NCBI GenBank assembly: GCA_012839215.1
Contig: DUNV01000056.1
Location: forward strand, 1-41,077
From: Bacillota bacterium
GTDB taxonomy: Bacteria; Bacillota; Dethiobacteria; DTU022; UBA8154
DNA length: 41,077 nt
Reading direction: 5' to 3'
Shown: piece after piece, positions 1 through 41,077 of the stretch
Position numbering within the stretch: position 1 is the stretch's first letter
Layout: each line of letters starts with the position of its first letter
Made by a program: the position numbers and the translations under genes
The notes under the pieces: generated by a model
The model's database searches: none
Seen by the model: only the letters and a program-made list of their open reading frames with translations
What the model was told of the DNA's origin: nothing

Positions 1-968
1 ATAGCCTGCCCAGCCGCCCCTTTGACAAGGTTATCTATCGCCGTGATCACAATAAGCCATCCCGTTCTTTGATCCCTTTTTAAAGCCAAATCACAATAGT
101 TGCTTCCGTAAACATTCCTTGTCTCCGGGAGCATAGAGGGGGGCAACACTCGGACGAATTTTTCCCCCTCATAGAAATTCCCATAGATATCCCAGGTTTC
201 TTCTTCCGATAAACCCTCATCTATCTTCAGGTAAGCGGTGCTGAGTATGCCCCTGATCATAGGAACAAGATGGGGCACAAAAGTAAAGTTTAGCTGCCGC
301 CCCAAAAGCTTTGATAGTACCTGTTCCATTTCAGGTGTATGTTGGTGGCTAGCCACCTTATAGGCGCGAAAGTTCTCTGTACATTCGGTAAAATGGAGCC
401 CGGAGGATGGGACCTTGCCCGCCCCGGAGGTTCCCGATTTGGAGTCCACCACAAGGGCACCCGTCCTTAGAAGACCCTTTGCCGCCAATGGGGCCAGCCC
501 CAAAATCACCGAAGTGGGATAACATCCCGGATTGGCAACCAGCTGGGCGCCTTTGATTTCTTCCCGGTAAAGTTCGGGAAGGCCGTAAACTGCCTTCCCC
601 AATAAATGGGGGGCAAGATGGGCCCTGCCATACCACTGATCGTAAAGGCCTTCCTCCAATAGGCGAAAATCCGCGCTAAGATCGATTACCTTGATGCCTG
701 CCTCATAAAGCCGGGGCACAACCTCCATGGATTTGCCATGGGGCAGGGCAGAAAAAATCAGATCGGCTTTTTCCAACGCCTCATCAACGGAAAATGAACT
801 GCAGACTAGATCTGTAATTCCCCGGAAATGGGGATGGATCCCTCCTAGGGGTTCCCCCGCATACGAATGGGAAGTAACATAGGTAACTTCCACACCCTTA
901 TGGGGCAAGAGCAGGCGCAGAAGTTCATTTCCAGTGTAACCCGTAACGCCAATAATTCCTACACGCAT
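1..968 (-). CDS. argC: N-acetyl-gamma-glutamyl-phosphate reductase, C-terminus cut by window edge
   Basis: ArgC reduces N-acetyl-glutamyl-5-phosphate to the semialdehyde with NADPH, the third step of ornithine/arginine synthesis in the cytoplasm. The reading frame opens with ATG at 968 and stays open to position 1, so the C-terminus lies outside the window. The translation starts MRVGIIGVTGYTGNELLRL, with the Rossmann GxTGYTG loop. It carries the catalytic-cysteine segment ANPGCYPT at about residues 146-153 and later HLVPMIRGI. The ribosome site is the GGGGGG run at 975-980. The gene is preceded on the same strand by a T-box leader and its own promoter, so it is probably the first gene of an arginine operon continuing to the left. 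Family assignment is firm. Confidence 0.95.
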   Translation of the reverse strand, partial: MRVGIIGVTGYTGNELLRLLLPHKGVEVTYVTSHSYAGEPLGGIHPHFRGITDLVCSSFSVDEALEKADLIFSALPHGKSMEVVPRLYEAGIKVIDLSADFRLLEEGLYDQWYGRAHLAPHLLGKAVYGLPELYREEIKGAQLVANPGCYPTSVILGLAPLAAKGLLRTGALVVDSKSGTSGAGKVPSSGLHFTECTENFRAYKVASHQHTPEMEQVLSKLLGRQLNFTFVPHLVPMIRGILSTAYLKIDEGLSEEETWDIYGNFYEGEKFVRVLPPSMLPETRNVYGSNYCDLALKRDQRTGWLIVITAIDNLVKGAAGQA

Positions 969-979
969 TTTAATTCCCC

Positions 980-1309
980 CCTAAAATCAAGAGAGCCTCT
1001 CCTCCTTAAAAGGACGAGAGGCTTTTCTCGCGGTACCACCTTTTTTGGCCCCGGCAGAGGCCCTCCTCAAGCTTCATACCGGGGTGCAAAAAATGCTTTC
1101 GGCATAAAGAACAGGAACCCTGTAACGTAGGTCAAACGGTGAGTTTACGCGTAGAAAGAAGGTCCAATCACCTTTTCTCTATTTCAACTGCACACCTCCA
1201 GGGTGCGCTTCAAAACGGCTCAGGCACCAGGCTCCCACCATCCCTGGCTCTCTCCTAACCTTCCCCGCCCCTACTCTCCCCTTCAATGGCTGGATATATT
1301 TCAACGATT
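980..1309 (-). promoter_or_regulatory. T-box riboswitch leader of argC
   Basis: On the minus strand the leader contains the T-box core GGTGGTACCGCG (1029-1040) followed by a terminator hairpin, stem AGCCTCTCGTCC/GGAGGAGAGGCT (994-1023), and a T-rich tail. An AGAGAG stretch and a stem I-like region lie further 5', as in known T-boxes. T-boxes bind uncharged tRNA, which stabilises the antiterminator and lets transcription proceed. The candidate specifier is CGC (Arg) at 1205-1207, followed by A. The specifier call is an inference from local sequence without folding, whereas the T-box itself is clear. Confidence 0.9.
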
Positions 1310-1315
1310 TTACAC

Positions 1316-1344
1316 ATATTAGCATAGGCAAAATAAAATGTCAA
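1316..1344 (-). promoter_or_regulatory. Sigma-A type promoter of the argC T-box leader
   Basis: On the minus strand there is a perfect TTGACA (1339-1344), a 17-bp spacer and TAATAT (1316-1321). Transcription would start near 1309, just upstream of the T-box leader. The -35 box begins only seven bases beyond the stop codon of the upstream carboxyltransferase gene. Confidence 0.8.
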
Positions 1345-1350
1345 TAAATA

Positions 1351-2892
1351 TTAAAGCGGTATATTGCTATGCTTTTTCCGGTGACGATCCTGAACTTTTC
1401 CTTTGAGCGTATCCAGTGCCCGGACAAGGTGCAGGCGTGTTTCCCGGGGATCGATCACTTCATCAACCCAGCCCCTAGCCGCAGCAACATAGGGATTGGC
1501 AAAACGTTGGCGGTATTCCGCCACTTTTTTCTTTCTTTCTTCAGCAGGGTTCTTTGCACCTTCAATATCACGGCGGTTAATAATGTTGATAGCTCCCTCG
1601 GGACCCATCACTGCAATTTCTGCCGTCGGCCAGGCAAAAACATAATCTGCCCCTAGGGAACGGCAATTCATGGCGATATAGGCTCCCCCATAGGCCTTGC
1701 GCAAAATGATGCTGATCTGGGGCACAGTTGCCTCAGAATAGGCAAAAAGGATTTTGGCACCGTGGCGGATGATTCCCCCATATTCCTGGTGAACACCAGG
1801 GAGGTAGCCTGGAACATCCACAAAGGTAACGAGAGGTATATTGAAACAATCGCAAAAACGCACGAAACGGGCAATTTTGTCCGAACAGTCGATATCCAGG
1901 CAGCCAGCCAAAACTTTGGCCTGATTGGCAATGATCCCCACAGACTGTCCATTGATACGGGCAAACCCCACGACAGCGTTTTTGGCAAAATGCTCATGTA
2001 CCTGGAAAAAGTCGCTGTTGTCCACGACTCTTTTGATCACTTCCACCACATCGTAGGGCTTGTTGGGATCATCAGGTACCAATGTAGCCAGATCTTCCAC
2101 TTCAAGAACCGGTTCAGCAGGGGATGCCGCCGGGGCATCATCAAAGTTGTTGGAAGGAAGGTAGCTAAGTAGTTTTCTCAACTGGACAAAGCATTCCTCT
2201 TCGGTGGCCGCCCGGAAATGGGCTACCCCGCTCACCTGGTTATGCGTGGCCGCCCCGCCCAATTTGCCAGCGGAAACGTCCTCGCCCGTCACAGCCTTGA
2301 TTACCTGGGGTCCAGTGATAAACATATAGCTAGTGTTGTCCACCATAAAAACAAAATCCATCAAAGCCGGGGAATAAACCGCCCCACCGGCGCTGGGCCC
2401 CATTATCACGGATATCTGTGGAATAACCCCGGAATTGATCGTGTTGCGGAAGAAAATATTGCCGTAGCCATCAAGTGAGCTGACACCTTCCTGGATACGG
2501 GCCCCACCGGAGTCATTAATCCCAATGCAAGGCGCCCCATTTTGCGCAGCAAGATCCATAACCCGGCAAATTTTCATGGCATGATATTCTCCCAGGGAGC
2601 CTCCCGAAACAGTAAAATCCTGGGCAAAAACATAGATCAGGCGGCCATCCACCATCCCATAACCGGTGACAACACCCTCTCCGGGAAGGGGTATATCGAG
2701 CGTGCTGGCATCCTGCAGATCATCCTGGACAAAAGTCCCTACTTCAACAAAACTACCCGGGTCAAGGAATTGTTCAAGCCTTTCCCGGGCTGTCTGCTTT
2801 CCCTTTTTATGCTGATCATTAATCCGCTTTTCCCCGCCGCCTTGGAGAATAATCTCCCGCCTCTGCTCTAAAAATTGTAACTTATCATCCAC
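1351..2892 (-). CDS. Acyl-CoA carboxylase / methylmalonyl-CoA decarboxylase carboxyltransferase subunit
   Basis: This is a biotin-dependent carboxyltransferase of the PccB/MmdA type, moving CO2 between carboxybiotin and an acyl-CoA. The protein is about 513 aa, normal for the family. N-terminal crotonase-like half: GINDSGGARIQEGV and GPSAGGAVYSPAL oxyanion-hole segments. C-terminal half: FVDVPGYLPGVHQEYGGIIRHGAKILFAY shortened here to its core DVPGYLPG, and ILRKAYGGAYIAM. The frame could open at a TTG (2916), but AGGAGG at 2905-2910 lies inside that extension, so GTG 2892 is the likelier start, at a rather long 12-nt spacing. No biotin carrier, biotin carboxylase or decarboxylase membrane subunit is adjacent, so the acyl-CoA substrate (propionyl/methylmalonyl or other) and the direction of the reaction cannot be fixed. 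A promoter with an operator-like palindrome precedes it. Confidence 0.9.
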   Translation of the reverse strand: MDDKLQFLEQRREIILQGGGEKRINDQHKKGKQTARERLEQFLDPGSFVEVGTFVQDDLQDASTLDIPLPGEGVVTGYGMVDGRLIYVFAQDFTVSGGSLGEYHAMKICRVMDLAAQNGAPCIGINDSGGARIQEGVSSLDGYGNIFFRNTINSGVIPQISVIMGPSAGGAVYSPALMDFVFMVDNTSYMFITGPQVIKAVTGEDVSAGKLGGAATHNQVSGVAHFRAATEEECFVQLRKLLSYLPSNNFDDAPAASPAEPVLEVEDLATLVPDDPNKPYDVVEVIKRVVDNSDFFQVHEHFAKNAVVGFARINGQSVGIIANQAKVLAGCLDIDCSDKIARFVRFCDCFNIPLVTFVDVPGYLPGVHQEYGGIIRHGAKILFAYSEATVPQISIILRKAYGGAYIAMNCRSLGADYVFAWPTAEIAVMGPEGAINIINRRDIEGAKNPAEERKKKVAEYRQRFANPYVAAARGWVDEVIDPRETRLHLVRALDTLKGKVQDRHRKKHSNIPL

Positions 2893-2954
2893 CGTTACAC
2901 GATACCTCCTACCCAAAGATTTTTCTATTTAAAACTGCTAGACCACGATAGTTC

Positions 2955-2996
2955 TGCAAGCGCTTACAGTATATCAGGATAGAGGCCCTTTTTCAA
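2955..2996 (-). promoter_or_regulatory. Promoter of the carboxyltransferase gene with overlapping cre-like palindrome
   Basis: Minus-strand TTGAAA (2991-2996), 17-bp spacer, TATACT (2968-2973). Immediately downstream and sharing one base with the -10 is CTGTAAGCGCTTGCAG (minus strand; core 2955-2968), a 16-bp near-perfect palindrome. Its core fits the catabolite-responsive element pattern TGNAANCGNWNNCW. Binding by CcpA or another LacI-family repressor here would block initiation. The promoter is seen directly; the regulator is inferred. Confidence 0.65.
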
Positions 2997-3016
2997 CCAC
3001 TTTCCGGGGCATCTTA

Positions 3017-3045
3017 TCGACTTTTCCCCGTAACTGTGCTATACT
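3017..3045 (+). promoter_or_regulatory. Probable promoter of the P-loop/Asp23 gene
   Basis: TCGACT (3017-3022, four of six consensus bases), 17-bp spacer, TATACT (3040-3045). It lies 27 bp upstream of the ATG at 3072 and is divergent from the carboxyltransferase promoter. Confidence 0.45.
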
Positions 3046-3071
3046 GGAAAAAAATTTTCCGGAGGTATTTT

Positions 3072-3914
3072 ATGGATGTTTATGCCTTGATCGGCCCTAG
3101 TGGAACAGGCAAAAGCCACCACTCCCTGGTGATCGCCTATCAGGAAAAGATAGATTATATTATTGATGATGGTTTACTGATCAAGGGAAACCGGATTTTG
3201 GCCGGCCGCTCGGCAAAACGCGAAAACACAAAAATGGCCGCCACTAAAAGAGCAATCTTTCTTGATGAGGAACACGCTGCGCAGGTTAAGGAAAAAATAC
3301 GGGAAGAAAATCCTGACAGTATCCTGGTTCTGGGAATATCCGAACGCATGATTAGAAGGATAACGGCACGGCTGGAAATGCCTTTTCCGGTAAAAATATT
3401 TGATATCCGTAACCTTGTCCCGGAGAAAGAGATTGCCAAGGCACAGGAAATTAGGAAAAAGGAAAACCGGCACGCTATTCCCATCCCAACCTTCGCGATA
3501 GAAAAGGATTTCCCGGGATTCTTTATGGATTCCATCAGGGCCTTTTTCAAAGGAAGAACCCAGGAATCCGCGCCGCGCAATCTGGAACATTCCATCGTCC
3601 GCCCAATCTATAGTAGCTTGGGAAATTACTACCTTCACGAAAATGCTGTTGAACAGATCATCGCCTTTATTGCCGAACAAAGAAAAGGAATTGCCAGGGC
3701 CAGATCGATCAGGCTGCACTCCACAGGCAATGGGATGATCATATATTTACAGGTAGACATTCACTATGGTGCCGGCTTTATCCCAAGTATCCTCATGGAA
3801 GTTCAGCAAGAAATTAAAGCAGGCCTGGAACTTTTAACCGGCCTGCAGATCGCCCAGGTGAATATTACAGCCAGGCGCCTGATCATCCATGAAAAGAAAA
3901 AACAAAAAATTTAG
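3072..3914 (+). CDS. P-loop NTPase with C-terminal Asp23-like domain
   Basis: A 280-aa soluble protein of unassigned function. A Walker A motif GPSGTGKS sits at residues 8-15 of the chosen start. The following segment (IDDGLLIKGNRILAGRSAKRE) and ILVLGISERM suggest a small nucleotide-binding domain. The C-terminal ~95 residues, from SIVRPIYSSLGNYYL to the end, have the strand-helix pattern and GNGMIIYLQVDIHYGAGF segment of Asp23/YloU (Gls24) proteins. The start ATG 3072 has GGAGG at 3061-3065; the 12 residues before it in the open frame have no ribosome site. It is transcribed alone and ends in a strong terminator. Similar proteins are, to my knowledge, annotated only as hypothetical in Clostridia. 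The combination suggests an ATP- or nucleotide-controlled envelope or stress role, which is inference only. Confidence 0.7.
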   Translation: MDVYALIGPSGTGKSHHSLVIAYQEKIDYIIDDGLLIKGNRILAGRSAKRENTKMAATKRAIFLDEEHAAQVKEKIREENPDSILVLGISERMIRRITARLEMPFPVKIFDIRNLVPEKEIAKAQEIRKKENRHAIPIPTFAIEKDFPGFFMDSIRAFFKGRTQESAPRNLEHSIVRPIYSSLGNYYLHENAVEQIIAFIAEQRKGIARARSIRLHSTGNGMIIYLQVDIHYGAGFIPSILMEVQQEIKAGLELLTGLQIAQVNITARRLIIHEKKKQKI

Positions 3915-3951
3915 CTCCCGTCTATCCCTAAACGGGAGTTAAATTTTTTGT
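3903..3951. terminator. Bidirectional intrinsic terminator
   Basis: Stem CTCCCGT / ACGGGAG with a 10-nt loop, flanked by AAAAAATTTA on the left and TTAAATTTTTT on the right. The A- and T-runs give a U-tract in both directions. It therefore ends both the plus-strand P-loop gene and the converging minus-strand radical SAM gene. Confidence 0.9.
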
Positions 3952-3993
3952 TTCCAGGTTTTTTTGATTTGCATTATATATTTTTTCTAAAAA

Positions 3994-5373
3994 TTAGCGC
4001 GCCCTTCCTGCATGGATTTTTGCCTTGTAAACTGATTGTTGATGGCTGGCCTTGTATTTATCCGCCTTTTCCAACCAATCAGCAGAAAGGGTATCCAGAT
4101 ATCTGGCAACATCCCCATCCAATATTGCCCCGGCTCCTGTATGGGTGGGTTGGGCCCCACTTTCCTGAACGATCTCCCTCAGTGCTGCGGGCGCATCGAT
4201 AATTGGGCAGGGTGCCAGATGGTTTTTGTTAAATGGCTGCCTTTTTTGATAAGCCCTAAAAAGGGGATTTTGTAAAACCTCTTTGAGGCTTTTACCGCGG
4301 ATGTTATCCACGGAAAAGTGAACAAAGGCACAGGGTTCCACCTCACCGGCTGCATTAATATGGAAATAATGTTTGCCGCCGGCTATGCACCCCTTGGTAT
4401 GATCCCCATCGTTCCAGAAATCAGCAATAAGAACAGGTTTTTCATTTCTCAACTCCTTTACTCTATCAACCATCCATAATCGCTGTTCCGGGGTAAGCAT
4501 CAGATCGACATCGGGATGGCGCCCGATGGGGATATAATGAAATGACCAGATATATGTAACACCTTTAGCAACCAAAAAATCAATAAATTCGTCGCTAAAA
4601 AGCTCCTGAATATTGTGGCGCATAGAAGTTACCGATGCCCCTATAAAAACGCCCCTTTCCCGCAGGAGATCCATGGCCCGAATAACCTTGTCAAAAGTGC
4701 CTGCCCCCCGGCGATCATCTGTTTTTTCCCTCCAGCCCTCCAAACTGAATGCCGGGGAAAAATTAGCCAGGTCAGCCAGACGATCGGCAACCCTTTCATC
4801 AATCAGCGTTCCGTTGGTATAAGCCATAAATACTGAATCGGGGTGCGCCTCCACCACATCAAGAAGATGGGGATAACTAAATGGCTCTCCGCCTGATAAA
4901 ACTATCCAGTAAATACCCAGCTGTTTTGCTTCCTCGATAATCCGGCTAAAGAGTTCCGGTTCAAGTTGATCGGCCTTGCTGTATTCGCCTGCCCAACAGC
5001 CTTTGCAACGCAGGTTGCAGGCAGCAGTGGGATCGACGAGGATTAGGGAGGGAATAGAAACGCCAAGTTCTGTAGCAATTTTTTCCCGCTTGGGTCTGCC
5101 CAAAAGAATACCATCGACAACCCAGGAATCAAGCAATTTATATAATGCTTTAGGATTTTTGCAAAGCCTGCGGATTTGTTCCATTACTAGCGAATTACCA
5201 TGAAAGTGTTCCTTTAGTTTGCTGATCGATTCCTTATGATCGGGAATCACCGCAACCTTTTCTACAAAGTCCATCAACACTGATAAATTCTTTTCCGGAT
5301 CCTTACTAATATATTTAATTGTTTTATCGAGAGCAAGTTCAGCCGCCAGCTTTTTAACGGAATCGAAAGGCAT
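3994..5373 (-). CDS. Radical SAM protein with long N-terminal extension and cysteine-rich C-terminus
   Basis: A 459-aa radical SAM enzyme. Residues 1-105 form a helical extension ending in the PKREKIATELGVSIPS region. The iron-sulfur motif CNLRCKGC gives Cys119, Cys123 and Cys126. The SAM-binding GGEP motif follows (LSGGEPFSYPHLL). After residue ~335 a second group, GCIAGGKHYFHINAAGEVEPCAF and later APCPIID, looks like a SPASM/Twitch-type auxiliary cluster region. The ATG at 5373 has AGGAGG at 5381-5386. It is transcribed alone from its own promoter. The substrate cannot be told: the C-terminus suggests protein/peptide or small-molecule modification, and no peptide precursor gene was seen beside it. 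Confidence 0.85.
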   Translation of the reverse strand: MPFDSVKKLAAELALDKTIKYISKDPEKNLSVLMDFVEKVAVIPDHKESISKLKEHFHGNSLVMEQIRRLCKNPKALYKLLDSWVVDGILLGRPKREKIATELGVSIPSLILVDPTAACNLRCKGCWAGEYSKADQLEPELFSRIIEEAKQLGIYWIVLSGGEPFSYPHLLDVVEAHPDSVFMAYTNGTLIDERVADRLADLANFSPAFSLEGWREKTDDRRGAGTFDKVIRAMDLLRERGVFIGASVTSMRHNIQELFSDEFIDFLVAKGVTYIWSFHYIPIGRHPDVDLMLTPEQRLWMVDRVKELRNEKPVLIADFWNDGDHTKGCIAGGKHYFHINAAGEVEPCAFVHFSVDNIRGKSLKEVLQNPLFRAYQKRQPFNKNHLAPCPIIDAPAALREIVQESGAQPTHTGAGAILDGDVARYLDTLSADWLEKADKYKASHQQSVYKAKIHAGRAR

Positions 5374-5410
5374 TATTACACCTCCTTTCGTCAGGAATAA
5401 CCTTCATATT

Positions 5411-5439
5411 ATTATAACACAATGTTCCCACTATTGCAA
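5411..5439 (-). promoter_or_regulatory. Promoter of the radical SAM gene
   Basis: Minus-strand TTGCAA (5434-5439), 17-bp spacer, consensus TATAAT (5411-5416), 38 bp upstream of the ATG. The rest of 5440-5603, downstream of fdhD, is AT-rich with no gene or clear hairpin. Confidence 0.75.
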
Positions 5440-5603
5440 AAGCATTCCCCGGGGCCCTTACCTATTGTCTGGCAATTAAGAAATGTAGCGAAAGGTAAAT
5501 AGAAATTACCACATAAATACTTAATATTTATTTGCCTACCTCATATAATATGCCCTTCTGTTTAGTACGAGTAGAAATATCCCTGGCAAGTCCACGAAGG
5601 GTT

Positions 5604-6401
5604 TTATTCAACTGTGGGAGTAATCCGGTGGAGGTGGGTATAAATATTCAATCTTCTTCCCCGGGCAAAGCCAACAAGCGTAATGCCCAGTTCTTCCGCA
5701 AGCTCCACGCTGAGCGTCGTCGGTGCAGAGCGGGAAACAATTATGGGAAAACCAATCTTTGCCCCTTTGATAACAATTTCTGAGGAAAGGCGCCCGCTTG
5801 TCAACAATATTTTGTTTTCTAGGGGGATCCTTTCCAACAGGCAACGGCCCACAATTTTATCGACCGCATTATGGCGTCCGATATCCTCGCTATAAAAGAG
5901 CATACGTTCACTGTCCGCCAGGGCAGCGCTATGAACACCTCCCGTTGCCTTAAAGAGGGCAGAATTATCCTGCATCTCTTTCATTAACATTAGGGCCGTT
6001 TCATCGTTAATCCTCAGGGTAGAGGTAACGGGCCTGCCCTGCAGTGAATCCAGAACATTAAAAAAAACTGTGCCCTTACCGCACCCTGAGGTTATCGTCC
6101 TTTTTCCATAGAGTTTTTCTTCTAAATCCAGATCGCCTGCCGTCCAAATATGAACAAACCCTTTATCCTCTTCAAGCCTTATTTCCTGTAGATCATCGGC
6201 TGAGGAAAGCAGGCCCTCGGAACGCAAAAAACCTATAGCAAGGCAATCGAGCAATATTGGTGAGCAAAGCAAAGTTACAAACTCCCGGCCATTTATAAAA
6301 ATTGTTAGTGGCATCTCCACAACGACCTGATCTATTTCCTCGGCACCGTAGCCGCCTTTTATACGGAGAATATCCAGATCCTTCCACCCGGCACTTTTCA
6401 A
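5604..6401 (-). CDS. fdhD: Formate dehydrogenase accessory sulfurtransferase FdhD, copy 1
   Basis: FdhD passes sulfur from a cysteine desulfurase to the Mo/W-bis-MGD cofactor of formate dehydrogenase. The protein is 265 aa. Signature segments are TSGCGKGT (around residue 107), GGVHSAAL, SEDIGRHNAVDKI and LLTSGRLSSEIV, all typical of the family. The cysteine loop reads C-G-K-G, so the second Cys of the CxxC described for E. coli FdhD is absent. The start is TTG at 6401: AAGGAGG (6409-6415) is placed 7 nt upstream and no better start exists. It follows proS by about 30 bp and is probably co-transcribed with degV-proS. No formate dehydrogenase gene is in the window. A second fdhD lies at about 22 kb. 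Confidence 0.93.
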   Translation of the reverse strand: MKSAGWKDLDILRIKGGYGAEEIDQVVVEMPLTIFINGREFVTLLCSPILLDCLAIGFLRSEGLLSSADDLQEIRLEEDKGFVHIWTAGDLDLEEKLYGKRTITSGCGKGTVFFNVLDSLQGRPVTSTLRINDETALMLMKEMQDNSALFKATGGVHSAALADSERMLFYSEDIGRHNAVDKIVGRCLLERIPLENKILLTSGRLSSEIVIKGAKIGFPIIVSRSAPTTLSVELAEELGITLVGFARGRRLNIYTHLHRITPTVE

Positions 6402-6430
6402 TTATCCCCCTCCTTTTTGCAGTGAAATTA

Positions 6431-7882
6431 TTAATAGGATCGGGCAAAATAGACGGGCCGGCCTTCCTTTTGACAAAACAGGCAGGGCCCCTTGTCTTTG
6501 GGATCACTGTCAAAAGGGATACAGCGGATCGTGGCCTTTGTCCCGGCCTTGATTTCCTCTTCACAGCGTGCATCGCCACACCAGTGCGCCAGCATAAAGC
6601 CTTTTTTTTCATCCAGGGCTTCTTTAAAATCCCCATAATCTTGCGGACGATATGTTTTTTGTTCCCTGAATTTTAGGGCGTGCTCAAAGAGTGAATCCTG
6701 TATGTTCTGCAGCAACAGCGGGAGTTGTGCGGAGAGATCCTGATCCAAAAGGAAGGATTTCTCACCCGTATCCCTACGAACCGCCGTAACACCCTTATTC
6801 TCCAGATCGCGTGGGCCTATTTCCAGCCGCAGGGGAACACCTTTCATTTCCCATTGGTTAAATTTCCAGCCCGGTGAATACCCTTCCCTATCGTCAAGTT
6901 CAACGCGTATATTAATAGAGCGAAGCCCAGCGGCAACTTCATTGGCCCTTCGGAGGACCTCGTCCTTACTTTTCTTGCCGATGATAGGAACGATAACCAC
7001 CTGTATGGGGGCAACACGGGGTGGCAATTTGAGACCGCGATCATCCCCATGCACCATGATCAGTGCGCCAATCAGCCTGGTAGAAACCCCCCACGATGTG
7101 GTCCAGGCGTATTTTAGTTCGTCATCCTTGTCCTGGAATTTGATCTCAAACACCTTGGCAAAATGTTGCCCCAGATTATGCGAGGTTCCAGCCTGCAATG
7201 CCTTTCCATCCGCCATGAGGGCTTCGATAGTATAGGTGCGCAGGGCACCGGCAAATTTTTCTTTTTCCGTCTTTTGCCCGGGAATGACAGGAATAGCCAG
7301 TTCACTTTCCAGCAGATCTTGATAAACACCCAGCATCTTGAGGGTTTCTTCTTGCGCCTCTTCCTCGGTGGCATGCACCGTATGGCCCTCTTGCCAAAGA
7401 AATTCTGAAGTCCTTAGGAAAGGACGTGTATTTTTTTCCCACCTGACTACATTGCACCATTGGTTAATGAGCAGGGGCAGATCTCTCCATGATTGGATCC
7501 AGCGGGCATACATCTCACAAATAATAGCCTCTGAAGTAGGACGCACGACCAATTTTTCCGCCAGCTCCTCGTTCCCTCCCCGGGTCACGAGGGCAACCTC
7601 CGGGGCAAAGCCTTCTACATGCTCCGCTTCCTTTTCTAAAAGGGACTCAGGAATAAAAAGTGGAAAATAGGCGTTCTTGTGCCCTGTTTCCTTGATTCTG
7701 CGGTCTAGCAATTGCTGAATGTTTTCCCAAATAGCATAGCCATAGGGGCGGATAGCCATACATCCCTTTATCGGTGCATAATCCATCATTTCCGTTTTCA
7801 GAACGATGTCCAGATACCACTGTGAAAAATCCACTGCCTGGGAGGTAACCTCTTTAACAAATTCTTTATCGTTTATATTCAT
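6431..7882 (-). CDS. proS: Prolyl-tRNA synthetase, archaeal/eukaryotic-like type with zinc domain
   Basis: Class II synthetase charging tRNA-Pro. It is about 483 aa, lacks the INS editing domain of the long bacterial ProS, and is of the short type known from Thermus and many Clostridia. Motif 2 region: RPTSEAIICEMYARWI and NQWCNVVRWEKNTRPFLRTSEF (given in parts). Active site: GTSHNLGQHFAK. Motif 3 region: TTSWGVSTRLIGALI. Anticodon domain from about residue 290. The C-terminal zinc domain has Cys in HWCGDARCEE and a later CLFC. ATG 7882 is preferred over the in-frame TTG 7888 because AAAGG sits about 10 nt upstream. It lies between degV and fdhD in one apparent operon. Confidence 0.93.
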   Translation of the reverse strand: MNINDKEFVKEVTSQAVDFSQWYLDIVLKTEMMDYAPIKGCMAIRPYGYAIWENIQQLLDRRIKETGHKNAYFPLFIPESLLEKEAEHVEGFAPEVALVTRGGNEELAEKLVVRPTSEAIICEMYARWIQSWRDLPLLINQWCNVVRWEKNTRPFLRTSEFLWQEGHTVHATEEEAQEETLKMLGVYQDLLESELAIPVIPGQKTEKEKFAGALRTYTIEALMADGKALQAGTSHNLGQHFAKVFEIKFQDKDDELKYAWTTSWGVSTRLIGALIMVHGDDRGLKLPPRVAPIQVVIVPIIGKKSKDEVLRRANEVAAGLRSINIRVELDDREGYSPGWKFNQWEMKGVPLRLEIGPRDLENKGVTAVRRDTGEKSFLLDQDLSAQLPLLLQNIQDSLFEHALKFREQKTYRPQDYGDFKEALDEKKGFMLAHWCGDARCEEEIKAGTKATIRCIPFDSDPKDKGPCLFCQKEGRPVYFARSY

Positions 7883-7909
7883 AAACAATCAGCCTTTCCC
7901 TGTACTTAA

Positions 7910-8764
7910 TTATTCGGCATAAAAGCTCACACCCACGGAGCCTGGGCCTGTTTGACTGCTGACAATGGGGGAGAGCTCATGAAAGTACAGCTCTGTACAA
8001 TCAAATTTCTGCCTAATTTCCTCAAAAAACTCTTGTGCCTCTTCTTGTTCATTTCCATGCAACACGGCTGCATGAAGTGTTTTCCCCGGTGAAACCTTTT
8101 CTTCTATTTTTCGAACCAGATAGCGCAGGCCCTCCCGGCGCGATGTAACTTTGCCAACTGGACGAATACTACCATCATTTTTATCAAAAGAAATAATGGG
8201 CTTAATATTTAACAGGGCACGAAAAAAAGCTGCACCCTTGCCCAGCCTCCCGGAACGAAGCAGGTAGTGAATTGTCCCGGAAAAGCCAAAAAAGTTGACA
8301 AGGGGGCGCAGGTTCCAAACCCTGTCCACAACTTCCGTTGTAGAAAGGCCCCTGCTTGCCGCCCTGGCAGCCTCTATAACCATAAAGCCCTGGCTCATAG
8401 AGACGGCGTGGCTGTCTATGACAACTACGGGAAAGGGACGGACCAGATCCCTAGCCTCACTGGCAGAATTAAAGGAATGACATATATTGCTGCTAAGAAG
8501 GATGCAGACAGCACTTTCATACCCTTCATTTTTCATTGATTCAAATATTTCGGTAAATTCAAGAGGTGAAGGTGGTGATATTTCCGGAATACTTTCCGAC
8601 TCCTCCAGCATGGTAAAAAAACCTCCCGGTCCCAGATCAACACCATCCAAAAAGATTTCCCCACCCAAGTTTATTTTCAGAGGAGCCACCTTAATTTTGT
8701 TTTCCTCGATTAATTTTGGTGACAAATTTGCACCGCTATCCGTAACGATTCCAACATTAAGCAC
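7910..8764 (-). CDS. DegV family fatty-acid-binding protein
   Basis: About 284 aa. DegV/FakB proteins bind a fatty acid and, in Gram-positives, present it to the kinase FakA for phosphorylation. Seen here: the N-terminal VGIVTDSGANLSP, the SPPSPLEFTEIF hinge containing the TSxPS-like segment, SGTIHYLLRSGRLGKGAAF, and a final SPIVSSQTGPGSVGVSF, all standard for the family. GTG 8764 is chosen over ATG 8782, because the eight-G run inside that extension makes the natural ribosome site. It is the first gene of an apparent degV-proS-fdhD unit. No FakA/DAK gene is in the window, so a role in lipid recycling is inferred from the family alone. Confidence 0.9.
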   Translation of the reverse strand: MLNVGIVTDSGANLSPKLIEENKIKVAPLKINLGGEIFLDGVDLGPGGFFTMLEESESIPEISPPSPLEFTEIFESMKNEGYESAVCILLSSNICHSFNSASEARDLVRPFPVVVIDSHAVSMSQGFMVIEAARAASRGLSTTEVVDRVWNLRPLVNFFGFSGTIHYLLRSGRLGKGAAFFRALLNIKPIISFDKNDGSIRPVGKVTSRREGLRYLVRKIEEKVSPGKTLHAAVLHGNEQEEAQEFFEEIRQKFDCTELYFHELSPIVSSQTGPGSVGVSFYAE

Positions 8765-8877
8765 ACCTATCCCCCCCCTCATTATAAATCCATTAGCTAA
8801 ATTCTAGAACACAAACCCCCTTTGTACAACAGTAGAACATAGTTTCTGCGGTAGTGTCAAATTATCGCATTCTGCTC

Positions 8878-10179
8878 CTAACCCGGGAAGGGGGTTACAA
8901 TCGATACAGCATGGAATTCCTCTTTGAGGTGATCATGCAGAATTTTTTCAAGGTCGTTCAGAGTAATCTCTTCCAGAACACCTAACACATCGAAAAAATC
9001 AATATCCCGGAAACGATAGGCAAGGTAATTGTTGGCAATGAATTCCAGGGAGTTAAAGCTACGAAGGAAGTCCCCCCTCATCGTTTTCTTGTGCCTGATG
9101 AAGCTTTCATGCCTTAACCCTTCCTTTTTTGTACGCTCTATCCCTTCCCAAATTCTTTCCATTAGCCTGCCTGGATCTTTTGTCCTTCCTCCAAGAAGGG
9201 TATATCCATAGGTTGTTTCGGCGGTGTAGCCTGTAGAAAAATGCTCATCCAAAAGGCCATCCTCATAAAGCTGTGTATACATTTCCTCGCTGCGCCCAAA
9301 AATCATCTCCAGGAGAAGTTCCGTGGCCAGTTCCCGAAAGAGGAGCGCCTTGCCATCAAGAAATGCATAGGTATCCTTAAAACCCATATTGAAGATAGGC
9401 TGAGAAACGGAAAGCTCCTGGACAATCTCCCTTTGTTTCACCGCTTGGCCTTCCCGCGGGTAAATACGTTCGATGGTCTTGGCAGGTGAATAGGTTCGCC
9501 CGGCGATATTTTTGCTGACCTGCTCGAATATTTGCTCCGGCGCCACATCGCCCGTAACAAAGATCGCCATGTTATCAGGATGGTAAAAGGTATGGTAACA
9601 CTTATAAAGTATCTCGGCGGTTATCTCGCTAATACTTTCCACTGTACCGGCGATATCTTTTCTAACCGGGTGATCCTGATAAAGGGCACCCAGGAGGTTG
9701 AAAAAAACGCGCCACTGGGGGCTATCCTCGTACATCCTGATTTCCTGCCCAATGATCCCCTGTTCTTTATCCACACTTTCCTGGGTAAAAAATGGGCTTT
9801 GTACGAAATCGAGGAGAAGCTCAAAGCTTTCCTGAAAATAATCTGTACAGGAAAAAAGATAGGTAGTACTGGTAAAACCCGTAAAGGCATTAGAGGACGC
9901 ACCATATCTGGCAAATTTATCAAAGGCATTGCCTTCTTCATCATCGAAAAGCTTATGTTCCAGAAAATGGGCCACACCATCCGGCACCTTGATCTCCTCT
10001 GCACCGCCATCGCCCTCTATACGAAAATTATTATCAATAGAGCCAAAGCGGGTAGAAAATATGGCGTACTTTTTATTATAGCCCCCGCGTGGTAACACAT
10101 AAAGCGCTGGGCCGGGATCCAGGGCGGCATGGTAGACTTTCTCACCCAAGGTTGTGTCCGTTTTTATATCCCAATCCAT
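8878..10179 (-). CDS. M16 family zinc peptidase, catalytic partner (YmfH-like)
   Basis: A 433-aa M16 metallopeptidase. The inverted zinc motif HFLEH is at residues 71-75, with E146 in the EQGIIGQEIRMYEDSP segment as the likely third ligand. The fold is the usual two homologous halves, with GDVAPEQIFEQV closing the first. The chain has no signal peptide or membrane helix, so it should be cytoplasmic. The ATG at 10179 lies 5 bp after the stop of the upstream M16 gene, so the pair is co-transcribed. B. subtilis YmfF/YmfH is the nearest familiar arrangement. Substrate unknown; M16B pairs degrade peptides or process RiPP-type precursors, but no precursor was seen here. Confidence 0.9.
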   Translation of the reverse strand: MDWDIKTDTTLGEKVYHAALDPGPALYVLPRGGYNKKYAIFSTRFGSIDNNFRIEGDGGAEEIKVPDGVAHFLEHKLFDDEEGNAFDKFARYGASSNAFTGFTSTTYLFSCTDYFQESFELLLDFVQSPFFTQESVDKEQGIIGQEIRMYEDSPQWRVFFNLLGALYQDHPVRKDIAGTVESISEITAEILYKCYHTFYHPDNMAIFVTGDVAPEQIFEQVSKNIAGRTYSPAKTIERIYPREGQAVKQREIVQELSVSQPIFNMGFKDTYAFLDGKALLFRELATELLLEMIFGRSEEMYTQLYEDGLLDEHFSTGYTAETTYGYTLLGGRTKDPGRLMERIWEGIERTKKEGLRHESFIRHKKTMRGDFLRSFNSLEFIANNYLAYRFRDIDFFDVLGVLEEITLNDLEKILHDHLKEEFHAVSIVTPFPG

Positions 10180-10184
10180 GAAAA

Positions 10185-11510
10185 TTATTCGCTCCCTTCA
10201 TTGTCGGCGGAACGTAAAAAGTAAACGCTGTCCAGGGCAACCTTCTGTGCCGCCCCAACAACATTATTCTTTTTTATTTTGCCAAATCTTTCTATGAGGC
10301 AATCTACCTCCTCGTCCCTATTGCCCACTATCCCGTCTAAAAAAAACCCCAAAAGGCTGGAAGGGCTGTCACCAATAATTTTATACTGGTTGATCAAGGC
10401 CCTTTTTGTGTTTTCCATTTCCTCATCGGTAATCAAACCCGCCTTGATATTTTCCACTTGCTCTTCGATAATCTCTCTAGCTTGCTCATAGTTCTTTGAT
10501 TCGATACCTGAACCGATCAATTGTATTCCCTTGTGCTTTTCCAATCTGGAGAAAGCATAATAGGCCAAGCTGGCCTTTTCCCTGACATTTTGAAAAAGCT
10601 TAGAATGGGGGAAGCCTCCCAGGATACCGTTATAAAAAAGGAGATCAGCATAGTCCTCATCCCTGTAAGCCGTATTGGTACGATAACCAAGGGTTAATTT
10701 GCCTTGGCTGACAGGTAGGCTTTCCTCCCAATAACGGGGTTTTTTCGGCTTATTCTGCACCTCGACTTGTGGAAGGGACTTCTTCATGCCTTGGCGCAGG
10801 AAGGTAAACGTTTCCTCAATAAGGGGGAAAGTTTTCTGGGGGTCAATCTCTCCAACGATAAAAATATCGAGGGGATTTTCACTAATGAGGCTTTGATAAT
10901 ATTCATAAAGGCCGCCCGGGGTTATATCTTCAAGATCCTCAACGTTTCCGTATTTATAGACGCCAAAACGTTCACCGGCGCACATTTTTTGTATACAGCG
11001 TTCCAGGGCATAATTTACCTTATCGTTAACCAGGCCTAGGATTTCTTTACTCAACTGCTCTTTTTCCTGCATAACATACTCTTTTTTAAATACGCCTTCC
11101 TCCGTAAAAGGTTCCGTAAGAACGCTTTTCAAAACGGTGAGACCCTGGCGCATAAGATCTTCCCCCGGGGCAAACTTATCGTGAATAACTTCCAGAGAAA
11201 AGGCGAGGATCTGCCGCTCACCCAGCTTGAGGACATCTAGACCCAGCTCTGCCCCGTAAAGCTCTTCAAGGCGAATTCTGATATCCCGGTAGGTCGGGTA
11301 TTTCCTAGTCCCCCTTTCCAGAACCGCCGGCAAAAGGGCTGTTTTGGCAGCCGTTTCTTTCTCTAACGATTGTTGTAAAAAAGCAGTGATCAAAACCGTT
11401 TTAAACTTTTCGATCGGGACTAGGTGAAGGTTAATATTTGTAGGCAATGTCCTACTTTCCAGGGCTAGCAAGGGTATGTATTCCTCTCTTTCCGTTTTGG
11501 TCAATAACAC
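10185..11510 (-). CDS. M16 family peptidase, non-catalytic partner (YmfF-like)
   Basis: About 441 aa, M16 fold. The zinc motif is replaced: where HxxEH is expected the chain reads LLPAVLERGT. It keeps the R/Y segment of inactive subunits, FQNVREKASLAYYAFS, in the C-terminal half. This is the standard inactive half of a heterodimeric M16B enzyme, whose active half follows directly. The annotated start GTG 11510 has no good ribosome site. TTG 11471, with AGAGAGG about 11 nt upstream, may be the true start and would give 428 aa. The 56 bp upstream hold no terminator, so it may be transcribed with the membrane phosphatase-like gene before it. Confidence 0.87.
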   Translation of the reverse strand: MLLTKTEREEYIPLLALESRTLPTNINLHLVPIEKFKTVLITAFLQQSLEKETAAKTALLPAVLERGTRKYPTYRDIRIRLEELYGAELGLDVLKLGERQILAFSLEVIHDKFAPGEDLMRQGLTVLKSVLTEPFTEEGVFKKEYVMQEKEQLSKEILGLVNDKVNYALERCIQKMCAGERFGVYKYGNVEDLEDITPGGLYEYYQSLISENPLDIFIVGEIDPQKTFPLIEETFTFLRQGMKKSLPQVEVQNKPKKPRYWEESLPVSQGKLTLGYRTNTAYRDEDYADLLFYNGILGGFPHSKLFQNVREKASLAYYAFSRLEKHKGIQLIGSGIESKNYEQAREIIEEQVENIKAGLITDEEMENTKRALINQYKIIGDSPSSLLGFFLDGIVGNRDEEVDCLIERFGKIKKNNVVGAAQKVALDSVYFLRSADNEGSE

Positions 11511-11566
11511 TGCAGGTAAAACTTGCGCAGTTGAACCATTGCTAATAGTTGATTGCTTATAATTGA

Positions 11567-14032
11567 CTATATTTCCATCTTATCAGGCGGTTTTCCTGCC
11601 ATGTCGCAAGTTTTGTTAAAATTCTTCTCCAGCGCAAGAATGAGCAGGGGCAATCCCCCATAGAGCATTGCCGTTGCGGCAGCGACTACACCCGAATCAT
11701 TTGCCAGGAGCGCAGTCACACTGGCAGCAATAATTCCTCCCATGGCTACCCTGAATCCGGGTTCTTTGGCATAAATTTTTTTAATCAACCCGACAGGATA
11801 ATAATATAGGATGGCAATAAGAGCAATTAGCGCCAGCAATGCCCGGGTCCAAAGGGAAAAGCGCACCAGTTTGTAATTCATCTCCAGTTTTCTGACAGCA
11901 ATATTTAGTAACTCCCCCAGGCCGTTTTTTTGCACCAGCTCCAGGGCCCGCCCCAGGTGGGAAACATCGGCACCAGGACGGGGAAGGTTGAGATAGTAGA
12001 GCAACAGGCCCGCCAGCAGGATAAAAGATAGTGGGATAACTGCAAATGTAAGGTAAGATAATGCCCTCTTCCTTTTCCTCAACACGGATCTGAACCATGG
12101 AAGGGGATCCCTCTTATATAGTAGTACCATAAAGCCCCCGAGCGTTAGTGAAAGGGATATAGCCGCTGTCACTGCCCCTCCGAAATTGGCCCCAAAGCTT
12201 GGTGAGGCCATTAAAAAGAGAATTATTGCAGAAAGGGCAGCAAAAAGCCAGATTAGGGCCCTAGTCTCCATAATATTAAGTAAATAACTGTTTTTCCTCC
12301 TCCGATCCTGTAAACCTGGGGAGATAAACGAGCCAAACCCCAGGATCAAGGAACCGATCATTACCCCCATATACTCATTGCCAATACCGTAAAAGCGTGC
12401 TCCTGTAATGGGATCATAACCTAAAAATGAACGGCTTTGCAGACTTGAGCCGCCAAGTAAATCTACTGCTAAAAGGGCAAAAATGATGAGGCCCACTGCC
12501 GCAAAAATTGTCATAGGCCTATGCCATATAGATCTGCTCAAAATGACAAAAACCACTGTCAGCATAACAAGGAAAAAAAAATTTAATAGGTGCGATCCGG
12601 AAGGGAAAAATGCAAAGGCAGGGGCTAAAAGGGTGGACAGGGGAAAATACAACAATCCATAAAAGGCCGGCTCCAGCTGCCGTACCGGATGAAAACGGGC
12701 GATGAGGCCCACCAACCCTGTGATAACAAGGATAATCAGAATCAGGAGATAACCCTTGATTACGGAGGGGCGTTGCTGGTGTATCCTCGCTGTCCGCGTG
12801 GCCAGTGCCGATATTTTCTGAAGATGCCCGGCAAGATGCCCGGCCTTTTGCGGATGTCCGGCCATGGGCCTAGGTTTTACTTCAAGGGGTGCCCCTGCGA
12901 AGGAGGCCGGTGAAGGCAAACCCAGATGCCCGGTTACGGTAGGTGCAATATCAATATTGGCCACAATACCCGGCACCCTCGTTGTTCCGGAGAGCAATAG
13001 GCCTCCGTGGGGGAACCCGGGGTTATAATAAACAACGGGCGTCAGGCGGTAGCCGCCTGCAACTGGGGCCTGGGGCGGAGAGGGGACAAGGATAACAAGG
13101 CGATCCTCCGGGCCTGAATCACTTAAAAACCCTTTAAGAAAAAGATCTAGTTCCCTAAATGAACTTTGGAGAAACTCCCCCCTGCGTTCGGCGGGCAGGT
13201 GGCCCTGGTAGGCATCAATTCGTCCCGTATCCCCCCATTCAACAACGATCAGGGATGCACCCTTATTGCTGGCCCGATAGGCGTCCAGATAGGCCCCGGC
13301 ATTACAGCGGTAACCATAGGGGAAAAAATGATCTTCTTTTAACAGCCGGGCAGATACGTCCCCGAAGGCAACAACACCTTCCCCGTTCATAGCAATTACC
13401 ACTGCCTGGCGACCCTCCTGACTGGTATCGGCATTGCCCAGAACAGCCGCCGCAAGTCCATTGCTGGTTAGCGTTTGGCCCAAAGCACCTAAGGGAGCAG
13501 GGTGGGTTTTGTTGTTATTAAGCAACCCAAGGGCCCCGGTATAGGGATGCAGAACCGCTCCGGCGGGAACCGTTTCTTTGCCTGAATGGCGCTGGTAGAG
13601 TACCTCTACGGATTGGCCTTTTTCCTCGTCGCGGCTATAGGCCTTGCTGACCGCCCAGTTCCCCAAGAGCCGGGTGCCGGCCCCAATGGTTAGATACCCG
13701 CTTTCCGTCCCCGGTGGGCCAGCCGTATTTACATTCATCAGCCCAAGGGAACTTTTTTGCAGGAGCGAAGTTAAATAAGGACCGGAATAGGCCTTAAGAT
13801 CATCAAGGGTTATTTTATCCAAAATAAGCAAGGTAAAACTTGCAAGAACTTCATGGCCACGTCCTTGATCCCCGCCACCGGATCGGCCGGCCGAAAGAGA
13901 ATAAACTCCTACTTCCGCCTGGTGGTTTTCAACTCCTGCTGCATCCACAAAGGAAAATAGACTTAAAAAAAGGGATATGGCTGCTGCCATGAAACAGAAA
14001 CAAAAATGCCTTCTACTGCAACGGCCGGCCAT
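11567..14032 (-). CDS. Exported alkaline-phosphatase-like domain fused to polytopic membrane domain
   Basis: An 821-aa protein in three parts. Residues 1-32 are a signal peptide or N-terminal membrane anchor (SRRHFCFCFMAAAISLFLSL). Residues ~60-400 form an extracytoplasmic domain with features of the alkaline phosphatase/sulfatase superfamily: TLLILDKITLDD, GPPGTESGYLTIGAGTR with a possible nucleophile Thr/Ser, FPHGGLLLSGTTRVPG and NIDIAPTVTGHLGLP. A linker (PMAGHPQKAGHLAGHLQK) leads to about ten hydrophobic helices from residue ~430, including YGIGNEYMGVMIGS and LLANDSGVVAAATAM. ATG 14032 has GAGG 7 nt upstream. The superfamily includes transferases for lipids and polymers, so a role in envelope modification is plausible but unproven. 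It lies upstream of the M16 pair on the same strand. Confidence 0.75.
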   Translation of the reverse strand: MAGRCSRRHFCFCFMAAAISLFLSLFSFVDAAGVENHQAEVGVYSLSAGRSGGGDQGRGHEVLASFTLLILDKITLDDLKAYSGPYLTSLLQKSSLGLMNVNTAGPPGTESGYLTIGAGTRLLGNWAVSKAYSRDEEKGQSVEVLYQRHSGKETVPAGAVLHPYTGALGLLNNNKTHPAPLGALGQTLTSNGLAAAVLGNADTSQEGRQAVVIAMNGEGVVAFGDVSARLLKEDHFFPYGYRCNAGAYLDAYRASNKGASLIVVEWGDTGRIDAYQGHLPAERRGEFLQSSFRELDLFLKGFLSDSGPEDRLVILVPSPPQAPVAGGYRLTPVVYYNPGFPHGGLLLSGTTRVPGIVANIDIAPTVTGHLGLPSPASFAGAPLEVKPRPMAGHPQKAGHLAGHLQKISALATRTARIHQQRPSVIKGYLLILIILVITGLVGLIARFHPVRQLEPAFYGLLYFPLSTLLAPAFAFFPSGSHLLNFFFLVMLTVVFVILSRSIWHRPMTIFAAVGLIIFALLAVDLLGGSSLQSRSFLGYDPITGARFYGIGNEYMGVMIGSLILGFGSFISPGLQDRRRKNSYLLNIMETRALIWLFAALSAIILFLMASPSFGANFGGAVTAAISLSLTLGGFMVLLYKRDPLPWFRSVLRKRKRALSYLTFAVIPLSFILLAGLLLYYLNLPRPGADVSHLGRALELVQKNGLGELLNIAVRKLEMNYKLVRFSLWTRALLALIALIAILYYYPVGLIKKIYAKEPGFRVAMGGIIAASVTALLANDSGVVAAATAMLYGGLPLLILALEKNFNKTCDMAGKPPDKMEI

Positions 14033-14428
14033 TAATACACCTCTGCCTCTACCCGGTTGGCTTTTCTTTTTTTATGCTGAATTTGCCCAGATATTTTTAC
14101 AGCTCCATGAGGATTTCCTTTTCCGGAAAAGACTGCAACGGTTTCAATGGAGTCACCCGTTTTTTGCAATTTTTCATTCCCATACCCATACGCATATGTT
14201 TTCCATTAACTAGTCGTTTTATGAAAAACATGCAATATTATTCCGCGATTTATTATTCGGCTCGGTCACATAGGTGCAACCAAAGAATTTTTGCCGGAAA
14301 TAATAACTGTTTTAATGTAAAATTTCCCGAAGGGTCAGCCCAGGGAGCCAGTTTTTTAATAAGGGATTTTAGGGGGAGATTGTAGAGGAACAACCCCGGC
14401 AAAGCGCATAAAAAGGCAACCTGATTCA
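14033..14428. other. Intergenic region without recognisable gene
   Basis: About 400 bp between the divergent membrane-protein gene and the tRNA pair. It is AT-rich, and the short open frames on both strands have no ribosome site or family resemblance. It should hold the minus-strand promoter of the 821-aa gene, but I cannot pick one with confidence. Confidence 0.5.
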
Positions 14429-14457
14429 TTGACTTCTTCTGATGAAAATGATATTAT
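14429..14457 (+). promoter_or_regulatory. Promoter of the tRNA-Arg pair
   Basis: TTGACT (14429-14434), 17-bp spacer, TATTAT (14452-14457), ending 42 bp before the first tRNA. Confidence 0.75.
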
Positions 14458-14499
14458 GAAAAGCAAGCATTGGGTGCTTAAAAAATTAAGCGGTAATCT

Positions 14500-14574
14500 G
14501 CGCCCGTGGTGAAAGGGATATCACGCAGGCCTCCGGAGCCTGAAGTCGGGGTTCGAATCCCTGCGGGCGTACCA
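14500..14574 (+). tRNA. tRNA-Arg (anticodon CCG)
   Basis: A 75-nt cloverleaf with encoded CCA. Acceptor GCGCCCG pairs with CGGGCGT (one G-U at the end). D-stem GTGA/TCAC. Anticodon stem CAGGC/GCCTG with loop CTCCGGA, giving anticodon CCG at 14533-14535 (reads CGG, Arg). T-arm CGGGG-TTCGAAT-CCCTG. Confidence 0.95.
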
Positions 14575-14594
14575 TTACTAATAAAATAATATAT

Positions 14595-14670
14595 GCACCT
14601 GTAGCTCAGGGGATAGAGCACCGGATTCCTAATCCGGGTGTCGCAGGTTCGATTCCTGCCAGGTGTACCA
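14595..14670 (+). tRNA. tRNA-Arg (anticodon CCT)
   Basis: A 76-nt cloverleaf with encoded CCA. Acceptor GCACCTG pairs with CAGGTGT (G-U at the end). Anticodon stem CCGGA/TCCGG with loop TTCCTAA, giving anticodon CCT at 14628-14630 (reads AGG, Arg). T-arm GCAGG-TTCGATT-CCTGC. It lies 20 bp after tRNA-Arg(CCG). Confidence 0.95.
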
Positions 14671-14683
14671 AGTGAAGCGTTAC

Positions 14684-14725
14684 GGATGCCGATAACATCG
14701 AGGTTTAAGGGCATCCATTTTTTTT
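14684..14725 (+). terminator. Intrinsic terminator of the tRNA pair
   Basis: Stem GGATGCC (14684-14690) / GGCATCC (14710-14716) followed by ATTTTTTTTA. Confidence 0.88.
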
Positions 14726-14859
14726 ACTTATTTTCCCAAAAACGCTAATTTTCCAGATCGTCGCCAAAGGATCGCCAAATCAAATTATTATCCGCCAATC
14801 TTGTCTAATCGGTAAATTATTCCTTCTTTTTCTAGCTCATTAAGAAGGAAGGTACGCTT

Positions 14860-15397
14860 ACTGTATAACGTTTTGAACAAATCCGGCCAGCATAGCAGCA
14901 AACACAGCACGGGTGGAAGGGCCCTCCGTCTCCTATATCCTTCCCAGCCCTACAACCAAGGAATTCGGCGAGGTTGGACAGTAACGCTGCCAACTGCCAA
15001 TGGGTCACCGGCGAATCGGGTTCGAAGGTAACATTACTGACACCCCGATAATTTCGTTTTTTGAAACGGCCGCGTTCCCAGCCAAAATAGCCCTTGGTTT
15101 GACCGGCAGCAGCTTTTTCCACCGCTAAAACAAGCGCGGTAACTGTCCTGCCAAACCCTAATTTGATCCGGCAGGTCGTTTCTAACCAGTTCAGGGAAAA
15201 CCATAATGGGAGATACCAAAAAACCTGCCGCTGTTTCAGGGTCTATCTCCGGCGTTTTTGATGGATCCGGCAGCTCATCGCCGTCCTTTTCCATACCGTA
15301 TAGATGCAACCCCAATGCCTCGATAACTTGCTTTTGGGCCTCCGTACTAGCTGCCAAAGTCCCCTTGGTTTGATTTCTGCCAAGTGTATCAGTTTAG
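14860..15397 (-). pseudogene. Frameshifted remnant of an SLH-like domain protein
   Basis: Coding-like sequence continues across three minus-strand frames. First frame (from ~15397): GRNQTKGTLAASTEAQKQ to FPELVRNDLPDQI. It then jumps near 15165 to a frame reading GRTVTALVLAVEKAAAGQTK and FEPDSPVTHWQLAALLSNLA. Near 14960 it moves to a third frame reading STRAVFAAMLAGFVQ. The last two segments look like S-layer homology repeats (F.PD.PVT...LAALL; TRA.FAAML). There is no start codon or ribosome site and there are internal stops. SLH domains bind secondary cell-wall polymers. The repeated QTKG motif suggests an internal duplication. Either a dead gene or sequence errors; the identity is tentative. 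Confidence 0.5.
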
Positions 15398-15527
15398 AAA
15401 ATAGGAGCATCGGTGTAGCTGTGCCGGAAAGCTATTTTTATAGTACACGTCGCCCCGTATGTTTTTGGAACTTATCCCAGCCCCGGCCGTCTAAAAGATA
15501 ACTGTTATTACAAGGGGAGGAATTTTT

Positions 15528-16274
15528 ATGAAAAGGGAACATATTATCCTGGCATGTGTAGGATTGTTTTTGCTAGCGGGGGTTTTGATACCAATATTTG
15601 CTATCAATTCTACCGCCGGAGCAAGCGCGAGTGATCAGTTCGACATCATCGGTGTCTACGGGGAGGCAGAAATCCTGGCAGAACCTGATTCCGCCAAGGT
15701 AATACTGGCTGTGGAAACCACTCATGAAACGGCAAAAAAGGCAGTGGAGGAAAACGCCCGCCTGACAAACGCCGTTCTGGATGCTTTGGCTGAACTAGGC
15801 CTCGACAAGGAACAGTGCAAGACCAGCAGCTACCAGCTCAACAGTTTTACGCAAACCGATCCGAAAAACAAGGAAAAATATATTACCAAATACCAGGCCT
15901 ATAATGAACTAAACGTCAGCCTCTCCAACCTTGACGAGGTGGGGAATGTTATTGATACCGCCGTTGCTGCCGGTGCCAACAGGGTTTTATCCGTCTATTT
16001 CGAACGAAAGGACGCGGATAACCTCAAACTTATGGCCCTGCAGAATGCTACGCAGCAAGCCAAAGCCAAGGCAGAGGCAATCGCCGCCGGCGCGGGGATA
16101 ACCATTAAAGGTGTGAAAGTTATCTACGAGGAAATGACCGGCTATACCCCCTACCGTGCTGATATGAATGAAAATTTCCAAGTTATGAAAGCCGTCGCAG
16201 ACATGGCCCCCACGCCCATGCTCCCCGACGATGTCAAGGTAACAGCCAGGGTTAAGGTAGATTACTTCTTCTAG
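15528..16274 (+). CDS. Exported SIMPL-domain (DUF541) protein
   Basis: A 248-aa protein with an N-terminal membrane anchor/signal peptide (residues ~6-30, IILACVGLFLLAGVLIPIFA), then a SIMPL domain. Typical landmarks are DIIGVYGEAEILAEPDSAKV at its start, a paired VSLSNLDEVGNVIDTAVAAG segment, ALQNATQQAKAKAEAIA, and a final VKVTARVKVDYFF. The family (YggE, BP26) is exported and implicated in oxidative-stress tolerance or signalling, without a known biochemical activity. The ribosome site is GGGGAGG about 7 nt before the ATG. It is transcribed alone, and the ~200 bp after it show no clear terminator, only the imperfect direct repeat ACCTGGG/GCCTGGG. Confidence 0.87.
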   Translation: MKREHIILACVGLFLLAGVLIPIFAINSTAGASASDQFDIIGVYGEAEILAEPDSAKVILAVETTHETAKKAVEENARLTNAVLDALAELGLDKEQCKTSSYQLNSFTQTDPKNKEKYITKYQAYNELNVSLSNLDEVGNVIDTAVAAGANRVLSVYFERKDADNLKLMALQNATQQAKAKAEAIAAGAGITIKGVKVIYEEMTGYTPYRADMNENFQVMKAVADMAPTPMLPDDVKVTARVKVDYFF

Positions 16275-16472
16275 AAAAACCAATACCTGGGCTGCAAACA
16301 CCCATTGCCTGGGTTGTGGTAAAGAACATTTTACTGCATTTTTGCTTAATACAAGAGCATAGGACCTTGTTTTGCCCTGCCATCGTTGTTTAACAAATCA
16401 GGAAAACAGGACCATTCCATTTCAGCAAACTTACCTGGTTGCAGGATAACCTGGTTTTTCTAAAAAAACTGA

Positions 16473-16501
16473 TTGACGCCACCAGCAGGTTGTTTTACTA
16501 T
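16473..16501 (+). promoter_or_regulatory. Promoter of the COG0731 radical SAM gene
   Basis: TTGACG (16473-16478), 17-bp spacer, TACTAT (16496-16501), 50 bp before the ATG. The region from 16275 to here holds no gene. Confidence 0.7.
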
Positions 16502-16551
16502 AGTAAATAGATTAAATAGGGAAAAACAGACTATAAAGGAATAGAATCGAC

Positions 16552-17505
16552 ATGTACGATCAAAGTGGAAACAGAAAGCATCTTTTTGGTCCGGTCCCCT
16601 CGCGGCGGCTGGGCAACTCCCTTGGTATCGATCTGGTACCCTATAAAACTTGTTCCTTAGACTGCGTTTATTGTGAATGCGGTAGAACCACCGATCTAAC
16701 CATCGATCAAAAAGAGTATGCCCCGACGGAGGAAGTTATAAAAGAGCTGGATTCCTTTCTTCGGGAAAACCCGCTGTTGGACTATGTAACCTTTTCCGGT
16801 TCCGGTGAGCCCTTGTTGCACAGCGGAATCGGGGAAATTATAGGCTGGCTGAAGGAAAATTACCCCGCCTACCCTGTGGCTGTTTTAACCAATGGCACAC
16901 TATTAACACAGCAGGAAACAAGAAAACAGGTTGGCCTTGCCGATCTCGTCATTCCTTCACTCGATGCGATCAGTGAAGATGTTTTTCGGCGTATCAATCG
17001 CCCCCACCCCAGCCTGGATAATGAGGAGATCATCTCCGGACTAGAGCAATTCCGCCGGGAATACCAGGGCGAGATTCGCCTAGAGGTTTTTGTTATCCCC
17101 GGGTTAAACAATACGGAAGGAGAACTTGCTCTACTGGGGGAGGCCATCCGGCGAATTCAACCTAACCTGCTGCAACTTAATTCACTTGATCGTCCGGGCA
17201 CAGAAGGGTGGGTTGGCCCTGCCTCTGTGGACGAGCTAGCCAGGTGTGCCCGCATTCTTGGGGAAGGTGAACCTATCCCGGGTTGCCTGCCTAACCGCGG
17301 GATCCCCACCCCGGAAAAGGATCCACGTTCTTCCATTATTCCCCTTCTCAGACGCCGGCCCTGCACCATGGAAGATTTACAGCATGCTCTTGGTTTTCAC
17401 CCCTTGGAACTGGGCAAGTATCTACACCAGCTTGTCCAGGAAAACTGTGTGAAAGCCGTGCGCGAAAAACGTGGCATTTTCTATAAAATGCAGGATCCTT
17501 CCTAG
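16552..17505 (+). CDS. Radical SAM protein, COG0731 type, with C-terminal winged-helix-like tail
   Basis: 317 aa. It opens with the family signature LFGPVPSRRLGNSLGIDLVP, then the iron-sulfur motif CSLDCVYCEC (C at ~35, 39, 42). FSGSGEPLLH stands in the SAM-binding position, followed by VLTNGTLL and the VFVIPGLNN strand. The last ~65 residues (RRRPCTMEDLQHALGF onward) look like a small winged helix. The family has distant similarity to the wybutosine enzyme TYW1 and its function in bacteria is unknown to me. It has its own sigma-A-type promoter and ends 65 bp before gerAA; no terminator separates them apart from a T10 run at 17541-17552, so read-through is possible. Confidence 0.85.
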   Translation: MYDQSGNRKHLFGPVPSRRLGNSLGIDLVPYKTCSLDCVYCECGRTTDLTIDQKEYAPTEEVIKELDSFLRENPLLDYVTFSGSGEPLLHSGIGEIIGWLKENYPAYPVAVLTNGTLLTQQETRKQVGLADLVIPSLDAISEDVFRRINRPHPSLDNEEIISGLEQFRREYQGEIRLEVFVIPGLNNTEGELALLGEAIRRIQPNLLQLNSLDRPGTEGWVGPASVDELARCARILGEGEPIPGCLPNRGIPTPEKDPRSSIIPLLRRRPCTMEDLQHALGFHPLELGKYLHQLVQENCVKAVREKRGIFYKMQDPS

Positions 17506-17569
17506 GCCTGTCGGCAATGACCCTGGCACAATGCTGTATCCTTTTTTTTTTTCTGGTAATACTGGGGTT

Positions 17570-19249
17570 ATGAGGCCTAAATTTACTATTTTTAAAAAAA
17601 TACGATCGCTCTTTTCACGGAGAATACACAAGAAAAAAAAGAAACGCCAGTCGGGGGCCGGCGGACCTTATACGGATTTTAAAGATATAGGCCAGCGCGA
17701 AGCCGATATGAAGAAAATGTTCCTCGCCGATGATTTAGATGAAAATTTACAGCGTGTAACGGAAATTAGTGGCAACAGCTATGACCTAAGCATAATACGT
17801 TTTCTGGCCGGACCTGATGAAATAAAGGCCGCCCTCATCTATATTGATGGCATGATCAATAACGATTCCATCAGTAATTTGCTGCGTATAGTCAAAATAG
17901 ATACCTTTAAAACCGATATCGATGGTATCGACAAGACGGAAATCTACGAAACGATTAAAAACAGGCTTCTAGCCAGCGAAAATAATGAAGTTAGGGATCT
18001 TGAGGGTCTTTTTCAGGGAATCTCCCTGGGGGATGCCGCCCTGCTCATCGACGGTACAGCCAGGGCAATCGTCAGCGAAGCCAAGGGATGGCAAGTTCGT
18101 GCCCTCACCGAACCTGAGGCTGAAACCGTCCTCAGGGGCCCGCGGGAGGGCTTTGTGGAAAGTATTAGGGCCAGTACTGCCATGATCCGCCGCCGTATCC
18201 GCAGCCCAAACCTCTGGATAGAAAGCATGACTGTGGGAAATCTGACCAGAACTGAGGTGGCCATTGCCTATATTAAGGGCCTTGCCGGCGAGGAGATCTT
18301 GGAGGAGTTACGTTCCCGCCTGGAAAGTATCGATATCGATGGGGTGTTAGAAAGCGGGACCATTGAAGAATTCATCCAGGATGCCCCAGAGTCACCATTT
18401 CCCACAATTTTTCGTACGGAACGACCAGATCGGGTCGCTGCAAACATTTTAGAAGGACGGGTGGCCATTTTTACCGATGGTACACCCTTTGTATTAGTCC
18501 TGCCAGCTGCCCTGCTCATGTACCTTCAATCCCCTGATGATTATAGTGAGGTTTGGCCCATTGGATCATTTATCCGTTTCCTGCGCATGTTTTCCTTCCT
18601 GATATCTATTTTTCTACCGGGGGTATATATCGCCGTACTGAATTATCATCCCGAGCTACTGCCTACCTCCCTGCTCCTGACCATACAACAGACTGAGGAA
18701 GGGGTTCCCTTCCCGCTCGTCGTGGAATTGATCATCATGGAGTTAGCCTTCGAGGTTCTTCGGGAGGCAGGTATTCGCCTCCCCAAGGCTATAGGTTCGG
18801 CAATGAGCATCGTGGGCGCGCTGATCCTCGGGGAGGCTGCCTTTCAAGCGGGAATTGTCTCCCCCGGTGTAGTCATCATTGTTGCCTTCACCGCCATTGC
18901 CTCCTTTACAAGTCCCTCCTTCAGCCTGGCCATCACTGCCCGCATCCTGCGCTTTGCGGTTATTTTACTCGGAGCAACTTTAGGGCTCCTGGGTGTTCAG
19001 TTTGCCTTCCTCACCCTTTTAATCCATGTTGTATCACTGCGTTCATTCGGCATTCCCTATGGGGCCCCCTTTGGGCCCCTGATCCAGCATGATCTGAAAG
19101 ATTCCGTTGTCAGAACTCATTGGTGGGATATGATCCACCGGCCAAGGTTGACGGGCTTTCACGAACCCGGGCGTCAACCGACTGGGCAGGGCCCCCATAC
19201 ACCGGGGATGGATAACCGGAAACCAAAAAAACGAGGAAAGGGGAAATAA
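17570..19249 (+). CDS. Spore germination receptor subunit A (GerAA/GerKA family)
   Basis: Subunit A of a nutrient germinant receptor in the spore inner membrane. About 559 aa from ATG 17570. A basic lysine-rich tail (RIHKKKKKRQ) is followed by the N-terminal soluble domain starting NLQRVTEISGNSYDLSIIRF. The diagnostic PF03323 core is present: FVESIRASTAMIRRRIRSPN, FPTIFRTERPDRVAANILEG, GTPFVLVLPAAL, FLPGVYIAVLNYHPELLPTS, with about five membrane helices in the second half. The open frame extends to 17471, but that part overlaps the previous gene and contains a T10 run. ATG 17570 is therefore preferred, though its ribosome site (GGGG) is weak. gerAB follows after 2 bp. Confidence 0.93.
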   Translation: MRPKFTIFKKIRSLFSRRIHKKKKKRQSGAGGPYTDFKDIGQREADMKKMFLADDLDENLQRVTEISGNSYDLSIIRFLAGPDEIKAALIYIDGMINNDSISNLLRIVKIDTFKTDIDGIDKTEIYETIKNRLLASENNEVRDLEGLFQGISLGDAALLIDGTARAIVSEAKGWQVRALTEPEAETVLRGPREGFVESIRASTAMIRRRIRSPNLWIESMTVGNLTRTEVAIAYIKGLAGEEILEELRSRLESIDIDGVLESGTIEEFIQDAPESPFPTIFRTERPDRVAANILEGRVAIFTDGTPFVLVLPAALLMYLQSPDDYSEVWPIGSFIRFLRMFSFLISIFLPGVYIAVLNYHPELLPTSLLLTIQQTEEGVPFPLVVELIIMELAFEVLREAGIRLPKAIGSAMSIVGALILGEAAFQAGIVSPGVVIIVAFTAIASFTSPSFSLAITARILRFAVILLGATLGLLGVQFAFLTLLIHVVSLRSFGIPYGAPFGPLIQHDLKDSVVRTHWWDMIHRPRLTGFHEPGRQPTGQGPHTPGMDNRKPKKRGKGK

Positions 19250-19251
19250 AC

Positions 19252-20370
19252 CTGCATACGGAAAAAATTGAAGGCCGGCAAGTCTTTTTTATTTTCTTTA
19301 TTGTCCGTTCTACAGTCCTGTTCACCTTACTTCCGGGGATAACGACTGCCCAACAGGATATGTGGTTAGCTACCATTATCTCTTTTTTTTCCAGTGCAAT
19401 CCTTTTATTTGCCATCGTAAAATTGTCTTTATTATTTCCCGGGAAGAGCCTAGTGCAATATAGCGTAGAGCTCCTGGGGAAAATTTCGGGGGGGGCGCTT
19501 GCCTCCTTTTATCTTTTTCTCTTCCTTTTCATGGGGGGGACGGATCTACGGCTTTACGGGGAAGTAATTAAAACCGGTTTTCTTCCCAGAACCCCCTTAG
19601 TTGTTATTATTTCAATCATAGCCATCAGTGCAGTATTGGTTGTTTTTTGTGGTGTGGAACCCATAGGTAGAAGCGCTGATATTATTTTCCCCTTGTTTCT
19701 ATTGATGATCCTGGCAAGTTTTATTGTTCCCCTCTTTTTTGCCGATTTTGGAAATTTGCAGCCGGTCCTAAGCCGCGGCTGGGCCCCCGTTCTGTTAGCA
19801 GCAATTGTCCCTACCACCATTTCTGCTGTTTACACTAACCTGACCATGATCGCCCCTTCAATATCCGAAGAAAAAAGGACAATTATGAATTCATCCCTTT
19901 GGTCACTGTTAGCCTCCTCGCTTTTCCTTGTGTTTTTCTCTATAGCTGTAATTTCTGTCCTAGGCCCCAGCGAGGGTTTTCGGGCAACTTTCCCCACCCT
20001 AAAAATGATCCGTTCCATCAGCATCAGCACTTTTTTGGAAAGGGTGGAGGCCTTAACCATCTTTCCTTGGGGTCTGGGCCTTTTTATCAATCTATCCCTC
20101 AACCTTTACTCCGGATCAAAGGGTTTATCACAGATTTTTGGGCTGCGGGATAATCGGCTGCTCATCTTGCCCATGGCAGTCATCTGGGTAACTTTCAGCA
20201 TACAGGGTTATCAGAACTCCTTTGAAATTCTTGAATTTTTCGAACCACTTTTTCATGTTGCCGGATTCTATTTCCTCCTACTGGTGCCCTTACTCGTTTT
20301 ATGGGTAGCCTATCTATTGAAAAGGCTCCGAAAGCAACAATTCCCGCATCAAAAAGAGGGCACGGAATAA
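19252..20370 (+). CDS. Spore germination receptor subunit B (GerAB/GerKB family), probable CTG start
   Basis: Integral membrane subunit of the germinant receptor, an APC-superfamily-like transporter of about ten helices that binds the germinant. The first ATG in frame (19360) falls after helix 1. The reading frame upstream encodes EKIEGRQVFFIFFIVRS and LPGITTAQQDMWL, the normal N-terminus of the family. No ATG, GTG or TTG exists between the in-frame stop at 19213-19215 and 19360. CTG 19252 lies 8 nt after AAAGGGG and 2 bp after the gerAA stop, so it is the best start (373 residues before the stop codon). ATA 19246 is the alternative. The subunit is otherwise complete. Next is gerAC, 16 bp on. 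Confidence 0.88.
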   Translation: MHTEKIEGRQVFFIFFIVRSTVLFTLLPGITTAQQDMWLATIISFFSSAILLFAIVKLSLLFPGKSLVQYSVELLGKISGGALASFYLFLFLFMGGTDLRLYGEVIKTGFLPRTPLVVIISIIAISAVLVVFCGVEPIGRSADIIFPLFLLMILASFIVPLFFADFGNLQPVLSRGWAPVLLAAIVPTTISAVYTNLTMIAPSISEEKRTIMNSSLWSLLASSLFLVFFSIAVISVLGPSEGFRATFPTLKMIRSISISTFLERVEALTIFPWGLGLFINLSLNLYSGSKGLSQIFGLRDNRLLILPMAVIWVTFSIQGYQNSFEILEFFEPLFHVAGFYFLLLVPLLVLWVAYLLKRLRKQQFPHQKEGTE

Positions 20371-20386
20371 AGAAAGGGGTGGAAAA

Positions 20387-21610
20387 TTGAACTGGCGAAA
20401 AAAAGTTATTTTCTTATTCATGGTATTTATTTTGCCAGGCCTTGTTTTTTACCCGGCTGGGTGCTGGGATCGCAGGGAACCCAATATATTAGGGATTGTC
20501 ACCGTCGCTGCCTTTGATATTGATGAAGAATCGGGCCTTTTCAAGGTGTATGCACAGATGGATAATCCCCTGGGAGGGGCCGAGCAGCAAAGCGGAAATA
20601 GTAGCGGTGGCGGCGGGGGCAGATCCCCTAGCTGGTTTATAGAGTCCCACGGGCACACTATTTATGAGGCCATCATCAACATGGAACATGTTTCAACCAG
20701 ACGTTTGTTTTGGTCCCATGTTAAGGCAGTTCTATTTTCAGAGAAACTGGCCCGCAAGGGAATCAGACCGGTGCTTGATTTCCTTGATAGGGAGCGCCAA
20801 ATCCGGCTAACTGCTAAGCCTTTTATTGTAGAGGGAGACTTGCGCCAACTGCTAATAGCGGAGTTTCCCTTGGAACTGGAAGGTGGGGAGGCCATAGAGA
20901 AACACTCCTTCAGCGTAAAACGGGAAACATCCACCCTTTCTGAAGTCGATTCCCTGCTCATCCTTTTTCGTGATATCTCTACGCCCGGAAAAGAAGTTAA
21001 TATGCCCAGGATTAAGGTGCTGGCAAGTGAAGAAAAGGAAAGCAAAAAGGAGCCGGCCGGGATGACCAACCCCGCACGAATTTCCGGTATTGGCATTTTC
21101 CACGGTGATAAGTTTATCGGTTTCCTTGATAAAAGGGAAACAGCAGGCTATAACTGGTTGACAGGAAACATGCAACGACATAACCTGGTCCTCAAATGCC
21201 CGGTCCATGAAGATGGCTACCTGACAGTCGAAGTGTTCGAATCCTCGGCGAAGCTTACACCCGAGTTTAAAGATAACGAGGTTCGCTTTAAGGCCACTGT
21301 GTTTGCCGGCGGGCGTTTGCAGGATTTTGATAGTCCTTTGCTCCCCCTTGGGGAGGATTTTGTCAATTCTTTAAACAGGCGTATGGCCACGGCCATCCGC
21401 AATGAAATAATGTGCAGTCTGGAAAAGGCCAGGAAACTCAATTCGGATATTTTTGGTTTTGGAAGAACTATCTACCGGACAAAATATAGAAAATGGCAGC
21501 AGTTGGAAAATGACTGGCAGAATATTTTTCCTAACATTATGGTCGATATTGAAATTAACGCCAGGGTTCATAGGCACGGCATAGTCCTGCAGCCTATAGA
21601 AATTAAATAA
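20387..21610 (+). CDS. Spore germination lipoprotein subunit C (GerAC family)
   Basis: Subunit C of the receptor, a 407-aa lipoprotein. Residues 5-25 are a signal peptide ending in the lipobox PAGC, with lipidated Cys26 followed by the family hallmark WDRRE. The mature part shows AQMDNPLGG, HVSTRRLFWSHVKAVLFSE (in parts) and DFLDRERQIRLTAKPFIVEG, all typical. A low-complexity Gly/Ser stretch encoded at about 20590-20625 may be a flexible loop. The start is TTG 20387 with AAAGGGG upstream. Last of the three receptor genes; a small membrane protein follows. Confidence 0.93.
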   Translation: MNWRKKVIFLFMVFILPGLVFYPAGCWDRREPNILGIVTVAAFDIDEESGLFKVYAQMDNPLGGAEQQSGNSSGGGGGRSPSWFIESHGHTIYEAIINMEHVSTRRLFWSHVKAVLFSEKLARKGIRPVLDFLDRERQIRLTAKPFIVEGDLRQLLIAEFPLELEGGEAIEKHSFSVKRETSTLSEVDSLLILFRDISTPGKEVNMPRIKVLASEEKESKKEPAGMTNPARISGIGIFHGDKFIGFLDKRETAGYNWLTGNMQRHNLVLKCPVHEDGYLTVEVFESSAKLTPEFKDNEVRFKATVFAGGRLQDFDSPLLPLGEDFVNSLNRRMATAIRNEIMCSLEKARKLNSDIFGFGRTIYRTKYRKWQQLENDWQNIFPNIMVDIEINARVHRHGIVLQPIEIK

Positions 21611-21693
21611 TACCCAGCCAAAGTCAGCAACTACTTGGGTTCCCGGACTAACAATTTATAGCCGTGACAATAATTTTGGGGAAGGTGGCAAAA

Positions 21694-21918
21694 ATGTTTT
21701 GGGTAATAATAATTATGGCAACTATAGCAATTTACCAGGTCCCGGAGCTGCTAAAGCAAAAACAATGGCGCGGACTGGCTGCTTTTATTCTGGTCTGGTT
21801 TGCAGCCGGGACCTATGCCCTCCTGGCAGCAATGAGGTTTCCCCTGCCAACAGTCATTGATGCCCTTAGTTTTGTAAACAAGATGTTGCCGTTTCCTTTT
21901 TTAAAAACCGGATCCTAG
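21694..21918 (+). CDS. Small two-helix membrane protein at the end of the gerA operon
   Basis: A 74-aa protein with two hydrophobic stretches (FWVIIIMATIAIYQV and GLAAFILVWFAAGTYALLAAM) separated by the basic link LLKQKQWR. The start ATG 21694 has AAGGTGG 5 nt upstream; a GTG at 21664 would add ten residues but has no ribosome site. Many gerA operons carry an extra small membrane 'D' protein that modulates receptor function. Position and topology fit, but sequence alone does not prove it. Confidence 0.7.
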   Translation: MFWVIIIMATIAIYQVPELLKQKQWRGLAAFILVWFAAGTYALLAAMRFPLPTVIDALSFVNKMLPFPFLKTGS

Positions 21919-22005
21919 TAGCGCAGAAAACCCTGCCAGCCCGCGATGCTTGCCAACAACGAATATTTTACAGATGGGGCAAGGGTTATCAGGCTACCCT
22001 AAAGG

Positions 22006-22776
22006 CTACCCCCGAAGGTTTCCCAACCGCTCGGGGTGGGTAAAAACCGTCAAGCGATTGCCGCGGGCTTCACCAACAAGGGCAATGCCCATCTTCCTAG
22101 CAAGTAAAATAGCGCTCGAAGTAGGAGAATGTCGGGAGACGACAACCGGGGCCTGCATTTTTGCTGCCTTAAGTAACATCTCCGATGAGATACGGCCGGT
22201 GATCAGCACTAGGCGATCCTTCGTTTGAATACCTTCGAGGAGGCATTCACCCTGGATTTTGTTTAGTGTATTATGGCGCCCAATATCCTCCGCCACTACC
22301 AGCAGATTTTTCGTATCGGCAAGGGCAGAAGTATGCACACCCCCGCTGAGCCGGTACAGCTCCATCTTCTCCTCCAACTTTTTCATTAACCCAATTATTT
22401 CCTCCGGGGCTACAACAAGGGATGATTCAACCCCTTCCCCTTCGGTTACAAAAACACCATCCCCGCCACAACCGCTGGCCAAAGTCGGCACCATAGGCAA
22501 GGTGAATTCTGAATTTCTCAGCCTTATATCAGCCAGGGCACTTTTTTCAGATACCTGCATCCTGGCAACATCATCAATATCCGAAATGATGCCCTCGGCA
22601 AAAAGGTATCCCATAACGAGGTAATCAAGTTTGATAGGGGTACACAAAATATTGGCCAGATGTTGCCCGTTTACATATATCTCAAGCTGCATCTCACGTG
22701 GTACATAAACAGGGTTTTTAACCCATCCCCCTTCGGAGAAACTATTGCAATTTATCTCCGCTACGAGTTCCATCAT
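22006..22776 (-). CDS. fdhD: Formate dehydrogenase accessory sulfurtransferase FdhD, copy 2
   Basis: A second FdhD, about 256 aa, clearly diverged from the copy at 5.6-6.4 kb. Family landmarks are ASGCGGDG, GGVHTSAL, AEDIGRHNTLNKI and LITGRISSEMLLKAAK. The cysteine loop is C-G-G-D, so it too lacks the second Cys. The frame opens at ATG 22794, but AAGGG at 22787-22791 lies inside that extension, which favours ATG 22776. It follows tex on the same strand after about 140 bp. Two copies may serve different Mo/W formate dehydrogenases or related oxidoreductases encoded elsewhere. Confidence 0.92.
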   Translation of the reverse strand: MMELVAEINCNSFSEGGWVKNPVYVPREMQLEIYVNGQHLANILCTPIKLDYLVMGYLFAEGIISDIDDVARMQVSEKSALADIRLRNSEFTLPMVPTLASGCGGDGVFVTEGEGVESSLVVAPEEIIGLMKKLEEKMELYRLSGGVHTSALADTKNLLVVAEDIGRHNTLNKIQGECLLEGIQTKDRLVLITGRISSEMLLKAAKMQAPVVVSRHSPTSSAILLARKMGIALVGEARGNRLTVFTHPERLGNLRG

Positions 22777-22918
22777 ATGCAATGCACCCTTCATAGTTAA
22801 ACGTTAATACTATTGCTGCATAACCACTATCCGAAAGGAAAGCTAGGGTCTCATGCAATAGAAAGACTTTTTGCTGTGGAATCATTATATATATTACCAC
22901 ATTTAAGGAGTACTTTGG

Positions 22919-25060
22919 CTATTTTTGCAGGGAAAGTGAAACATGCCTCTTTTTTAAATCGATAGATAAAACCCGTACATTAACTATGTCCCCCACTTTC
23001 ACTACATCGAGAGGGTGACTGATGAAACGGTCCGATAACTCTGAGATATGGATCAGCCCGGAATCATGTATGCCTATATCCACAAAAACTCCAAAATCAA
23101 CGACATTGCGCACGATACCCTGAAGCAGCATGCCCTCCACTAAATCCTCCGGCCGAAGAATTCCCCTTTTAAAAACGGGCTTGGGAAGATCGTCCCGGGG
23201 ATCCCGTCCTGGCTTTTTAAACTCCTTAAGTATATCCTTGATTGTCGGTTCCCCAACCTGTAACAATAAGGCAAGTTCTTTAGTATCGGGACGCGGAATT
23301 GCCTCCACCTTACCTAAATCACCAGGTGACAAACCAAGTATACCCGCCAACTTTCGGGCTAGAACATAAGATTCCGGATGGACGGCACTACGATCCAGGT
23401 AATTTTTGGAGGTAGGTATGCGTAAAAAACCGGCACACTGTTTAAATGTTGCCGGGCCGAGCCGGGGGACCTTTTTTAGATCGCTGCGGCAATGAAAGGG
23501 ACCATTTTCCTCTCTAAAGTTTAAAATATTGGTGGCAACCGTCCTATTAATACCAGCAACGTGTTCCAGTAGGGACAAGGATGCTGTATTAAGATCCACA
23601 CCAACCTCATTGACACATGACTCCACCACACCGTTTAATACCTCGGCTAGTTTTTTCTGGTTAATATCGTGTTGATATTGCCCCACCCCTATGGAACGGG
23701 GATCAATTTTTACCAGCTCAGATAATGCATCCTGCAGGCGACGCGCCAGGGATACAGCGCCCCTGACAGAAGGGTCCAACCCTGGAAATTCAGCCTGCCC
23801 CAGCGGGGAAGCGGAATAAACACTTGCCCCGGCCTCATCGACTATTGTGTAGGACAACTCCCCTGGGCATGCCTCCAGCAACTCCGCAATAAATATTTCT
23901 GTTTCCCTCCCCCCTGTTCCATTACCAATGACAATGGCATTAAGATAATGTTTTTTTACCAGGGAACAAACTATCTCTCCCGCTTTCTCAATTTCACTGC
24001 GGGGCGGAGTAGGAAAAATAAGGGCCGTTTCGAGTAACTTGCCATTTTCATCGACACAGGCAATTTTGCATCCTGTTCTCAGCCCGGGATCAATAGCCAA
24101 AATCCTCCTGCCCTGCACCGGCGGGGTCATGAGCAAACTACGCAGGTTTTCCTTGAAAACCCTGAGGGCCTGTTTTTCAGCTTTTTGCGTCAGTACAGCA
24201 CGGATTTCCCTTTCCAGTGAGGGAAAAAGAAGTCTTTTCCAGCTATCTTTGGTTGCCTTTTCTAGGTAAGGCTTGGCCTTTCCAAGAAAGGATCCCTGAA
24301 TATACTGGCTCTGCAAAAAAGATAGTGCCCTTTCTTCGGAAACCTCTATTTTCACCAGCAGGTGCCCTTCTTTTTCTCCCCTATTCATGGCCAATATGCG
24401 GTGAGGGCTGACACTTTTACATGGTTCACGATAATCATCATACATTTCATAGGTGCTACTGCCCCGGCCGCGTTTTCTTGCTGTGATCATTCCCTTATTT
24501 AAGAGGAAGTCCCGCAGCCATCGGCGAGGCTTGGGATCGTCTGCCACTACCTCGGCAATAATATCACTGGCCCCCTGCAGGGCATCAGTTGCTTCCAGCA
24601 CCCCTTTTCCCGCGTCGAGATAGTTCAGCGCTTCTTTAGCAGGATCAATCCTTCCGCCAAATATAGCCTGGGCCAGTGGCTCTAGCCCTTTTTCCCTGGC
24701 TATCATAGCCCGGGTTCTTTTTCTGGGCCGGTAGGGGCGGTAAAGATCTTCTAACTCTGTAACGCTGGATGCCTCCTGCACAGCATGTTCGAGTTCCGGC
24801 GTCAGCATATCCTGCGACTGTAAAAGCCGCCATATATCCGCACGCCTCCTTTCCAGGTTACGGTACAATGCAAGCCTATCCACAAAAACACGTAATTGCT
24901 CATCCGACATGCCTCCCGTTAACTCCTTGCGATAGCGGGCAATAAAAGGAATGGTGTCCCCCCCATCCAATAAGGAAATGGCTTCAGAAACATGCCGAAA
25001 ATCAAGATCCAATTCTCGGGCAAGACGATGGTTGATTAGTTTTTCACTTTGGTTATTCAT
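22919..25060 (-). CDS. tex: Tex family transcription accessory / S1 RNA-binding protein
   Basis: A 713-aa cytoplasmic nucleic-acid-binding protein. The order is standard: N-terminal helical region with IPFIARYRKELTGGMSDEQL, a YqgF/RuvC-like domain around residues 320-450 (RRILAIDPGLRTGCKIACVD in parts), and a helix-hairpin-helix block (YQHDINQKKLAEVLNGVVES, then LNTASLSLLEHVAGI). A C-terminal S1 domain follows (LVEGMLLQGIVRNVVDFGVF to VLSIDLKKRHVSLSLQK). Full length for the family. ATG 25060 has only GAGG at long spacing. Tex/Spt6-like proteins bind RNA and influence transcription and translation accuracy. Confidence 0.95.
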   Translation of the reverse strand: MNNQSEKLINHRLARELDLDFRHVSEAISLLDGGDTIPFIARYRKELTGGMSDEQLRVFVDRLALYRNLERRRADIWRLLQSQDMLTPELEHAVQEASSVTELEDLYRPYRPRKRTRAMIAREKGLEPLAQAIFGGRIDPAKEALNYLDAGKGVLEATDALQGASDIIAEVVADDPKPRRWLRDFLLNKGMITARKRGRGSSTYEMYDDYREPCKSVSPHRILAMNRGEKEGHLLVKIEVSEERALSFLQSQYIQGSFLGKAKPYLEKATKDSWKRLLFPSLEREIRAVLTQKAEKQALRVFKENLRSLLMTPPVQGRRILAIDPGLRTGCKIACVDENGKLLETALIFPTPPRSEIEKAGEIVCSLVKKHYLNAIVIGNGTGGRETEIFIAELLEACPGELSYTIVDEAGASVYSASPLGQAEFPGLDPSVRGAVSLARRLQDALSELVKIDPRSIGVGQYQHDINQKKLAEVLNGVVESCVNEVGVDLNTASLSLLEHVAGINRTVATNILNFREENGPFHCRSDLKKVPRLGPATFKQCAGFLRIPTSKNYLDRSAVHPESYVLARKLAGILGLSPGDLGKVEAIPRPDTKELALLLQVGEPTIKDILKEFKKPGRDPRDDLPKPVFKRGILRPEDLVEGMLLQGIVRNVVDFGVFVDIGIHDSGLIHISELSDRFISHPLDVVKVGDIVNVRVLSIDLKKRHVSLSLQK

Positions 25061-25156
25061 ACAGATTACTATACCTCATAGCCGAAAAAGCAACAACTTT
25101 TTTCGATAACAGCCACCCCAAACTGCATAATCCAAAGCTAACCTCATCCCAACCGG

Positions 25157-25186
25157 TTGACCTCACCTCAGGAAAATTGCTATAAT
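25157..25186 (+). promoter_or_regulatory. Promoter of the cysteine hydrolase-hisS unit
   Basis: TTGACC (25157-25162), 18-bp spacer, consensus TATAAT (25181-25186). It lies 62 bp before the ATG and is divergent from tex. Confidence 0.78.
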
Positions 25187-25248
25187 TGCTCAGTAATGGA
25201 ATATTGATTCCAGAAACAATTTAGCCTATGTAGTTAGGAGAATTTTTA

Positions 25249-25830
25249 ATGAGAGCAGCAGCAGTTATTACAGATATGGTTGCGGATTTTATCCGGCTGG
25301 ATGGCCCCCTGCCGGTGGGGGAAGAAGGTCTTAAAATCATACCCAGATTGCAGGAATTGATCAAGGTCTGCCGCGCCGCTGGCATTCCGATCATTTTCTC
25401 CAACGATGCCCTGATGCCCAACGATTTCCTGTTCCAATCCCGCATGAAACCCCATGGTATCCGGGGCACGGCCGGCGTCCAGGTCATAGAAGAGCTTCAA
25501 CCGCAAGACAGCGATCTAGTCATGGAAAAAAGACGCCTGAGCGCCTTCTTCAAAACAGATCTGGATATCACATTAAGAGAATGGAATGTGGATACAATCA
25601 TCCTGGGAGGCGTCGCCACCGAAGTATGTATCTTGTCCAGTGCATATGATGGCATCTCCCATGGTTTCAAGGTAATTGTCCTCGAAGATTGTTGCGCATC
25701 ACGCTTTAGGAAAACCCATGATCATATCATGGCGGTCCTCAAGAAAAGCCCGCTTTATCCCCTGCTGCAGGTAATGACCTTGCCAAAGTTTATTGATTTG
25801 CATAAAGAGGAAACCACACAGGGAGAATAA
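25249..25830 (+). CDS. Isochorismatase-family cysteine hydrolase (nicotinamidase-like)
   Basis: A 193-aa cytoplasmic hydrolase. Catalytic triad as in the family: Asp9 in ITDMVADF, a Lys in the VMEKRRLSAFF segment, and the nucleophile Cys in GGVATEVCILSSA; the cis-peptide GVATE is intact. The family splits amides or enol ethers (nicotinamide, isochorismate, ureido compounds, N-carbamoyl compounds). The metal-binding set of true nicotinamidases is not obvious, so the substrate is open. TTAGGAG precedes the ATG by 8 nt. hisS follows by 33 bp with its own AAGGAGG, so the two are likely co-transcribed. Confidence 0.87.
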   Translation: MRAAAVITDMVADFIRLDGPLPVGEEGLKIIPRLQELIKVCRAAGIPIIFSNDALMPNDFLFQSRMKPHGIRGTAGVQVIEELQPQDSDLVMEKRRLSAFFKTDLDITLREWNVDTIILGGVATEVCILSSAYDGISHGFKVIVLEDCCASRFRKTHDHIMAVLKKSPLYPLLQVMTLPKFIDLHKEETTQGE

Positions 25831-25863
25831 AAATGGTCACTTTAAGGAGGTAAATCTGCCGGA

Positions 25864-27183
25864 ATGGAGATAGAGCTAAAAAATCTTAAAGGTACCCGTG
25901 ATTATTTGCCTACCGAACAACAGATCAGAAATAAAATCAGGAACACCCTGGAAACTGTTTTTCATAGATACGGTTACCGCCCTCTGGAAACGCCGATACT
26001 TTGCCTGTTTGATATCCTTGCCTCCAAATATGCCGGCGGTACGGAGATACTCAAGGAGGTTTATCGCCTGCAGGATCAGGGCAAACGTGAACTGGCCCTG
26101 CGTTATGACCTGACAGTGCCATTTACCAGGGTCATCGGCATGAATCCCAATTTGCGTATGCCCTTTAAACGCTACGAAATTGGAAAGGTATTTCGGGATG
26201 GTCCCGTTAAGGCGGGCAGGCTGAGGGAATTTATGCAGTGTGATGTTGATATTGTCGGTGTAAGGTCTGCTATGGCCGAAGCCGAAATGATGTCCATAGC
26301 ATTTGATGCCTTCGATGAATTGGGGCTGGATATATATATCTCCTATAACAATAGAAAATTTTTAACGGGCGTTCTGGGAAATATTGGCCTAACGGAAGAT
26401 CAGGTTAATGAGGCAGTAATCTCGCTCGATAAGGTGGAAAAAATTGGCGAGGAAGGCGTCAGGGAAGAGCTTGCCGGGAAAGGGATACACCAAACACTGA
26501 TAGGCAAGATCTTTACCATCTTCCGGCAGGGAGAAAAGCCGGATTTCTACTCCTCTTTCTCCTCGGATACGCTTACCCAGGAAGGTCTTGCCGAACTAAA
26601 CGAGCTAGGAAACTATCTTGAGGCCCTTGATCTTACAAGCAGATCAGTCTTTAATCCCCTTTTGGCTAGGGGGCTGGAAATTTACACCGGAACTGTTTTC
26701 GAGGTATTCCTATCTAGTAGGGCAATAACCTCCAGCATCGGCGGAGGTGGACGTTATGATAAAATAATCGGCGGTTTTTTAGAAAGTGGCGAAGAATACC
26801 CTGCAACCGGTATCTCCTTTGGTCTTGATGTCATTTATACAGCGTTGGGTCTAAAAAGTGATAGTATTGGAATCCAGCCCATCGCAGATTTTTTCCTGAT
26901 TCCCCTTGGTACAGAAAAGGAAACCCTACAGGTTGCCCAAAGGCTGCGAAAAATGGGTTTCAATGTAGAAGTAGAGATGTCCGGTAAAAGATTAAAAAGG
27001 TCCCTTGATTACGCAAACAAGGAGGGCATCCCCTTTGTCCTTATCCTTGGCGAAAACGAACTTCAGCAGAATAAAATTGCCCTAAAAAATATGGAGGATG
27101 GCAAAGAAGAAAGAATTTCTTTAGCTGAACTTGAAAACAACATTACCGTATTTACCGGCGCGGACTTAAAGAAAAAATTTTAA
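25864..27183 (+). CDS. hisS: Histidyl-tRNA synthetase (class II)
   Basis: 439 aa. LKGTRDYLPTEQQIRNKI opens the catalytic domain. Motif 2 is RYEIGKVFRDGPVKAGRLRE, followed by FMQCDVDIVG. The histidine-binding motif reads ARGLEIYTGTVFE, where most bacterial enzymes have RGLDYY. Motif 3: GGGGRYDKIIGGF and TGISFGLDV. The anticodon-binding domain starts near residue 330 (DFFLIPLGTEKETLQVAQRL). A HisZ-type regulator would usually lack the intact HisA motif, so a working synthetase is more likely, possibly of a separate clade from the housekeeping enzyme. Whether it is the only hisS in the genome cannot be told. Confidence 0.9.
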   Translation: MEIELKNLKGTRDYLPTEQQIRNKIRNTLETVFHRYGYRPLETPILCLFDILASKYAGGTEILKEVYRLQDQGKRELALRYDLTVPFTRVIGMNPNLRMPFKRYEIGKVFRDGPVKAGRLREFMQCDVDIVGVRSAMAEAEMMSIAFDAFDELGLDIYISYNNRKFLTGVLGNIGLTEDQVNEAVISLDKVEKIGEEGVREELAGKGIHQTLIGKIFTIFRQGEKPDFYSSFSSDTLTQEGLAELNELGNYLEALDLTSRSVFNPLLARGLEIYTGTVFEVFLSSRAITSSIGGGGRYDKIIGGFLESGEEYPATGISFGLDVIYTALGLKSDSIGIQPIADFFLIPLGTEKETLQVAQRLRKMGFNVEVEMSGKRLKRSLDYANKEGIPFVLILGENELQQNKIALKNMEDGKEERISLAELENNITVFTGADLKKKF

Positions 27184-27217
27184 TAGTATAAAGGAAATAC
27201 AAACGGCCAAACTATAG

Positions 27218-27270
27218 GAGCGGGTAATTCCCGCTCTAAGGGAGGCCATGAGAACACCCCTTGGCCTCCC
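27218..27270 (+). promoter_or_regulatory. Tandem leader hairpins before the DUF1540 gene
   Basis: Two perfect stems in the hisS-DUF1540 gap: GAGCGGG/CCCGCTC with a 5-nt loop (27218-27236), and GGGAGGCC/GGCCTCCC with a 15-nt loop (27240-27270). Neither is followed by a T-run, so they are not standard terminators. The CCTCC in the second 3' arm could instead pair with the GGAGG of the next gene's ribosome site (27282-27286), giving a possible on/off switch. The stems are seen; the switching is inferred. Confidence 0.55.
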
Positions 27271-27293
27271 CGAAAAACAAAGGAGGTTAATCA

Positions 27294-27536
27294 ATGCCCG
27301 ATATTCATTGCAGCATCCAAAACTGCCATTACTGGAGAAATGGCTACATGTGCGGTGCCAGTGAAATTATGGTTACCTCAGATGCAGTAGGAGCCATTGA
27401 ACCTGATAGCTATGATGCCGTAAACCATGCCAATTTAAAACCCACTCCGGCCAATAGCTGTATGGAAACTTGTTGCAAAACATTTGTGGATAAAAGTTCT
27501 CCACATATTGATGCAGATGGGGTTACCAGGCTATAA
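27294..27536 (+). CDS. DUF1540 cysteine-rich protein
   Basis: An 80-aa small protein with a DUF1540 pattern: CSIQNCHYWRNGYMCGASEI near the start and SCMETCCKTF near residue 60. Six or more cysteines could bind a metal. Such proteins are common in spore-forming Clostridia and have no known function. AAAGGAGG precedes the ATG by 7-8 nt. It follows hisS by 110 bp behind two hairpins and ends in a terminator, so it is either the tail of the hisS unit or separately transcribed. Confidence 0.85.
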   Translation: MPDIHCSIQNCHYWRNGYMCGASEIMVTSDAVGAIEPDSYDAVNHANLKPTPANSCMETCCKTFVDKSSPHIDADGVTRL

Positions 27537-27559
27537 TAAAATAGTTTCCAGAAAGTCCC

Positions 27560-27606
27560 AAAGGGGGCTTCGGGGGTATTAATTCCACCCCAAGCCCCTT
27601 TTACAT
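27560..27606 (+). terminator. Intrinsic terminator after the DUF1540 gene
   Basis: Long bulged stem AAGGGGGCTT...GGGGT / ACCCC.AAGCCCCTT with an ATTAATTCC loop, ending in TTTTA. Confidence 0.75.
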
Positions 27607-27627
27607 TAATGGTTATAAAAAGCCTAC

Positions 27628-27816
27628 TTAATCCTTTTGGATTTGTTTTGGTGCAAAGCCCAAACAGGATCGACCCGAAGAACTGAATACATCTGCAGAG
27701 GGAATACCCCTGGATTTAAAACCGTGCAACCTGCACCCCCGGGGAAAATTGCTATCCCAGGTAACATAGAAGTGCTTGCACCTGTAACAGTTAACTCTTG
27801 AATGTTTCCTGGTCAC
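27628..27816 (-). CDS. Small Cys-rich protein translationally coupled to murC
   Basis: A 62-aa protein. CYRCKHFYVTWD, then FPRGCRLHGFKS, and SSGRSCLGF give at least four evenly spaced cysteines and a histidine, likely a zinc site. I recall similar short proteins as conserved hypotheticals in Clostridia and Deltaproteobacteria, sometimes mislabelled uracil-DNA glycosylase. The GTG start overlaps the TGA stop of murC (GTGA, 27813-27816), which implies translational coupling. No function can be given. Confidence 0.7.
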   Translation of the reverse strand: MTRKHSRVNCYRCKHFYVTWDSNFPRGCRLHGFKSRGIPSADVFSSSGRSCLGFAPKQIQKD

Positions 27817-29204
27817 CCTTTGCCACCACCCTGTCCGGGGGATAGCAGCTTATGCAGTTCCCTGCCAACCTTCCAGATGTCCCCTGCCCCCATCGTCAGG
27901 ACAATATCTCCTTCCTTCACAGACTCTAGCAGATAATTGATGGCAGCTGAAAAATTTCCCGAATAATAAACGCCCTGATGACCCCTTTCCTTGATCCCTT
28001 CTGCCAATCGGCAGGAGGTAATACCCGGTATGGGCGCCTCCCCAGCCGTGTAGATATCTGTTAAAACAAGTAAATCCGCTGCATCAAAGGATTCGATAAA
28101 ATCCTTCCATAAAAAACCTGTCCGGGTAAAACGGTGTGGCTGGAAAAGACAGATAATTCTTCTGCCATTCAAGCGTACCGCCTCTAAAGTTGCCCTGATC
28201 TCGGTAGGATGATGGGCGTAATCATCAACAATAAGAACTCTACCAACCTCACCGATAATTTCAAAACGCCTACGGGCACCATCAAATGTGGGGAATGTTT
28301 CCCTAATAATAGAAAAATCGATACCCAGGTGCAGGGCTACTGCCGCTGCACCAAGCGCGTTGCAAACATTGTAGATACCTGGCACCCTCAGGACAATTTC
28401 CCCAAGAGGCTTTTCCTTTTGCAGAAGGCGAAAACGCGAGCCCAGACCCTCCACCCTGATCTGATCCCCCCGGATCTCCGCACCCTCTGATAGCCCGTAA
28501 GAAACCGAGCGTGGGCCCCATGCCTTACTTAACACATTAAGGTGGGGGTCATCCAGGTAGTAAAAAATTGTCCCCCCCGCCTTAACATTATCGGCAAAGG
28601 CACGGTATGTATTAATTAGCTTGCTAAAATCCCCTTCATAGTATTCAAGGTGATCAGCCTCAATATTGGTTAACAAACATAAAAAGGGATTATACCGCAA
28701 AAAAGAATGGTCGCTTTCGCAGGCCTCCGCGACGATATAAGGACTTTTGCCCAACCGTGCATTTCCATCAAAGAAGGAAACCTCGCCCCCAATCACGGCA
28801 GTGGGATCCAGGCCGCCCCTCTCTAACAACAAGGCCAGCATAGCGGTAACCGTCGTTTTGCCATGGGTCCCTGCAACAGCAATGCCAACTCTCTCGTTTA
28901 ATAAGGCTGCCAGTAGCTTGGAGCGATGCCAGGCAGGAATTTCCCTGCGGCGGGCTTCCCCGAGTTCAGGATTGTCTATGGGAATAGCTGTAGAGTAAAC
29001 CAATAGTTCGGCATCCCCCACCTGATGGGCGTCATGCCCCAGATAGATTTTCGCTCCGGCCTTTTTTAGGATCCCGATCAGCCTTGAGTTGTTAATATCT
29101 GATCCCCTAACATCAAAGCCATCCTGTAAAAGGACAAGGGCCAGGGCGCTCATACCATAGCCCCCGATACCGGTAAAGTGTATTTTACGAATATTTTTCA
29201 ACAT
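27813..29204 (-). CDS. murC: UDP-N-acetylmuramate-L-alanine ligase
   Basis: MurC adds L-alanine to UDP-MurNAc in the cytoplasmic stage of peptidoglycan synthesis. 463 aa, full length. The N-terminal domain has IHFTGIGGYGMSALA, the ATP loop is GTHGKTTVTAML, and further Mur-ligase landmarks are EACESDHSFLRY, NIEADHLEYY, and DDYAHHPTEIRATL with QPHRFTRT in the C-terminal domain. ATG 29204 with AAGGGG 6 nt upstream is preferred over the 25-residue longer frame. It stands apart from any division/cell-wall (dcw) cluster in this window. A DnaA-box cluster lies in its upstream gap. Confidence 0.95.
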   Translation of the reverse strand: MLKNIRKIHFTGIGGYGMSALALVLLQDGFDVRGSDINNSRLIGILKKAGAKIYLGHDAHQVGDAELLVYSTAIPIDNPELGEARRREIPAWHRSKLLAALLNERVGIAVAGTHGKTTVTAMLALLLERGGLDPTAVIGGEVSFFDGNARLGKSPYIVAEACESDHSFLRYNPFLCLLTNIEADHLEYYEGDFSKLINTYRAFADNVKAGGTIFYYLDDPHLNVLSKAWGPRSVSYGLSEGAEIRGDQIRVEGLGSRFRLLQKEKPLGEIVLRVPGIYNVCNALGAAAVALHLGIDFSIIRETFPTFDGARRRFEIIGEVGRVLIVDDYAHHPTEIRATLEAVRLNGRRIICLFQPHRFTRTGFLWKDFIESFDAADLLVLTDIYTAGEAPIPGITSCRLAEGIKERGHQGVYYSGNFSAAINYLLESVKEGDIVLTMGAGDIWKVGRELHKLLSPGQGGGKG

Positions 29205-29285
29205 TGAATTCCCCTTTTCTTGGATGACCCTAATTAAAATACCCCCGTGTTGCAACTGCAATATTTTATGTGAACCCAACGGAAA

Positions 29286-29379
29286 TTGTGAACAACTTTT
29301 CTGCTTTACACTGTTAACAGGCTATTTCTTGTGGATAACTCTGTGGATAATGTGAATTGTTTTGTTGATAAGTATCAAC
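29286..29379. promoter_or_regulatory. Cluster of DnaA boxes upstream of murC
   Basis: Two perfect consensus boxes TGTGGATAA (= TTATCCACA on the minus strand) at 29330-29338 and 29342-29350, 12 bp apart. A one-mismatch box TGTTGATAA lies at 29363-29371, inside the inverted repeat GTTGATA/TATCAAC (29364-29379). A looser TGTGAACAA lies at 29287-29295. The same gap has an AT-rich stretch at 29400-29450. No replication gene is nearby, so this is more likely a DnaA regulatory or titration site than the origin. Confidence 0.65.
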
Positions 29380-29459
29380 CTAGTAGTATATGATCGCATT
29401 TAGGGAATTATTAGCGAGCTTTGTTTTACATAAATCTTATTTTTTCTTAACAAATCCGG

Positions 29460-30491
29460 CTACCCTTCCAGGGATAGCGATGGCACAGCATTTAAATCAT
29501 AAGAGGCGGTATTACCCCTACGCAAGCGGTAGTACCCCGCAGCGGCAACCATTGCCGCATTATCTGTACATAGCTCAGGTGGAGGAAAAATAACCTTTGT
29601 TTCCTCTGTTTCAACTCTTTGCCGGAGCCTGGCACGCAACTCGCTATTTGCGGCAACCCCTCCGGCAAGTAAAAATATCTTAACATTTTTTTGCCTAGCT
29701 GCCAAAAAACTTTTTTCCACAAGAACATCAATTACCGCAGCCTGAAAGGCTGAGGAAATATTATGCAAATCGATCTCCCTGCCCCTTTGCCTTTCCCGGT
29801 AGATACTATTTAGCACAGCTGTTTTCACTCCGCTGAAACTAAAATCAAGCCCTCCCTCCGGGCCCATTAAAGCCCGTGGGAAAGCAAAAGAAGAAGGATC
29901 GCCTTCCCGTGCTAGTTTATCAATAACCGGGCCGCCGGGGAAACCAAGATCCAGTGCACGGGCAATTTTGTCAAATACCTCCCCGGCCGCGTCATCCCGT
30001 GTCCTGCCCAAAATCCTGATCCGGCCATGCCCTTCCATATAAAGAATGTTGGTGTGCCCTCCCGATACAACCAGGCCAAGAAGCGGAAAGGAAATGTCCT
30101 CTCCCGTCAAGAAATTAGCATATAAATGGCCCTCAATGTGGTTAACCCCCGCCAGCGGCAAATCAAGGGAAAAAGCTAGGGCCTTGGCGACTGAGACGCC
30201 AACCAGAAGAGAGCCCACCAGCCCGGGACCATGGGAAACGGCAATCCCCTCCAGATCTGTAAACTTTACCCTGGCCTGGGCCATGGCCTCATCGATCACA
30301 GGGTTAATTATTTCCAGATGGCGGCGGGAAGCGATCTCAGGAACAATACCGCCAAAACGAAGATGGAGGTTGTCCTGGGAGGAAACAATATTGCTAAGTA
30401 CAGTGCGGCCATCTAAAACAACTGCCGCCGATGTATCATCACAGCTGGTTTCCAAACCTAATATGATAGAAGGATGGGGCACCGTAATCAC
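29460..30491 (-). CDS. tsaD: tRNA N6-adenosine threonylcarbamoyltransferase
   Basis: TsaD transfers the threonylcarbamoyl group to A37 of ANN-decoding tRNAs, together with TsaB and TsaE. 343 aa. Landmarks: GLETSCDDTSAAVV at the N-terminus, SHGPGLVGSLLVG, the iron-binding NHIEGHLYANFL, VVSGGHTNILYME, and LLAGGVAANSELRARL followed by CTDNAAM. It overlaps the rimI stop by 4 bp and is the last gene of tsaE-tsaB-rimI-tsaD. Confidence 0.96.
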   Translation of the reverse strand: MITVPHPSIILGLETSCDDTSAAVVLDGRTVLSNIVSSQDNLHLRFGGIVPEIASRRHLEIINPVIDEAMAQARVKFTDLEGIAVSHGPGLVGSLLVGVSVAKALAFSLDLPLAGVNHIEGHLYANFLTGEDISFPLLGLVVSGGHTNILYMEGHGRIRILGRTRDDAAGEVFDKIARALDLGFPGGPVIDKLAREGDPSSFAFPRALMGPEGGLDFSFSGVKTAVLNSIYRERQRGREIDLHNISSAFQAAVIDVLVEKSFLAARQKNVKIFLLAGGVAANSELRARLRQRVETEETKVIFPPPELCTDNAAMVAAAGYYRLRRGNTASYDLNAVPSLSLEG

Positions 30492-30952
30492 TCCTTTGCT
30501 ATCCCCGGATACCTGATCATGATTAAGGCATCCTCATCAACATAATAATTTTTACGCTTACCGATAACTTCAAACCCAAACCGCTCATAAATCCTTCTGG
30601 CCACCAGGTTGGAATCCCTTACTTCCAGAAATGCTTTATCAGCACCCTTTTCTTCTGCTTTTCTAAGAAGATAGGCCATCAGAAGACTTCCAATTCCCTT
30701 ATTCCTGTAGGGGGGTTTAACCGCTATAGTAGTAATGTGTGCTTCCCCATAGAGAATCCAGATACCTGCATAGCCCACAACACGACCTTCTTCATCCTTT
30801 GCCACAACATAATAGGCAAAGCGGTTGCTCATAATTTCCCCCCGGAATGATCTCCTTGACCAGGGGTAAGGAAATGAATCCTCCTCGATTTGCATCACTT
30901 CATCAAGATCATCGAGGACCATGGCAGTTGTAGTAATTTGTGTGTTGTTCAT
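30488..30952 (-). CDS. rimI: Ribosomal-protein-alanine N-acetyltransferase RimI family (GNAT)
   Basis: A 154-aa GNAT acetyltransferase. Acetyl-CoA loop region: ITTIAVKPPYRNKGIGSLLM; end of fold: FLEVRDSNLVARRIYERFGF and VGKRKNYY-like IGKRKNYYV. The family acetylates the N-terminus of ribosomal protein S18. It sits between tsaB and tsaD and overlaps both by 4 bp, the usual order in Firmicutes. Confidence 0.93.
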   Translation of the reverse strand: MNNTQITTTAMVLDDLDEVMQIEEDSFPYPWSRRSFRGEIMSNRFAYYVVAKDEEGRVVGYAGIWILYGEAHITTIAVKPPYRNKGIGSLLMAYLLRKAEEKGADKAFLEVRDSNLVARRIYERFGFEVIGKRKNYYVDEDALIMIRYPGIAKE

Positions 30953-31662
30953 TCCTTTTGCCCCCTGCGTTGCTCCCGCAGTCGTCTTTCAGCCTCGGGC
31001 AAACGGATGTAAAAGGGTTTCAGTTCATAGGCAGGAACGGGGCCCACCTTTTCCCAATCCCTATGCCCCTTTTGCAGAACCAGGGCTGCACGGTTTAGGC
31101 GGGAGGCAAAAGGAGCCTCGGAGTAGCTAGTACCAAGAGCTGCTCGCAACTTCTTCCGAAAAAGCCCCAGTGCATCACCGGTAAAAATCACATCATCCCC
31201 AAAATCTTTGGCTTTGGTTATTAATTCATCGAGGGATAATGCTTCCGGTGGCCCCATGGCCTGTGGGCCCCTGGTCCCGCCCCTATAAAAACATGTATAC
31301 ACCTGCTCCCTCCTGGCATCAAGAAGGGGACAGATCAATCCTGAGGCAAAGGCACACCCTTCGGCCAGTGCATCAAGTGTCATGACGCCGGCCATAGGGA
31401 TATCAAGGCCCTGGGCAAGCCCCTGGGCCGTAGCCATTCCGATACGGATTCCCGTAAAAGAACCCGGACCATGAGCAACCACGATACCCTGCAACTGTTT
31501 TTTGTCCACACCGGCTTCCCGGAGAAGGGCTTGCACAGCAGGCATCAGACGTTGGGAATGGGTTTTTTTTGTGTTGGTGGTAATTTCCGCCCAAAGTTTA
31601 TCCTTTTCACCCAAGGCAACGCTGCAGACAGTTGTCGTTGTATCAATCGCCAGCAGAAGCAT
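30949..31662 (-). CDS. tsaB: tRNA threonylcarbamoyladenosine biosynthesis protein TsaB
   Basis: A 237-aa ASKHA-fold partner of TsaD. N-terminus LLLAIDTTTTVCSVALGE, then VVAHGPGSFTGIRIGMATAQ and LICPLLDARREQVYTCF; these are standard for TsaB. The ATG lies inside the 3' end of tsaE (20-bp overlap), and the stop overlaps rimI. Confidence 0.95.
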   Translation of the reverse strand: MLLLAIDTTTTVCSVALGEKDKLWAEITTNTKKTHSQRLMPAVQALLREAGVDKKQLQGIVVAHGPGSFTGIRIGMATAQGLAQGLDIPMAGVMTLDALAEGCAFASGLICPLLDARREQVYTCFYRGGTRGPQAMGPPEALSLDELITKAKDFGDDVIFTGDALGLFRKKLRAALGTSYSEAPFASRLNRAALVLQKGHRDWEKVGPVPAYELKPFYIRLPEAERRLREQRRGQKE

Positions 31663-32125
31663 ATTTTTTTATTTCCTCCAAAAACATATGATTTAGTTTT
31701 CCCATGGTTCTAAAAAACAAATGGCGAACAAACTCCTGCTCGCCATGATCCTTCCTGATCTCGATTTCCAGCCTGTCTTCTGGCAAAAAAGAGGGGAATT
31801 TATCTGCCCATTCGACAAGGGTTACCCCTTCCCCATAAAAATACTCATCCAGCCCCAGCTCAAAAAGATCATCCTCATCTTCAAGGCGATAAAAATCAAA
31901 ATGATAAAGTTCAAGCTGACCATGGTAAATGTTCATCAGCACATAGGAAGGACTGTTTACCGTCCCTTCAACACCGGCACCCTGGGCAATGCCCTGGGCA
32001 AGAACTGTTTTCCCGGCACCCAGATCCCCTTTTAGCGCAATAACCATCCCCGGGGGCACTCCTTTGCCTAAAATGCGACCGATGGTTCTGGTTTCCTCTT
32101 CACCATGGCTAGTAATAACAAGCAA
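31643..32125 (-). CDS. tsaE: tRNA threonylcarbamoyladenosine biosynthesis ATPase TsaE
   Basis: About 160 aa. Walker A GDLGAGKT in the segment VIALKGDLGAGKTVLAQGIA, then SPSYVLMNIYHG, LYHFDFYRLEDEDDLFELG and LVEWADKF. TsaE is the ATPase that resets the TsaB-TsaD complex. The frame runs to an ATG at 32149 without a ribosome site. GAGGTG lies 6 nt before TTG 32125, which gives a normal N-terminus (MLVITSHGEEETRTIGR), so that start is preferred. First gene of the operon. Confidence 0.92.
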   Translation of the reverse strand: MLVITSHGEEETRTIGRILGKGVPPGMVIALKGDLGAGKTVLAQGIAQGAGVEGTVNSPSYVLMNIYHGQLELYHFDFYRLEDEDDLFELGLDEYFYGEGVTLVEWADKFPSFLPEDRLEIEIRKDHGEQEFVRHLFFRTMGKLNHMFLEEIKKYASAGD

Positions 32126-32204
32126 AAGGCACACCTCACTTACAACCATAATTCAACACAGTGATATTTTAAATATTGCACAACGTTAACTTGGCCCTTA
32201 TTTT

Positions 32205-32234
32205 ATTATAACTTTTTTATAACAAGACCTGCAA
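32205..32234 (-). promoter_or_regulatory. Promoter of the tsaE-tsaB-rimI-tsaD operon
   Basis: Minus-strand TTGCAG (32229-32234), 18-bp spacer, TATAAT (32205-32210). The rest of 32235-32320 is AT-rich and must hold the plus-strand promoter of the PRC-barrel gene, which I cannot fix. Confidence 0.65.
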
Positions 32235-32329
32235 TACAATATTTTGCTATTTTATGATAATGTATATGTATGATACGTCTGAAAAGAGCATACTAAGGTA
32301 GACTCCCCAAAAACAAGGAGGCAGGAAAG

Positions 32330-33307
32330 ATGAAAATGAAGGCAAAAGCCATCAAGGGTTTCCCTGTAGTCAGCCTGGAGGATGGCTCCCTTCTAGGTAA
32401 GGTTCAGGAATTGTTGGTAGATCCCCTTGAAAAAAAAGTGGAGGCGCTACTGATTGGTGAAAAAGGGTTTTTAAAGGGCCGTACACAATTTATTTTCTAC
32501 GATCGGGTTAAAAATATTGGCAGGGACGTTATAACCGCCGAGGCAGACAAACAGCCCACCACCCAGGAAGATCACACCCGCCTGGAAAATTTAAAAAAGG
32601 GTTCCTTCCTTGGAAATAGTATTATCAGCCAGGACGGCAATTATTTGGCCCGTGTGCAGGACTACACCTTCAACACACAGACTGGGAGCATAGAATACCT
32701 GCACCTTTTCGATTGCCGAAAAGAGTTTGATATTGATGAGGGAACAAGCCTGGATATGGAAGGAGTATTAAACCTGGGCCGGGACTATGTCATTGCACAA
32801 GTAAATTATGAAGAATACCTTGTTAAACCGGAAATGGAAGAAAAATCCCATAGGGAGGATGCGGGCATTTCCCGGGAGGCCGGAAAAACTGATTCCCGCA
32901 CAGAGGGGGAAAAGGAAGAGTTTAGGGAGGAAAGTTATGAAAGCAGCCAAGGCAATGTCAGGGGGCAGGCCACGCAAGAAGAAGGGCACACCAATGCCAT
33001 CTTCGACAAGCTAAAAGATCTATGGAGCAACCTCGAATGGGAGATCTCACGTGAGGGGAAACATCTGGCCAAAGAAACTAGGGAGAAAATGAAAAGGTAC
33101 ACCTTAGGTAAAAAGGCCAGTTATACTGTCCGCGACATACAGGGCTATCCGCTGGTCACCGCAGGCGAAACAATTGATGAAAATACCATTAATAAGGCCG
33201 AGGCGCAGGAAAGGATGGGCATGTTGTTTCTTTCCGCCATTTCGCATGAAGTAGAAGATGGTGTAGGTGTAATTGGGGATAAAATCAGCAGTTTTTTCCG
33301 TGCCTAG
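32330..33307 (+). CDS. Double PRC-barrel domain protein with charged linker
   Basis: A 325-aa soluble protein. Two PRC-barrel-like units occupy residues ~3-75 (KGFPVVSLEDGSLLGKVQEL) and ~88-165 (KGSFLGNSIISQDGNYLARV). A very charged linker at ~170-225 is rich in Glu, Arg and Ser. A C-terminal part follows (SYTVRDIQGYPLVTAGETID and AQERMGMLFLSAIS), in which GYPLVTAGETI may be a further short barrel-like motif. PRC barrels occur in RimM, photosynthetic reaction centres and sporulation proteins of the YlmC/YmxH type; a spore or stress role is a guess. AAGGAGG precedes the ATG. Its stop codon is 2 bp from the converging hisC stop. Confidence 0.75.
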   Translation: MKMKAKAIKGFPVVSLEDGSLLGKVQELLVDPLEKKVEALLIGEKGFLKGRTQFIFYDRVKNIGRDVITAEADKQPTTQEDHTRLENLKKGSFLGNSIISQDGNYLARVQDYTFNTQTGSIEYLHLFDCRKEFDIDEGTSLDMEGVLNLGRDYVIAQVNYEEYLVKPEMEEKSHREDAGISREAGKTDSRTEGEKEEFREESYESSQGNVRGQATQEEGHTNAIFDKLKDLWSNLEWEISREGKHLAKETREKMKRYTLGKKASYTVRDIQGYPLVTAGETIDENTINKAEAQERMGMLFLSAISHEVEDGVGVIGDKISSFFRA

Positions 33308-33309
33308 GA

Positions 33310-34434
33310 TTACCCATTTTGGGAGGATATCTTACCCAGGCTTTCTTCCAGGGCCCATAAAAAACGCCGGTTTTCGTCCATGGTGCCAAAGGTAATACGC
33401 AGGTACTGCGGATATCCAAAGATGCCCCCGGGCCGGACGATGATGCCCTTTTGCAATAGTAATTGATACAGCTTCCCGGCGTCGGTTTTAACATCCACAA
33501 AAATAAAATTGCCTTCGGTTGGCACATAACGGAGGCCAAGGCGATCGAGTTCCTTGTAAAAATATTCCCTTGCCTGCCGGTTCAATTCCCTCCCGGCACT
33601 AATATGCTGAGTGTCCCTAAGGGCCGCCCGTGCAGCAACCTGTGCCACGGCGTTGACATTAAATGGTTCCCGGACGATATTAAGGGCTTCAATTACTTCC
33701 TTTCCGGCCAGCCCATAGCCGATGCGCAAGCCGGCCAGCCCGTAGATCTTAGAAAACGTGCGTAGGATTAGCACGTTTGCTCCCTCATCTAAAAGGGCCA
33801 AACTGGAGGGATATTCCGGATCGGTGACGTATTCATGATAGGCCTCATCAATAACCACAAGTATCTTCGGCGGCAGTTCCTTTAAAAAAGAGTCGACCTG
33901 CTGCCGGGTGACAATCGTGCCGGTTGGATTGTTAGGGTTGCAGATAAAAACTATCTTTGTTTCCGGTGTGACTGCGGAGGCCATAGCCTGTAGATCGAGG
34001 TGAAAATCCCTGGTAGAAACCTTTTTGGGAACAGCATCCATGAGCAGGGCTGAAAACTCATAAACTGAAAAAGAGGGGTGGGCCATGATGATCTCATCAC
34101 CGGGGTTCAGGAAGGCCTTCCCCAAGAGGCCTATGAGTTCATCTGCCCCGTTTCCAAGAATAATGTTCCCTGTCTCCAGGCCCAGATGCGCTGCTAAATC
34201 CTTCTTCAAAAGATGGGCACTGCCATCGGGATAATGATTAATCCTTCCCAGAAAATTTTTCACTGCCTCCAGCGCCATGGGGGAAGGACCAAGGGGATTC
34301 TCGTTGGAGGCAAGTTTAATAATGTCGCCTAGCCCCAGCTCCCTTTCCAATTCTTCAACAGGTTTGCCCGGTACATATGGTACAATCCTTTGCAAACAGG
34401 AACGTCTTCGTAGTTTTCCCCTATCACTTACCAT
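33310..34434 (-). CDS. hisC: Histidinol-phosphate aminotransferase
   Basis: PLP-dependent class I/II aminotransferase of histidine synthesis, converting histidinol-phosphate and 2-oxoglutarate to imidazole-acetol phosphate and glutamate (reversible); HisC-like enzymes may also transaminate aromatic acids. About 374 aa. Landmarks: KLASNENPLGPSP, LGNGADELIGLL, FICNPNNPTGTIV, VIDEAYHEY, and the PLP lysine in RTFSKIYGLAGLRIGYG. ATG 34434 is favoured over TTG 34446, where AAGGA would abut the start. No other his gene is in the window. It follows the NUDIX gene on the same strand by about 107 bp. Confidence 0.93.
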   Translation of the reverse strand: MVSDRGKLRRRSCLQRIVPYVPGKPVEELERELGLGDIIKLASNENPLGPSPMALEAVKNFLGRINHYPDGSAHLLKKDLAAHLGLETGNIILGNGADELIGLLGKAFLNPGDEIIMAHPSFSVYEFSALLMDAVPKKVSTRDFHLDLQAMASAVTPETKIVFICNPNNPTGTIVTRQQVDSFLKELPPKILVVIDEAYHEYVTDPEYPSSLALLDEGANVLILRTFSKIYGLAGLRIGYGLAGKEVIEALNIVREPFNVNAVAQVAARAALRDTQHISAGRELNRQAREYFYKELDRLGLRYVPTEGNFIFVDVKTDAGKLYQLLLQKGIIVRPGGIFGYPQYLRITFGTMDENRRFLWALEESLGKISSQNG

Positions 34435-34541
34435 TATAAATACCAATCCTTACCAGGTTTGATCACCTTGCCCAACTTGGCAGCGTAAACGCCTACCAGA
34501 AGGGTATTCCTTTTTCCCTGTCCTTCTGCCTTATAACCCCT

Positions 34542-35078
34542 TTACAGGGGAAGATACCGCGAGGCCAGTAATAAACCTGTAATTGTTTTTCCATCTTCGA
34601 TGGCCCCATCGGTAACCATGGCCAAAGCCTCCGGCAAGGGCATATGCACCACTTCTAGAAATTCGCCCTCATCATTTTCCAGATGGTGTTTAACGAGATC
34701 CTGAGCAAGATAGAGATAGACCTTCTCATCGGAAAATCCGGGTGATGAATAGATAAAAGCCATCTGCCTCAACTTTTGGGGCATAAAGCCAATTTCTTCA
34801 GCCAGTTCCCGTTTAGCACACTCCTCCGGTGGTTCCCCCGGCTCCAGCCTCCCGGCGGGAATCTCCAGCAAAATTTTTTCCAGGGGGGCACGATACTGGC
34901 GGACAAAATAGACCCCGTTGTTATTATCAACAGGAACGATGGCCACTGCGCCGCTATGTTCCACAATCTCACGCGTGCTCTCCCTTCCATCGGGGAGAAG
35001 GACCCTATCCTGGCGAACACGGATTATTTTGCCATCATAAATCTTTTTACTTCCAATCGTTTTCTCATATAAATCCAT
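34542..35078 (-). CDS. NUDIX hydrolase, ADP-ribose pyrophosphatase type
   Basis: About 178 aa. The Nudix box GRLEPGEPPEECAKRELAEE followed by IGF matches GX5EX7REUXEEXGU exactly. The flanking VYFVRQYRAPLEKILLEIPA and YSSPGFSDEKVYLYLA are typical of NudF/ADP-ribose pyrophosphatases, which cut ADP-ribose to AMP and ribose-5-phosphate. ATG 35078 is preferred over GTG 35087 because AGGTG sits 10 nt before the ATG. Confidence 0.92.
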   Translation of the reverse strand: MDLYEKTIGSKKIYDGKIIRVRQDRVLLPDGRESTREIVEHSGAVAIVPVDNNNGVYFVRQYRAPLEKILLEIPAGRLEPGEPPEECAKRELAEEIGFMPQKLRQMAFIYSSPGFSDEKVYLYLAQDLVKHHLENDEGEFLEVVHMPLPEALAMVTDGAIEDGKTITGLLLASRYLPL

Positions 35079-35187
35079 TGACTGCACTCACCTAGCTGTC
35101 ATTTTGCGTCATGCCAATCTTGCCTGCAAACATTACTATCAATACCTTTTTAATACGTTGTTCTGATATGTACAAATATAATAAAGT

Positions 35188-35796
35188 TTATTTCGTCATC
35201 CCTAACCATTTTTCCTTCTTTTGTTTACCAGCGAACGCGGAACCCCGCCAGCGCTGAAAAAGATTATGATCCAGGGCAAATTGATCCAGCGCCTTGCCCA
35301 CCGACTGATTAACGAGATCATCTATCGTCTGGGGAAAATTATAAAAGGCAGGCATGGGAGGTAGCAGAATACCTCCCATTTCTGCAACGGTAGTCATTAA
35401 ACGGAGGTGACCCAGATGTAGCGGCGTTTCCCTGATCAATAAAACTAGTTTCCTTTTTTCTTTTAGGGCCACATCAGCGGCACGAACCAGCAAATTGGTG
35501 TTAAATGAATTAGCGATGGCAGAGAGGCTTTTTATGGAACAAGGTGCAATGAGCATCCCATCTGTCCTAAAGGAACCACTGGATATGGGCGCGGCAATAT
35601 CATCAATATGATAAACTTTTGACGCCATTTTTTCTACGTCCTCGGGGTTATAATCGCTCTCCAATTCAATAGTTCTCTTTCCCGCCCCGGTAATAATTAA
35701 ATGGCTTTCAATATTTAACCTTGACAGCGTTTCCAAGGTTCTTATCCCATAGATGGCACCTGTTGCACCAGAGATCCCGACAATTATTTTTACCAT
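35188..35796 (-). CDS. ubiX: UbiX family flavin prenyltransferase
   Basis: UbiX joins dimethylallyl phosphate to FMN to form prenylated FMN, the cofactor of UbiD decarboxylases. 202 aa. Landmarks: the flavin-binding VGISGATGAIYGIRTLE, then IAPCSIKSLSAIANSF, LVRAADVALKEKRKLVLL and RETPLHLGHLRLMTTVAEMG (in parts), and PPMPAFYN, all conserved. AAGGGAG precedes the ATG. It closes the minus-strand cluster ubiD - zinc ribbon - TAXI - TRAP - ubiX, 94 bp after the permease. Confidence 0.95.
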   Translation of the reverse strand: MVKIIVGISGATGAIYGIRTLETLSRLNIESHLIITGAGKRTIELESDYNPEDVEKMASKVYHIDDIAAPISSGSFRTDGMLIAPCSIKSLSAIANSFNTNLLVRAADVALKEKRKLVLLIRETPLHLGHLRLMTTVAEMGGILLPPMPAFYNFPQTIDDLVNQSVGKALDQFALDHNLFQRWRGSAFAGKQKKEKWLGMTK

Positions 35797-35890
35797 AACA
35801 TTCTCCCTTAAACATCATCAGGCCACATAGTTTAAATTTATAATATAGAATATGCCTATTACAGTTTCGAATTATCTAGGTACCCTTGAA

Positions 35891-37849
35891 TTATTTTTCT
35901 ACTGTTTCCATGGGTTTACCAATAGGAATGTATTCGATGACTACCAGAACCACAAAAGCAAAAACTGCTACAAAAGAAATTCCCGGCGGAAGGGGAAGAA
36001 ACAGGCATACAGAGATTATAGCAAATAGAATCCTGACAACTATGCTTTTTCCCCTTTTTAAGAAACCCTCAAGGGCAATGCTGATCGCAAGTACAGCAAT
36101 AACTGCAAAAAACAATTCCCTTAAGATTTCCAATGCAGTTCCCTGAAGCGCCACAGCTGGATTGAAAATAAAGATAAAGGGTACGATAAAAGCAGGAATT
36201 GCCAACTTCATACCCTGAATAGCTGTTCTCATAAGATCAGCACCGGCTATAGATGCCGCAGCATAGGCAGCCAGACAAACAGGAGGAGTGATAAAAGAGA
36301 AACAACCAAAATAGAAAATAAACAAATGAGCTATTAAGGGATTTACCCCAATATCAATCAGGGCAGGGGCCACGAGGAGCGCCAGGAGCAGATATGCTGC
36401 TGTGGCGGGCATGCCCATGCCAAGTATTATGCTAGCTACCGCCGTCATAATTGTTAGAAGCAGAAGATTGTTTCCTGCTAGCTCTGTTAGAACCCTCGAT
36501 AAGGTCAGACCCAAACCGCTGTATGTTATTACACCAATGACCAGCCCTGCCGCACCACAGATAATAGATACCTCTAACATGCTACGGCTGGTGTTCTCAA
36601 AAAAGGTGAAGAAATCCTTTAGTTTGGTACGGATATCCTTTTTTAGTAGTCCGATTAACAATAACGATACCAGCGAATAAAGAGCTGCGCTTTCTGGGTT
36701 CAGATATAGGATAAAGATAACGTAAACAAGAACAGCAATAGGTATGAGGAAAAACCAACCCTCTTTTAGCACTTGAACCAATGAAGGAACTTGTTCAGGA
36801 GGCATTCCTTTTAGGCCATCCTTGGAAGCTCTTAGGTCCACCTGCATAAAAAGGCTCAGGTAATATAATGCTGCGGGGACAATGGCTACAAAAAGTACTT
36901 CCGCATAGGGAACGCCGAGAAATTCTGAAATAATAAAGGCAGCCGCACCCATGATTGGAGGGGTAATAACACCGCCTGTCGAAGCCACTGCAGAAACTGC
37001 AGCGGCAAAATAAGGTTTGTAGCCGATCTCTTTCATCATTGGGATCGTCAGGGTACCCGTAGCCGCCACGTTAGCCACAGCACTTCCGGATAACATACCA
37101 AAAAAAGCACTGGCCAAAATACCTGCTTTGGCAGGCCCTCCCCGGTAGCGTCCCATTACTGCCTCAGCAAGACCGAATAAGAATTTTGCTCCTCCGGTAC
37201 CAAACATAACTTGGGCAAAAAGGATAAAACCGAAGACAATAATCGCTGCAGTACGCAAAGCCACGCCATAAATGGAATCAGCACCCAGAAATAACTGGAT
37301 GACCATCCTTGACCAAGAGGTTTTTTGGATCTCCAGTATTCCCGGTACCAGGTAACCAAATTTAAAATATAGTATAAAAAACAAAACAACGGCAACTAGG
37401 ATCCAACCGCTTGTTCTTCTCGTTCCCTCAATAATTAAAAACAAGACGATAATACCCATAATAACCCTAAAGGGGGTTATTAGCCCAATTGAGCTGATCA
37501 AATCAGGATAACAGATAAAAATATATAAACCTGAAAATAGACTTAGCAAAGAAAAAACAAGATCATACCAGGGTATTCCCTTACGGGTGGATTTGGGAAA
37601 TGGCGGCAGGATAATATACATCAACGCCAGGAGTAAACCTAAAAACAACCCTAGAAATTGCTGGTTAAAAAATGAAACCCCAAAATAAAGGGGTACGTTC
37701 AGGATAAAAACAATACCGATAATAGGTATTGATATACCAAGTATTTTTTGGTACTGCCGTGCCGATCCATTTAGAACCCTAAAACGTTGCTTGTCCTCTT
37801 TTTCCTCCGAAAGTAATTCTTCCCTTTTTTCAGCTGATATTTCAGCCAT
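35891..37849 (-). CDS. TRAP transporter fused permease, 4TM/12TM type, TAXI-associated
   Basis: A 652-aa membrane protein with about 16-18 hydrophobic helices. It combines the small (DctQ-like, helices in ~35-165) and large (DctM-like) subunits in one chain, as is usual for TAXI systems. Landmarks of the large subunit: AVMGRYRGGPAKAGILASAF, GMLSGSAVANVAATGTLTIP, ASTGGVITPPIMGAAAFII, and LGMGMPATAAYLL with FSFITPPVCLAAYAAASIAG. TRAP systems take up organic acids driven by an ion gradient. A GGGAGGG stands about 11 nt before the ATG. Its receptor is encoded just upstream. Confidence 0.93.
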   Translation of the reverse strand: MAEISAEKREELLSEEKEDKQRFRVLNGSARQYQKILGISIPIIGIVFILNVPLYFGVSFFNQQFLGLFLGLLLALMYIILPPFPKSTRKGIPWYDLVFSLLSLFSGLYIFICYPDLISSIGLITPFRVIMGIIVLFLIIEGTRRTSGWILVAVVLFFILYFKFGYLVPGILEIQKTSWSRMVIQLFLGADSIYGVALRTAAIIVFGFILFAQVMFGTGGAKFLFGLAEAVMGRYRGGPAKAGILASAFFGMLSGSAVANVAATGTLTIPMMKEIGYKPYFAAAVSAVASTGGVITPPIMGAAAFIISEFLGVPYAEVLFVAIVPAALYYLSLFMQVDLRASKDGLKGMPPEQVPSLVQVLKEGWFFLIPIAVLVYVIFILYLNPESAALYSLVSLLLIGLLKKDIRTKLKDFFTFFENTSRSMLEVSIICGAAGLVIGVITYSGLGLTLSRVLTELAGNNLLLLTIMTAVASIILGMGMPATAAYLLLALLVAPALIDIGVNPLIAHLFIFYFGCFSFITPPVCLAAYAAASIAGADLMRTAIQGMKLAIPAFIVPFIFIFNPAVALQGTALEILRELFFAVIAVLAISIALEGFLKRGKSIVVRILFAIISVCLFLPLPPGISFVAVFAFVVLVVIEYIPIGKPMETVEK

Positions 37850-37886
37850 TGCTACTATATCCCTCCCTCATTACTGTAGGTAGGGA

Positions 37887-37921
37887 GAAGCGGGGCCATG
37901 CTAGGCCGCAAAGCCCCCTTC
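37887..37921 (-). other. Hairpin between TAXI receptor and permease genes
   Basis: On the minus strand GAAG-GGGGC pairs with GCCCC-G-CTTC (one bulged G, 16-nt loop). No T-run follows, so it is not a full terminator. It may stabilise the 3' end of the receptor message or lower read-through into the permease gene. Confidence 0.45.
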
Positions 37922-37969
37922 GCACCTCCCACCTTACATATCTGTTTTGTATTATGTTGATGTTGTTCA

Positions 37970-39046
37970 CTATTGTTCCATAGAAAGAAGACTTTCCTGC
38001 AAAGCATCCATTTCCTCGGTCCAGACTCCTTTATCTTTATAGAATTTAATCGCGCCGGGATGGTAAGGCAACGTCGCCTGTTCAGATACAAATCTATCGA
38101 TCGTCCACTCTTTTAACCTTGGGTGAATACCGGATAGCTCTTCATTGTTTTCCCAGATAGCTTCCACAATGGCATACGCTGCTTCCTCTGAAAGATCGAT
38201 CCTCCCTATCAGGTAGGCATCATAAGCCATCATGGTTATCGGTTCCCTTACACCGGTAAAACCTGGTCCGGGCTCAACATCAATGGGGTATAATGGAAAT
38301 TCCTCCTGGGCCCTTTTAACCGCCTCGGGAGAAGAATCAAAGGAGAGAAAGCGTGCCCCTCTAGTTGCCTCCAGTTCCTCCACTAGGGCAAATCCAACGT
38401 TGGCCGAACCGGCACAGTCAGCGCGTCTTTCAATAACTGCCTTGACACCATCAGATATACTTGGGACAGAAACGATATTCACATCATTTTCTGTCAAGTT
38501 CTGGTTTGCCAAAAAGGCCTTGGCCTGGGCAGTAATGCCTGCCGCCCCCGTATAATTTAAAATATAACTTTTCCCCTTCAAATCTTCAGCAGTTTTTATA
38601 CCGGAATCTTCAGCAACAAGCACACTGTAAATAGAGAAGGAACCATTCGTAAGCAACCGGGCAGGAAAACCTTTGCCTCCGGATATTGCTGCATATTCCG
38701 ATTCCCCTAGCCAGCCCATCTGGGCATCCCAACAATTTAGGACCCCCATATCCATTTCCCCAGTCGTAAACATAGGAAACCATTCAATTGGCCCGGAAGT
38801 AGCAATCGCTTTAACTTCCACAGGGGTATGCTTGCTGGCCACCGTGGCAATGCCGGAACCCATCGCATTATAAAGCGAACCCATCGCATGGGTGCCAATA
38901 GTAAGCATAGATGGAAGCCCATCAACCCCCTCCCCATTAGTAGCCGAAGTTTCCTCCTGCATCCCATTGCCACAACCTATAACCTGGATGGCTATCAAAA
39001 GCATAAGCAGACAAACTATCAGATATAAATGATTTTTCCTTTCCAT
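37970..39046 (-). CDS. TAXI family TRAP transporter solute receptor, lipoprotein
   Basis: About 358 aa from ATG 39046, which has GGAGGG 7 nt upstream; the 12-residue longer frame lacks a site. Signal peptide with hydrophobic core YLIVCLLMLLIAI and lipobox VIGC, Cys25 lipidated. The mature domain shows TIGTHAMGSLYNAMGSGIAT, a TAXI-type opening, FTTGEMDMGVLN, LKGKSYILNYTGAAG and ERRADCAGSANVGF. It captures the substrate outside the membrane for the fused permease encoded next. The substrate is unknown; the adjacent UbiD/UbiX genes suggest a carboxylic acid to be decarboxylated. Confidence 0.93.
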   Translation of the reverse strand: MERKNHLYLIVCLLMLLIAIQVIGCGNGMQEETSATNGEGVDGLPSMLTIGTHAMGSLYNAMGSGIATVASKHTPVEVKAIATSGPIEWFPMFTTGEMDMGVLNCWDAQMGWLGESEYAAISGGKGFPARLLTNGSFSIYSVLVAEDSGIKTAEDLKGKSYILNYTGAAGITAQAKAFLANQNLTENDVNIVSVPSISDGVKAVIERRADCAGSANVGFALVEELEATRGARFLSFDSSPEAVKRAQEEFPLYPIDVEPGPGFTGVREPITMMAYDAYLIGRIDLSEEAAYAIVEAIWENNEELSGIHPRLKEWTIDRFVSEQATLPYHPGAIKFYKDKGVWTEEMDALQESLLSMEQ

Positions 39047-39198
39047 GTTGACCCTCCTTCTTTTGTCCAAACAATACGTCATCCCTGCGCCTCACAAAAT
39101 AATTACATCAGCAGCCAAACACTGGGTAGAACAGCCTGTCCATCACCTTCCTTACCAATCCTTCTTACCCTTAGATGATTTTGAACAAAAATTTTACC

Positions 39199-39351
39199 CT
39201 AAAGGCGTTCATCTATTTCCGGGCTATCTACATCAAAAAATTGTTCCTGGCAAAAAGGGCAGATCAATTTAAGATCAGAATGCCTGAGTTCGTAATCGCA
39301 ACAAAAACGGCCGGCACACTTCGGGCACTTTACCCAGAATATTCTTTCCAT
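39199..39351 (-). CDS. 50-aa zinc-ribbon protein between ubiD and the TAXI receptor
   Basis: A short gene, easily missed. It has an excellent AAGGAGG 9 nt before the ATG at 39351 and a TAG stop at 39199-39201. The product begins MERIFWVKCPKCAGRFCC and has a second pair in LICPFCQEQFFD, so CPKC...CPFC with 18 residues between: a classic zinc ribbon, rubredoxin-like in size. It follows ubiD by 34 bp. Size, cysteine pattern and place next to ubiD resemble the small D subunit (VdcD type) of hydroxyarylic acid decarboxylases, which are BCD operons of UbiX, UbiD and a small zinc protein. The functional link is inference. Confidence 0.75.
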   Translation of the reverse strand: MERIFWVKCPKCAGRFCCDYELRHSDLKLICPFCQEQFFDVDSPEIDERL

Positions 39352-39385
39352 GAAAAATTGCCTCCTTAACAATTGTATTTACTAT

Positions 39386-40768
39386 CTATTTAATCCACTC
39401 GTCCAATTTTATCCGCCGCATTGCCTCCTCTGGAACCCTAAACTGTTCCGGGAAGGCTTTATCAAGTGGTTTTGTTGCGTCAATAATCATTTTATTGTGC
39501 CCCATAGCTGTGGTAAAAACAGTGTGAACATTGTCCACCAGTGTAATATCACGTTTGGGATCCACCATGGTTAGAATAGCCCAAACCACTTCTTTCTCAT
39601 TAAACACATCAATATCGTCATCAACCACAACGACTATTTGAAAAGTCCATGATTCTAGAAGCGCCGCCATGCCGGCAATTTTTGCATCCCCTTCGCGTTT
39701 TTTATCAATGGAGACATAGCAAGCTAGCCTTCCAATCCCGGAATGGGGCATATGCACGGCCTTTACATTGCCATATCTGCTGTTAACAGCATTATAGACG
39801 CTGCCTTCCTTGGGCAGGGCGCCTAGGTTCCAGTGCCCTTCATGGCCGGAAAAAATATCCTGTAGGATGGCATTTTTACGCCTAGTGATTGCTGTCACCC
39901 TTACCGCCTGGCGAATGCATTGGGCCTGGTAATGCCTAGTCACTTCACCAAAGGGATCAACAATTTCCCTTTCCCCCGGTAGAACCTCCCCCTCAAGTAT
40001 AATCTCTGCATCAGCGGGAACTAAAAAATCCCTGCCCCAGGTTTCGGATTCAACTAGGCGAAGCGGTTCATGCAAAAAGGAGCCGACACCGGCGTAATCA
40101 TCTGCATCATAGGGGCTCAGCGCCAACGAACCGAGATAGAATGCAGGGTGGTGGCCGAGAACCTGCACGACGGGAGCCGGTTCGTTACGTTCTGTATATT
40201 TACTTAGGATTCTTTCCAGGTGGGGGGTATGTATGGAAGCTCCCAATCTCTGTGAACCCTTGTAAAAAGTTTTGGCAAAGGTGATATCATAGATACCGGT
40301 GTCGGGGTCTTTCATGATCAGTGTCATGGTAAAAACCGGGCTTAAATCCATCTCATAATGCCGCACCCCGGGTAAAACTGCCGGATTGGCCTCAGCCCCT
40401 CGCAAAATTATTTCTTTTACCGGGGCTTGATCTTTTCCTATCTCCACCGGGGGGATGGTTTCCCTTTCCAGGCGGGCATATTCTAAACTCAAAGGAAGGT
40501 TTGGCTGATCCACGGGCCAGTCAAGAGCAAGGGCACACCTCTCCCTTTTTGCAAAAACATTGGACACGATAGAAATATCCGTATCTTCACCTTTTAAATC
40601 CCTGGCATTTTTGAATAACACTAGGGGAAATTTCCCCTTTTTGGTCAAATGCTCAAGAATAGCTGTTACATCGAAGTTGTTCGGATCGACAGGGCGTGTA
40701 ACTTCCACAAAATCATTAGGCAGTTCATTTTTAACCTTTTCTAAAAATGATCGCAAATCTTTTGCCAA
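39386..40768 (-). CDS. UbiD family prenyl-FMN-dependent decarboxylase
   Basis: About 460 aa. UbiD enzymes (de)carboxylate aromatic or alpha,beta-unsaturated acids using prenylated FMN and a metal. Visible landmarks: AKDLRSFLEKV at the N-terminus, a prFMN/metal-binding segment TFYKGSQRLGASIH with Arg174, the acidic catalytic segment ILEGEVLPGEREIVDPFGE around residues 257-275, and NSRYGNVKAVHMPHSGIG and VDDDIDVFNEKEVVWAI later. Closest known classes are UbiD, VdcC/phenolic acid decarboxylases and related anaerobic enzymes; the substrate is not readable. The frame runs to GTG 40777, but that codon lies within the ribosome site GAGAGGTGA, so TTG 40768 is the likely start. It is the first gene of the cluster and divergent from a LysR gene. 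Confidence 0.93.
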   Translation of the reverse strand: MAKDLRSFLEKVKNELPNDFVEVTRPVDPNNFDVTAILEHLTKKGKFPLVLFKNARDLKGEDTDISIVSNVFAKRERCALALDWPVDQPNLPLSLEYARLERETIPPVEIGKDQAPVKEIILRGAEANPAVLPGVRHYEMDLSPVFTMTLIMKDPDTGIYDITFAKTFYKGSQRLGASIHTPHLERILSKYTERNEPAPVVQVLGHHPAFYLGSLALSPYDADDYAGVGSFLHEPLRLVESETWGRDFLVPADAEIILEGEVLPGEREIVDPFGEVTRHYQAQCIRQAVRVTAITRRKNAILQDIFSGHEGHWNLGALPKEGSVYNAVNSRYGNVKAVHMPHSGIGRLACYVSIDKKREGDAKIAGMAALLESWTFQIVVVVDDDIDVFNEKEVVWAILTMVDPKRDITLVDNVHTVFTTAMGHNKMIIDATKPLDKAFPEQFRVPEEAMRRIKLDEWIK

Positions 40769-40817
40769 TCTGCTCACCTCTCATATATTTTTTTAAATAT
40801 TGCTAATCCTCAACCGG

Positions 40818-40846
40818 AGAATAACATGGCTAAAATTTTCGGTCAA
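40818..40846 (-). promoter_or_regulatory. Promoter of the ubiD cluster
   Basis: Minus-strand TTGACC (40841-40846), 17-bp spacer, TATTCT (40818-40823). The -35 lies inside one copy of the direct repeat TTCGGTCAAA (plus strand). Confidence 0.65.
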
Positions 40847-40899
40847 ATACTATTTTTGCTATTTGAACATATCATATATTTCTTATATGTTCGGTCAAA
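40838..40899. promoter_or_regulatory. Probable LysR operator region between ubiD and lysR
   Basis: Direct repeats TTCGGTCAAA at 40838-40847 and 40890-40899, 52 bp apart (about five helical turns). Between them is the inverted repeat GAACATAT (40865-40872) / ATATGTTC (40885-40892) with a 12-bp centre. LysR-type regulators usually bind such paired sites in a divergent promoter region. The repeats are seen; binding is inferred. Confidence 0.6.
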
Positions 40900-40904
40900 A
40901 TTTC

Positions 40905-40933
40905 TTGAATTGTTGGAATTTCTCTAGTATACT
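40905..40933 (+). promoter_or_regulatory. Promoter of the LysR gene
   Basis: TTGAAT (40905-40910), 17-bp spacer, TATACT (40928-40933), 35 bp before the putative start. Confidence 0.65.
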
Positions 40934-40968
40934 TTAGCTAATCAGTCATCAATAAGAGGTGATGGGTA

Positions 40969-41077
40969 ATTACCTTTAACCTGCTTTACATTTTTTGTTG
41001 TGTCGTGGAAAACAATGGTTTTAGAAAAGCTGCTGAAAAAATGTTAATCTCCCAGTCCTCCGTTAGTGCCGCGGTAA
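40969..41077 (+). CDS. LysR-type transcriptional regulator, N-terminus only, possible ATT start
   Basis: Only the first ~36 codons are in the window. The frame reads TFNLLYIFCCVVENNGFRKA, then AEKMLISQSSVSAAV, the LysR helix-turn-helix. The upstream frame is closed by TGA at 40960-40962. No ATG, GTG or TTG follows it before the conserved part. ATT 40969 lies 6 nt after GAGGTGA and gives a family-normal N-terminus; CTG 40981 is the alternative. It is divergent from the ubiD cluster and presumably controls it in response to the substrate. A sequencing error near 40965 (ATGGGTAATT) would also explain the missing start. Confidence 0.8.
   Translation, partial: MTFNLLYIFCCVVENNGFRKAAEKMLISQSSVSAAV

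Follow-up and report, generated by a model that had tools for sequence, protein, structure and literature searches.

UbiD enzymes are sought for the carboxylation of aromatic compounds, and some of them cannot be made active in the laboratory. In the 41,077-nucleotide stretch of DNA analysed here (hereafter, the window), a ubiD-like gene is followed by a reading frame of 50 codons, which raises the question of whether this frame is a gene and whether its product serves the decarboxylase. The lack of a 50-aa subunit, which gene callers may skip, would be one simple explanation for such inactivity. The preliminary description had considered the frame a real gene and its product a possible D-type subunit of the decarboxylase, divergent from the VdcD proteins.

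A Short Zinc-Ribbon Gene Downstream of ubiD

The preliminary description, which gave no strand, had listed an AAGGAGG sequence, an ATG, a CPKC...CPFC cysteine pattern and a position 34 bp after ubiD, and all of these were found on the minus strand (Table 1), the ubiD stop lying at 39386-39388; the plus-strand frame at 39199-39351 is unrelated to the ribbon. The minus-strand gene translates as MERIFWVKCPKCAGRFCCDYELRHSDLKLICPFCQEQFFDVDSPEIDERL, followed by the stop. A purine-rich stretch resembling AAGGAGG also precedes most of the ribbon homologues. Along the direction of transcription, the cluster is ordered ubiD, ribbon, TAXI solute-binding protein, fused TRAP permease and ubiX, and the start of a LysR-like gene, read from the sequence without a search, lies on the plus strand and runs off the window end. 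The TRAP transporter and the UbiX encoded in the same cluster as the partner UbiD suggest that an organic acid may be imported and then carboxylated or decarboxylated with prFMN.

Table 1. Features of the ubiD cluster in the window
Feature	Positions	Strand	Evidence
ubiD-like decarboxylase, invariant partner	39386..40777	minus	Pfam UbiD_N/UbiD/UbiD_C over cut-offs; tree; residues
Shine-Dalgarno AAGGAGG of the ribbon gene	39361..39367	minus	complement of CCTCCTT, 9 nt upstream of the ATG
50-aa zinc-ribbon gene, 50 codons	39199..39351	minus	stop 39199-39201, ATG 39351-39349; homologues and purifying selection
TAXI-family TRAP solute-binding protein, variable partner	37970..39082	minus	profile search
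TRAP transporter fused permease, variable partner	35891..37849	minus	profile search
ubiX flavin prenyltransferase, prFMN cofactor maker	35188..35796	minus	profile search

When every one of the 98 class genomes was searched, six homologues were recovered, 72-88% identical, all of them in the family of the window and each beside a ubiD sequence. Across the seven closest ribbon sequences 28 positions were invariant, the four cysteines among them, and the dN/dS ratio between near relatives, taken from pairs with unsaturated synonymous sites, was about 0.05-0.13; judging from these substitutions, the ribbon gene is under strong purifying selection. Since these homologues lie beside ubiD in six genomes, dN/dS is low and distant homologues in other phyla occupy the same position, the frame is more than a chance occurrence, and its earlier recognition as a real gene was well founded. 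Two further weak matches of the class-level search (L009 and L010) were rejected, as they correspond to a different acidic zinc-ribbon protein of ~148 aa encoded between efp-like and spoIIIAA-like genes.

The protein carries two CxxC knuckles (C9, C12, C31 and C34), of which the cysteines, together with P10 and P32, were invariant among 20 aligned members; the sequence MERIFWV precedes the first CxxC, and the ribbon ends near an IDER motif. The AlphaFold2 model of the window protein (pLDDT 89.9) was ribbon-like, and the 50 matches listed by Foldseek were generic ribbons, mostly ribosomal, the closest folds being of the ribosomal S27e type and none of the matches listed having an E value under 0.001. 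As zinc ribbons are common, such a shared fold says little. No family was assigned to the window ribbon by the Pfam and NCBIfam scans, in which certain distant members passed only the generic MJ0042_CXXC or DUF7560 cut-offs, and the search of PDB sequences returned only chance zinc-finger matches. No description of this ribbon family was found in a literature search of partial coverage.

Linkage of the Ribbon to One UbiD Clade

The distribution of the ribbon was assessed with ribbon peptides only, UbiD being left out of the query. A scan of public genome contigs recovered 14 loci, including records labelled Chloroflexi, Actinomycetes, Mycolicibacterium vaccae, Deferrisomatales, Desulfotomaculum and Thermincola, and further ribbons came from 399 sampled genomes of the phylum; a plasmid search found none. 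After the removal of duplicates, 21 distinct ribbons remained in 19 genomes of Bacillota, Chloroflexi, Actinomycetota and Desulfobacterota, many of these genomes being metagenome assemblies, some with doubtful labels. All 21 ribbons were placed directly 3′ of a UbiD sequence, which was complete in 19 cases, cut by a contig end in one and reduced to a remnant in another, with gaps ranging from –1 to +64 nt; in the two mycobacteria, the start codon of the ribbon gene (ATG) overlaps the stop codon of ubiD. The conservation next to ubiD that had been proposed as a check was thus observed throughout, the four cysteines and the post-ubiD position being kept in 21/21 homologues, rather than the lack of conserved frame or cysteines that had been named as refuting evidence. 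The other neighbours (TRAP/TAXI, UbiX and regulators) vary among the loci: several ribbons have no TRAP/TAXI genes nearby, and in the mycobacterial cluster a component of an ABC transporter takes their place, so that UbiD is the one neighbour that never changes. Given that the ribbon gene comes directly after ubiD in four or more bacterial phyla, the 50-aa protein is very probably a built-in UbiD helper subunit.

Several of these loci presented particular arrangements. Two tandem ubiD-ribbon pairs, in which each UbiD is followed by its own divergent ribbon, were found in genome G466 (L067, 7661-10969), while in G060 (L021, 1805-2107) the ribbon gene is intact and only ~40 residues of the UbiD before it are left, universal-stress-like genes lying upstream; either a deletion or an assembly join would account for this configuration. 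In M. vaccae (L032, 4337-10930), UbiD, ribbon and UbiX are accompanied by an ABC transporter permease, a formamidase and a nearby FAD hydroxylase, a gene set that weakly suggests the breakdown of an N-heteroaromatic acid. The L025 record is labelled Desulfovibrio sp. and its genome was placed in the Bacillota family of the window, so that the public label looks wrong.

Conversely, starting from UbiD, the neighbourhoods of the closest UbiDs in the phylum sample were checked for any small protein carrying two CxxC motifs. The ribbon was present beside the most similar UbiDs and absent beside the less similar ones, the true VdcC having VdcD. In a maximum-likelihood tree of 48 UbiDs, which HmfF and AroY entered from the PDB, the 19 ribbon-linked UbiDs formed one clade with 99/96 support. 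A further UbiD inside this clade (L078) had no adjacent ribbon, and its genome carries one beside a close paralogue. Apart from VdcC, no sampled UbiD outside the clade had a ribbon, the neighbourhoods of HmfF and AroY lying outside this check, and none was found beside the four other UbiDs of the window's genome. VdcC itself was placed far from the ribbon clade, with ribbon-less UbiD groups between them, which favours, without proving it, an origin of the ribbon separate from that of VdcD.

Comparison with VdcD

The closest known system is that of VdcD/ShdD/BsdD (NF041205; PDB 7AE4, 7AE5 and 7AE7), the subunit D of hydroxyarylic acid decarboxylases, which shares with the ribbon the nature of a small two-CxxC zinc ribbon encoded next to UbiD and predicted to be an activating subunit. 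VdcD, whose zinc ribbon is formed by C3, C6, C28 and C31, is bound to VdcC in a 6:6 complex, is needed for VdcC activity and touches the loops carrying catalytic residues (PMC8379154). However, VdcD has 68-76 aa and the ribbon about 50, its first CxxC starts at residue 3 whereas the ribbon has the MERIFWV strand before this motif, and the proline-rich C-terminal tail characteristic of VdcD was absent in all ribbon members examined.

Moreover, homology between them was undetectable at the sequence level. The VdcD model NF041205 (cut-off of 30 bits) found no match in the window ribbon (E up to 1) or in eight diverse ribbon members (E up to 0.1), and its genome-wide search of G000 found no VdcD. 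The profile alignment of the ribbon family with VdcD by hhalign reached a probability of 1.6%; both CxxC pairs match up in it, as does an acidic E-x-I stretch. The partner enzymes also differ, the window UbiD scoring 198 bits against the VdcC model NF041204, the cut-off of which is 650, and belonging to a separate clade. Among the VdcC residues that bridge to VdcD, E31 and D173 are absent in the window UbiD and R133 was present in 9/19 enzymes, with no conserved set.

The D-type role put forward in the preliminary description is therefore supported by the zinc ribbon, its cysteines and its position after ubiD, while its view of the protein as a divergent VdcD found no support in the suggested HMM comparison or in the placement of the partner outside the VdcC clade. 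The ribbon would be better called a functional analogue of VdcD. Considering the profile results, the missing tail and a UbiD partner far from VdcC, it looks like a second recruitment of a zinc ribbon to a UbiD, probably independent of VdcD, and such a second partner, with no apparent relation to VdcD, would point to more than one origin of this mode of activation.

Proposed Role of the Ribbon

By analogy with the D subunit of VdcCD, an integral activating subunit is the most likely role. We consider it probable that the ribbon is a zinc-binding, stoichiometric accessory subunit of UbiD, recruited independently rather than being a divergent VdcD. Accordingly worded as a mechanism, the ribbon would bind zinc and its partner UbiD, would keep the loops around the prFMN active site in a working conformation, as VdcD does for VdcC, and the UbiD activated in this way would decarboxylate an imported (hetero)aromatic acid. 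A model in which UbiD and ribbon were joined into one chain by reading L028 through its stop, for modelling only, had a pLDDT of 80.2 and a pTM of 0.73, and gives no interface information. Two observations count against the subunit reading, namely the incomplete conservation of the VdcC residues that bridge to VdcD and the presence within the clade of L078, a UbiD with no ribbon next to it.

Alternatively, the ribbon may act only in passing, as a maturation factor or chaperone that, like LpdD or PhdC, helps prFMN to be loaded or oxidised and has no place in the finished enzyme. Small UbiD-linked proteins with such a role are known (PMC10865409; PMC13040415), and the lysine of the partner enzyme at the position of Fdc1 R173 touches a residue linked to cofactor maturation (PMC5818171). 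LpdD and PhdC, the prFMN chaperone/maturase proteins, resemble the ribbon in being small accessory proteins of UbiD systems, but they are not described as zinc ribbons and are not thought to remain as subunits (PMC10865409; PMC13040415), a distinction drawn from published descriptions. With its 50 aa and apparent zinc ribbon, the protein has an architecture much closer to VdcD than to LpdD-type proteins, and its strict 1:1 pairing with UbiD, tandem pairs included, fits a subunit better, which makes a transient factor unlikely.

It could also be argued that the two families share an ancestor, the ribbon being a genuine VdcD that was passed down along with its UbiD and has diverged to an extreme degree, in agreement with the same cysteine layout, the same position after ubiD and the register of the hhalign alignment. 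We regard this as quite improbable, given the negligible hhalign probability, the failure of NF041205 to match, the generic and mostly ribosomal ribbons among the 50 Foldseek matches listed, and the ribbon-less UbiD groups between the two clades, by which common descent would need several losses. Finally, nucleic acid is often bound by zinc ribbons and the closest folds are ribosomal, as would suit an operon regulator with no part in the enzyme; such a role is very improbable, as the ribbon stays with a single enzyme clade in different phyla, next to regulators of differing types (LysR-like in the window, as read from sequence, Lrp-type in L068 and L069, and sigma-54 type in L071), and several of its conserved positions are hydrophobic or acidic (FWV, EID).

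Altered Active Site of the Partner UbiD

The active-site columns were aligned by sequence with ShVdcC and HmfF, those of Arg and Leu being assigned through the published R168/173 and L425/439 numbering and those of Glu by the PFGE motif. The window UbiD has K169 at the position of Fdc1 R173, V273 (followed by D274) at that of E277 and F421 at that of L439, so that E278, corresponding to E282, is the only one of these four canonical residues kept. The partner enzyme is thus a member of the UbiD family by fold, and in its sequence the canonical active site is absent. The Lys, Val/Cys and Phe changes were found as a set in 11 of the 19 ribbon-linked UbiDs; these 11 make up the window's subclade, one fully supported branch. 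The remaining eight keep Arg and Glu, with Leu in seven of them, and Arg and Glu/Asp were kept in all 29 comparison UbiDs; for Leu, the comparison extended only to ShVdcC and, by way of the published numbering, to Fdc1.

The R173K variant of Fdc1 had no detectable activity (PMC5818171), and so the subclade would have either a changed network, for instance with Asp274, or a changed reaction or substrate. Its altered residues offer a direct test of the natural variability of the "essential" Arg-Glu network. As the ribbon also accompanies canonical UbiDs, it did not arise because of these active-site changes. A ribbon ending in [IL]D[ED]R was found with 9/11 altered UbiDs and with 0/8 canonical ones, an association that could reflect the shared history of one clade. 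More speculatively, the subclade may be a UbiD class with a remodelled site, in which Lys replaces the essential Arg, Val/Cys followed by Asp replaces Glu277 and Phe replaces Leu439, and which is active only together with its ribbon. The conserved MERIFWV and IDER ends of the ribbon would then complete the altered site or keep it in place, opening it to a substrate or reaction beyond the reach of canonical UbiDs; we regard this as possible but rather doubtful.

HmfF (PDB 6H6V and 6H6X), a furan-2,5-dicarboxylate decarboxylase, is the UbiD of known structure closest to the partner enzyme (192 bits), but it lies outside the ribbon clade and has the canonical R-E-E residues. In the four other UbiDs of the window's genome (L011-L014), the canonical Arg is retained and the E277 position is acidic; two of the four genes are direct neighbours on a contig that also carries a ubiX.
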